From the NCBI RefSeq assembly GCF_026151205.1, contig NC_087076.1:18091419-18155418 (forward strand): a DNA stretch of 64,000 bases. The letters run 5' to 3'. The notes under the pieces were generated by a model. The model made no database searches and was not told the origin of the DNA. It saw nothing but the letters and a program-made list of their open reading frames with translations. This document shows, in pieces, positions 1 to 64,000 of the stretch. This stretch comes from Bolinopsis microptera (lineage: Eukaryota; Ctenophora; Tentaculata; Lobata; Bolinopsidae). Every line of letters starts with the position of its first letter. The stretch's first letter is position 1. A program made the translations under genes and the position numbers.

Positions 1-210
1 TTACGTTAGCAATGGCATACAGCCTCACAGTACAAAGCTGCTCTTTGTCTGATAGCAGCGCGTTTTATGATCTCAGATCCTTTATATTTTTATCATGCTT
101 CTGTAAACTAAGTTGCTCTTAGCATATGTGTTATATAATGTATCTCGTATCTTTGTAAAAACTCGAAGCATGCTTTAATCTAACATATCCAAACTCAGAA
201 GCAAGAAGCA

Positions 211-762
211 ATGAGGCTGTTAATATTAACAATCACCCTATCCATTCTCGGGTCTGTAAGCAGTTGGGATTGCTACGATCAGAAGTGTTGGGGTACCGGG
301 CGAAACAAAGACACTTACATCAAATGCGATCAGTCGTACCAACACTGTGACACTAACTACAACGGATATCCCCAGTGTCAGTGGGATGGCGATTCTGGGA
401 ACGGGACCAGCTGCCAAGGTTACTTCTCCTGCTCCTACCACAGCAATGGGGACGCCTACTGCAACAAAGATGATAATTACTTCTTCATAGCTGGTTGTGT
501 AGGATTTTCTATATTTTTCATTTTGATACTCATGTGCATTATCAAGAAATCTATAAGCCATAGAAGAAGAGGATTTAGACTCGCTGTCGTCCAGATCATC
601 GATGCTGAGGCTTCTCCAACCGATTATGGCGCAACAGCTTACTCAGGACAACCAGGTGGTCACCCAGCACAACCAGGTGGTTACCCAGCACAACCAGGTG
701 ATTACCCAGCACAACCACCCCCTCCTTATGATTCCGATGCCCATCCGGCCGCCAAAGAATGA
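211..762 (+). CDS. Small Cys-rich type I membrane protein with proline-rich tail
   Basis: Single-exon gene for 183 residues. Residues 1-18 form a clear signal peptide (MRLLILTITLSILGSVSS). Residues 19-88 are an extracellular domain with eight cysteines, several aromatics and an N-G-T glycosylation site. Residues about 90-112 are one transmembrane helix, followed by a basic stop-transfer stretch (KKSISHRRR). The cytoplasmic tail holds four G-Q/Y-PAQPG-like repeats and ends in PPPPYD, a PPxY motif of the kind bound by WW-domain ubiquitin ligases. This layout (signal, Cys-rich ectodomain, one helix, PPxY tail) resembles Shisa, CYYR1 or VOPP1/WBP1-type adaptors in general form, but I recognise no specific family. 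The ATG is the first in frame and opens the signal peptide. A poly(A) signal follows about 160 bp after the stop. The repeats make the tail prone to length variation. Confidence 0.72.
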   Translation: MRLLILTITLSILGSVSSWDCYDQKCWGTGRNKDTYIKCDQSYQHCDTNYNGYPQCQWDGDSGNGTSCQGYFSCSYHSNGDAYCNKDDNYFFIAGCVGFSIFFILILMCIIKKSISHRRRGFRLAVVQIIDAEASPTDYGATAYSGQPGGHPAQPGGYPAQPGDYPAQPPPPYDSDAHPAAKE

Positions 763-925
763 GTACTCTTCTAATCCAAACTACCAAGGTCCTTGAAGTT
801 ACAACTGGTTGAAATATAATTGCCATCATATTGCAACCAATATGGGGGGAGGGGGGATGACTGAACGTTAAAAAGCTTGTTCAATGTTAAGGTATTAACT
901 TACGTTAATCATATTAAACTTGACA

Positions 926-931
926 AATAAA
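926..931 (+). terminator. Poly(A) signal of the membrane protein gene
   Basis: AATAAA lies 164 bp past the stop codon at 760-762, inside an AT-rich 3' region. It is the first canonical signal after the stop. Confidence 0.5.
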
Positions 932-1502
932 TAATTTAAGGGGATTAATACATGGCACATAGTTCATGATACGGTCTAATGAAAGTGGATATGAAATCAT
1001 AATAATGACTTACTCTGGCTAGGAAGTCTCCGAAGTCTTTATTGGTAGACTTTTCAAACTCCCAATCCCATATCCAACATCGCAACATTCATTTATTGGC
1101 TAGCTTTCAATAATATTTGATTAATTTGTGAGAATAAATGTAATTTGTTTTCATACTGCGGTTATTCTCATTTCTATTTCTAAACGACGCAGCTACCTTT
1201 AAAATGAACTTGTTATTGGGATTATAAATGAACGTTATTCAAATGAAACAAAATTGTTTATTATGTGTTCAGACTTCAAACTTTAATAAATAAACACATC
1301 TCAATAATATGAACTTGTCAAAATCAATATTATAAAAACTTAAAAGTGTCCCCTGGGATTCTTCTAGTTTTATTTTATAAATAGCAATAACACGAAGTAT
1401 GTCGAAAGAGGAGTCAGTAAAATTATTTATACCATGTTTATTGTTTAACCATATCAGTTCATCAGATGAAAACGTAATCGTCCATAATAGTTGCCATCAA
1501 TG
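932..1502. other. Intergenic 3'-3' region
   Basis: No coding exon seen on either strand. The interval separates two convergent genes. On the minus strand AATAAA at 1437-1442 lies about 60 bp past the NUP88 stop and is its likely poly(A) signal. AATAAATAAA near 1285 on the plus strand may be a distal signal for the membrane protein gene. Confidence 0.5.
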
Positions 1503-4500
1503 TCACGAGAACTGAGCATTAGTAGATTTGATCCTTGAAACCAACGAATTTATTTGATTATCACTGAAATAGAAAAATGTTATGAACAAATAACAGACTA
1601 GGTTCTCATAACTAAACCAACATGCACAACTTTGTTAAAGAGATCATGAAGTGTAAATTTGCGAATTCTTCAAAAATACTCGAAACTTTGGTAGTGAGCT
1701 AGGCTTGATAATTCTGCCGCAATCCCAAAATAGCTCCGTCGTAATTGCTTCACAAGCTGAGATAATATGGGGCATATCAATTACATTTTTCCAAGTTGCG
1801 GCTAGGTGACAGGATAGCATATACGACATGTGTAAAAACACCTGATTTTAATCGTCCATAAAAAGTTTTCTGTTGGTTATTTTTTTGAACCGACAAGATT
1901 ACCATCAGGTATAAACCATTATATTTCACATATCTTCCTAAATTTGGTGTACAGCGATTAATCTAGTTCCTACAAGCAATTAAAGGCAGCTCACTTCATG
2001 GAACTTGAATGTAGCACGAAATCCTGGAATAATAGCTTAATTTTAATGCCATCATGTGCGGCTGTGTTTCAGCTATCTTCATGCACATTTTGCTGATATG
2101 CCAACGAAATTAACTTGCTCAAAATTCAAAAAACATGGTTTTTTGGCATATTTTTGGCCCAAAAATCGGTTTTTTGCGATTTTACCTGGGGAAACTCAGA
2201 CTTATCATTTCAAAACCACGTTTAATCGATTCTTCGGTCAAAAGTACGTCTAGAAAGATGTATGTGGAGTCCCTAGCGTATCGAGCAGAAAATGCCCGTA
2301 AGAGCTTTTACTAGTAAATCTATAAAACAATTATTTGACGCTTGTGTATATTATGCACATTATACAACCACAATTTTCGAAAGATAAAAGTCAAATCTAT
2401 CAAGTGTCGTTAATTTGAAGATTTTATCAAATAAATCGGCGCCACAGCACATGAATAAAAATGTGCATTTTAACACTGTTTCTATTGCGGTGTCTGACAG
2501 TTAGCCGCAATCCAACAAAATAGGGCGATCTTCCAGTATCGATTTCACGCGACATAATTAAGTTACGAATCTTGGAATTCCGAGCCCTATTCTTATATTA
2601 CTGTTTCTATGTGATAGTATATGTGAAATGTTTTGACGATTAAGTCGGGGACACTTCATGATCCCTTTAACAAAGGAAATGACATCTTTTAAAGCAAATA
2701 TTCATCAAAGAACTTCTAGAAATGTAACTTACTTTTCTTTAAGAATAGCCCTAACACGGTCCTGCTGCTCATCAGACAGCGAGGGCAGGTTTTTACCAGT
2801 TTTGTTCTGGAACTTCAATTTCTGATGAAGTTGCTCAGCGTCCTGTTTAAGGGATTTAAGGGACCGGGACATTGAGTGCATCTCTTCTTTGAAGGATAGC
2901 TCAGCTGAAGATAAGTCAGGGAGCAGGTTTTGAACTTCTCGCATCACACCGGATACTCTGTGATAGTTGGGCGTTAACCAAAAATGTTTATTGTAAAACC
3001 GATATTAACAGTTTGCAATTAGAATTTAGATGGGAATCATCCGTCTCATCCGTTTCGGTATATGCATTCCAATTTCCAGGGAATGTATATACCGAAACGG
3101 AAAAGTAAAAAAATGATTATAGTTCTCATCCTAACGAAGAAGAATGCCAAAGAAAATTAAAGCAACCTAATTCCAGATATAAATTTGAATGTAAATGATG
3201 AACTTACCGCTGTCTCAGCAGTTGCTGGCGTTTTGATATTCTGCTTGATCTGTCGCAGAGTTTTTCTGATTCACCCGCTAACTCTGACACGGAGTTTTGA
3301 AGTTCTGATAACTCACTCTTGTGCTGAGTTTGTTGTTCCTGCGGTGCAAGTTAGCGGTTAAAGTTAGCTGACAAAGTTAGCAGTTAAAGTTAGTGGACAA
3401 AATTAGCGGTCAACGTAAGCAGCAAAGGTTAGCGGTCAAAGTTAGTTAATAAAGTAAGCAGTAAAATTACTTAAAAACAATAAGTTACTGTTAACAAGAT
3501 CTCATAAAAATGAGAGGCAGATTTTGGGATTTAGATTGTGGGGGAATCTAGTAAGCAGCGAACATATTAATTAGTTTCGATGTTCCTTAATGAAAACAAT
3601 CTAAATCACTGACATATTACATCAATACCTGTAATAATGACATGTGATGGAGCAGTTCTCCTCTAGCCTTGCTCTGTTTAGCGATGTACTCTTCCCTAAA
3701 AACTTGCGTGCTCTTCATGAGAAGTTCCAGTAACGCTTTCTGGGACATCCCCGCACTGTTGCCACACCTGAACATGTTAATGGAAGTTAGGATCGTGTCC
3801 GAGAGTGATATTAATTCAGAGTGGCAGTATTTCCTGTATATTATGCAAGTATATTATTATATGCAGCTAACTGTTACCTTAACAAGGGGTTACTGATGTT
3901 CCTAGCCAGTATTCCCTGTAGCTTCTGACTGAACAGTTGAGAGTGGACTTGTTTCATTGGACTAGCACAGTGTGAGGATTTGTCTCCGCCTGATAACAGG
4001 GGTATCTCTTCTCGGTGTACCGATCTAATTGGGATCAGAAATAATTAGATGGTTTTAATAAGATGGTTTTAATTAGATGGTTTTAATAAGATGGTTTTAA
4101 TAAGATGGTTTTAATTAGATGGTTTTAATTAGATGGTTAATTGTAATGTGATGATATATTGAACAGGTGACCTTATTTTGCTAACTGAATGTTAATAAAC
4201 ATTGAACACGTTGGTTGTTGAGATTTAGTAAACCTGATAGGTAGAGATATAAACTCAGCGTTGCTGATGAGGACGAGTAGGTGAGCACCTAACATTGGGT
4301 CCTGGACTACAGTGCTGCCAAACAGACAAGTAGGGTCCCCGGCTCCCACCGGCTGCACACACAACATGTGCTCAGCAACACACTCACACTCCAGGTTGAG
4401 CTCACCGTCCTCTGCTGTCAAGATAGAGTGATTACTGATTAGTGCAGTGGGATTTAGTGCAGTGGGATTTAGTAGAGTGGGATTTAGTAGAGTGGGATTT

Positions 4501-7500
4501 TGTGGAGTGGGATTTATTGGAGTGGGATTTATTGGAGTGGGATTTATTGGAGTGGGATTTAGTAGAGTGGGATTTAGTGTAGTGGGATTTAATGGAGTGG
4601 GATTTAGTGGAGTGGGATTTAGTAGAGTGGGATTTAGTGGAGTGGGATTTAGTGGAGTGGGATTTAGTGGAGTGGGATTTAGTGGAGTGGAATTTAGTGG
4701 AGTGGGATTTAGTGGAGTGGGATTTAGTAGAGTGGGATTTAGTGGAGTGGGATTTAGTGGAGTGGGATTTTGTGGCGTGGGTTTTTTTGGAGTGGAATTT
4801 AGTGGAGTGGGATTTTGTGGAGTGGGATTTAGTGGAGTGGGATTTATTGGAGTGGGATTTAGTGGAGTGTGATTTAGTGCCGTAATTTTATATAGTTTTG
4901 TATAAGATAAGTAAAGTTTTGCCATCACGGAGGGTAGACATTTTAGTATGTACTGAGGGTAATAATAACCCTCGTGCTGGTCACACATATTCGTATGAGG
5001 TCTCAGGTAAGTGTCAGAACTCCCTGCACTGGAGAGTTGAGAGTCTCGTATTATATTTGTGCACGTGAATGATTGTCGTAACAACAGCATAAAAACAAAC
5101 ATACCTTTTACAAAGTGCTCTAGACGTTGAACTGCGGGAAGAAAAACACTGTGTATTCCGGTATTGTGCCGGACAAAATACCGGTCTCGAGCAGTGGGAT
5201 CAGGGATCAGACTGATAGCACTGACATCCTCGTCACTACTTTGTGTACACGTGCTCTCTCCTTCCTCCTCCACTAAATCTGGTAGCTCTATTTCAACTGT
5301 CTCCAGCAGGTACAAACACTCCTCTTCTTCAACCTGTTATAAACGTCAGATAAAAGCACTAGCAGCTATAGATTCTGCATATTATTTCTTTTATCCTGGT
5401 TTTATTCTCAAGCGTTATGGATAAACCATATACGGTAACCTGACCACGGACATTAAACGCACGGTTGGTAAACATTAAAAAGTTACTTAGCACAAGGTTA
5501 AGGTCAAAGTCTACCTCAGAGTCCTGAAGAAGAGCCAAGTGTTGGAGAGTACCAGAAAGTGTAGCAACGGCAAGAACAGGAGGGTTGGACTGCAAACACA
5601 GAATAGAACAAGCATCTAGTTCGTAATTCTCGTTATCGGGAGGCAGAACTTTTAAAGGTCCTCTCAGCTCACTCCTAGAACTGCAATAAGAAAGATCTGT
5701 TACAAAAATGTAATTTGATAACTTCATGACACGACTGATAAGATCAATAACTGAAAAGAGAGTAAACATCAAATATTCAGCTTTTTAGTAAAAAAGAAAT
5801 AACAAAACTTACGTTCTATTATTATTTAATGGGAGACTTAAAGTAAACACATCAGAATTTTCCTCCAAAACAAATACAGTAACAGCTTCTTCCCCTTCGA
5901 CCACTGGCCCAAACGTAAACGAAACCATACTCCCTGAAAGCAAGTGTAAAGGATGTAAAATAGGAATATATGCGTGAAAATAAAAACATTTAAAGATAAG
6001 AATCAAGACACTTCCAATATAAATTCAGTCAATTAAAAATGCGTATAAACTGAATGAGCCGTAGAAATTCCTTAGCCGTAAAGTTTCAACCAATCAGTCA
6101 CAGCTCAATTATTCGTATGAACAATCCACTGAACAAATCACTGAACAACAAACAAAGCACTGACCAGCTTGCGCGGATAGCAAAGATGGGCCGGCAGACA
6201 CGTTTAGGCAGTGTAGATAAGGTATGATACTGTCCGTGTTGAAGAGGGGGTAGCTTGCAATTGCACAGGCTGGCTCCTCCGTGGAGTACACTCTGAGGAT
6301 AAATTATGATAGTAACCATAGTAACTATGAGTAATGATAGTAATTATTATAGTAAAGAAATTTCGTTTCATTTTGTAAAAAAAAACATAGCAGACCATAG
6401 GTCATATTATTGTTTAACAAATTGAAACAAAATATAGAAAGTGAAACCGAAAATAATTGTCATATCGTGACAAACAACCTCAAAATATTGTCTGAAGTAA
6501 GGGCGACGAGGTGAGTGTCCTCAGTATGTCCAAAGTGCCACTTAACATCAGCCGCCGATATCTTCGTATGTCCTTGAAAAAATCTGGCTGCAATGAACGT
6601 ACACCTGATAAACAAAGCTGTTAAATTATAGCCGATGGTTGCAAGAAGCATCCCCTAGACATCTAACGTCTCCATTCTCAGACAGATATTAGTTTTATGA
6701 TTTATCGGACAAGAGAATTAATTCAACACAGCATTATATAGGCAAGATCATGGTCAACATGCCGCAATACCTGTTGACTTCTCTTAAATGAACTAACTGT
6801 AAAGTGGTCCCATTCCGACAGTCGAAACTTATACATATGAGTATTGCTGAAAGCACAGTGTAAGGCCTACACGGACCGCCTCTAACTAGCCAATCCCTGT
6901 TTACATGCCGTGTAGCTAGCAGGGGACTATGACATGTAGGTGCAATTAAAGTTGAAATTTTGGCTCTAAACTCCCCGAGATTTTTTCTGATACGAGATTG
7001 GGGACGGGTTCTATAAACAATTAACAAACATATTATACAATAAGCACAAGGTTCACAATTCAAGAGATCGATTTAATAGAAGCGGCAACGCAAAAACGCG
7101 GCTCTACGGTGCAACCAAATTGTTTGCTACCAAGATAAAATGACTTCGCGCGCTACAAATACTGAACAATAATTTTGGACAGTCAGAAGGACTTTCTACA
7201 AAATTGTACCAAATAAAATGGTCGAAAATCAAGTGTTTTAAAAATAACATAGAAATACAAATTTCTTGAAACTTTTCAGATAGAAAAATAATTATAATAG
7301 CAATAATCTGTGAGAGTTTGGGCGAATTTCTATGTGCGAAACTTGAGATATCACTTCAAACACAAGGAAATATCTTCAAATTGGTGGTTTTGAGTGGTAC
7401 TAAGGTATTTATCTCGAGATCATGTTGATCAATTTTCTTTAAACTTTCCAGATGGTAAAAAACAAGTCGTTTAGCTTATACGAACGGCTATCACAGTATC

Positions 7501-8134
7501 TCCTTCAGAGTATGTCAAGGTCTCTCAAAGTGGTGGCAATACCGCAACATCGAGTACTATTGAGGACTTTGAAACAAAATACGAGGCATGTTATGCGGTA
7601 TAACATTGCATGGGGAATGCCAGCCGCATATAAATCGCTTTGACTGAAGTTACACAATACCACACATTACACAATATGTACCTGCAGGTAGTGATTCCGT
7701 TGGGTTTCCTCCGTCTTGGAATTTCAACTACAGCAATGCCGTGCTCACCCCAAAGCAGCAACTTTTGTCCCTTAGGACTCACCGATATATGGGATATCGT
7801 GAAACTTGGTATTTGCGACAACATCAACTCCTGAAAATTAATGTTCAAGTCACTTGCTGTCATGATCAAAATGTTTTATTACTAAACTCATCAAGCCTTG
7901 GTGCAAACAGAGCTGATAAATAGAAAAAAAGGGGGAAAAAACCTGTCATACCTGTGTTTGAAGGGGTTTGTCAGGCTGTAGATCTCTGTGATAGAAGATA
8001 TAACAATGAGAATTATCTGGATTACACACATACACCTCACCGTCGTGCTGGGTAACCAGGTCTGCTCTACAGCTACAAAACTCAATGTCCTCTAGCTCCG
8101 GAAACAGTATGGGTTGACGAGATGTGGGGGCCAT
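1503..8134 (-). CDS. NUP88: Nuclear pore complex protein Nup88
   Basis: Nucleoporin of the cytoplasmic face; in animals it pairs with Nup214 and takes part in CRM1-dependent export. Thirteen exons can be read on the minus strand: 8134-7952, 7830-7682, 6604-6476, 6292-6165, 5933-5813, 5680-5515, 5333-5105, 4414-4234, 4024-3878, 3767-3629, 3338-3208, 2957-2733, 1563-1503. All borders are GT/AG, phases agree, and the total of 1989 nt gives 662 residues (human about 741). The N-terminal two thirds match the Nup88 beta-propeller (WGEHGIAVVEIPRR, VALTSDNILRL, GIHSVFLP). The C-terminal third is coiled coil (STQVFREEYIAKQ). The last exon is only 61 nt and 1.2 kb away; it restores the conserved C-terminus, whereas reading past 2733 would stop at once. 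The exon 8 acceptor is a CAGCAG tandem. Introns carry three minisatellites. The start opens a conserved propeller strand and is the only upstream ATG. Confidence 0.9.
3050..3100. repeat. Near-perfect 21-bp inverted repeat (hairpin)
   Basis: Arms 3050-3070 (starting CCGTTTCGGTATATGCATTC) and 3080-3100 are reverse complements with one mismatch, around a 9-nt loop. It lies in the NUP88 intron between the exons at 3208-3338 and 2733-2957. It may be a tiny palindromic element or a structured intron segment. Confidence 0.75.
3348..3475. repeat. 13-bp intronic minisatellite (AAGTTAGCGGTTA-like)
   Basis: About nine diverged 13-bp units run in tandem next to a NUP88 exon acceptor at 3338. Units alternate between GTTA and GACA endings, so the higher-order period looks like 26 bp. 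Confidence 0.7.
4043..4140. repeat. 14-bp intronic minisatellite (AATTAGATGGTTTT)
   Basis: Seven units with AATTAG/AATAAG variants. It lies in the NUP88 intron between the exons at 4234-4414 and 3878-4024. Confidence 0.8.
4440..4875. repeat. 15-bp minisatellite, about 28 units, in NUP88 intron 7
   Basis: The unit is GTGGGATTTAGTGGA with point variants (TATTGG, TTGTGG, AGTAGA). Because 15 is a multiple of 3, the array stays open in several frames and reads as a pentapeptide repeat (NPTPL on minus). Splice sites at 5104/5105 and 4414/4415 place it inside an intron. Confidence 0.9.
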
Positions 8135-8602
8135 GTTCGCTACTGCACAGATATTGGGCTTTAAAAGTGATGTTCAGTTTCATACATACAAAAGAAAGAA
8201 AATTTCTTTGAAAACTTACACAGATATGTTGAATCTTAATCACAGAGATAACAAATTCCAAAACACTGAGGCCGAAGAAAAAACATGTTTCATATTAAAA
8301 ATAAATAGAGTGAATACTGGAAATACATAAAACGTAATAAACAGTGGGATAAAATGGGATCTCTCAATTGTTCCGCAGGCCAAGGGGGGTTAGAAGTTGA
8401 AATTTGCTTGAAAATCTCTAAAATTTATCATAAGGCACCAATTTAGATCAATGATAATATATACCCAAAAATAGCATCGCAATCTTCATCAGTTAAAAGA
8501 ATATGTCAATATTCCTGAACTCGATGTCACTCGGCCTGGCAGTGCTTCATAAAATGTGAACTGAGCTAAATCTTCTTTGGTCAGATTCTGGCTGTAACTT
8601 GC
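8135..8602. other. NUP88 upstream region / NCBP1 3' end
   Basis: No exon seen. This 470-bp gap must hold the NUP88 promoter and the NCBP1 3' UTR. No TATA box or clear poly(A) signal could be assigned. Confidence 0.4.
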
Positions 8603-11600
8603 TCAAGCAATGTAGCCTTTGAACTGGGTGAAACACTCCAGGATTTTGGGTTCGATTTCAGGAGTAAATAGTAGGGTTTGGAGTGTCACCATGTACCTGA
8701 AAATGTAACAGAGTTATTTGATATGATGCGGATTTTTTCAGATAAGATAAAACAGAAATATAGTCAGCAAGACAGACCCTGGGTTGAACCTAATAACTTG
8801 TTGGCAATATTTATGAAATTTCATAATAAGTAAGGCAACAAAATATCAAAATATCTTTATAAAGAAGCACCACTAACCTTTTAACTTCTCTGCGGTACTT
8901 TACAAGAGTCTGTCTAAGTCTGTCTCGAGTGCATCTAAACCAGAGTGTCTGTGTGTATCTGGACTCTTGTTCACTCCGCACGATGTGGTCCGTCAATATC
9001 ATTATAAATCTCTGAGATTAGGTTATATCATAATTTTTTTAATTAAAAGATAATACAAAAAAAGTTATATGAACAACATGAAGATGGTACATTAAAGAAA
9101 CATAGATTGAGAAAAAAATAAATGGGAGTTTTGTTTGTTAAAATTATGTACGTTATTTTTAAGCCCCATATTTTGTGAAAAGGAAATGGCTGCGGTAAAT
9201 CGGGGTTTACCGTACAATATCGGGGCAAGGTAAATGGAAGTTTCACTGTACCTGCACGACAATGAGGAACACTTCTTTCTGACTCCTTTCTGCGTCCTCC
9301 AATAATTTAACATAATGGTCCACCTCCTCCTCTGCTGCTTGTACTAGCTGTTTTCTCTTCTCAGCTATGTCTGGATCAGGAGCCCCGGCTTCTTGTTCCT
9401 GGGAGAGATCCGACTTTTAAAATAGTAAAATAAGCATCGCAGCAAAAAAATTATAAAGTGTTGTATTTCAATTAGTTTTGTGATTTTTGTTTACATATTT
9501 ATTTATTTATTATTTTACATATTATGCACCATGACTGGATTCGTTAGGGAAAATAACTAGTAGTTGTGTATCATAGTTCTAGGCTGCTGTACCTTTTTGT
9601 CGTTTAGTTTCACCTTGCTTTTCTCCAACTCAACTTTGATTCTGTCGCACCTCTTGATACAAAACTTGATAGTTGTATCCAACATCTGCCACAAATACAA
9701 TCTAGGCGGTAGATTACAGTTAGTTCAACATCTAACTCCCTGTTATTGCTCAAAATATGAAAACAAGTCAGCAATTTTGTTATCAACACAGTCGTAAAAC
9801 TCATTAAACGGATTTGTATTTTGTGTATATCAGTGAATATCAGCAGATAAACCATATTTTTTTCAAACGGGTGACAGCCATTAACCACCTAATGAGTTCC
9901 TTTTACCGATAATTAGACAACAATTAGTAAGAGATATCATGAAACATACCTGTCAAAGTGGGGGAGCATGTAAGGACTGAATATCCAACTGACGATGCAA
10001 CTAGGCTCGATTAACTGGAAATTTAGGTACTTTTCTATCATGATACACATAAGCTGATGGTTTGTTTTGAAGAAACTGAACGTTATCTTTAGGCAGCACA
10101 CTTTGGCATCTTGGTTGGGCATCACTGCCATTATTAAATCTCTGAATCTGAAAATTAAATGTTGTGTTATGTAATCACTTCGCAATTGAATAACCTTAGT
10201 CCATGTAATATGAATGATTTTGTAAATTAATTCAAGCAGGTCGAAAATGGGAGAATAAAGCAAGATCATTTAAAAGATAAACGATGGGATGCTATTGGTT
10301 AGATTAAGATTCATCTCACCTGTTTAAAGCAACACTGATATGACTAATACTCTTGCATCCCACTCGGAGAATGGTCTGAACAACAACTTCTAGTTTAGCT
10401 TCCGGGTACACTGGGTCCAGTTCTCGACCTGAAATACACTTTACGATAAGACCAATTTTGATATGTGAACTTCTTATAGTGGGGTTCAATTATTGCAAGT
10501 CGTCAAAAATTAACCTCAATAAAATATGCATTTCTGAAAAATGAAGAAAGTTTAACTGTACGTATAGTACCATCAATAGCGCCGTCAGGAAGAGGATCTA
10601 AACTTCCCAACATCATATCCAGCCCCTCCTTATTCTTGATACTTTCTATCAGAGCTTTAGCGCACTGAGCCTGCAACCTATTCTCAGGGGTTATCTCCGC
10701 GAACTTGTGGTTATATCCTGGTTTTACTGGCAGAAGTGTTACAAACTCCTCCGGAATAACGTCCTTAAGTTTCTCGTAAAATGTCAACCAGAGGAGTTTG
10801 AGGAACACTTCTTTAAGGAACTTGGGTTTGGGGTGGTTGGGGTCTGTTTGGTTGAGTTTGACACATTCTTCCCACTCACTCCACGTCCAATGGTATCTGT
10901 GGTATATTCCTCTCAGTATAATAGGCATAACAGAATTCTCGGAAGCAAACATTTAAATTATAAAGTTATAACAACTTAATCCACTAAATTAATGACGATA
11001 GACAACAAAATACAACAAAATACAACAAAATACAACAAAATACAACAAAATACAACAAAATACAACAAAATACAACAAAATACAACAAAATACAACAAAA
11101 TACAACAAAATACAACAAAATACAACAAAATACAACAAAATACAACAAAATACAACAAAATACAACAAAATACAACAAAATATAACAAAATACCCACTTG
11201 AAGTTGCTGAGGAAGTAGGCGAACCAAGACCCAAATCTGTCAACCAGAACAGTATTCATGGTATCCAGTCTCTCGTAGACATAGGCCACAGCTTGAGCGA
11301 GTACTTGGGGAAGATGGTCTGCCATCAACTGGCAGAGTTGGACCAGGATACTGCCGTAAAAGAGTTCAGAGTATCTGGGCACTGGTAACTCCAACAGTCC
11401 ACCGAATAGAACCTGGCAACAGTTTATTATGTATTGTTTGGTTACTGGAGAAGTGTACAAACCTCGGAATAACGTCTTAGTTTCTCGTAAAATGCAACAG
11501 AGATTGAGAACATTCTTAAGGAACTTGGTTTCGGGTGGTGGGTCTGTTTGGTTAGTTTACCTTTTCACTCGTCATCAAGTATCGTGGTAATTCCTTCAGT

Positions 11601-14600
11601 ATAATTAAATGGGCATACGGAGTTCGAAGGGAACTTATAAAGGGGGGGGGGTTTAACATACCCAATAATGACGATGAAATACACACACAAAACAACAATA
11701 CAGCAAAATACACATTACACAAAATACAACAATACAACAAAATACAATCACAAATAAACAAAATCAACAAATCACAAATCACATACCATTGAGTTGCTGA
11801 GGAAGTAGCACCAAGACCAAATCGTAACCACAGTTCATGTATCAGTCTCGTAGCTGGCCAAGTGAGCGAGTATTGGGAAGAGGTCTGCCTCAAGGCAGAT
11901 TGGACAGGATTCGCTAAAAGTTCAGGTATTGCTGGTATTATAAATTCACAGAACTTGATTAACGGGGAGCGAGCTACTATGAAAAGTTGGCACATTATAA
12001 TTAACTCGCATGAGAATGAAAGTAACCCGACCAGGAGTAGCTACGAACTCAAAATTGTAACATCATTGATTAATGTATTGGTAACCAATGTACCTCAACC
12101 AGCATATAATTAAGCGGCATAGAACTCCGTCCAGAGATTCTGAGCAGAGATTCCGCACATTCTTTCTTTGTCATATTCTTGCTGTTTATAACGTTCATTA
12201 TAGCATCCTCGACTAGGAATCTGTCTATACTGTTGAATCGGGGCAACTTGGGAACTTCGGGTCGATTAGGAACATCCTGAAAAGTCAACAGTCAACCATT
12301 TCACTCCTACACAAGATAAATTGCATTTGTTATATAAGTGGACGGCATCCAGGACCCTATAATTCCCAAAATAAAATCCAGTGATAGCGTGCTCAAATCC
12401 AGGGAGCAAAGCCTATAAAATATATTCTAACTTTTTAGTGAATTTGTGTTTGATTTATTCATCCCAATACTCACCTATAGCTATAACAGGATAAATATTC
12501 ATATTATATTTGAAAAGGGACGCTATAGGGGACCATAACATCAGATATTTTAAAAGACCCTAATATCAGCTTTAGAACCGCGACAGGGGTAAAAGCATTC
12601 CTTAACAAGAACAATAAAGAAAAAACCCGACAAAAAAACACTCCGTTGACAACGTACCGGAGTGTCGAATATTCTGAAAACAACAGTAGGTAGAGGGAAC
12701 TGAGTGTGTTCAAGATCTGCAGGAAGCTCGAACTGAGGTAAAGGGTGCTGAAGGGAGCTCTCCAGCTTGCTTTCAAAAGCCACGTACGGTCTGATTATCC
12801 AGTTATCCTGAAATGTTGAACTTTTGATAAAAACACAATCAGTGATCAAAGAGCGACATCTTGATTCTTGTATCTACATCTATGTTGTGTACGGTTTCGT
12901 AAATGGTTTCATTCTACATTTTTATTTCTTTCAATAGACCTATTTGGTTACAATCTAGATTTCATTTAAACTGCTTTTAAATATGCGCTTTAAAACAATA
13001 TGATGTACAGCCCACTCGCACTCCCTCTCTTATTTTGAAATACTGTCTCTTGTATTATTCAACTAGAGGCAAATAATAATTATTATAAGCATTACTTTTC
13101 ACATCCTTCACATACATGATATTATGAACTTTAGAAAGCACATAGCAAGCGTATTATATTATTTTTACTTTGGTTTCAACTCATAAATCATGATAGATAT
13201 TAGACGTCATAATTTTCCAATCATACTTTTATAGCTCGCTGTAAGCGTTACACAGTTCTTAATTTTGATCTGGACAAAAATAGATAATTTCCAAACCTCC
13301 CAGTTGTTGTTCCGCATATTTTTAATCTGGAGCCACAGAGAGTCCATATATTCTATTTGAGGTAAAGGATTATCACTCGACCACACCCGTATTGATGGCA
13401 TGTAGTGCTTTTCTCTCTTTTCTATTTCCCTAAAATTCAAAACGTTGGATGACATATTTTTGATTTGCTAAATTCACCAATATTTAGAGATATCGGTAGA
13501 CAAATCGTATGTAGACACTTCTCAACTGTGGTCTGTACTCACTATCAAAGTTTATTTTCAAAACTCACGTTTCTAGGATATCCAGAAGACGGTCGAATTC
13601 CACTTGATCTTTACTGTCGCTAAAATGAAGCCCTATCCAGGGCAAACACTGCATTACCGAATAGAGCAGAAAATCTCTCATACTCTGCGAGATTATAGAT
13701 ATTAATAATCGGAGTTTACACTACTCGATTGTATCGTAGACAATCCAGTATGTTATGGACAGTAGCACTAATAACAGTTCCTCATTATCATGATTATGAC
13801 GGAGAAAGTTTATGTAAAATACAAAGTAGGTATAAAAGTGTAAGTAAGATTCATATTAGTTTAAAATGTTCCTAACTGGTTTGACTCCAGGTTGAGCAGC
13901 AGTTGCGATGAAAGTGTCAAACAAACCGAGCAGGGAGGCGCCCAAAACAACATTACAATTTATAAGATCTGCCAGAAATCTGATCAATAATTGTACGCTC
14001 CTCCATTCCGCGTCATCAATCAGTGTTCCAAGTCTCTCCATTATCAACACCAGGAACTGAAACAGCCCTTATCAGGTTCACCAAGTATCAGGTTACTAGC
14101 TAGTCATATTATACAGCTGTCCTGATGGAATGCTATCATTTTAAGTTGTATATAATGTATATTTGCTTTATTACCTCGCCCCCTGTTGAGAACATTTTGA
14201 CGTTCAGAAGGCCGACCAGAGTCGAGTAGATCGTCATCTTCTCCGGCTGGCCAATTGCACTAAAGAGTTGAATTGTTTTAAATTTTAGTCACCAACCGAC
14301 AGTGAGAACTATAATTTATTGCACATCTGGTTAATCGTCGGTATGAATTTGTATTGAAACTTTTTCAACGTTTTAAACGGACATAGGCAAGCGTTACTAA
14401 CTTTTTGACCAAGGAATTTAGGATGAATTCCTTTTTCGTTGTTATCTCCTGATCGAGGATGTCAACTAAGCGCTCAAGATTAGTTTCTAATGACTCCTGA
14501 CTTTTCTCTCCGATTCTTTTGATTAGTTCTTCTAATCTCGTATTCAAATCTGCGATTGTGATATTATTAATTTGCAAACGTTCAGTGGTTGGAGGCTTAT

Positions 14601-14823
14601 TAACGAAGTATAACTTTTAATGAAAAACCACTATCATTTCTATTACTTATCTTCCTGTTTATGAACAAAGTTCCCAAAAATGCCATCTTAACAACGTCAT
14701 GTGAAAGTAATTTCTGAATACAATGTTCTCATTCAGCGAATAAAAACACCGGAATGTGAAAATCTTACCATCGTCTTCATCAAACTTCCTCTTCCTCTGG
14801 ATTCTTACTTGTTCCACTTCCAT
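8603..14823 (-). CDS. NCBP1: Nuclear cap-binding protein subunit 1 (CBP80)
   Basis: Large subunit of the nuclear cap-binding complex, which with NCBP2/CBP20 binds the m7G cap and couples it to splicing, 3' processing and export. Sixteen exons on minus: 14823-14769, 14549-14402, 14259-14175, 14056-13877, 13684-13569, 13429-13297, 12807-12658, 12276-12094, 11412-11198, 10896-10571, 10428-10320, 10147-9950, 9701-9593, 9398-9252, 9011-8878, 8696-8603. They total 2382 nt, 793 residues (human 790), all in phase. The N-terminus has a basic KRKRKF nuclear-signal-like stretch. Three MIF4G-type helical domains follow, with recognisable landmarks PEKMTIYSTLVGLLN, LPQVLAQA, RLDTMNT, PKPKFLKEV and, near the end, YMVTLQTLLFTPEIEP. 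Several donors are GTTAGT rather than GTAAGT. Intron 8 holds a degenerate partial duplicate of the gene; intron 9 is mostly a 10-bp repeat. Confidence 0.93.
9190..9248 (-). repeat. Short pogo/Tigger-like terminal sequence in an NCBP1 intron
   Basis: On minus this begins CAGTGAAACTTCCATTTACC, three bases from the exon 14 splice donor, and contains the small palindrome GGTAAA-TCGGGG-TTTACC. CAG-starting termini of this type occur on pogo/Tigger elements and their short derivatives. A similar sequence is at 22460. No transposase is present. Confidence 0.35.
11002..11190. repeat. 10-bp minisatellite (ACAACAAAAT), about 19 units
   Basis: Almost perfect array filling NCBP1 intron 9, ending 8 bp from the exon 9 donor (11197/11198). 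The homogeneity suggests recent expansion. Confidence 0.9.
11447..11940. repeat. Degenerate, base-dropped copy of NCBP1 10740-11390
   Basis: This stretch follows 10740-11390 in order: exon 10, intron 9 with a scrambled version of the 10-bp repeat, and exon 9. It has scores of single-base losses and a homopolymer run near 11641. Matching landmarks include CGGAATAACGTC, TTTCTCGTAAAATG and GTTGCTGAGGAAGTAG. It cannot code. The pattern of isolated deletions is typical of an uncorrected long read used to fill a gap. Confidence 0.75.
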
Positions 14824-14946
14824 ATTCTATGAACGATAGAAATTACTTAAAGACTAAAAATAAAACATTCCGCTGTCACCCCACTCTAAATAAGTTGTAC
14901 AGGCCACATATGGGTGTATATTCTAACTTGTATGATAATTCAGGAA
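14824..14946. promoter_or_regulatory. Bidirectional promoter region NCBP1 / dehydrogenase
   Basis: Only 123 bp separate the NCBP1 start codon (minus) from the dehydrogenase start codon (plus), so both 5' UTRs and both promoters must be here or overlap the coding ends. No TATA box is obvious. Confidence 0.5.
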
Positions 14947-15786
14947 ATGTCAAAGAAAGTAGCAATAGTGACGGGTGGTACGAGAGGGATAGGGCGCGGT
15001 ATAGCAGAACACCTTGCACGTGCAGGATACGATCTTATCCTGGGTTACAACAGTAACACCAGTGCAGCAGACACAACAAAGTCGGCTCTAGAGTCCTGCC
15101 ATGGAGTAAAGGTGGTAACAGTGGGAGGTGACGTGGCAGAGCAGACCACCACAGACAGAATATTCGGGTGTTTGGAAACGGAGTTTCAAGGACAGGAGTT
15201 GGGTGCTTTAGTTCACAATGCTGGCTTGTACGTGGGTATAACAACACCTCCAGATAGTGACAAAGCCACTGCAGCGACAGCAAGCAGCAAGCATATGTTA
15301 GGAGACGGTAGTTTCGATAACTTTGATCAGTACGACTATTATCAGAACGTTTATCCAAAGTGTTTTGTACGACTAGTGGAAGGAGCGGCAGCACACATGA
15401 GAGAAGGAGGCCACATTGTTGCTACCAGTTCACCCGGCTGTAACAGTAACCAGACCACTAAACTAAACTACATGCTCCCCGGGCAAGCCAAGGCAGGTTT
15501 GGAGTATCTGGTCCGACACTACGCAGTGCTTCTAGCTCCCAAACATATAACAGTTAATGTTATAATCCCTGGTTTCACAAGAACAGAGGCCTGGGAACTG
15601 CTTAGTGCTCCTATGGGTGGTATTAATGGGGAGGTGGTGGAGGGGTTGCTAAAGAAGAGATGTCCGATGAACAAGTGGGGAACTACTGACGATATGGGCG
15701 GAGTTGTAGCTTTTCTGTGTTCTCCAGCAGCTGGTTATATAACTGGGGTCTCCATCCCGATAGATGGAGGTTTACATTTAGTTTGA
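14947..15786 (+). CDS. Short-chain dehydrogenase/reductase with Y-x6-K active site
   Basis: NAD(P)H-dependent oxidoreductase of the classical SDR fold, 279 residues from the ATG at 14947, which sits directly before the first beta strand. An in-frame ATG at 14914 would add 11 unusual residues. Seen: the cofactor motif TGGTRGIG (9-16), HNAG (about 90-93), the strand 5 motif IVATSS (158-163), IIPGFTRTE after strand 6, and the C-terminal IPIDGG. The catalytic pair is odd: Tyr175 and Lys182 are six residues apart, as in FabI/FabL-type enoyl-ACP reductases, not the Y-x3-K of most SDRs. A long insert (about 101-137) follows the HNAG region. The gene is intronless among intron-rich neighbours. The substrate is unknown; an enoyl or keto reductase is plausible. 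Confidence 0.8.
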   Translation: MSKKVAIVTGGTRGIGRGIAEHLARAGYDLILGYNSNTSAADTTKSALESCHGVKVVTVGGDVAEQTTTDRIFGCLETEFQGQELGALVHNAGLYVGITTPPDSDKATAATASSKHMLGDGSFDNFDQYDYYQNVYPKCFVRLVEGAAAHMREGGHIVATSSPGCNSNQTTKLNYMLPGQAKAGLEYLVRHYAVLLAPKHITVNVIIPGFTRTEAWELLSAPMGGINGEVVEGLLKKRCPMNKWGTTDDMGGVVAFLCSPAAGYITGVSIPIDGGLHLV

Positions 15787-15873
15787 AGTTACAATTATGT
15801 ACAATTGTTTCGAGTTTTAGTTGTTTTTGTGTTTTAATCGATGCTGTGTGTTTCACTGATTTACATTACGAAT

Positions 15874-15879
15874 AATAAA
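15874..15879 (+). terminator. Poly(A) signal of the dehydrogenase gene
   Basis: AATAAA 88 bp after the stop codon, within AATAATAAAAATC. Confidence 0.6.
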
Positions 15880-16537
15880 AATCAATTAGACGAGTGAATT
15901 TTGTATCATTTAACAGTTTTATTTAACATTTTGTCAAGCAACAAATTTACAATAAATGTTAATAGGTAAAAATGTATTGCTGAACAACACTCTAATATTA
16001 AAAAGTATAATATGGTTCAAACCGTGGAATAATTACAAATACATTCTTTAACGACTAAAACTGTGATATAAAATGTGTGTTCAAAACGTAATATAACACA
16101 CAAGGTTTAACAATACTTCATCTACGTTTGATAAAGTTAAGTTAATAATAAGTTGAAATATTGAAATATATGTAGCAAGATTTTAAATAATGCAATATCG
16201 TTTGGTAACCATTGGCATTACTTCGTAGGCGGGAAATAACGATGCAATCTGAGGTGGATTGAACATTTTTCTCACAATTAGATACATGACCACTACTGTG
16301 TATACAAACCGATACACTGTCTTCGCCATTACATATAATTCACAAATGCAAATTTCCCAATTGCCAGAATAACATATCTTTTGAAAGAAATTATCCCATG
16401 TCTCTTGATTAGGTTAGTCTTCGCCAAGCCTTGAAAATACGTTCATCAAACACCATTGACCATACTCATGTCATTCCATGGTTAGTAACGGGTAATCAGT
16501 AATGACAGTAACTACACTGTGCTTAACCTATACTCCC
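15880..16537. other. Convergent intergenic region
   Basis: No exon found. It is AT-rich and separates the dehydrogenase 3' end from the NDC80 3' end on the opposite strand. Confidence 0.45.
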
Positions 16538-19500
16538 TCACAACTCATTGTTTTGTTTGAGTTTGGCTATCATTTTGAGATGACCAAACTGGTGCTCCAT
16601 ATCCTGGATCAGAAACTCGAGCTCGTGCTCCCTGTGTTTTCTGATCGCTTTGTAGATTTCTACCTCCTCGTGGTACCTACCTATCAGTCTGTTCTCCTGA
16701 TAAACAAATTAGGATAATTAGTTTAACTGAAAATTATTTTAGTACACGCAATCAAAAAATCTCAACTATGCAATTTGCGATGCGGGATTTATTCAAACTG
16801 AAAACAAGAGAAAAGCATCTCGTTACAACTGACCTCTCTTATTTTCTCCTCGATACTATCCACTGTTTCCTGCTCACTGAGCTGTTTCCTGAGTTCCTCG
16901 GTAGAGTGCCGGGCATCTTCAAGCTGCTTTTTCAAGCTATCTGACTTTGCTATACATTTCTGTCTCTCCATTTGACTCAGTTCTTGCCTGAAAGGCACAT
17001 TATTGGTTATTAACACTAGCGATGTAGATTGGTTATTGGCTTTTGTTTAGGTAACGTAAAAAGTACATGATATATAAATATAGAATAATGTATGTGATTT
17101 TTCAGTTTTTCACGTACAAGGCATATTATAATAAACAAATTGTGATTTACAGTACAACATACTGGTCACGTGATACGCTTTCACTAGACCATAATTACCA
17201 GATAACAGAATACGACACGATAAGAGAATCAGGTGCACAATATTCTGAGCTGAGAAATTATATACAACCAACATTTCCCATACTGTAAAATGTATTTGCT
17301 TGTCACATTTGCTGCTCTAGTAAGCTTGATCTCAGCTGACTTTGTGCCGGAATGTTGGATTGGTCCAGTTCAAATGGCAGCGAAGAATGGGTACCATCTC
17401 TCTAGACACTGGGTTACAACCCGAGATGGATACATTCTTGAAGTACACAACATTCCTTCACCAAGTCCCACAGCTGAAGTTGTATTTCTACAACACGGAC
17501 TGTTAGATAGCAGCATGACTTGGATGCTCAACGAGAAACAAGGTTAGTTGAACGTATTCAGGATATCATCCTGTAAACTGTAAGCAGTTCTCTAATAATC
17601 ATTAATCACTATTATAAACAGTTTCTAGATCTTACGGCGTTTATTATAAACCGAACTAATGTCTCACGTGCCTTTGAAATGTTCCGCACCTCAACCAAAA
17701 TGAACGTGATATGATTATTTTGATTCCGTCTGTAATCAATAATCAATACACGAATCACTTATTCTAGCTGGGAAGCTAACCAGAAAACAGCCAAGTTTAA
17801 CTGGTTATAAAACTAATTTCTAAAACCTCAGGAAGTTTAGCATTCATTCTCGCTGATTCTGGATACGATGTTTGGATGGGAAATGTCCGGGGCAATACCT
17901 ACTCAAGAAACCATACAATACTTTCCCCGAAATCTGCTGAGTTCTGGAATTTCTCATTTGACGAGATGGCAGCTGTAGACCTACCAGCTATGGTGGACTA
18001 TGTCACTAAGACTACAGGAAAAAACAGTATTTTCTACATAGGACATTCACAAGGAAGTGAGATGGGTTTTATCGAGTTTTCCAGGTAATGTCGTATAATT
18101 TTCCTGGTATAACTGTTTAATTTTGTTTCTACTTTACATGTACAAATTATATCAAATTTATCATTAACTTTCGAGGAACACATGTATATGATAACTATAT
18201 TTTCTTAGGAACAAGGAGCTGGCAAAGAAGATCAAACTATTCACAGCACTAGCACCAGTTGCCAGAGTCAAGTACATCAAGGGCTTAATTTGGTATGTAG
18301 CACAACTGCAGGGTACCTTGGAATGGACCGGACACAAACTCGGTATAAACGAACTATTCCCCAGCTGGTGGCTGCCCAAACTCATGGTAACCCACGTGTG
18401 TCCCCACGTGGAGACTTTCCTCTGTACCAACGTAATGTTCCTCATTACTGGAGCTGACAAATCCAACTTCAACAGCTCCAGGATTGAGGTATACGAGTGC
18501 CACAATCCAGCTGGTACAAGTGTCAAGAATGCAGTGCACTGGGCCCAGCTTATAAACGATCAGGATCTCAAGATGTTTGACTACAAGGATGAAGAGGAGA
18601 ACAGGAAGCACTATGGTCAGGACACTCCGCCAGTATACGATATTACAGGGCTGGATGTGCCGACTGCACTGGTTATGGGAGGAGAAGACTGGCTGGCAGA
18701 CCCGCAGGATGAGATATGGTTACTTGGAAAAATAGGAAATGCTGTGACTAAGACCATAATTATTGATTATTATAACCATGTAGATTTCATTTGGGGTTTA
18801 GATGCTCCTCGAAAAGTTTATTATCCGATAATAGAATACATGAAATCCCTGACTGATGATAAATAACTTTTATAAGTGATTAAATGTGGCTGCATGAAAT
18901 ACCATCATATCATGATCACTGCCGGCAATAGCCAGACTTTTAGCTTGTGTCAGTATGAAAACGTTTAAAAAGTGACTTTAGTTGTTTTAACATTCCGGTT
19001 TAACTAAATCAAAGCTTATCTATCAATTGTATTATCTTACTTTTGTTTAAGTTGATGCTTTGCCTGTATCAAGGTGTCGGACTCCAGTTTCAAATCATCC
19101 TCCAAGCGCTGAACTTCTATCTTTTGATCAAAGAGCTTCTTTTCCAGTTTAATAGAATCCTGTGATGAATTAAATCTTGGAACAAATGGACAATGATCAT
19201 GTTGTTCAAGATATGACGAGTGACAATAGCTAATGATATCATACTAAATCAAAGATTTTTAATTTAATTTATAATTTTTCTATACACAAAATATTGATAA
19301 CCAGAATAAAAAACCTCTTTGTCAGCCGATACTTTCTTCTTTAGTCTTTCATTTATGGCTGTAAGCTGCATTATACTCTTGTTATCAATAACTCTATCAG
19401 TGTCGTATCTCACATCTGGTATAATTGTCTGTATCTCACTGATCATCTTCCTCATTCGCTCCTGAAATCCATGTATAAAAACCTATAATCACTGATAATG

Positions 19501-21267
19501 GCCTCGTATGGAATGATCCGCCAAACAAAAAGCCTGGTACAAACTTCCATTCGATTAAAAAAATAAGATTATAAGGATAGAGCGGGATAGAGCATGAGAT
19601 TACCTTTAATTCTCTTTGCTGCTTGCTGAGAGCGATTTCTCTTGATGCATTTTCCTCCACTAAATTAACATTTTCCTCGACTAAATTATTTCTCTGAAGA
19701 AATGACTGAATTATTATTGAGCAGTTCGAAAGAATTAATTCACTGTAATCGTAGACTTATTTCTATAATTTCAATTAAAGAGTTTGGCATTATATAAAGA
19801 AAATTTGATATGGAAATTTGGCGCTACCTTTTGTTCATATTTTTGATAAAATTTACCCTAAAAGTCAAACGATTTTTTATCTTGTACTAACTTTATCAAG
19901 AAGGTCATGATAATGCCGCTTCAATCGTTGAACTTCGTGTTGTGGTGGCTGATCTGCAATCAGATTTTCTAATCTTTCGATTTCGCATTGCTTGTTCTTC
20001 ATATCTTCTCTCAATTCGTCCAGTTGGATTCCCTGTTCCTCAAATTGAGCTTGACAACTTTCAGCTTCTTTTTGTCTGTCTTTGATTAATTGAGAAAAAG
20101 CTTCCTCATCTTCATCTTGTACAATAATTTCCGCATTGATTTTATCAATCTTGGCTTCAAAGCCTGCTTTGATTTCAGGAAAAGCATTATTTTCAACTTC
20201 AAGGGCCTCATGCTCTTTATTGAGTCGATCATTTTCTTCAGTAAGTCTTTTCACTGTACCCTCAATATCGAGTTCTTTTAAATACTTTTCCTTGGAATCA
20301 TCATTTGCTGTGTCACCAGTTTGGAAGTCTCGGTAGTGTTTAGCTGAAATAATCTGATGCCTTAATTCTTCTTCTGCCTCTTCCTCTTCTTTACAATTGA
20401 TGGTATATACTTGGGAAATATGTGCCGCCTCGTAATCTGTCATTTGGATGATATTTACGAGAAATGCGAGAGCTTCAAGAAGATACGGCCAGCTAATAGG
20501 ACTGCCAACAGGTTTGAAATAACTTTCCTTTAACTGATAAGGATACGACAAATCATTCATTAATCCCATGACATCACTTGACAGTCTAGTGATTTCAAAG
20601 CCAGGATACCAATCCAGAATAATAAACCGCAATACTTCTTTAAAAGTTGCCTCAGTAGGGTTCATAAGGTTTTTCCTTGTCAAAACACTGGGGTATTCTT
20701 TGTCGATCAGAAATTCAAGAATGTCTTTGACATTCTTCTTCACATTGCTTTTTGCATCAACTTTAACAAAATTGGACCCGATCGTTGATTGTCTACCAGC
20801 ATAAACTGAAGATATAACACAATCAATTTGCTTGCATCCAGCAGTTATCAGCAATACTCTAGTTTTTTTGAATAAAATCTGCATTTAGCATCATTTATTT
20901 GGCATGTATATTGTAATCAGATCGCTGAGAAATAAATTTAAGAACATGTGATATCCGACCAAATTAGATTGCTTAAACTTACTTTTCTGATGTCTTTAAA
21001 TGTAAAAAACAGGAAAAAAAAAGAGCCAATTGAAGGTTAACTGACTGTAGTGTTAAAAGTTTAGTTTGTCCACCGATGAAATTCCAACAAAACAAACTAG
21101 TATTTTTATTTGTTGGCTTATTGTGTACCCTAACCTGACTGCCGAGAAACAGAAGGTCTTGAAATTGACTGTCTGGATACTGAGGGTCTACTAGTTGAAG
21201 GACGTGATGTTGACTGTCTTGATGCAACAGATTTCCGTGAGACACTTGGTCGAGGAAGTTTCGACAT
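16538..21267 (-). CDS. NDC80: Kinetochore protein NDC80/HEC1
   Basis: Microtubule-binding subunit of the outer kinetochore NDC80 complex. Seven exons on minus: 21267-21135, 20805-19892, 19693-19604, 19461-19315, 19159-19041, 16987-16834, 16696-16538. They total 1716 nt, 571 residues, all in phase (human 642, so the loop or a coil segment may be shorter here). The N-tail of about 45 residues is almost only Ser/Arg/Gln/Pro with repeated SRPS-VSRQS units, basic and rich in R-x-S sites of the type Aurora kinases use. The calponin-homology domain follows ([38 protein letters not shown]). The rest is long coiled coil with a duplicated NLVEEN unit in exon 3. The 2-kb intron 5 contains a complete lipase gene on the other strand. 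Start chosen as the first ATG, just before the basic tail. Confidence 0.85.
17290..18866 (+). CDS. Acid lipase (lysosomal/gastric lipase family)
   Basis: Three exons, 17290-17542, 17832-18084 and 18209-18866, in phase, giving 387 residues (family about 400). It has a signal peptide (residues 1-16). The N-terminal domain carries the AB_hydrolase-lipase hallmark ([12 protein letters not shown]) and the oxyanion strand [11 protein letters not shown]. The nucleophile elbow is GHSQGS with Ser157. The acid lies in [11 protein letters not shown] and the histidine in YNHVDFIWG, all at the expected spacing for LIPA/LIPF enzymes, which hydrolyse cholesteryl esters and triacylglycerols. The last exon holds the cap domain with conserved Cys residues. 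The whole gene lies within an NDC80 intron (16988-19040) in antisense orientation, so expression of the two genes could interfere. LIPA is the nearest named relative, but orthology is not proven. Confidence 0.88.
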
Positions 21268-21399
21268 TGCAACCAATAAGATTATTTAATGGGTTATTTA
21301 CATAGATGTGACCACATTTAGTACCAGTACTAAATGTTACAATTAACCTGATGTATCAATAATAATAAATGCATCAATAATAATAAATAATAATAATAA

Positions 21400-21500
21400 A
21401 TCTATACAGTTACATATTTGAAACAATTATGGCCCTTATTGTGGGTAAAATATTTGTCTTTGTTGAAGTGTCCAACCTATCTGAATGACTGCATTAATAT
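21400..21500 (-). repeat. 5'-truncated LINE 3' tail
   Basis: Reverse-complement match to 34900-35045 (shared landmarks CTATACAGTTACATA, GAAACAATTATGGCCC, TTTGTTGAAGTGTCC). It is preceded by a run of ATA/AATAATA repeats like a LINE tail. It is the 3' end of the same LINE family as the plus-strand copy at 32.8-35.0 kb. Confidence 0.6.
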
Positions 21501-21802
21501 AAATGTTGATGAAGATGTTTTAAATAAAAAATATTCCCTTCACTTGTTGAGCTCAGAATGTTACACAAAAACTATAATTGTGCACCATATCAGTTTATAA
21601 CTATGTGACTCTTCATTCTTTAAAAGTGCCCCACTCGCTAATTAATGAAAGGTTATTGCAATTTAATATGCTATTTGTTTTATTTATACGATCTGTAATT
21701 TATAAATCATGTATAATCAAATCTTGATGTAGATTTTTCAATTAATGCTAATGACATAAATTGCGATCTGAATGTGTCTAAACTATCATATTTTATTATA
21801 TC

Positions 21803-22100
21803 TCATGGCCTCTGATTGAATTGGTATAATTTTAGAATATCACACAAACTGCAAGAACAAGGTATCTCACCGGTGTGTATCTGTTTGTGTCTAGCAAGAT
21901 TGCTCAATTGTTTCGAGTTATAATCACACAAACTGCAAGAATAAGGTGTATCTCCAGTGTGTGTCTGTTTGTGTCTACCAAGATTGCTCGATGTATTCGA
22001 TTTGAAATCACACAAACTGCACGAATAAGGTTTCTCTCCAGTGTATGTCCATTTGTGAGTAGCAAGAGTGCTTGATTTATTTGATTTGTAATCACATTAT
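21803..22100 (-). pseudogene. C2H2 zinc-finger fragment
   Basis: On minus, two intact C2H2 fingers (CSLCDFKSNTSSNLGRHKQTH and CSLCDYNSKQLSNLARHKQIH type, joined by HTGD/HTGE linkers) follow a partial finger near 22080. They are followed by a half finger that runs into ILKLYQFNQRP and stop. No start codon or upstream finger is in frame above 22095, where stops occur. Short similar scraps (CTGCAAGAATAAGGTGTA) lie near 22605. This looks like a broken terminal piece of a poly-zinc-finger gene; a last exon of a larger gene is also possible. Confidence 0.5.
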
Positions 22101-22199
22101 TATTAAATCTTAGATAGCTAATAATTTAATTAATTATCAACAGGCCCCTTAACGTGGGCAATAACATACGCTTTATAAATTACATAAACAAATACAAGT

Positions 22200-22416
22200 C
22201 TATTTTTCCGATTTTGCTAACTGTTTCTTTAGATCTGTTTTGGTCTTTTGTGGGAGTTCCCACATCTGCTGGTTGAGAACGCTCAACATAACATACATAA
22301 TGCTTGACTGCTTTATTGACCCGGGCAGGCCCCAGGGGCAGACATCCCAACACCAGTGCTTTGGGACATAGTGTTGGTCTGTTTCAGGATGTGTTAGATC
22401 CCAGCGAAGCCGCAAA
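22200..22416 (-). CDS. Possible terminal exon of an unidentified gene
   Basis: Behind a good acceptor (CAATTACAG at 22417-22425 on minus) about 72 codons stay open to TAG at 22200. The sequence has coding-like composition, contains HWCWDVCPWGLPG, and ends in a basic helix (KTKTDLKKQLAKSEK). I do not recognise it and found no convincing upstream exon in the next 1.5 kb. It could be a real 3' exon, an exon of the neighbouring zinc-finger remnant, or transposon-derived. Confidence 0.3.
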
Positions 22417-22459
22417 CTGTAATTGTAATCACACAAACGGTAATGACACAAACAACATT

Positions 22460-22523
22460 CAGTAAAACCCTGATTTACCGCAGACTTTGGGGAAAGCAAA
22501 AACCTGTAGTAAATCAGGGTTTT
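22460..22523. repeat. 20-bp inverted repeat with pogo-like terminus
   Basis: Arms 22464-22483 (AAAACCCTGATTTACCGCAG) and 22504-22523 are reverse complements with two mismatches around a 20-nt loop. The sequence begins CAGTAAAACCC, like pogo/Tigger ends, and resembles 9190-9248. Confidence 0.5.
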
Positions 22524-22599
22524 GGTTTTTAGGGCCCAAAATTGGTCTAAAATGGGTGGATAAGTCTTCAAATCTATAGATGCACCATATTTTTGATAT

Positions 22600-23950
22600 A
22601 AACTGCAAGAATAAGGTGTAAGAATAAGGTGTATCTCAAGTCTTATTAAGTAAAATACAATTTAAGTAAAATACAATTTTTATTTTCCACAGAAGAATCA
22701 ATACATATTGAATTATAAATATCCGATAATTCCATTAATAATCATTAAAAGTTGCTTTGTCATTTGTAAAATCAAAAACGAAAAGCCGTACGCTGAACTG
22801 TGAACGCGCGCAGCGTTTTTTCTGCAGCTGCCTAGCTTCAAGCTTGTAGCCGCTAACATCAAAGCCGCCGCGCGCGCCCAGTGCTGGGGTGCATTCTCAT
22901 TAACAATTAAACTTGGTCAAAGATAGTTATATACAATTCCTAAATTAAATCAATAATCATGTTAATATGAGTATTCAACACTACTCGACAACAAATATTT
23001 GCCGGCCCATCAACGATTCAGTCGCCGAAACAAAAATCAAATGTTTGCTTTTTCGTTTCGGGGACTGTTTGAACTCAGTACTATATCCGACTAATCATAC
23101 TTTATAATGGTTAAAATACAAAGTAAAAAGATTTTCCTCGATGGGCCGGCATTCGCAACCGCGAAACGTTTTGAGTACGACAAACGATGACACCACCACC
23201 AGCCGTTAATTAATAAGTCCATGGGTGACGGGATAAAGTTAAAGTAAGATGTGTAATTTCATATTGCCTATCACCTATCACCAAAGTTACTTTGCATATA
23301 CTGCTTCTAGTTACACGATAGCGATCTCAGTTCCCAATAACGTGTGACCCAACAGAAGGGATTGTGGAAGGACACGTACATTTTTCATTAACACGTGCCC
23401 TGATTACCCCCTCCGTTGAGCTACTATACGGGGAACGTTGACCGCCAGTCTGTAGTCAGATCGTTAATAGATTTTACTTTAAAATTGGTTGCCGGGTGAT
23501 GGTGTCAGTGAGAGACGTTAAGTTAGGTGAACATTGGTACAAAAATATAATAATATAGCAGTTTATCTTAAATTTAAAATCACTATTTGTTAAAGTATAC
23601 AAACAGTTCTATTCAAAAGAACAAAGTCCGAGAGCAGAGATAAGAGAAGATTTGGAGACTATACACGCATATGTGGTGTTTAAATTTGGTGTTAGTAATT
23701 TTAGGGTTCGACCGAAAATGTTGGTCGGTTGGTTAATAGGGAGCAGTCACTGTCATTAGAATTATCAGATTAGGAGCAACAATTAGAATCAAATTGGACA
23801 TATTGTGTATTGTGGCCCAGAAATCAGTGAAACCTAGAATGGCGGTAAAATGCTAGCGTGCCTTGTTATGCGCGCTAACATACTAGCTGCTGAAAATAAA
23901 GAAGTATATCCATGATAATGACGTTTGGCGGCAGCGCCTGCCGATACCTG
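22600..23950. other. Intergenic sequence, nothing coding seen
   Basis: AT-rich stretch with one GC-rich island near 22805-22885 (several GCGCGC runs). No exon, repeat array or recognisable transposon protein was found. Confidence 0.4.
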
Positions 23951-23959
23951 GATTATATT

Positions 23960-25264
23960 GTGTTTAACTTAGAATTCAGTGAAATTTTTGTCATTCCATT
24001 CAGCACCATACCTGTTTTGGGCATTCATCAATGACTTTTGTAATTTATTCTTAACAGAAGAACAAGAGGAATTAAAATTAAATGAGCCAATTTTACAAAA
24101 CTCATTCCACAGCCACGCTGATTTATAGATGAATTGTTTAGTTGGAGAAGGTGTGATTAACAATTAACATATTGTCTTTCCTATGAGATATGGTGAACAA
24201 AGAGAACATTGAAATTGGTACTCTTGTCTTAATTATCTTTAAAAATTCCATTAGGCAACGTAGTCTATATAGGTTCTCTACAGCTAGTAATTTATGTTTT
24301 GCAAATAGAGGTTTGGTAGACTCCTTAACATAAAAATCGCAACCCAAACGTTGGGAGCCAAACGGTCTAACTCTAGCACATGTTTTGAATTTGTCTACAT
24401 ACCTTTTATGGTCTCCGAATAGAATTCTTATACATTTCTTCTGGGTAATAAATAGTGGTTTTAACTGGATATTAGGAATACCTCCCCAGACAGAAATAGC
24501 AAAACCGAGATGTGATTCAAAGAGAGAATGGTAAATTTGTTTATATAGTGATTCTGGTAAGCATTTCTTAATACGGTAGATACGTCCATAAGCACTGCGT
24601 AGTTTTTTGTTAAGAGATTGTATGTGTGGTTTCCAACTTAATTTGTCATTAATAATTACTCCAAGGAATTTAGTTTGACTAACACGCTTGATTACCTTGT
24701 TATTCATGGATAGGTAATAGCTATCTATATCGGCGTCTAATTCATTATTGTTACGTTTATTTGGAGAGAAGTACATGTAACAGCACTTTTTTACATTAAT
24801 GTGTAGTAGGTTTACTATCATGTACTTATTAACAGCCTGCAGTATTTTGTTAGCCATGTCATATACCTTATCCTTTGAGTCGGCTGCAACAAATATATTA
24901 GTGTCGTCAGCAAATAGAACAAATTTACCTAGACTTGTTATATTACAAATATCATTTATGTACAGTATGAACAGTAGAGGTCCGAGCACACTCCCTTGGG
25001 GGACTCCAAATTCTACAGGTAATTCATCAGATTTTACATCAAGAACGTCCACAAATTGTTTTTATTAGATAAATAACTAGAGATGAGATTTAGAGCATTT
25101 CCTCGGATACCATAGTTATTTAATTTTGTTATTAGCTTAGAGTGGTCTAGGGTATCAAAGGCTTTAGAAAGATCTACGAAGACACCTAGTACGTGCTGCT
25201 TTTTGCTGATTAACGATTCAATATGTTCTACAGAATAATTAAGTGCATGACTAGTGGAATGAAA
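23960..25264 (-). pseudogene. 5'-truncated LINE, reverse transcriptase C-terminal half
   Basis: On minus the RT motif A region (VFVDLSKAFDTLDH, 25060-25260) is in one frame, then a one-base frame change near 25055 leads into a 304-codon frame. That frame has the GVPQGSVLGPLLFILYIND block, the catalytic FADD motif and the thumb/connection region (TKFLGVIINDKLSWKPHI), ending near 24138. A last piece to about 23969 is in a third frame. This is a Jockey/CR1-type non-LTR element copy, broken by at least two frame changes. Its 5' edge coincides with the left end of the inverted-repeat element at 25270. Confidence 0.7.
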
Positions 25265-26449
25265 TATACCACTCCTGCGCGCAGTGTTGTGACCTCCCTT
25301 CGTCGTATTTTACACACATTTGGACGTTGGCAATTTATTCCATCGATAATTTTAAAATTTTAACATTTTTATATTAAATTCTTTTTTAATTTAGTTCTAA
25401 AACGATTGAGCTTGCTTTCTGTGAAAATTTAATGTACTTTCGTAAAATAATTTTGATGTGGCAGCGATTTGAAAAGGAAATTAGTTAAAAATAATACAAA
25501 AAAATCGGACATTTTTTGATATTAAAACATGAATAACTTGGGCTGTGTTGACAGTAGAAAAATTTATTAACCTATATCCGACAGCTTTAAAATTTTTCTA
25601 CGCGCCGCGCAAATCCACGCGCGCATTTTAGCGTGTCAAAATCGTTTAAAACTAGAATTAGTTGATGAAGGAGCATAATGCAGATCATACGTTGTACGTG
25701 TGGCTTGAACATTATGATTTCGCGCCATTTCTTGTTTCTGCACTCGCTTTGAACTTTCATGGCTTTAACAGCAGTTATCGACTGACGACTTTGCTGTATT
25801 ACATAGTGTACTTGGTACATAATTGATCAACGATAATAGGAGGAACCCCTGCAAGCTTTAAAGGGCTCGTGTTACTTTAACATCACTTTTGAATTTCACG
25901 AAAGCAGATAAAAGGTAGGTTTTCGTTGAATCAAAGTAAGCTAATATCAATTAGAACGAGTATAATTGTGTTACTTTAATACATCGCTTGGTACTGTATT
26001 TTATAGTTAACTAACGACATTCTCGCTTTAGGTTATTTTATATAAAACACTTTTATCATTGTTGATTGTGACTTGTCCAATCATTGCACTAGCTTATTAC
26101 AAAGATTATCAAAATCTTGCGGTAAAATTATTATACAAGCACCCATAAATGACAAAAGTCATTTAATTTCAACATTCCTCATTGCTTTTGTGATTTCCTG
26201 CAGCTCTTACTACTGGGCAGCTCTTACTACTGGGCAGGTCGCCCCGTGGTGGTTCATGGAGGCGTCTAAAAAAAACTGACTGAACTATAATCTAAATATG
26301 ATAAGTGCTTATTAACCTCTCTGCTTTAATTCAAACCTTTTATAGAATCTACATATGAACTTACAATATTTTGCAGTTTTAGTGACGTTGCAGAAACTCC
26401 GGAATACTGTGGATTGGGAGGAGGAGAAAGTGATAATTCTGTTATATGG

Positions 26450-26570
26450 CCTGTTTCTAGGACACGATAAACTTCCTAATAAGGTATTTTTTTCAGGATA
26501 CGATAAACTTCTTAATAAGGTATGATCTGTAGCTAGGACACGATTAACTTCCTAATACAGTATGTGTAGA
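26450..26570. repeat. Three diverged units of an about 50-bp repeat
   Basis: ACACGATAAACTTCCTAATA-like units recur near 26460, 26500 and 26538, inside the inverted-repeat element. A small hairpin (GGGTAG...CTACCC) lies at about 26624-26644. Confidence 0.55.
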
Positions 26571-26718
26571 TGATAACCTTCCTTCCTCTTCTAGATCAGA
26601 TGGCTAAGTTACGGTGCAAAGACGGGTAGCTTGAGACTACCCGTTGTTACCTATAATCTAACTCACTCTTTCCACATACGCGGCTAACCTGTTCCCGATC
26701 AATATTCAGGTAGTGGAG

Positions 26719-27878
26719 AACTTAGAGTTAGATTATTTATTCCGCTTTTTGATTTTCCCCAGTCTTCATGCTAGATTCCCGTTCATTTTAGAGCCTCATT
26801 TAATCAGTCGGCCTTACTAAAGAACCTCTCACCCTAATAAGAACACGTAACTTGAAGTCTGATCGACTACATAGCTTTCGCTACAGTACTAACACGTGCA
26901 TTTACAGAGGAGCAAAAGTTTGCGGAGGCATCCTAGAACGGTACATATTTTAACATATCATGCACAGGTGCCATTCTGTTTGTTTGGTTCACAGCTATTT
27001 CCTACTCCTAGACTCCGTGTTCGGACTTTTGATTTCTGTACCAGTTTATCGTTAACTTAGAGTTAGATTATTTATTCCGCGTTTTGATTTTCCCCACTCT
27101 CCATGCTAGATTCCCGTTCATTTTAGAGCCTCATTTAATCAGTCGGCCTTACTAAAGAACCTCTCACCCTCTTAAGAACACGTAACTTTAAGTCTGATCG
27201 ACTACATAGCTTTCGCTACAGCACTAACACGTGTATTTACAGAGGAGCAAAAGTTTGCGGAGGCATCCTAGAACGGTACATATTTTAACATATCATGCAC
27301 GGGTGCCATTCTGTTTGTTTGGTTCACAGTTATTTCCTACTCCTAGACTCCGTGTTCGGACTTTTGATTTCTGTACCAGTTTATCGTTAACTTAGAGTTA
27401 GATTATTTATTCCGCGTTTTGATTTTCCCCACTCTCCATGCTAGATTCCCGTTCATTTTAGAGCCTCATTTAATCAGTTGGCCTTACTAAAGAACCTCTC
27501 ACCCTCTTAAGAACACGTAACTTTAAGTCTGATCGACTACATAGCTTTCGCTACAGCACTAACACGTGTATTTACAGAGGAGCAAAAGTTTGCGGAGGCA
27601 TCCTAGAACGGTACATATTTTAACATATCATGCACGGGTGCCATTCTGTTTGTTTGGTTCACAGTTATTTCCTACTCCTAGACTTTTGATTTCTGTACCA
27701 GTTTATCGTTAACTTAGAGTTAGATTATTATTCCGCGTTTTGATTTCCCCACTCTCCATGCTATTATTGCTAGATTCCTGTTCATTTCAGAGCCTCATTT
27801 AATCAGTCGGCCTTACTAAAGAACCTCTCACCCTCTTAAGAACACGTAACTTTAAGTCTGATCAACTACATAGCTTTC
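26719..27878. repeat. 335-bp tandem repeat, about 3.5 copies
   Basis: Units start at 26719, 27054, 27389 and 27711, each opening AACTTAGAGTTAGATTAT. The third is 322 bp through a 13-bp deletion, and the last is cut after about 168 bp. Copies are nearly identical. No open frame runs through them. The block lies inside the inverted-repeat element, as satellite-like arrays do in some DNA transposons. Confidence 0.9.
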
Positions 27879-27879
27879 G

Positions 27880-28064
27880 CATACCGTTTCGTATCACGTA
27901 TTTATCATCTCTCCTTCTTCAGAGACTGGCTTTATTTCAACATACCGTATCGTATCACGTTTTTATCGTCTCTCCTTCTTCAGAGACAGGCTTTATTTCA
28001 ACATACCGTATCGTATCACGTTTTTATCGTCTCTCCTTCTTCAGAGACAGGCTTTCTTTCAGCA
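27880..28064. repeat. 61-bp tandem repeat, three copies
   Basis: Units begin CATACCGT at 27880, 27941 and 28002 and contain CTCTCCTTCTTCAGAGAC. It directly follows the 335-bp array. Confidence 0.88.
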
Positions 28065-28089
28065 TGGTTACCCAGAGACTTGATGGTAT

Positions 28090-28395
28090 CAGGGTTCTCG
28101 ATGTTCTGAGTAATGAATTTAGTTTTTCCCTTCATTCATTCTAAGTCCCACTGTGGCAGCAACCCTTTCTATCTCTTGCATCAGCGTCTCTGTCTCCTTT
28201 TCAGTATCTGCTATCAGAGCAATGTCATCCACAAAACCAGTGACTGATATCTTCTCCACCTTGACTCTCCTACTCCTATAAGGCTAAATGGTAAATCCTA
28301 TTTCAGGGTGCTTGCTTAAGGCTTGTCTCATGCAATAGTCTAGGGCTATTATAATGAACAGGTACGGTATGGTGCTAACATCTGCAAGATCTTAA
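28090..28395 (-). pseudogene. Reverse transcriptase fragment (second LINE family)
   Basis: Minus-strand translation gives a palm-domain piece: PYLFIIIALDYCMRQA, then, after one stop, VTGFVDDIALIADTEKETE (the F-x-DD catalytic box) and VGLRMNEGK. It is about 90 codons, broken, and nested in the inverted-repeat element. It differs from the LINEs at 24-25, 32-35 and 42-48 kb. Confidence 0.6.
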
Positions 28396-30314
28396 GGAGA
28401 GAGTGGCGTGACACACCCTCTGTAATCAATAACATTTTGCGAAACTTTCAGAAATACTAAGTTTGACCCAGATTTAAAGGTCGCTAGACTGAATGTAATA
28501 TTTCAGTTAACAACTCTACCTCGATTCGATGCAGTGCACAGTGGGAAAGGTTGAAGTTGACGTTCAAGCAGTCACCCTGCCGAACAAGAAATCTTTCAGG
28601 CCAAGAGGCTAGGTGACTAGAAACTCAATCACTATATCCGTGAAACTTGTCGGGAGCACTGTTATGTGAGTTATTTTACCTTCTAAATTCCAATGAGCAT
28701 GAAAATTACCCAGGTTCATGGAATGCACGAAAATGAACAAAAATTAATATTCTCCTAAAACTAAAAGTGCTCAGAACGGTTTAAAACTGGCCGGAAAGCG
28801 TTTAGATTGGTCCTAGGACCACTCAAACCAAGTTTGGGAATCACTGCATGTCTACAACCGATGTAACCAATGTTCCAAAATGTTCCAATTTTGTCCCAAT
28901 AACTCGTTCACCAGCCTACCTCCGTTCACCAGCATGCGCTGTGACCGTCATGGTCACGGCGCAAGATGCGCGGATTTTAAAATGGCGGGAACACATTTTA
29001 ATTGCCATTGTACATTATAGTACACTAGCAGGAACCCGTCTAACCCTAAAGTGGTGTCAAGACTCGAGAGACTAAAATAATTATTACCTATTTAATTCGC
29101 GTTTTTGACACCACTTGAGAGTCCAAATTTTGGGCACTAAAATTATTATTCCTTGGCCAATTTTTTATTTTTTCATGCTGATTTGAAGGCCATTAAAGCA
29201 TTTGACCCAGTCAAAAAAGTTTCAGTTGTATATGTTTTACGGTTTTTGCGGAAAGTCGCGTTAAAGTTGATGCCGTGGTGTCAGTAAAATGGCACGGATA
29301 TATACACATATATATATCGTCTCGCTTTATATATAGTAAGATAGTGGATAGTGGAGTGTGTGGTCTGATACTTGATAGTAGACAGAGGTTATATTTGAAA
29401 CATTCCCGGTGCCTTCAACTGTTCTTTACTGTGCATGCACTGTCTATTTGATTGCTTAAACGAATAGGCGAGCCTTCAAAAACATTAGTTTCAATGTTTT
29501 CATAGTTTTATGATGCAAATATAATTTTTCCATTTACATAACTGATAATACCCCCAATATCTTTTCAGTTGTGGAGGTCGGACCGAAACTGTAATCAGAC
29601 ACTAAACATTGACGAGGACCAATTACTCTACTCTTTCAATGATTAATAAAGATCGCTGATTGCTTTTACTAATGTATAATGTTAAAATGAAAGAGAAACT
29701 ATCGAGACGAAAGAGAAAAAGGCACTCATTTATTTATAGTTTTATGTCTTAACAATGATATTCGAAAGCTAATTTTAAAAACTGGCTCTGAATCCTTGCT
29801 AAATGATTTGGGAAGGTGTAAGGGCTTAATATGCCTGTAGACATCATTTTCAGTGGGTTTTATGAAGTTTATGATTAGAGTATATTTTGGGACTGAAATA
29901 AGCGCAAGACCTTCGACGTTTCTATTCCTACTGTTTTTTTAATTTAGCAAATATACAAACAAATTTTATACTGTCGTAAAGATAAAATATTTAGTTATCG
30001 GATAGAGACTTGAAAATTAAGTATTACAATAACCAAGCTAAAATATTCAATGTTAAACTCAAAAATTTTCACGCGTCTATGAAGAAATATTTAGTTCTGC
30101 GCGTAGTTTTTTGGTCACATCTACGGCAAATTTTCGCCAATTTTGTTCATAGTTTCAAAATGTTATTTAGTAGACAAATTACTTTCGGACTACATCCATA
30201 TTGTTTATTTAAGTCTAAAAGAAACAACATTTATTTGACTTCAAAATTGTTCAATCTGAATACGAGCTAATTACGACGAAGGGAGGTCACAACACTGCGC
30301 GCAGGAGTGTATAC

Positions 30315-32600
30315 AACGATCAGGATTTATAAGGCAGAGGTTTTGACAATATTGTTACATAGTAGTGAAAAAATAAAACAAAAGTTATATTAAAATCAGA
30401 GGAAGACAAACAGCCCAGCATTTTGGACTGGACGATTTATCCTTTAATCTCATCCCTCAGAGAACGGGCTATGAGGTTTCCTAAATTTGTTTCTGTTGTA
30501 AATAATTTTGAAAAAACAAATGTATTTAAACAGTATACACATAATATCACAATGACCCTATATAAAATGAAACATTTGAAAATGCAATATATTCCCCAAC
30601 TAAAATATTAGCAGAAACATTTTAAATGCACTTTTGACCAATTGTGGCTCCAAGTTCAAATCGAAACTCTCTGTGTCTACAAAGTTCTTTTACGCCCCTC
30701 TGTCTAACAAACAGTTCTAACATACAAGTAACAAGTATTCAAACAATATATTACACATAATATCACAATGACTTTATATATACATGGCTATACTACATGG
30801 GTTGGGGTCCCCCCTATTTTATTTTTTCAAATTTACTACTTTTTACAAAATTGAATATGTTCAACATATGGTTAAATTATAGTTTACAAGTATCACCCGT
30901 TAGTATTGCTAAAATAAATACAAAATATTTTGAAACAATTGCTTTATTTACGGATATCATCCGTTAAAAATCAAAAATATTAAAATTAATCACCTAACCA
31001 TGTGCTTTTGTGTTTTGCGGCTTTGCAGGCGCGATTGTTTCACAAGTAAAGAGGTGTGCGGTGCCACTGCAAGTACAAGGGCTATGGATAGAGCAACTAG
31101 AATTCAAACATGTATAAAATTTCTATCGCGTGCGCAATGTATTTTGATGCTTTGCATTAATTTATAATGCCATTTTTACAATGTTTTTTTAATCTAATTG
31201 AAATGTATTTTGTTTTATAATGAAAAAATTTAATTTATTTATGAATATAACATTATGTATTGATTGTTTTGTGGTAAATAAAAATTTTTCTTTCCTAAAC
31301 ATTTTTCTTTCCTAAAAAATAATATTATATTATAGGTCCGCGCGCACCGGAGACATTTCCCTTTGATTTAATTCTTACTATTGTCATTGACTTCAAAAGT
31401 CGAGCGCTACTTGTAATTGTGCTACTCGTAAGTTTATAACCTACCAAAACGCGCATCGAGTTGGACTCGTCGACAGTCTAATATTTAAAACAAATATTTT
31501 ACGAGTATCACTCGTTAATTGTGCTACTTAACGTCAAAACACCATGTACTTTTATTAAATCGTCGTTTTGTTGAATGATGTAAACTTTAACGGCGGTTTA
31601 TTTTTTGACCTATGTTGATAGCCTACGAGCTGACACGGGTCTCAACGACACTGGAGAAATGGGCGGACTTATGGTGGGTAGAGTTTTATGGAGACAGCGC
31701 ATCAATACTCGGACGCTGAAGCCGCCTTAAGTCAAGTCAAGTAAGTCAAGTGCATACCTTGCAACATGACAGATCTACATGCGACTCACCTTTTTCAAGC
31801 AGTATAGTATAGTACAGTACCATGTTGATGTACAGAAAGGGTAACCCTAATGTCACCATTCACACAGATACAAAATTGAAAAGGAGGACCCCTACTCCAT
31901 GTAGCTGAGACATCTCACAGTAAGTTGACCAAAGTGGCTCTTGCTCGTGAAAGATCCACCAACTACCCGCCGAAGCCTTGGGTTGGGTGTCCCTTCCCCC
32001 CGGATCATTTCGTCCGTAAAATTTGTATAAAATATATAAACTACAATAGAATATCTACAAAATTTACGTATATGAGTCTGAGATCTCAAAGCTCGTCTTT
32101 TGAGGGATAAGGTTGAAGTATACATCTTGCAGTCCGATATGCTAGGCTGTTGATCTTCCTCTGATTCCCCTCAGTGCAATGAGTGTGCTTCTTAACAGAT
32201 TAAATCTGAATCGGGTTCTGATGTGATTTTTAACCTGGCTTCTTTTTAGTGGTCATCTATCATCTCAGAGACATGATCTACAAACACAGCCAGTAGCGTA
32301 ACGTTGCCTGTTGGCGCTCCCCCTCCTGCTGTAAAAGCGCCCCCCTGTTGGCGCTCTCCCCTTTTGGCGCCCTTCCCTAGAATTGACCAAATTAGATGAA
32401 GAGGATACGCCAGTAAAATCTCTAAATAAGTGTGCTTCTAGAGCAAAACGCTTAGTTTTGCTAGTACCTTAATTAAGTTCTTCGGAATTGTTCCACATTC
32501 AAACGACGATTTGGCGCCCCCTAAGATTGCCCCCCCCCCCCCCAGGATCGGCAGGGCCCTTCGTTACACCACTTAACACAGTGCAGAGCGGTCCCATACC
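30315..32600. other. Non-coding AT-rich region
   Basis: No gene or full transposon protein recognised. Small features only: a poly-C run near 32529 and short GC-rich scraps near 31960-32000 and 32290-32380 that resemble dispersed repeats. Confidence 0.4.
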
Positions 32601-32619
32601 TCCAGAAGTTGTGAAGACT

Positions 32620-32835
32620 AGAAGGACAAAGGATCCTTTCCCTGACTGTAGTGCTCTCTTTTCATACAAATCTTTCTTTTATTTCTCATGCTCACTGTAG
32701 ATCTTATCTTGTGGCTTAAATGTATTGAAGTCGAAGTTAGGATGTGTGACCCTGATGTCAAAGAATGTTCTTTCGAAGGGTGCATACAGTCCAACAGCTG
32801 CAACACCAAGACGGGCTTTATCCTGGGGGTTGGCC
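32620..32835 (-). pseudogene. C-terminal fragment of another LINE polyprotein
   Basis: Minus strand reads about 65 codons including GLYAPFERTFFDIRVTHPN, a pattern I associate with the tail of RT polyproteins (FFDVRVFNP-like). It abuts, head to head, the plus-strand LINE that starts near 32825. Confidence 0.45.
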
Positions 32836-35045
32836 TTCTTTGAGTATCCTCTACATCTCGGATATGTTAAGGAAGGACCAGCTTCCACTGGAATGCAGCT
32901 CTAACTCAAGTCTATTCAAATATGCGGACGATGGAAGCATAGCAGTATCCCACATGGATCCTATATGTGCTCACCAGATAATGCAGCTGATGTGCAAATA
33001 CCTTCATGTCTGGTGCAGTAAATGGAAACTAATCCCGAACTGTGATAAAAACAAAACCGAGTGCATAATGATCGCACCAGCATCCTAAACTGCACCTGAT
33101 GTCACAACCTTAAGTTCGTTAATTATTGGCAACAGACCCATAACCTTTACGTATCAATCAACTGTTCTCGGATTAACAATCGACAACAAGCTCACATTCA
33201 AGGGTCACGCAAATTTCAAACTCAAGCAATGCTGGTTTGCCTGGCACAGGATCACCCAAAACTCCACCCGCCACAGAGGTCTGAATTCAAGGTCACTCAG
33301 AATGCTCTTCAGAACAGTGGTACTCACAAAACTTCTATATGCTGCTCCTATATGGCTAAAAGATAACCTCGACACTTTCAAAGACTTTTATGCCAGGGTC
33401 CTCTTGAAGATAAGCGGGGGGGGGGGCCACTCACTATCCTCCCAAAGATTTGACCTCTGTTGCGATTGGGATTCCACCCCTTGGGATATCCTACAAGATG
33501 GTCACTATAAAATTTATAATAAAAGCACTTTCTAGTGCAAAAAAACCAGAACAAACTGAGCAAAGACTAGCGGCAACTAATATTAATGGATAAGCCACAC
33601 ATCCTAAATTCCAGGTCCATATTTACACTGCCACATTCCCCACTATCACTATTTTCCTATCATCACAAACCGTAATTGATTTTAACAATCACAACACTAC
33701 ATATCCAAACTAATGGCATGGCATAGCAATATCTACGATATCCTAAATCAGTCCCTAAAAAACTTAGTGCGAGTCTGAAAGGCTGTTGGAAGCACAGAGT
33801 GCTCCATATTTTGTTTTATCAATAAACCTTTCTTTTTTCATTTTCTTTTTTTTTTAATTTATCAACTGCGTGCAAATTTCTGTTTCAGATTTGATCTATT
33901 TATGATATATATATTTATGATTATGTAATAAAGTTATTATATTCATAAACATTGGCTGGCTTACAAACCAGTCCCCAAACAAACAAGTGACCCATTTATG
34001 CAAGGGCTCATCTTGCAGCTAGAGAAGGCAAAGGCCCACCGATACCAGCACCATATTGACGAGATACGTAAGTTTCTAACATGGAAAACTGGGTCCAACG
34101 AACTAAACAGAAGCAAAATAGACCTTCTGACTAGTGTTCAGAACGATATTGTCAGCTACTCAAAAGAAGAAATAATCCGCTTCATGGACTTTACTTGGAA
34201 TAAATATCTCCTGCTGAACCCAAGAATAAATCAGAGTGAGGGTCAGATACTGGATAACATTGATGAAAGGAGCAAACGATTATTTCCTTGCTACTCAAGC
34301 AGAATCACAGATACTAAGGTTATGTCTCTCCTACATGGCCATGACATCACCTTTGCAGCCTTCCAGGCAAGGGTAGCCAACAACTGCGACCCTCAGTGTC
34401 CAAATTGTAAGGTATTGGACACCAATTATCACAGACTCTTCTACTGCCCACTGTGCAGCTGCTCTTACAGGGAAACCCTGCAGGAGCATTCCTTTAATGA
34501 CCAACCATCATGGTCTATCTTAAGAGATGATAGTGATAACAGCATCACTGCCTTCCGCTCTCTAGCACAAATTGCCATTGGTGAACTATCATAAAGATGT
34601 TTATTATAGTGCTCATCTCTTGTGAAATTTATTCTTCTTCAGCCTCTACTACTCACTCTACTGCCTCATCTTCTGAACAGGGGATTCTCAACACCCACTT
34701 TCAAGTTGAGTACTCTCGGCCCACTTAGTCCACATGCCTTGCAAACTTACAGCACGGTATTTGTAATGGTCTAAGTTCCTAATTATACTCGCCAAAGATG
34801 GTTCCACTAGTCAACCGTAGGAGAAGAGAAAGCTTAACCACAAATTAGATGGCTGCATTTTGTTTTGATTTTATTAGGTCCTAGTATTTATTCCTATTGT
34901 CTTTAAGTTTTAAGTGAACTCTCCTTAAATTATTTTAATGCAGTCACTCAGATAAGTTTATACCAGGACACTTCAACAAAGACACATACTCTGCCCACAA
35001 TAAGGGGCCATAATTGTTTCAATTATGTAACTGTATAGAATTATT
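32825..35045 (+). pseudogene. Decayed LINE, RT to 3' end
   Basis: From about 32825 the palm domain appears (SILYISDML, then the catalytic box FKYADDGS at about 32930), with a stop at 33088. The connection region resumes in another frame (VLGLTIDNKLTFKGHANFK, 33160-33540), interrupted by a poly-G run at 33418 and a non-coding insert at about 33550-33990. A 198-codon frame at 33998-34594 ends the protein with a Cys-His zinc-knuckle (CDPQCPNC...H...C). The 3' UTR to about 35045 matches the tail at 21400-21500. Copy inactive. Confidence 0.65.
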
Positions 35046-35179
35046 ATATCGGGTCTCAATAAGAGGTCTCGACTGCCTAGGCATCAAACCTTGGCAATCG
35101 GTAATTTTCCTCTGGCCCGGAGTCAGCTGACCCTAGGGACCAGAGGATAAAGGCGTAGAGACTGTGTGTATCTACAAAA

Positions 35180-35789
35180 GTGGTTGTTTTTACAAGAGAC
35201 AGGGCTAACAACGCAAGGGAAGAAAAACGGGAGAAACAAACACAAAATGCATATTAAATGACTTAGAAATTCAAACAATCCTACACTACAATAAATGTTT
35301 ATTACATAATTATAATATGCTGTATAAACAAGAAACAGGGCTTGCAGGGCAAGAGATGGGACACATAAGAGCTGGCCACAGAGTGTATAATACAGTAATT
35401 CAGCAAACACCTATTACTAATACTGAAAACTGAATCACAAATTATCACAATAATTACAAGAATATATGAAATACTAAACACAATTTTTATACAAGAAACA
35501 GGGCTTGCAGAGCAAGGGAAGAAAAACAAGAGAAATAACTGTAACAATTGTATATCACAAAGTCCAGACGAAAATAATCTTTGCACAAATCTGGGAGTAA
35601 ATTCAATACAGTATACTTAATAAATACAATAACTTTCCGATATGTACATTGATATGAGTTAAAAGTTGTATAAACTAGAGACAGGGCTTGCGGAGCAAGG
35701 GAAGAGATAAAAGAGGACCAGGCAAAAAGTATATATTACAGTTATACAGAATAAACTAAAACTGAAAGAAGTGTGTATTAAACACTCAA
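35180..35789 (-). repeat. About 160-bp tandem repeats in the LINE 3' UTR
   Basis: Four units, each carrying ACAGGGCTTGC(A/G)GAGCAAGGGAAGA-like sequence, near 35190, 35335, 35497 and 35680. They lie directly after the LINE stop codon at 35790. Confidence 0.6.
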
Positions 35790-38106
35790 TTAGATGTCCA
35801 AGACCATCCTGAGAATTCTGGCTGATCCAAGCAGAGCTGTCTTCTGAAGATTAGAGATGCTCAGATTGCAGTGGACTGCATCGAGGTGCTTACGAAAGTT
35901 TATGGTGACAGTTCCTAAAGCGCCTACCACCACTGGGACAATTGTAACCTTTCGTAAATTCCAGTTCTTCTTAATCTCTCTTTTTAGGTCTTGATAAGCT
36001 AGTATCTTATCTTGCTCTCTATCCAAGATCCGGGTATCTCCTGGGACTGCAACGTCGATGATGGTTGCTGCGTTGGTTACCTTGTCTACCAGGAGAAGAT
36101 CCGGTCTGCAGTGCTCAATAACGTGGTCTGACTGGATGTGAAAGTCCCACAATAGCTTGACTTTTTCGTTCTCCAACACCTTCTCTGCTCGGTGTTCGTA
36201 CCACTTTTTACTGCGTGGGAAGCCGTATTCCTTGCACAGACTCCAGTGCAATGCGGCAGCTACTTTGTCATGCCGACACTTATATTCTGTCTGTGAAAGT
36301 TTTGGGCACCCATTCAGTATGTGATCTATTGTCTCATAATGATTTCTGCAGAGTCTGCAGAGTGGAGAAGAGCCAGGTGTTTTGTCAATCTTATTCTTTA
36401 CATAGTTAGTCCTAAGTGCTTGGTCTTGGGCTGCTATCAACAATCCTTCTGTCTCCTTCTTCAAGTCTTGTTGAGTGAGCCAGTTCCAAGAGGTTATCGG
36501 ATCTGCTATACCCGTCATCTGCCTTGGAAACTGTCCGTGCATCACTTTAGTAGTCCACTTCTCCTTGCGTATTTCCTCGCGTTGTGTTCGGTCAGTATCT
36601 TTGTCTATCTCTTCACCCAAGAGTATCTTGTCTTTGACAAAGTAGTCCTTCAGAGCAATCAGTTCCGGGTCTCTACTCTTCATCACATAGGTGGTGAGTG
36701 CATTCTCCTCCCTCTTTACGACTTCCTCTATACTATGAAGCCCACGGCCACCAAGTTGACGGCTGACGTATAGCCGATCAACATCTCCTTGGGGATGATG
36801 AGCTCCATTTATCCTCATTAGTTTCCGGGTCTTGACGTCCAAGGCTTTGATTTCTCCAGTGTTCCAAGAAAGAATTCCAGCTCCATATCTTATCACAGGT
36901 ACAGCCCAGGTGTTAATTGCTTGTATACTATTCCTACCATGAAGCTGGGATTTTAACACCTTTTTGACTCTTCTGATATACTCCTTTGTGACAAGTGCTT
37001 TCATCTCTTTGTGTAGAATATTATTGGCTTCTAGTATTCCCAGATACTTATAGCCCCCGTCCTCCAACTCATGGATCTGTTCACCTGTGGGTAGGGTGAT
37101 GCCTTCAATAGCGGCTTTTGCTCCCTTCTTCACCTTCACCACGGCGCATTTCTCTAGCCCGAATTCCATTTTTATGTCACTGCTGAACTCTGCTGTGGTA
37201 TTAACCAGTGTTTGCATTTCGTCTTCACTCTCGGCATACAACTTGAGGTAGTCCATGTATAGCCTATGCGACACTTTTGGTCCATCATTTCTGTCCAGAG
37301 AGTATCCTATGTCGTGCTTATTCAAAAGAATGGAAAGGGGTATAAGACTAATGATAAAGTGGATAGGGGAGACTGAGTCTCCTTGAAATAAACCTCTATT
37401 AATTTTAATCCTCCCAAGGGAAACTTTACCAAGCATCAGGTTAACATATGATTGATTGAATGAGGCTTCAAAGAGGTCTATGATGGATGATGAGATACCG
37501 CACATGGTCATACAAGACAGGATCCAGGAGTGTGGGACGCTATCATACGCCTTCTTGTAATCTATAAACGTCATGTTCAAGTTCCGCTTCCTTCGTTTAC
37601 AATTCTTCAGTATAAGTTTGTCTATCATTAACTGTTCTTTACATCCTCTGCTCTTCTGCTCAGGGGGGAGGAGTTTCTGTTGGTCTAGGTGGTAGTAAAT
37701 GGAATCTGAGATTAGCCCAGTGAACAATTTCCACATTGCTGATAAGCATGTAATTGGTCTGAAATTGCCTGGGATGGGTCCCTTGGAATGATCCTTAATG
37801 AGCAGGTACGTGCGACCCAGTGTCATCCATTCTGGGATATCAGCATTGGACAGGCAATTCATCAGTTGATCTGCAATCCTATTGTGGAGTTCTTTAAAGT
37901 GCTTTATCCAATAAGCATGCAGTCCATCTGTACCAGGGGAGGACCAGTTGGTCATTTTCTTCACTCTATCTGCAACCAGGGTGTTAGTTATAACAAACTG
38001 TCTCTGTTCATCTGCTGAGGCTAATGCTGTTCTGACATCTGGTAACCATTCAGCATCGCTGTTATGTTCAACCGGCTTCTCCCATATGTTCTTCCAGAAC
38101 TTCAAA
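35790..38106 (-). pseudogene. R2-like LINE protein, RT and restriction-like endonuclease part
   Basis: About 770 open codons on minus. The RT domain has WSSPGTDGLHAYW, FRPITCLSAMWKLF, IDYKKAYDSVPHSW (motif A) and RGLFQGDSVSP. The palm motif that should be MDDLKLYA reads YMDYLKLYA, so the second catalytic aspartate is Tyr. Downstream are YKYLGILE, GGRGLHS, a CRLC...H...C zinc-knuckle and a restriction-like endonuclease core (RPDLLLVD...ATIIDVAVP) as in R2/R4-type elements. The first residues at 38107-38126 come from the LTR border. Otherwise intact, which implies a fairly recent copy, but it is predicted unable to polymerise. Confidence 0.8.
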
Positions 38107-38110
38107 CAAG

Positions 38111-39230
38111 TGTAAGCAGTGGACACTTGCTTCTCGGTTCGAAGTTTATTTGCATTTAATTAAGGGTTTGGACAATGGAAACGAGCGTGATACTAAAAGG
38201 TACACAAAATTAAACTATGAAACAACACAATGAATAATCCGACAACCTCTACTTCAAATCCTAATTAACCAGACTCGTATCGCCTATAAACGCCCAGCGA
38301 TCTAGCGAATAGGGTGAGAATACAAACAAGGGGTATAATAAAGGTACCCAAGGTACTTAACTGAAGTTAACTCTAGATGCCCGGGCTCTTACTCTTAATC
38401 TAGCTTTACCTGTCTAAGTCAACCAGTGCTGACTATTCCTCCCGGGCTCTTATTCTTAGTCTAGCTTTACCTGTCTAAGTCAACCATTGCTGACTATTCC
38501 TCCCGGGCTTTTACTCTTAATCTAGCTTTACCTGTCTAAGTCAACCAGTGCTGACTATTCCTCCCGGGCTCTTATTCTTATTCTAGCTTTACCTGTCTAA
38601 GTCAGCCTGACTGCAAATGCCTCTATCCTGATAATAGTAACTACGTAATGCTCTACTATTAGATGACCGCCAATATTATACTGACCACTATAACCATCTA
38701 CCTAACTGAACGACCTGACCTTAACAGGTTCTAGCTACAGAACCTGCCCGGTATCAACATGACCCCCCTCTCGATCGGGTAAACTGGCACTCCTCTATCT
38801 CAAAAGGCTAATCGTATTTTCCTCTCGCCCCTGATAGTCTAAACAATCTACCATTTCCCGGGAATTGCAAACTGTCCTGTCGATAGCCACAACATTGTAA
38901 CACTAGTATTCTGTAAACACTCCATAACTCAACCTCGTACTGACCCAAACATATGTTAAACTGACCTCTCTGCACTTAAACTGCAATAACTGTCGTATAC
39001 TAATATATGCCCAAAATACTACCGTCACATACTGGACACCACGACCGCCTTATTATAATCATTACACTATCTACATATTACACAATATTACCCTAAATTC
39101 ATCTCAATTAATCACTGCTTACACAACTTTACAAAATATGTTCTTTCATAGAACCTTACTATACTGGTACAATAATTTAATGGAAAATCTCTTACTATAG
39201 ACCATATCTCTTGCCCGGTCACGGCTTACA
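38111..39230 (-). repeat. 3' LTR (left copy)
   Basis: Matches 51037-52326 over most of its length. It differs in the middle, where it carries four roughly 65-bp units (CCCGGGCTCTTATTCTTAGT type, about 38379-38610) and lacks the segment at 51230-51420 of the other LTR. Confidence 0.75.
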
Positions 39231-39403
39231 CAACTTTACAAAATATGTTCTTTCTTAGAACCTTACTATACTGCTACAAGCCCTTGATGGAAAATCTCTT
39301 ACTATAGACCATATCTCTTGCCCGATCACAGCTTACACAACTTTACAAAATATGTTCTTTCTTAGAACCTTACTATACTGGTACAATAATTTAATAAAGT
39401 TTC
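39118..39403. repeat. 107-bp tandem repeat across the LTR/internal border
   Basis: Units open CTTACACAACTTTAC at 39118, 39225 and 39332. The LTR tip itself (CTTACA) is the unit border, so the array seems to have expanded through the LTR end. The right LTR has one unit. Confidence 0.75.
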
Positions 39404-40059
39404 ACAATATCCAAACTTAACGGCTTACTTTATCTGTCCATTTTCTCTTTCATCTCTTCTTATCCCCGTCTCATTCTTCGTTGCGAACATCCTCATCTGG
39501 ATCCGGTCCCGAGTCTCCGTTCGTTGTTCAACATATCTTCTTCTGGCTCTCGCTCCAGGTCTCCGCTCCTCGTTCTGAATATTTTCCTCTGGATCCCGTT
39601 CCACGTCTCTTGTCTCCTTCCAGATATCTACTTCTGGATCTCGTTTCATGTCTCTTTTCTCCTTCCAGATATCATCTTCTGGATCTCGTTCGATGTCTCT
39701 GTTCAGAATACAAGTTGATGTACTACGCATCTCAATCCGTGGGTTTAGTGTCACTGTCTTTCTTGTACTCCAGGTATGTTAACCATCTTCTCCTCACCGC
39801 CCCTGTTGGGTGATACTCTCCGATAGTTATTTATTAAGACTTTGTTTTAATTTTCATTTCAATATCGACAGTTCATTCAGTTCCAAGTAATTTCTGATTT
39901 ATCTGATTTTTTGTGATCAATGATGTTGCACTGTTATTTCGATATAACTACTGTTATATAAATCTTATGACTCATTCTGACTGTTATATAAATTTTGTGA
40001 CTCATCCTGACTCTGTATCTCCTTCCAGCCTATCCGCATTCTCCCGTAACTCGTCCCCG

Positions 40060-40765
40060 ACCACTCTGTGGACTGTGTCTCCATTTCTCAGCTCTTGTCT
40101 CCGACCCGTCTATGTCTCCATTTATCACCTCACGCCTCCGTCTCGTCTGTGTCTCCATTTATCAGCTTTCTGTGTCTCCATTTATCAGCTCTCGTCTCCG
40201 ACCACTTTGTGTCTCCATTTATCAACTCTCTGTGTCTCCATTTATCAGCTCTCGTCTTCGATCACTCTGTGTCTCCATATAATAGCTCTTGCCTCCGACC
40301 ACTCTGTGTCTCTATTTATCAGCTCTCTGTGTCTCCGTTTATCAGCTCTCGTCTCCAACCACTCTGTGTCTCCATTTATCAGCTCTCGTCTCCACCAACT
40401 CTGTGTCTTCATTTATCAGTACTTGTCTCCGATTGTACTGTGTCTCCATTTATCAGCTCTCGTCTCCGACCATATTGTGTCTCTATTTATCAGCCTTCGT
40501 CTCCGACTACTCTGTGTCTCTTTTGATCTGTTTGGAGAGGCGAATCATACACAGTTTAGGCTCTTGAAATCTTCGAATTAAAAATCATCTTGAGAGAACC
40601 TCCTCAAATTATTGGTTATATAGTAGTGTTGAAAGTAAGACTGGTCTCCATTTATCAGCCTTCGTCTCTGACCCCTCTGTGTCTCCATTTATCAGTACTT
40701 GTCTCCGATCGTACTGTGTCTCCCTTTATCAGTACTTGTCTCCGATCGTACTGTGCCTCCACAAA
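40060..40765. repeat. Minisatellite (CTCTGTGTCTCCATTTATCA), broken at 40530-40640
   Basis: Many diverged units of about 37 bp with nested half units. They are interrupted by non-repeat sequence containing a short module (TATATAGTAGTGTTGAAAGT) that recurs at 42334, 48954 and 49053. Confidence 0.75.
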
Positions 40766-40849
40766 ATTATAAACTGATTACACATCACACCTCACCATAT
40801 CTCTCCTTTGGTATCATCACCGTATCAATACTAGACTCTGTGTCTAGAG

Positions 40850-42300
40850 AATCATGTGATTTTTTCTGCACTTGACACTCACTGATTTGGTCACTTTCAG
40901 TTGTTGCCGTTCTCCGCCAATCATAATCTGATCATTCTCTATGTCTAATGATACCCCCAGTTGCTTCATGCTACATCCTCCAAAACAAAAACTCAAGTTT
41001 CTCTCGACTTCGCTGACCTTTTCCTTCAACTCTTCAGGTATTGACTCTAAGAATGTGTTCAACCAAACATCACCACACACATTACTGGTTGTCCCAGTGT
41101 CACTCAATACCTTGTTCAATGTCTCATTGACTAACAGCACTGTCTCACAGTAGTCATTGTCAATTTTGTTTGATTCTTTACCATTCCTGCACGACTGATA
41201 CATACACACTGAGCCCGAATCCTTCTTTCGAACATCATTAACATTGGGATTATGTTGACAATCTGCCCGGAAATGCTTATTTGAATCACAAATTGAACAT
41301 CTTGCTACATCGCCTGTTTTGTGACTGATAGCATTTAACTCATCTTTGTAGTCTGAGTTATTCCTTTCTTTTGAATTGAGCTGTTTGTCTCTTTCCCATG
41401 GTCTGCTGTAATTTCCAGATCTCCCTCTGCCATTGGAGTAATTGTTATAACCGCCAGAAGAGAACGATTTCCTTCATCCTTGTCCTCGATTATTGTATCC
41501 TTGATAGAATGTATATTCTCCGTTATCACCACCGATATCAGTATCCTTTTCATCAAACTGACCCCTATGGTAAAGCACATCCGATCCAGGTTCTACCTTA
41601 ATCTTCACTGTGTCTAACTCCAGTCTGGATCTACGACAGAAAACAGCGTCACCGAACCACCTCTTCAAACATTCCTCAATTGCTTTACTCGTCAACTTTT
41701 GAGTCCCCATTGCAGCTTTGATCAATATCTGTTGATCTTTGGTCAGGGTGGCCTGAGTTAACAACCTGTATGCCAACATACCATCATGATAAATTTCTTT
41801 CTTGTAATTAACAACTCTCCGATCCGGTTCAATCGTTTCTTGAACTCAGCGATATATTCTGTCATTTGCATTTGTTCCGGTCTAACAAACTTTTCTAGAT
41901 GATCAATACCTAGAAATATACTCTGAGTATATATCTAAATATACTCTAAGCGTGTTGCAAAATCTCTTGCCTTGAAATCCTGGATCCTCAAGACACACAC
42001 TGCAGCCTGCTTAGCAGCTGCTATCGAAGTTCCCAACTCCCAGATGCAGACCTCACGTTTCCACTTCAAGTATTCCATCCCCTCTGTCGACAAAGGTGGT
42101 TGGTCTCCTCCCATGTCTTATCAGTTCTTCTACCTGCTACCAATGATAAATTTCTTTCGTCCATAGCTTTCTGTACAAGAGGATCTTGCCCTCTTTGAAG
42201 ACCTCCTCGGCCACCGTGTCTTTGCGTACAATCCATTGCAATATGACCCTGTCTCCCGCATCCATAACAAGTGGGGGCTTTCTACATTCCTTTGCGAAAT
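40850..42300 (-). pseudogene. Gag nucleocapsid and protease remnant
   Basis: On minus the first recognisable block (42300-42160) encodes two CCHC zinc knuckles (CGQHGHFAKEC and CYGCGRQGHIAMDC) separated by a frame change. Then comes a helical segment (41779-41474), a further Cys-His box (CSICDSNKHFRADC, about 41300-41260) and an aspartic-protease-like core LSDTGTTSNVCGDVWL (about 41100). Stops and frame changes separate the pieces. No RT follows. Confidence 0.6.
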
Positions 42301-42423
42301 GTCCATGCTGTCCACAGGTGTAACCAGCACCGATGTTTTAATACTTTCAACACTACTATATAACAAATAATTTGAGGTATGACCAAAGTAATACGAATGT
42401 AATACGAATGTAATGTTAATGGA

Positions 42424-44343
42424 ATGGAACAAATCTCACATGTGAACTCTTCAATTTGCTTCAATTCAAATCAACAACTTAATCCAAATCATCAACTCAA
42501 TATCATGGACGATTCAATGGAAACATTTTTTGGAAAACTATTGTCGGAATGTGATCAAAAATGCAAAAACTGTACTGCACTCAAATCTCATGTCAAGTTT
42601 CTCGAGCGGAAAGTGATCATCCTAGAAGACATTGTTCAAACTTCTCAGACTATAGCAGAGATTAATGGTACGTTGTTACATCAAAGTACCAATCAGTCAA
42701 TAGATTATCGGGCTGTCCTGGATAGGTGTTCAGATGTTGCAGTTCAGACAGAATTTGAAAACGGTCAGATTGAATATGACAGTGAATGCGAGGTGCCTGA
42801 ATCTTTCATGCTAATCAATAGTGATGGCATCATTGAAGCACCAGATTCTATCATTTCCAACAACACAGAAAATCAAATCAGTGGGAGTACAGGATCTGTC
42901 AATCCATGGAGTGGCAAGTATTATGCTGAAATAGATGTAACACCCATATCTAGTGTGGCCTTAAGTGTAAATGACGAAAGCCCTGACATTATCATACCAC
43001 CTGTTGAACTCATTGATCAGGCACCGTTTCAAAAATTCTCCTTAGACATCTTCCTGAGAGAATTGGATTTTAGCCACCAGTTTCAAAATAGGAAAACAGC
43101 TTACTTTGGGGACTTCCCATATGTGTATAATGGGGGAAGTCACGAGGCGAAGGAGATACCACATCAGTCCTATCTGGCTGCTATCTGTTCATATCTTGAT
43201 GTGTTACTCCCGGATTATGTTTACAACAGTGCTCTCGTAAACTACTACAGTACTGGGACAGAATGCATGCCTATCCATAGTGATAATGAAGAATGCATCG
43301 ATGAAAACTCTTATATTGTTACAGTTTCTCTGGGTGCCTCTAGGACGATGCAGTTCACAGAAATTCAAACAGGAAAAGTGGTGTCTGCCCTAGATCTAAA
43401 GCATGGGGATGTTTGTATCATGTCTAAAAAATCCCAGCTTCATTACAGACATGAAATCTGTACTCAACCATCCTGTACAAACAAAAGGATCAGTATCACA
43501 TTCAGACTGATCAAACCTGTAGCTGTTGTCCAAAGATTAACAAGTACACCAACCAACATGTGCAATGACAATTACCATGACCCATATGAAAACATCTCCA
43601 ACTCCAGCGGCTATGTACCTTATCAAGAAGACGAGTTTATAGTTCATCCATCAAGGAAAACGAATGGTGCTTATCAGCACCGACCTCTAACCCCACCCTA
43701 TACATCTCCACCACCCCATCTGCATCAATCAGGGCGGCATGTTAACAGACAACAATTGTTCGAAAAGGAGACACCCAACGATGTGAGCACAGTTTACATC
43801 AGCAGCAGCATCTTCAGGCATCTGAATGAAAAACTGTTGAGCTCTTCATCTCAGAAGGCCAAAGTATTTTTCTACCCAGGGGCCAACTCAATCCAAATGT
43901 CCCAAAGACTCTTTAGCGACAGTCAGTTCAAAGTTCTCAACAAAGAAAAGGTTAAAAAGGTTGTTTTACTAACTGGTACTAACTGTGTTGATCCAATTGA
44001 CCTCAACACAATGAACTTCAACAGTGCCACCAATGACATGGAAGAATTTGTTCAAAAATTGTGGGCAGAATTTAATAGTGCAAAAATATATATCTTAAAT
44101 ATTCTGCCTAGAGCTGTCACTAGTAAGAACATTATAGTGCAGGGACTTAATCGATACTTAGAGAATATGTGTTATAAGCATGGGCTCATATACATTAACA
44201 CAGAACATGAAAATAATCTCTTTACTTTAAATTATAATAGAAAGGACAAGTATTTTGGCAGGGGCCATGACAATGTGCACCTTAATAAGTTAGGAATTGC
44301 CAGGCTTGGTAAGCATCTCAAATATGTAACTCACTTGTGTTAA
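42424..44343 (+). CDS. LINE ORF1: AlkB-like dioxygenase plus SGNH esterase
   Basis: 639 residues, uninterrupted. Residues 40-80: short Cys cluster (CDQKCKNC) and a coiled-coil-like helix. Residues about 205-365: AlkB-type 2-oxoglutarate/Fe(II) dioxygenase, with the iron ligands H285-x-D287 in MPIHSDNE, the distal His in HYRHEI (H343) and the R-x-S-x-T-x-R signature R355-R361 (RISITFR). SLGASRTMQF matches the double-stranded beta-helix strand that is usually SLG-x-R-x-F. Residues about 455-635: SGNH hydrolase with the likely Ser in YISSSIFRHL (about 460), Gly in YPGAN, Asn in LLTGTN (520) and the D-x-x-H pair HDNVHL (616/619). A Pro-rich linker joins the domains. Esterase domains are known in CR1 ORF1; the AlkB domain is the surprise. 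Predicted role, by inference: oxidative demethylation of element RNA or cDNA. Confidence 0.8.
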   Translation: MEQISHVNSSICFNSNQQLNPNHQLNIMDDSMETFFGKLLSECDQKCKNCTALKSHVKFLERKVIILEDIVQTSQTIAEINGTLLHQSTNQSIDYRAVLDRCSDVAVQTEFENGQIEYDSECEVPESFMLINSDGIIEAPDSIISNNTENQISGSTGSVNPWSGKYYAEIDVTPISSVALSVNDESPDIIIPPVELIDQAPFQKFSLDIFLRELDFSHQFQNRKTAYFGDFPYVYNGGSHEAKEIPHQSYLAAICSYLDVLLPDYVYNSALVNYYSTGTECMPIHSDNEECIDENSYIVTVSLGASRTMQFTEIQTGKVVSALDLKHGDVCIMSKKSQLHYRHEICTQPSCTNKRISITFRLIKPVAVVQRLTSTPTNMCNDNYHDPYENISNSSGYVPYQEDEFIVHPSRKTNGAYQHRPLTPPYTSPPPHLHQSGRHVNRQQLFEKETPNDVSTVYISSSIFRHLNEKLLSSSSQKAKVFFYPGANSIQMSQRLFSDSQFKVLNKEKVKKVVLLTGTNCVDPIDLNTMNFNSATNDMEEFVQKLWAEFNSAKIYILNILPRAVTSKNIIVQGLNRYLENMCYKHGLIYINTEHENNLFTLNYNRKDKYFGRGHDNVHLNKLGIARLGKHLKYVTHLC

Positions 44344-44634
44344 ACTTCATTAAAATTCTATAATCCAAGGGTATCAACATGAATAATAACAGGATTACTG
44401 TTTTATCTGGTTTAAAATGTTAGATCAGCACAAATTTCTAATAACTTAACGTTTTTATATCTCTCAAGCTATATTTATCACAAACAGAAGTGAGTTACTA
44501 TTTTATGCTGTTAAATTTTATGATTTAAACTGCAGTATAATTGCTGATCCGAAATCCAATTTAAATCATATGTATGACATGATTTGAAACTTAGTCTACT
44601 TGGGGAGACTGCATGTGGATTTGTTCCCCATTAG

Positions 44635-47631
44635 CTTTGGTTTAACCTTATTCGTACCTCAATAAACGATAATCTCTCTCTTGGTCTATGTAATATACAG
44701 GGTGGCCTGACTAATCTGGCAAAAACTCTCGAACTACAGGAGCTAATATTTCGCGAAAAGCTTGACATAATTGGAATTAATGAGACAAACCTTAAATCTG
44801 ATATAGACACTAGTACACTTAACTTCCCCTTAAACTTTGATTTTATAAGGTGTGATAGACCTAACGATAGAGGAAGAGGAGGGTGTGGTATATTGATCAA
44901 CCAAAATGTTAACCACAAATTACTCAATTTAGATATAACCTACTCTGATATTTCTAAAATCGAAGCTATATGGATACAACTCAAGGATGCCAATCTTTAC
45001 ATTTGCTGCTTCTACAGATCACAAAACTTTTGTCACCTAGATACTTTCCTTGATTATATGACTGAATGTATGATGAAACTTCAAGGTAAGAAAGTAATAT
45101 GGATTGGCGATGTTAATGTTAACCAAAACTCTTTATCTGATCTAGATTATAAAAAGTTAGATATAACAATGAAGCTCTTTGGAATGATACAGACTGTTAC
45201 AGGAATTACTAGAGTTGCAAACTTAGATGGTAGAATAACGCAGAGCACAATAGATGTTGTCATGACTAACTGTTACTCTAATTTCATGGAGTGTAAAGTA
45301 CTTGATGATAGAATAGGAGATCACCAAGCTCTCAAATGTGTTCTTGACTTTAAAGTCAATAAAGCTAGTAAATTCCAGAAGGTCCTTATCAGAGACCACT
45401 CCTTAAACAATCTAAAAGCCTTAAGCTATTCTCTGGGATCCTGCAGTAACTACAGTAATATTCTAAGCTGTACTAATGTAGACCATGCCCTAGATGGACT
45501 TAATCATCACATCCAGGAATCGTATGATAATTACTGTCCACCTAAACAGATTAAGTGTAATAGTAACTTTCTTTGTAATCCCTCTAAAGTACTGTTGGCA
45601 GAAATACGGAAGAAGAAGATGCTTTTCAGAAAGTATAAAAAGTGTTTAGGACAATTTAACAAATTCAAGTGTAAGTGTATTAATGGAATATGTAAATGCA
45701 GAAAAAGTGAACTACATAAGAAATGCTCTACTTCGTGGGATAACTATCGTCCCCAAAGAAACTATGTGACAAAATTATCCAAAGAAAACAGACGTACAAA
45801 TATTGTTCAGGACCTTACTGTGAAAAGTGCAAAAAACGATTTGAAAGGTATTTGGAAAACTATCAAACATGCTTCAAACTTACCTGGAAAAATAAGTAGC
45901 TCTTCCCCAAGCAACTTAAATGTTAATGGAGTTAACCTGCATTTTGCCACAGTTGGTACAATAATACAAGAATCAATTAAGGAAAAGGATTCAGACGACT
46001 TCCTAGAATATATGCCGCCTCCAACAGAGTGTAAACTCTCTGTATTCGAAGAGGTGACTGTTGAACAAGTAAAAGAATATATACTCAGTATACCATCAGA
46101 TAAATCGATTAACGATATCATGCCCATCAAAGTATATAAGTATATTATTCCCCAAATCATCGATCCAGTAGCTCATATTATAAACCTTAGTATGAAAAGT
46201 GGAACAATGCCGTTGGCATGTAAAATTGCATCAGTCACTCCAATTCTTAAAACTGGTGACCCTAATGATCCAAATAACTACCGGCCAATATCCATACTCC
46301 CCCTAATTGGAAAATGCATAGAATATTTTGTTAACCAACAGCTTACAGAGTATGTTGAAACAAATAAACTGCTTACCAACCATCAGTATGGATTTAGAAA
46401 AGATCATTCCACCACTTTTCTAATGCTTAATCTATTTGATAAAATATTTACGTCTAAGGAATCACAGAAGAAACCTGCAATTGTATTCTTAGATATTAAA
46501 AAGGCCTTTGACACAGTAAGCCATAATATTTTATTAAAAAAACTTAAGTATTATGGAGTTGATGGCTTTGTCATAAAGTGGTTCAAAAGCTACCTTGGGG
46601 ACAGAAAGCAGCACACCAAAATACGTGGTAATGTAAGCACATCACTCCCTGTTAAAACAGGTGTGCCACAGGGTAGCATATTAGGACCAATTCTATTTAG
46701 TTTATTCATAAATGATCTCAGTAGAAATTGCACACAATCTACTGTTTACTTATTTGCAGATGACAGTGCACTATATTTTGATAACATTTCCCGAGGCATA
46801 TATGAGAATGTAATTAAGGATATGAAAATTGTGTATGAATGGCTTAGAATCAACAAGCTGAGACTAAATGCTGCAAAATCTTCATTCATTGTATTTGATA
46901 GATCACCTAATCTGGACACGTTGTCAATCCCTCTGGATTTGGAAAAAGATTGCATATTTATAGAAGAAACTAAATCTCAAAAATATTTAGGTCTCATGAT
47001 AGACAATTTATTGAACTTTCAAGACCATATTGATTATGTGAAATCAAAAATTGCTAAAAGAATAGGGGCATTATACAGGTCGAAAAATCTTCTTCCACTG
47101 AAATATAGAAAAATGTTTGTAAATGCTCTTATGCTCCCCCAATTTGACTACCTGGATATAATATGGTGTAGGGCTGCCAAAACCAAACTTAATTCTCTTG
47201 ATATATTATACAAGAAAGTAGCAAAAATTGCTCTGGATGTTCATTGGCAGGAACCATCAGTAAATGTATATCGAAACATGAAGTGGTTACCCTTACACTT
47301 AAGAAGACAACTCCATCTATCAACGTATATGTATAAAATTCTTAATGAGGCTGCACCATCATCATTCACAGATAAATTTTCTTATGTATCCGGAGGATCA
47401 CGTGATGCTGAGAGGTGCAACCTTTATATTCACAAATCCAGAACACACAAAACCTTTACATATTTAGGTGCAAAATGTTGGAATACAATTCCAGAGAACA
47501 TAAGGACTATAGAATGTAGTGTAAAATTCTCACAATGTATGAAATCTAAATTTATGTCAGATGTAATTCAAGGAGTCTCATCCTATGCAATAAACAATAG
47601 TTTCGACTATTTCTACACTCTAGCTATGTGA
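44635..47631 (+). CDS. LINE ORF2: APE endonuclease and reverse transcriptase
   Basis: Open frame of about 998 codons after TAG at 44632. The first part has no ATG but is clearly coding: CNIQGGLTNLAKTLELQEL and IIGINETNL are the APE-type endonuclease start with its catalytic Glu. IWIGDVNVNQ, VVMTNC and GDHQALKC complete that domain. A Cys-rich linker follows. The RT runs about 46230-46800: NNYRPISILPLIGKC, QYGFRKDHST, VFLDIKKAFDTVSH (motif A), GVPQGSILGPILF and the intact catalytic LFADDSALY, then the thumb and a C-terminal region (KCWNTIPENIR) typical of CR1/Jockey-clade elements. No RNase H was seen. Lack of an ATG near the domain start suggests re-initiation, a non-AUG start or a small frame lesion between 44343 and 44635. 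Confidence 0.8.
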   Translation, partial: LWFNLIRTSINDNLSLGLCNIQGGLTNLAKTLELQELIFREKLDIIGINETNLKSDIDTSTLNFPLNFDFIRCDRPNDRGRGGCGILINQNVNHKLLNLDITYSDISKIEAIWIQLKDANLYICCFYRSQNFCHLDTFLDYMTECMMKLQGKKVIWIGDVNVNQNSLSDLDYKKLDITMKLFGMIQTVTGITRVANLDGRITQSTIDVVMTNCYSNFMECKVLDDRIGDHQALKCVLDFKVNKASKFQKVLIRDHSLNNLKALSYSLGSCSNYSNILSCTNVDHALDGLNHHIQESYDNYCPPKQIKCNSNFLCNPSKVLLAEIRKKKMLFRKYKKCLGQFNKFKCKCINGICKCRKSELHKKCSTSWDNYRPQRNYVTKLSKENRRTNIVQDLTVKSAKNDLKGIWKTIKHASNLPGKISSSSPSNLNVNGVNLHFATVGTIIQESIKEKDSDDFLEYMPPPTECKLSVFEEVTVEQVKEYILSIPSDKSINDIMPIKVYKYIIPQIIDPVAHIINLSMKSGTMPLACKIASVTPILKTGDPNDPNNYRPISILPLIGKCIEYFVNQQLTEYVETNKLLTNHQYGFRKDHSTTFLMLNLFDKIFTSKESQKKPAIVFLDIKKAFDTVSHNILLKKLKYYGVDGFVIKWFKSYLGDRKQHTKIRGNVSTSLPVKTGVPQGSILGPILFSLFINDLSRNCTQSTVYLFADDSALYFDNISRGIYENVIKDMKIVYEWLRINKLRLNAAKSSFIVFDRSPNLDTLSIPLDLEKDCIFIEETKSQKYLGLMIDNLLNFQDHIDYVKSKIAKRIGALYRSKNLLPLKYRKMFVNALMLPQFDYLDIIWCRAAKTKLNSLDILYKKVAKIALDVHWQEPSVNVYRNMKWLPLHLRRQLHLSTYMYKILNEAAPSSFTDKFSYVSGGSRDAERCNLYIHKSRTHKTFTYLGAKCWNTIPENIRTIECSVKFSQCMKSKFMSDVIQGVSSYAINNSFDYFYTLAM

Positions 47632-48049
47632 CAACTGAAACAAATTTTATGGTGCTGGAGTTTTTGTCTGGTGGAAAGGCCCCCTGCATTATATGACCTA
47701 TTTCTAGAAGTATAGAACTTTAAACATCTCCTTTATTCGTTCCCATTTGTTATCATTGCCATTCTATTATTGTTCTATACTTCTTTGTGTATAACTGTAA
47801 ATAACATTACTAACGTAATTCCAAAGTGGGCATCTATGTAATCTTAATTGTTACCTTCATGCCCACAGTTCACTGTTAAATCATATCTTATTTTATCACT
47901 CATTAATTTATTACTCATTATGTTTTACAAACTATATCCTTATGTCCCTAGAAGGGTGTTCTGCTAACAGTTTTCGACTGACTTGAATGTCCTGCACAGC
48001 AGATTGAAGCTTCTTAAATTATTTTTTATTCTTATTGTATTGCTGTGTA

Positions 48050-48920
48050 AATTTGATTCTAATTCTAATTCTAATTCTAATTCTCTTCTCGGCCGGTTCT
48101 CTTCCATCACTCGGTTTATCACTCCCTCATCCATCTCTATATCCTCCTCGATTTGAAACAAAAGTTCCTCCTCATTCTTCCCTGGTTTTAGGGCTACGAC
48201 TCGCCAGGATCCCATCCAACTTAACTGCCCTCTTTAGCGCGGCCTCAAAATCTTGCACTCGTGACTTGATTAACTCGATCCCGATTTCATCCTTTAATAC
48301 CCCAGCTGTAAATACATCTAGCCTGATGGTCTTCTTGATCTCCTCCTCCTCCGGTGCATATGCCTCATCTGCCATGTCAGTGACTCTAGCTGCAAAATCC
48401 GAAATTGTCTCTTCCTCTTTCTGATGCATCTCAAGAAGTCTCTTCCTGCACCCGCCTTTGAATGCACATCACATAGCACCTCTGTCCTCCTCTCCAAACT
48501 CGCCTCTACATTTCTCTTCTCGTCCCGGGTTAATCGTAGGGTCTCCACTCTCCTCTGTGCCTTGGGGTCCAAGTACGTCATTATCATGTCCACCAAGTCT
48601 TCATCCAAGATGTCCGCAGCATTGGCAAATATTTTAAACCCGCTCAGGAAGGTTCTAAAGCTGTGTTTCCCCAGCACCAACATCCGAGGTTTCATTAATG
48701 GGTATTTCTTACCCGCTGCTCTGTTCGCTTCTCTGATTCTCCTCTTTTCGGTCTCCTTCTCCTGCCTAGCTTCTAGCTTACCCTCTCTGAATCCATCTCT
48801 TCTTAGCTGTGCTCCCTGCTGCCTCAATTCATCATATTGAGTCCTTAACTCTTCGTTTGCTAGCTCAGCCTCCTGCCGCGCTCTCATCATTACCTCATTA
48901 GCTATCTTTATCCCTGCCAA
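48050..48920 (-). pseudogene. Gag capsid region of the LTR element
   Basis: Minus-strand frame from 48920: a long charged helix (residues 1-65, coiled-coil-like) then a capsid-type domain (FRTFLSGFKIFANAADILD, MIMTYLDPKAQRRVETL, ISDFAARVTDMAD, FTAGVLKDEIG). It needs two frame changes, near 48430 and 48205, to stay continuous. It ends at the LINE insertion near 48085. Ty3/gypsy-like gag by general form; exact clade unknown. Confidence 0.6.
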
Positions 48921-49345
48921 TTCCTCTCTCAGTGCCGCTTCCCTGACTCAAATTATTTGTTATATAGTAGTGTTGAAAGTATTAAAATAAAATACAAACA
49001 CTGTCTCTCTCTTCAACAGTTCCTCTCTCAGTGCCGCTTCCCTGACTCAAATTATTTGTTATATAGTAGTGTTGAAAGTATTAAAATAAAATACAAACAC
49101 TGTCTCTCTCTTCAACAGTGTACTAATTAAAATACAAACCCTGTCTCTCTCTTCAACAATGTACTAATTAAAATACAAACACTGTCTCTCTCTTCAATAA
49201 TGTACTAATTAAAATACAATCACTGTCTCCCTCTTCAACAATGTACTAATTAAAATACAAACACTGTCTCTCTCTTCAACAATGTACTAATTAAAATACA
49301 AACACTGTCTCTCTCTTCAACACTGTACTACTTACGATGCAAATA
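48921..49345. repeat. 99-bp duplication followed by about 41-bp minisatellite
   Basis: Two 99-bp units begin TTCCTCTCTCAGTGCCGCTT at 48921 and 49020. About six units of TGTACTAATTAAAATACAAA plus CACTGTCTCTCTCTTCAACA follow. This is the untranslated leader between the primer site and gag. Confidence 0.8.
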
Positions 49346-49764
49346 TTATCCCACTCTTTAACAGTGTACGAATTAAAATGTAATAATTAAAATACCAAGT
49401 GTACAGGTCAAATGTAATAATTAAAGCTCTCGCTTATCAGCTCTCTACTGCTCGGTTTTTACTCTAATTGATAAATCAGTGTCTCACACCGTCACTCCAT
49501 GACTTAATCTCAGTCAGTTCCTCAAATTCAAATATTCGGACAGTCAATCCACCACTCTTTTCACAGAAAAGTAGTCCTAATTTCTTTCATCATAGAAAAT
49601 ACCATGCCCCGGCACCCCTCAAATTTCAAAACCCCTTCAAAACGTTTCAAGTTTTCAAATAATACACCGCTCTAATTCCCTACAAGTGACGTCACCACTC
49701 TCCGAATAACCTCTCTTCAACCTCCAATGCTAGCATCACCTGGGTCTTATTTATATAATATCTC

Positions 49765-49848
49765 TTCCTCTATCTCTTCCTCTATCTCTTTCTCTATCTC
49801 TTCCTCTATCTCTTCCTCTATCTCTTCCTCTATCTCTTTCATGATATC
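49765..49848. repeat. 12-bp repeat (TATCTCTTCCTC)
   Basis: Seven units in the LTR-element leader, pyrimidine-rich on the plus strand. Confidence 0.8.
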
Positions 49849-50139
49849 ACAATACGTAGCGCTACAAAACGAAAACAAGTCTGACACACTACAGAACGGT
49901 TCAGCAGGCAGCCACTCCCACTCCCAGTGACATAAATTTAAAAAGGGACTAGGAATCCAGTCTGGAAAGAAAAAACGGCTACCATATATTTTTAAAACGA
50001 CAACCATAAATTTTTCGGCCGGATAACGATTTCATTTTACTTTGCTAGTTATATTACAGAGGTTTAGTTATTCATTAGTATAGTTATTAATTCATTAGTA
50101 TAGTTATTCATAATTGCCAAAAGATTGTGAAAGAATTCC

Positions 50140-50210
50140 TTTCCGGGTCTCGGACTCGCGATCTGCTGATGTAGTACCGACGGATTAACCAACTAAGGCA
50201 CGATTCCATG
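50140..50210 (-). repeat. tRNA-derived SINE-like head
   Basis: On minus, GCCTTAGTTGGTTAATCCG matches a pol III box A, and GCGAGTCCGAGACCCGG about 45 nt later matches box B. The acceptor arms pair only partly, so this is not a functional tRNA. It looks like the head of a tRNA-derived SINE inside the LTR-element leader. Confidence 0.5.
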
Positions 50211-51015
50211 TACGCTTTTGTAATATTTACATATAGGTCTTCGCGCGTTCCTGCAACTACCATACTACCATACTACCAAACAGTCCATACTACCATACTG
50301 GTAGTAGGAAAATCTTGGATCCTGACAGGAATATCTTGGATTATTTGGTAACGCGCAAGTTAAGCGCAAGAACTAGGAATCTGCAGGAATCTGGCATTTG
50401 CGCTCGATTCGAACATCTTCTCGGATAAATATAGAATTAAAGTACAGTGCGCGGCGTTACAGTGTGTAACAACCGAGAGCGACTATTTAAAAGTTGATTT
50501 AATAATTTTGTTGACAAAAATTAGTCGGCGTGGCTATGGAAATTAATATGGCTAGGAATTAGATTCTTAGATTCCTCACTTTATGTCACTGGGCTCCCAC
50601 TGAGGCTCTGGTGGCTGAAAGTATGTCAAGTCTGCCGTCTTAAAACTTAAAATAAGACCCGGTTATCCTTGAATCAACTCATTAAAACACTCTCTCGAAC
50701 CAATCCCTCAACGGACGGACATATACTCCTCAAAATAACCCCTCATAACCTGTGCCTCTCCGGTATCTAACCCCATTTCCCCTCCATGATGAAAGAAACC
50801 CCAAAAATACCATTTAAACTCCACACTTCACCGAGCATTCCTTTACTGCTCTTGCACTGCACTAATCTAGCAACGGTAACTGACAACACTGTATAATATT
50901 ACGTCTACGTACATATTTACAAATACTCCTGACCTCTGTTGACTCACTCTCACATACTAAATAGTCTCCATTACCTTAATTAAAATACAAAACAAACTAT
51001 CCTATAATAAAATAG

Positions 51016-51034
51016 GATCCTACCGTTCGCGCCA
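51016..51034 (-). promoter_or_regulatory. Primer-binding site of the LTR element
   Basis: Two bases inside the 5' LTR, minus reads TGGCGCGAACGGTAGGATC: TGG pairs with a tRNA CCA end and the rest has the shape of a tRNA acceptor/T-arm complement. The tRNA was not identified. Confidence 0.55.
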
Positions 51035-51036
51035 CT

Positions 51037-52326
51037 TGTAAGCAGTGGACACTTGCTTCCCGGTTCGAAGTTTATTTGCATTTAATTAAGGGTTTGGACA
51101 ATGGAAACGAGCGTGATAATAAAGGGTAAACAAAGTTAAACTATGAAACAACACAATGAATAATTCGACAACCTCTACTTCAAATCCTAATTAACCAGAC
51201 TCGTATCGCCCATAAACGCTCAGCGATCTAGTGCTGCAACGTAAAACACGGATAGCACGGTCAACTCGCCTTGACCGTGCCTAATCTAGGTGCCCTGAAA
51301 TAACCACTGTCGATTCTAAACCTCTAACGACACGTTCCATCCGTGCTCACCAGGCCCCAACCATAACTGGTCCTGGTCCCTTACACTAGTCTGGTATCAA
51401 CCATGACCCTCTATCGAATAGGGCGAGAATGCAAACAAGGGGTATAATAAAGGTGCCCAAGGTACTTAACTGAACAATGAATAATCGAATATTTGCTCAA
51501 CCAACGCTTAGTCACTTAGACTCATATTGCCTCAAATGCTGTGCAACAAATTCCTAATTGCTCCGATTCATACTGCCTCAAATATTACGCAACCTACTTC
51601 CTGCCGTTAATCCTACTCTTAGTCTAGCTTTACCTATCTAAGTCAACCAGCGCTGACTCCCGCTCTGCCAGAGCCCAGTGTTGTCAAGACATCCCCTGGT
51701 GTCGGCCACAACCAAGCCTGATAACAGTAATTACGTAATGCTCCACTATTCTACGGCCGCCAATCTTATACTGACCACTATAACCATCTACCTAACTGAA
51801 CGACCTAACCTTAACAGGTTCTAGCTACAGAACCTGCCCGGTATCAAAATGACCCCCCCCCCCCCCTCGATCGGGCAAACTGGCACTCCTCTATCTCAAA
51901 AGGCTAATCGTATTTTCCTCTCGCCCCTGATAGTCTAAACAATCTACCATTTCCCGGGAATTGCAAACTGTCCTGTCGATAGCCACAACATTGTAACACT
52001 AGTATTCTGTAAACACTCCATAACTCAACCTCGTACTGACCCAAACATATGTTAAACTGACCTCTCTGCACTTAAACTGCAATAACTGTCGTATACTAAT
52101 ATATGCCCAAAATACTACCGTCACATACTGGACACCACGACCGCCTTATTATAATCATTACACTATCTACATATTACACAATATTACCCTAAATTCATCT
52201 CAATTAATCACTGCTTACACAACTTTACAAAATATGTTCTTTCATAGAACCTTACTATACTGGTACAATAATTTAATGGAAAATCTCTTACTATAGACCA
52301 TATCTCTTGCCCGGTCACGGCTTACA
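51037..52326 (-). repeat. 5' LTR (right copy), 1290 bp
   Basis: Begins TGTAAGCAGTGGACACTTGC and ends GGCTTACA, shared with the left LTR. It contains a poly-C run at about 51855. Transcription would run on the minus strand, toward lower coordinates. Confidence 0.8.
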
Positions 52327-52330
52327 CAAG

Positions 52331-53408
52331 ATTCCTTGTCAGCCTCAGGGTGGGAGATATCATGCTCTTCAGGGTTTGATTTAAGGTTTCTATAGAACTG
52401 CCTCTGGTTGTTTCCAAATAACTTGTTCTGGTGGAATCGTTCACATCTTTTGTTAAATCTCTTTATCTTAGCAGCTTTTGCACGGAGACGTTGCTTGAGC
52501 TCTTCGATGATGCATGGTATGCCCTTTTTCTTCAACAGGGGATGTCGTCTGTTAAGCCTTTCCAGTATTTTTTGTTTAAGGGCAGTACCTTTCTTCTTTT
52601 CCTCGAGATAAGAGATGTCTTTCCTAACTTGGGTAATCTTATCTTCGATTCTTCTTTTCCAGAGTGGCGTTTTCCGTTTCTCTGTATTCTTATTTGTAGG
52701 TTTTTCACCAAGTCTTTCACTGACTAAATGTGCTCCTGCTAGCAATAGAGTGTTGGTTTCAGTGATTGAAGAAGTATGAATCTCTGCTATACATGAGTTA
52801 ATGAGAGATGTTTCCTCCATAAGCTTCTTCCTGTTCACGTGTCTAAGAGGTTTGGTTTCTATCACTGATGGGTCTTCAAGGAGTGCATTAAGCCGTTCAG
52901 TGATTGCTTCCTTGTCTATATCAGGTACCATTGCGGTGGGGGTGAGTTCTTCAGCGGCGACAGTTGGGATACTTGCATCCCTCAATGTCCTGATAGCTTG
53001 GGAGACAGTGGGTAAGGCTTGACTTGTAATTGTACTTGTTGGAGTCTCTTCCACTACACTAGTTGGGAGTGTTCCTCGAATCTCCAGTAGTTCTATGTCT
53101 GAAAGGAGATTGTTATTTCTGATTGACCTTGCTTGGTCTGCCAATCTTTGTTCCGTACAGGTAAAGAGTCCAGCGTCATCCCACAGTGACCGGAGTCTCC
53201 TTCTGTAACCAGAGTGGGATGGTCGGCTCTGATAATACAGCGTCATGAGCTGTATGTTGTCCTCCTTGCTCCACGTGTGACGAGTGGAAGTCTCAGTGCG
53301 AGCCTTCCTCTCACGGCGAGCTGGAGGGGCGATGTTAGGTAGTTGATCCTGCTCTGTCCCATTAGTAGGGAGAGTAGGAGAGTTTGTAAAATTTGGGAGA
53401 GAATTCAT
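52331..53408 (-). pseudogene. R2-like LINE protein, N-terminal part with Myb-like domain
   Basis: About 359 codons from the ATG at 53408 to the LTR insertion site. Residues about 40-100 form a Myb/SANT-like DNA-binding domain (TWSKEDNIQLMTLYYQSRP...LW). Basic coiled helices follow (LKKKGIPCIIEELKQRLRAK) and a FNKRCERFHQNKLFGNNQRQFYRNL segment that precedes RT in this LINE group. The frame continues into the part at 38106. It is cut by the LTR element after ADKES. Confidence 0.75.
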
Positions 53409-54922
53409 ATCATAACTGGGGGACTTAACACCCCCTAGAGAGTTGGCAGGGAAAACAGAGCACTGAGCGTTGCCCCGCGTCGCCCAGCTCCCCAGGTAGC
53501 TACCTCCTGGGTAGTAGACCCGTTAGTAACCATTTAACCCATGGCCACACATCCTTTCGCCACGAGTCCACAACTTAAGATTAGGGGACTTCTGCGGGTC
53601 AGTCCACGCCCGATAAGAAAACCACTAGGTGTCAATTGCACCTAGTCAAGATACCAAGAACTAGGAGAGAAGGATAACAGCTTTTTACAGACGAGAGGCA
53701 AGAAGGGGAATTAACTGGGGGACAAGTAACACCAAATACAAGGATATATATTAATATAATATAATTTCAATTACAATGTAATTACTAATACAATGGGTAT
53801 GGTAAGTGGTAACACTATAAATAGTAATTATTTACTAAGGATGGAGAATCTTTGCACCGGCAGTCTATGCTGCTATGATAACGAATAAATATATAATAAA
53901 GGGATAAATCTTAAAATACTGCTGTTTCAGTCACAGATACTTTTCTTGGTTTTTCCATTTTGTGCTTTTTTTTTTTTTTTTCTTTTTTGTTTTTAACTTT
54001 TTTTTGTAATTTTCTTTCTTTTTTTTTCCTTCCTAAACATGAATTTTAAGCAATTACAAAATCTCACGATAACATTAAATGATGTTGAGAAGGACAATAG
54101 AGCCTGAGGTTCCGGTGGTCTACAGGTGTTTCACCAGCTGTTTGGTCAAGTTCTAGCCCGTTACTTGGACTAGTAACGGGGGAACTAACAGTGTTAAAAG
54201 TTTAAACTTTGTACTATAACTGGACCTCAGGGAGATGGCATTTGGCAATGCCAGGGAGTGAGTAGCTCTTGCCAGCAGCCATCCAATGGACTGCTGCCGT
54301 TACCGACCCCGGGTGTGCTGACCACAAGTATCAGCCTCGGACCCACTACTCACTAGCTCTGGTGTTGAGTATGAGCTTGGTTGGACTATCAGAAGTGTTG
54401 GTTCTAAGCTTACATCTTTACACTTTGCTTCTTGGAGGATTAAAGCAGCAGTGTCTCGTATGGCATTGTGGCGCATGGAAACGTATCCACCTAATTTACA
54501 ATCAAGGGCATGGTAGACAGAATATTTTATATTTTCTTATACAAAGGCAAACAGCACACAATGTGATTGATGCAAAAACCTTACATTAAAATTCAGCACT
54601 ATTGCAAAACCAACACGAGATGGTGGTGTAAGTAAAATGGGAACAGATATATAAATAATAAATATCGCCTCACTTATGCATAGGTAGTAAGATTGGTAGA
54701 TTGGTGATGAAGAATATAATTTTCTTTTCCCACAAATTTTCTTTTCTTATTTAGGTGCATTATGCTGTTCTTTAAAACTAGGTCAGTCTTTGATGACGGC
54801 GGAAATGTACCTTTTTGGGATGTTTTAAGAGAGCTCTCCTTAGATTATTTTAATGCATGTTAAAAATGATAATAATGTAAATAAATACTATAATTTATTT
54901 ATTATTTATATTTTTATAGGAG
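53409..54922. other. LINE 5' UTR, T-rich tract and repeat scraps before CDK11
   Basis: 53409-53700 is the GC-richer LINE leader. 53960-54020 is a T-rich tract. 54617-54700 (GGTGGTGTAAGTAAAATGGG) resembles 29272-29345 and is a dispersed repeat. 54826-54862 matches the LINE tail near 34915. An AG acceptor at 54918-54919 just before the CDK11 start implies an upstream untranslated exon, not located. Confidence 0.45.
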
Positions 54923-59732
<4,810 letters not shown>

Positions 59733-60259
59733 TGCTAACCAGAAACTACAAAAGTTGAAAATTTCATGATCAGACTACCCGTGTTGATAATCAAAGTATG
59801 AAGGCAGGATGAGTAAGGGCTCGCCACGTGCTCCAACAGTCAGACTCGCTCCGATCATATTTTAAACTTGAAGCCGCTCCGGAGTCTCCCTGCCTTCTGA
59901 TAAACTAGGCATTATTCAAGATAATTGTTGTTCATTTGAGGACAACGTGACAAGGAGATCAACAGACTGAGATTATTTGAAGAACGGTTTTATTAATTTC
60001 ATAATATGTATTGACCTATTATCAATTTCATTGAACAAAGTGATATTCATCTTCATATCAGCATATTTATGATCTAATTCTATAGCATCTTCTAAATACT
60101 GGCATATAAATGATATTATGATAAAATCAAGTTATTTAAATTATGAAAGTATTGAAAAGAAATAATAATGTAACCTAACTGGGACTGATACCCACCCATT
60201 ATAATTGTCTTAAAATGTAACATGTCCTTATCTACAAGAAAGTGAAATGATGTGATGAC
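59733..60259. other. CDK11 3' UTR and EXOSC9 upstream region
   Basis: No exon seen. CDK11 ends at 59732 and EXOSC9 starts at 60260 on the same strand. No canonical AATAAA was certain here. Confidence 0.4.
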
Positions 60260-60400
60260 ATGAGAGAAGTTCCTTTGTCCCTAAACTCGCGGGAGTTTCT
60301 CTCCTCAGTCCTCAAGGAGGGTCTGCGGCCTGACGCCCGAGAAGGATATGATTACAGAGACATCAAGATCAGTTTTGGACCTCAGTGGGGTCACGCAGAG
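60260..60400 (+). CDS. EXOSC9: First exon of exosome component 9 (RRP45/PM-Scl75)
   Basis: 47 codons from the ATG to a GAG|GTTAGT donor at 60400/60401, phase 0. The sequence has the EXOSC9 N-terminal pattern (FLSSVLKEGLRPDAREGYDYRDIKISFG), the RNase PH-fold start of this ring subunit of the RNA exosome. The next exon (expected VxLGKTRV...) was not found in the remaining 3.6 kb. The rest may lie beyond the window, with GALNS inside the intron, or this may be an orphan exon copy. It is the best reading of a short exon, not a full gene. Confidence 0.65.
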
Positions 60401-60859
60401 GTTAGTTTCCTTTTCCATATTTCATTGTAAATGTGTCTCAACTGAGATCATATCACTAACACACGCTAGATTTGTAGCATTTCCCTCTATTGTGGGATGA
60501 GGTGAGACCGTTGATTTACCCTTTACCCGTATCTTCCTGTTACACCATCCCAAACTCTCTATCTTCTCCTTTTATTTACGGCCAATACTCTCCTTATAAT
60601 TCGTTAAGATTTGCACGCTCTTTGGGGTTAGTGCTATGTATATATACAAGTGTGGATACAAATTTTTAAATAAAAAAAAATTTTTTCGGAGTTTAGAGGT
60701 TAAAAGTGACATAACACATTTTTATCGTATTAAACAAAATCTCAATTTAAAATTTCAACAAAAAATACACCCATTTTAAAATGTCTCTTCAAAAAACTCT
60801 TTTAAAGCTTTTTCTGTGTAGCTTCCCAGTTTGGGGATCGTTACTTCTCTTCTATCGCA

Positions 60860-62401
60860 TCAGTGAGGCCACACACAAAGCTTGGGATTAGAATCAGGTA
60901 CAGGCAAACAGTAATCAAGGTCCTCACAGCCCGGTGGAGCCCAATTTTGCACTGCAACATCGCAATAGTTTAGGGACGGCACTCCTGGTACCAAGTTTGC
61001 TTTGTGCTCTTTAACGATGGGATCGATGGTTGCCATGGCAGCTTTGTATTCTTTACTTTTATTTTCGATAATATACTTTTCTCCTGGATCTCTATTAACA
61101 TTGAAAAGTATCGGTTTATCCGTGTGATCTATTTGGTCGTGAACTGTAACATTTTTGATGTATTGGCCTCTGCAGAAAGTGAACTTCATTGGGTTTTGTC
61201 CGTGCTGAGTCCACATCCAATAGTGTGCCTTGTAAGCGCCCACCCTCACTGCCATCATCTCGTTACCTCTGTAATACCATATAGGCCTGTCTATCACTGG
61301 GACTGACTGGTCCAGTAGAACTGGACTCAGGTCTATGCCGTCAATAATTCTGTCTTGAGGCGGTTTTACCCCCGCCAAAGTTAGACTGGTAGTAAAAAGG
61401 TCCATGATGTTTCCGAGCTGATGAGTAATGGTTCCAGCAGGGATTGAACCAGGCCACCAAGCTATCCCTGGTTCTCTCATCCCTCCCTCATATGTTGTCT
61501 CTTTTCCACACAAGAAAGGACCATTGTCTCCGCCTGCTGAACCTCTATAGGTAGCTGCCCCGTTGTCTGACGTGAAGAAGACAAAAGTGTTATTGTCAAT
61601 CCCTAACTCCTTCAGCTTCTCTAAGATCTTGCCTACACAGTAGTCCATTTCCATCACAGCATCTCCGTATCTTCCTCGGATGCTTTTCTCGAGGAACATT
61701 GGGCTGGCATAGTTGGGACCGTGTGTCGCGTCCGGTGTCCAGTAAAGGAAAAACGGATTTCCATCAGAGTGCACCTTTTCGATGAATGAAAGACCTTCCT
61801 GGAGAAAGATTTGGCTTACATTGGACAGTCCATCATTTCCAATGGTGAAGTTGGTGTAGTATCTTCCAACCATTTTGTCGTCTTTGTACACTGGCATGTT
61901 GGGTGTTTTAACATCGTTATATGGTCCAAAATGACAATTTCCTGAGCCAAAGAACTCATCAAATCCTCTTTTGCAGGGAAGGAACTGTCTCCTGTGTCCA
62001 AGGTGCCATTTTCCAATTATTTTACTTTTGTAGTCAGCCTCTTTCAAGAGTTCAGGAAGGAGCTGCTCGTATTCGTGAATACCACCGACAATAGTCTGAG
62101 GAGTGAAAGCGTTCCTAGCATGAGCGTTCGTTGAGTAAAATCCATTTCTAATAGGTAGTCTCCCCGTCATCAGAGCTGCTCTTGAGGGGGAACAGAGCGG
62201 GTTAGCTGTGTAAAAGTCCATGAACAACATACCTTCTGCCGCCATCTTGTCGATAAAAGGGGTTTCCTTAGCCCAGTTTCCATTGATCCCCACGTCACCC
62301 CAGCCCATATCATCCATCAGCATTATTATGATGTTTGGACGATCAACCAGGCAGTGCGAAACTGTCAGGCATAGAACCATGCATGACAGTCGTATTAACA
62401 T
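60860..62401 (-). CDS. GALNS: N-acetylgalactosamine-6-sulfatase
   Basis: Lysosomal sulfatase that removes 6-sulfate from N-acetylgalactosamine or galactose in chondroitin and keratan sulfate. One uninterrupted frame of 513 residues (human 522). A signal peptide covers about residues 1-17, with [15 protein letters not shown] opening the sulfatase fold (Asp30/Asp31 as metal ligands). Cys70 in CSPSR is the residue converted to formylglycine. [21 protein letters not shown] and [13 protein letters not shown] follow, and the Cys-rich C-terminus (NWAPPGCE) matches GALNS closely. Several N-x-S/T sites are present. The gene has no introns, unlike the intron-rich genes around it and the vertebrate gene, which suggests retroposition or intron loss. 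It is antisense to the EXOSC9 exon 460 bp away. Confidence 0.93.
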
Positions 62402-63440
62402 TTTACTGAGGGGAAGGGACCGTGTGAGTCATAGTGTATAAACACTAAAAAGTAATGATTATCGGAATGAAATAGCAAACGCAGAAGGACACGTTAAAAA
62501 ATTCTAAAGTCATTAAAGGTATACATAGATTTTGATAAGATAGATTTAAAGGGAAATATACATTTAGATACGATATTTTGATAACAATTTAAATATCGAC
62601 GAGAAACTGAAAATACAACTTTTTACACCGTTTTTCAATGACAAACAAACGGTGCATCAGTTGCCCGCCTAACTTAATCAACTTTTTTTTTCTTGTCACA
62701 TTTTAGTGGAGCCATGTAATCAATAATCATACAATATGTAATTCGAACCCAAGATAATTTTTGTGGTTCAGGTTAAAGTGGTGCAAGGTCAAAAGGAAAT
62801 CGCGGCACGTAGGGAATCGCGATTTTCCCTATTCTCCGCGACAAATCGCGATTTTTGACGTTTGCCAAATCGCGATTTTTCAATTCTCCGCGACAAATCT
62901 GAGGAGGAATATATATTTATATTTGTAAACATGTAAATAAACATTAGCTATTTGTGGTGCTGCATTGGTACCCATTGGTATTCCAATAACTTGTCTATTA
63001 GTGCTTTTCATGCAACAAGTAAAACAAATCCTTTATGTCATGTTTCCAGGGTTTGGACTGGAATTGCCTGCTTAAAGAACCTCCATCGCATTACATTACA
63101 TAATTTTCTGAAACATATATTACATTTACAATAAATTATGCAATATCACAACATTACAATCAACAAAATAAATTTAATCGCAGAATCTCAAATGCAAATA
63201 ATCGTAAATTAAACACAAAAAACAAATTAAACATGCAATAAATGAATATACGAATGCGCATCTTTTGTCAACTTACTCCTTCATAAAATTAATTTTTTAC
63301 AAAAAAAAATTTTTAGACGGTAAAATAATGGTTACTAATTTATAAGTCACAAATAATAAATCAATACAAATTAATCACAAATACTAGAATAATTAATAGA
63401 TATTAGGTAACTTATATAACTGAAAAACGATATATGTCGA
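62402..63440. repeat. Intergenic; tandem AATCGCGATTTT / TTCTCCGCGACAAATC repeat at 62800-62905
   Basis: Two diverged units of about 50 bp carry AATCGCGATTTT and TTCTCCGCGACAAATC, with AATCGCGATT itself palindromic. The remainder is AT-rich with no exon seen. Confidence 0.5.
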
Positions 63441-63446
63441 TACAAA

Positions 63447-63683
63447 TTACAAAATAATATTAGGTGATTGAAACATTTCAATAAATTCATCATAAATATC
63501 ACTACCATATTTACCCCAAATATTTAATCTTGATTTATAAAACTTGACAAACTTGTTGCGCAAAGCAGCTAACTTAAATCCTTGCGCAACCAATTTACCT
63601 AAAAGTTCGGTAACACAATTTTTGAAACCCTTAAGTGTCGAATATATAAATTTGACCCTGATAAGTAACATAAGAATTATCAA
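63447..63683 (-). pseudogene. Possible retroelement C-terminal fragment
   Basis: 78 open codons rich in Lys, Phe and Leu (GKLVAQGFKLAALRNKFVKFY, then WGKYGSDIYDEF). This form resembles the tail of some cnidarian RT polyproteins, but I cannot name the family. Confidence 0.3.
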
Positions 63684-63736
63684 TCAAATAATTAAGACAT
63701 TCCAAAAGTGTATCTTTAGAAAACTGAACTTTGTAC

Positions 63737-63878
63737 ATGTGCTCGTGACGGCACACCCCATCATCGCAACGGATGGTTCCTGAAGGACAGTCTCCATCGG
63801 CATCGTCATCGCAGTCTCCGCATGTTCTCGGACAAGCCTCTTTTATCAGCGAGTATTTGCAGAACTTCTCTTTGCAAC
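63737..63878 (-). CDS. Internal exon with ShKT and LDL-receptor-A-like modules (partial gene)
   Basis: On minus, behind acceptor CACCTCCAG at 63879-63887, the frame reads a ShKT-type half domain (CKEKFCKYSLIKEACPRTCGDC) directly followed by CPSGTIRCDDGVCRHEH, which looks like the start of an LDL-receptor-A repeat. A possible donor (CACAT|GTACAA) lies at 63736/63737. ShKT modules cap secreted peptidases and toxin-like peptides in cnidarians and worms, so the gene probably encodes a secreted or membrane multi-domain protein. The 5' part lies beyond the window; no downstream exon was found. Function unknown. Confidence 0.45.
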
Positions 63879-64000
63879 CTGGAGGTGATACCAGGGGTTA
63901 TATTTATGAAGGAGTCGTTTGAACATGGTTGACCGAATATCAGAAATTTATGATATTTGGCAAGCTAAACTGATGAAATGTTATAATATTATAACAGCGT

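Follow-up and report, generated by a model that had tools for sequence, protein, structure and literature searches.

A LINE from Bolinopsis microptera whose ORF1 joins an AlkB-type domain to an SGNH esterase, and the recurrence of the AlkB domain in other mobile elements of the genome

The window analysed here, a stretch of 64,000 nucleotides from the ctenophore Bolinopsis microptera, contains host-type genes on the minus strand (Nup88 at 4173-5315, Ndc80/HEC at 19877-20884 and a sulfatase at 60860-62401) and, on the plus strand, an element that we assign to family A. ORF1 together with an APE-RT ORF2, a defined 5′ end, a repeat tail and dispersed copies identify it as a LINE; no target-site duplication was evident by eye at the window copy, the single copy inspected. 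The earlier note had claimed one open frame at 42424-44343 in which an AlkB signature is followed by SGNH motifs, upstream of an APE-RT ORF2, and this layout is confirmed by Pfam, by the motifs and by the matches in ORF2. The features of the element are these:

42335..48084, plus strand: full-length LINE (family A), about 5.75 kb; 5′ end common to copies in different flanks, 98% identity to family B from 44618 to the tail, hexamer tail
42335..42423, plus strand: 5′ leader, the first part in three variants, two of which occur with both ORF1 types A and B
42424..44343, plus strand: ORF1, 639 aa (N-terminal helices, AlkB, linker, SGNH)
42574..42681, plus strand: predicted long helix, residues 51-86, possible coiled coil, low confidence (pLDDT <50)
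42988..43524, plus strand: AlkB-type 2OG-Fe(II) dioxygenase domain, residues 189-367
43276..43284, plus strand: iron ligands H285-x-D287, inside H-S-D-N-E
43450..43452, plus strand: distal iron ligand H343
43486..43506, plus strand: 2-oxoglutarate motif R355-I-S-I-T-F-R361
43774..44334, plus strand: SGNH/GDSL esterase domain, residues 451-637 (S461/S462, G486, N520, D616, H619)
44635..47631, plus strand: ORF2, 998 aa stop to stop, APE-type endonuclease and reverse transcriptase
44649..44650, plus strand: edge of the ORF1 module; families A and B 48-78% identical per 200-base step upstream, last mismatch at 44649, next at 44910
44692..45135, plus strand: endonuclease (Exo_endo_phos) match in ORF2, 6.3e-6
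46255..46998, plus strand: reverse transcriptase (RVT_1) match in ORF2, 3.3e-39
48056..48084, plus strand: 3′ tail, (ATTCTA)n

The central part of ORF1 is recognised by Pfam as 2OG-FeII_Oxy_2 (E=5.6e-23, residues 243-361), and its closest solved relatives in a PDB search are human ALKBH3 (2.3e-9) and ALKBH2 (2.2e-7), matches that improve to 3e-14 and 3.2e-10 respectively with a family profile. The AlkB-type double-stranded beta-helix fold was found in the predicted structure of the domain; the structural match to AlkB, on which the earlier note had made its reading depend, thus turned out to be strong. Among AlkB subclasses, ALKBH2/3 are the nearest in the fold search, with ALKBH2, solved on DNA, as the top structural match. 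The second of our structure models was built from an alignment that includes a host ALKBH2 row, and the first model, built without that row, also puts ALKBH2/3 first. The fold score of E. coli AlkB, an enzyme that also acts on m1A/m3C, is no higher than that of the m6A erasers, so that fold distance is no sure guide to the substrate. The H-x-D-[DNS]-E motif, present in 11 of 11 element domains, and the predicted fold place the ORF1 domain with ALKBH2 and ALKBH3. The element domains share predicted fold, cofactor residues and this motif with the two enzymes but are 21-32% identical to the human proteins (22-30% to host ALKBH2), and all eleven carry R-x-S-x-T-x-R where the four cellular domains (two human, host and E. 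coli) carry R-x-N-x-T-x-R. Within this small set (11 versus 4), Ser in place of Asn sets the element domains apart from the cellular ones.

On the N-terminal side of the AlkB domain, helices are predicted at residues 32-46 and 51-86, with pLDDT below 50 there. On the C-terminal side, the Pfam match to Lipase_GDSL_2 (residues 484-624, 8.1e-6) lies below the curated cut-off, and the SGNH fold with its Ser, Gly, Asn and Asp/His blocks is that of an esterase-type (type IV) ORF1. Residues S461/S462, G518, N520, D616 and H619 are complete in 27 of the 28 loci whose frame covers them, the exception being a family B copy with N520D (B_L016); L010 leaves the frame in that region. The weakest among 48 PDB matches (E=0.93) is 4c1b, entitled 'ORF1-encoded protein', which we take to be the ZfL2-1 esterase; no LINE esterase was among the matches listed by a VIA search with full-length ORF1, a result that is uninformative either way. 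A lipid or membrane role has been proposed for the zebrafish ZfL2-1 esterase (PMC3905857, in excerpt), and on this model the SGNH part of ORF1 probably serves membranes or lipids.

Is the fusion peculiar to this copy? The ORF1 protein gave at least 97 matches in the 264.65-Mb genome (69 of 810 candidates scored), among them three families; the remaining matches are fragments and SGNH rows. Family A is about 99% identical to the window ORF1, with eight full-length open frames and one open from residue 40; family B (14 rows) is 59-60% identical, and family C (29 AlkB rows) is 50-53% identical in AlkB and 35-39% in SGNH. AlkB positions N273, Y275, H285, D287, H343, R355, S357 and R361 are kept in 50 of the 50 loci read, 49 of which show all eight in one frame and one, L026, in two pieces and frames. 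These loci comprise 9 of family A, 14 of B, 24 of C, two partial relatives (L010 and L025) and L026, with L027 and L028 left out; they were mostly picked for long open frames, which biases the within-family conservation of ligands, and the 20 short C pieces amount to only 8 distinct peptides. The iron triad and the two 2OG-binding Arg are also kept in ten element lineages, A to J, that are 21-66% identical to each other. Decayed copies are present as well (L027, with 38% identity and 22 stops; L010, L026 and L028, which are broken). A loss of the H-x-D...H ligands in most family copies, or a fusion confined to one copy, would have counted against the reading of the earlier note. In the loci read the ligands proved to be kept, and a one-off event is ruled out by the fused frames in families A, B and C and beyond; a pseudogene in most copies finds no support among the copies read, mostly open-frame picks.

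With regard to selection, which the earlier note proposed to read from dN/dS across copies, the AlkB domain of family A (9 copies) has 7 synonymous changes and 1 nonsynonymous (pN/pS 0.04, one-sided Fisher p=0.0002), the SGNH domain 10 and 7 (0.19, p=0.0006) and the N-terminus 5 and 15 (0.8, p=0.41). For family B (13 copies) the corresponding counts are 14 and 11 in SGNH (0.22, p=0.0001), 9 and 39 in the N-terminus (1.23) and 4 and 7 in AlkB (0.48, p=0.2), the last showing no difference from neutrality. The single AlkB change among four copies of family C is synonymous. Between two B subfamilies (L014 versus L011), dN/dS is 0.28 in AlkB (p=0.008), 0.26 in SGNH (p=0.002) and 0.50 in the N-terminus (p=0.047), and among families, near saturation, AlkB dN/dS is 0.155 for A-B (dS 1.47), 0.14 for A-C (dS 2.85) and 0.21 for B-C (dS 1.84). 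Taken together, constraint in ORF1 falls mainly on the enzyme domains, with the N-terminus left to drift. Purifying selection on AlkB is thus borne out in family A and between B subfamilies, but the signal within family B taken alone is not significant.

Families A and B also differ in how their divergence is distributed along the element. Their ORF2 proteins are 97.6-98.4% identical (in a table where rows B_L013x and B_L019 are one place counted twice), against 59% for the ORF1 of a typical pair, and synonymous divergence is 0.036 in ORF2 versus 1.2-1.5 in ORF1, as measured over its N-terminal and AlkB parts. At the DNA level, identity is 48-78% per 200-base step up to 44533, 84% in the edge step and 96-100% from 44734 to the tail; two A copies compared with each other are 94-100% identical from 42534 to the tail. 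The leader variants reassort: that of A_L005 is the variant of B_L013 and B_L024, and that of six of the nine A copies is the variant of B_L014 and others. As read from these alignments, the pattern is accounted for if two LINE families recombined or a template switch occurred between them, and the edge, visible to the base, shows an exchange of ORF1 that appears recent when judged by ORF2 divergence. Exchange of ORF1 modules is known in the Jockey superfamily (PMC4120745, in excerpt).

The AlkB domain extends beyond these families. PF13532 alone gave at least 151 matches in the genome (150 of 587 candidates scored); of 149 rows considered, 144 belong to frames of 350 aa or more and 6 to frames of 2000 aa or more, with recurring lengths such as 551, 593, 676 and 707 besides the 611, 644 and 646 of families A and B. 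Beyond A-C, we read six long frames, a portion of one giant frame and a probable host gene; host genes may also be among the remaining PF13532 frames. The six long frames are as follows:

L053 (551 aa): AlkB-SGNH
L054 (593 aa): AlkB-SGNH
L055 (676 aa): PHD-AlkB-SGNH, PHD-like finger weak
L056 (706 aa): PHD-AlkB-SGNH, PHD weak; SGNH by motifs alone, Pfam giving nothing there
L057 (779 aa): PHD-AlkB-SGNH, PHD-like finger weak
L058 (843 aa): AlkB, a long linker, then SGNH

In Pfam, AlkB is far above the cut-off in all six; PHD (0.004-0.007) and GDSL (4.9e-7 to 0.004) do not reach their cut-offs. Endonuclease and reverse transcriptase matches lie downstream of L053, L054, L056 and L058, that is, in four of the four whose downstream DNA was read, and their ORF2s are 50%, 25%, 24% and 21% identical, respectively, to that of family A. 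Identities this low indicate that several LINE lineages are involved; the reverse transcriptase tree consists of elements of this genome alone, without reference reverse transcriptases. The giant frame (L059 and L061; G000:C10:16873700-16884300) has 3,388 aa, the last stretch outside the portion read, and carries in order SGNH (3.8e-6), AlkB (2.2e-21), Helitron_like_N (9.3e-23) and a PIF1 helicase (6.1e-22). Judged by these domains, it is a Helitron Rep/helicase protein with SGNH and AlkB on its N-terminal side. It is the one read among the six AlkB frames above 2000 aa, the other five having 2,225-3,366 aa.

Why would a LINE carry a demethylase? We consider it somewhat more probable than the opposite that the element is an intact LINE, multiplied recently, with an ORF1 that combines an ALKBH2/3-class demethylase, probably active, with an SGNH domain, and that the AlkB part would clean the element's own RNA and single-stranded DNA. 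The analysis itself establishes the domain architecture and its repeated occurrence, the retention of the cofactor residues, purifying selection (in family A, and when B subfamilies are compared), a predicted AlkB fold and the exchange of ORF1 between families. LINE ORF1 proteins are generally RNA-binding, and this one would bind the RNA of its own element. With Fe(II), O2 and 2-oxoglutarate, the AlkB domain would then take off methyl groups that sit on the pairing face of A and C (m1A/1meA, m3C/3meC), both in element RNA and in the single-stranded DNA made while copying. ALKBH2 and ALKBH3 are the enzymes of 1-methyladenine and 3-methylcytosine, and the PDB titles of the structural matches name 1meA and 3mC. 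Methyl groups of the m1A/m3C type would stop the reverse transcriptase, and their removal would let more copies reach full length. Helitrons, which pass through single-stranded DNA, would profit from the same enzyme, the common need being clean single-stranded nucleic acid. Sequencing methods use AlkB to remove methyl groups of this sort, which hinder reverse transcription (PMC7969016; PMC7968990, both in excerpt); an element that pairs a reverse transcriptase with an AlkB of its own would perform in the cell the task that these methods perform in the tube. The recurrence in many elements suggests that elements clean their own copies before duplicating. The earlier note's claim of an element-encoded nucleic-acid demethylase gains support from the structural match, the kept ligands and the recurrence, any of which could have gone against it; activity and purpose are what we infer. 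The number of elements concerned, the PHD and Helitron variants and the exchange of ORF1 go beyond what that note had anticipated.

The main rival, unlikely in our estimation though the strongest of its kind, is that AlkB erases regulatory marks (m6A on RNA, 6mA on DNA) and the element thereby escapes host silencing, as proposed for an orchid Gypsy element. The ALKBH5-like protein encoded by that Ty3/Gypsy element demethylates m6A in vitro (PMC9289625, in excerpt), and the weak PHD matches in three related ORF1s hint at chromatin contact. Because predicted fold and motif are those of the ALKBH2/3 class, a role in protecting the nucleic acid of the element is a better fit than one in erasing m6A-type marks of the host. 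We give still less weight to the idea that AlkB repairs not element RNA but the insertion site, where target-primed reverse transcription has single-stranded flaps: ALKBH2, the top structural match, was solved on DNA, and an AlkB domain in a Helitron protein points to a DNA substrate, but the RNA binding usual among LINE ORF1 proteins speaks for RNA, and the present results do not separate the two. It is improbable that folding or nucleic-acid binding, and not catalysis, is what preserves the domain; some ORF1 domains act as binding modules, but iron and 2OG residues kept over ten lineages so divergent go beyond the needs of binding. An artefact, in which a host ALKBH gene or retrocopy lies beside a LINE, has hardly any likelihood left, since families A, B and C carry the fusion at many genomic sites, and the copies that were compared have different flanks. 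Contamination by a host gene is ruled out, the host ALKBH2 (L060; 50% identical to human ALKBH2) being a separate gene that is 22-30% identical to the element domains.

As for the origin of the domain, a tree of 15 domains splits the eleven of elements from the four cellular ones, with long branches and a support of 67/88 that is too weak to claim either one capture or several. Scanning IMG/VR with the alignment of AlkB domains turned up 20 pattern matches, none of them confirmed as a relative, and a BFVD fold search returned, in its best 50 rows, many viral AlkB folds at 15-29% identity with E down to 8e-14. Tentatively, and with rather less than even confidence, we propose that AlkB and SGNH form a travelling cassette. 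On this view, mobile elements of this lineage would have taken it up on one or a few occasions, module exchange would have carried it across unrelated LINE clades and Helitrons, and it would persist because it repairs single-stranded RNA or DNA intermediates. If this is true, reverse transcriptase would have in the cassette a natural partner, encoded by the element itself, that cleans its template.

Several components are already known, namely ORF1s with an esterase or a PHD domain, the exchange of ORF1, Helitrons associated with SGNH, and the presence of AlkB in one LTR element and in RNA viruses. RNA viruses (Alpha- and Betaflexiviridae, Closteroviridae and some Picornavirales) likewise have AlkB in the self-replicating RNA's own protein but differ in that it sits in viral replicase polyproteins; we know of no reverse transcriptase or esterase partner for these domains. 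The esterase-type (type IV) ORF1 of CR1, L2 and RTE/RTEX LINEs, such as zebrafish ZfL2-1, likewise has an SGNH esterase upstream of ORF2. Esterase ORF1s are known from several clades and animal phyla, and the excerpts of the type IV texts name CCHC, RRM, PHD, coiled coil and esterase, not the AlkB present here (PMC3905857; PMC4120745). The orchid Ty3/Gypsy element also encodes an AlkB-family protein, whose activity was shown, but it is a plant LTR element with an ALKBH5-like protein in a separate ORF (PMC9289625, in excerpt), in contrast to the ALKBH2/3-class domain fused with SGNH in a LINE ORF1. Fish Helitrons carry SGNH hydrolase genes (texim) related to CR1 esterases, and AlkB is unmentioned in the excerpts of PMC4021074; here SGNH and AlkB are inside the Rep/helicase frame itself. 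A LINE or Helitron with AlkB was not found in the portions consulted of the open-licence literature (Repbase and most subscription papers being outside this search), and an earlier mention is possible; as far as can be told, the AlkB-SGNH ORF1 of LINEs and its spread were not previously known. If a large guild of animal LINEs and a Helitron carry AlkB, nucleic-acid methylation, whether damage or host mark, would limit retrotransposition strongly enough to select for an enzyme that removes it. This raises the testable question of whether an element's own demethylase increases the yield of reverse transcription on methylated RNA.

Elsewhere in the genome, the glutamate-receptor family PF10613 has 32 matches, several of them in frames above 900 aa, and the single one read is closest to animal kainate receptors. 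Within the window, minus-strand frames at 41474-42281 and 48172-48920 flank the LINE on both sides, one with a CCHC-like knuckle recognised by eye, and the LINE seems to sit inside a gag-like element. At 48921-49119, a 99-base tandem repeat in two exact copies contains a reverse-oriented piece of the LINE's 5′ end. Another retroelement type is represented at 35790-38126 on the minus strand by a 778-aa frame with RVT_1 and a weak zf-RVT match.
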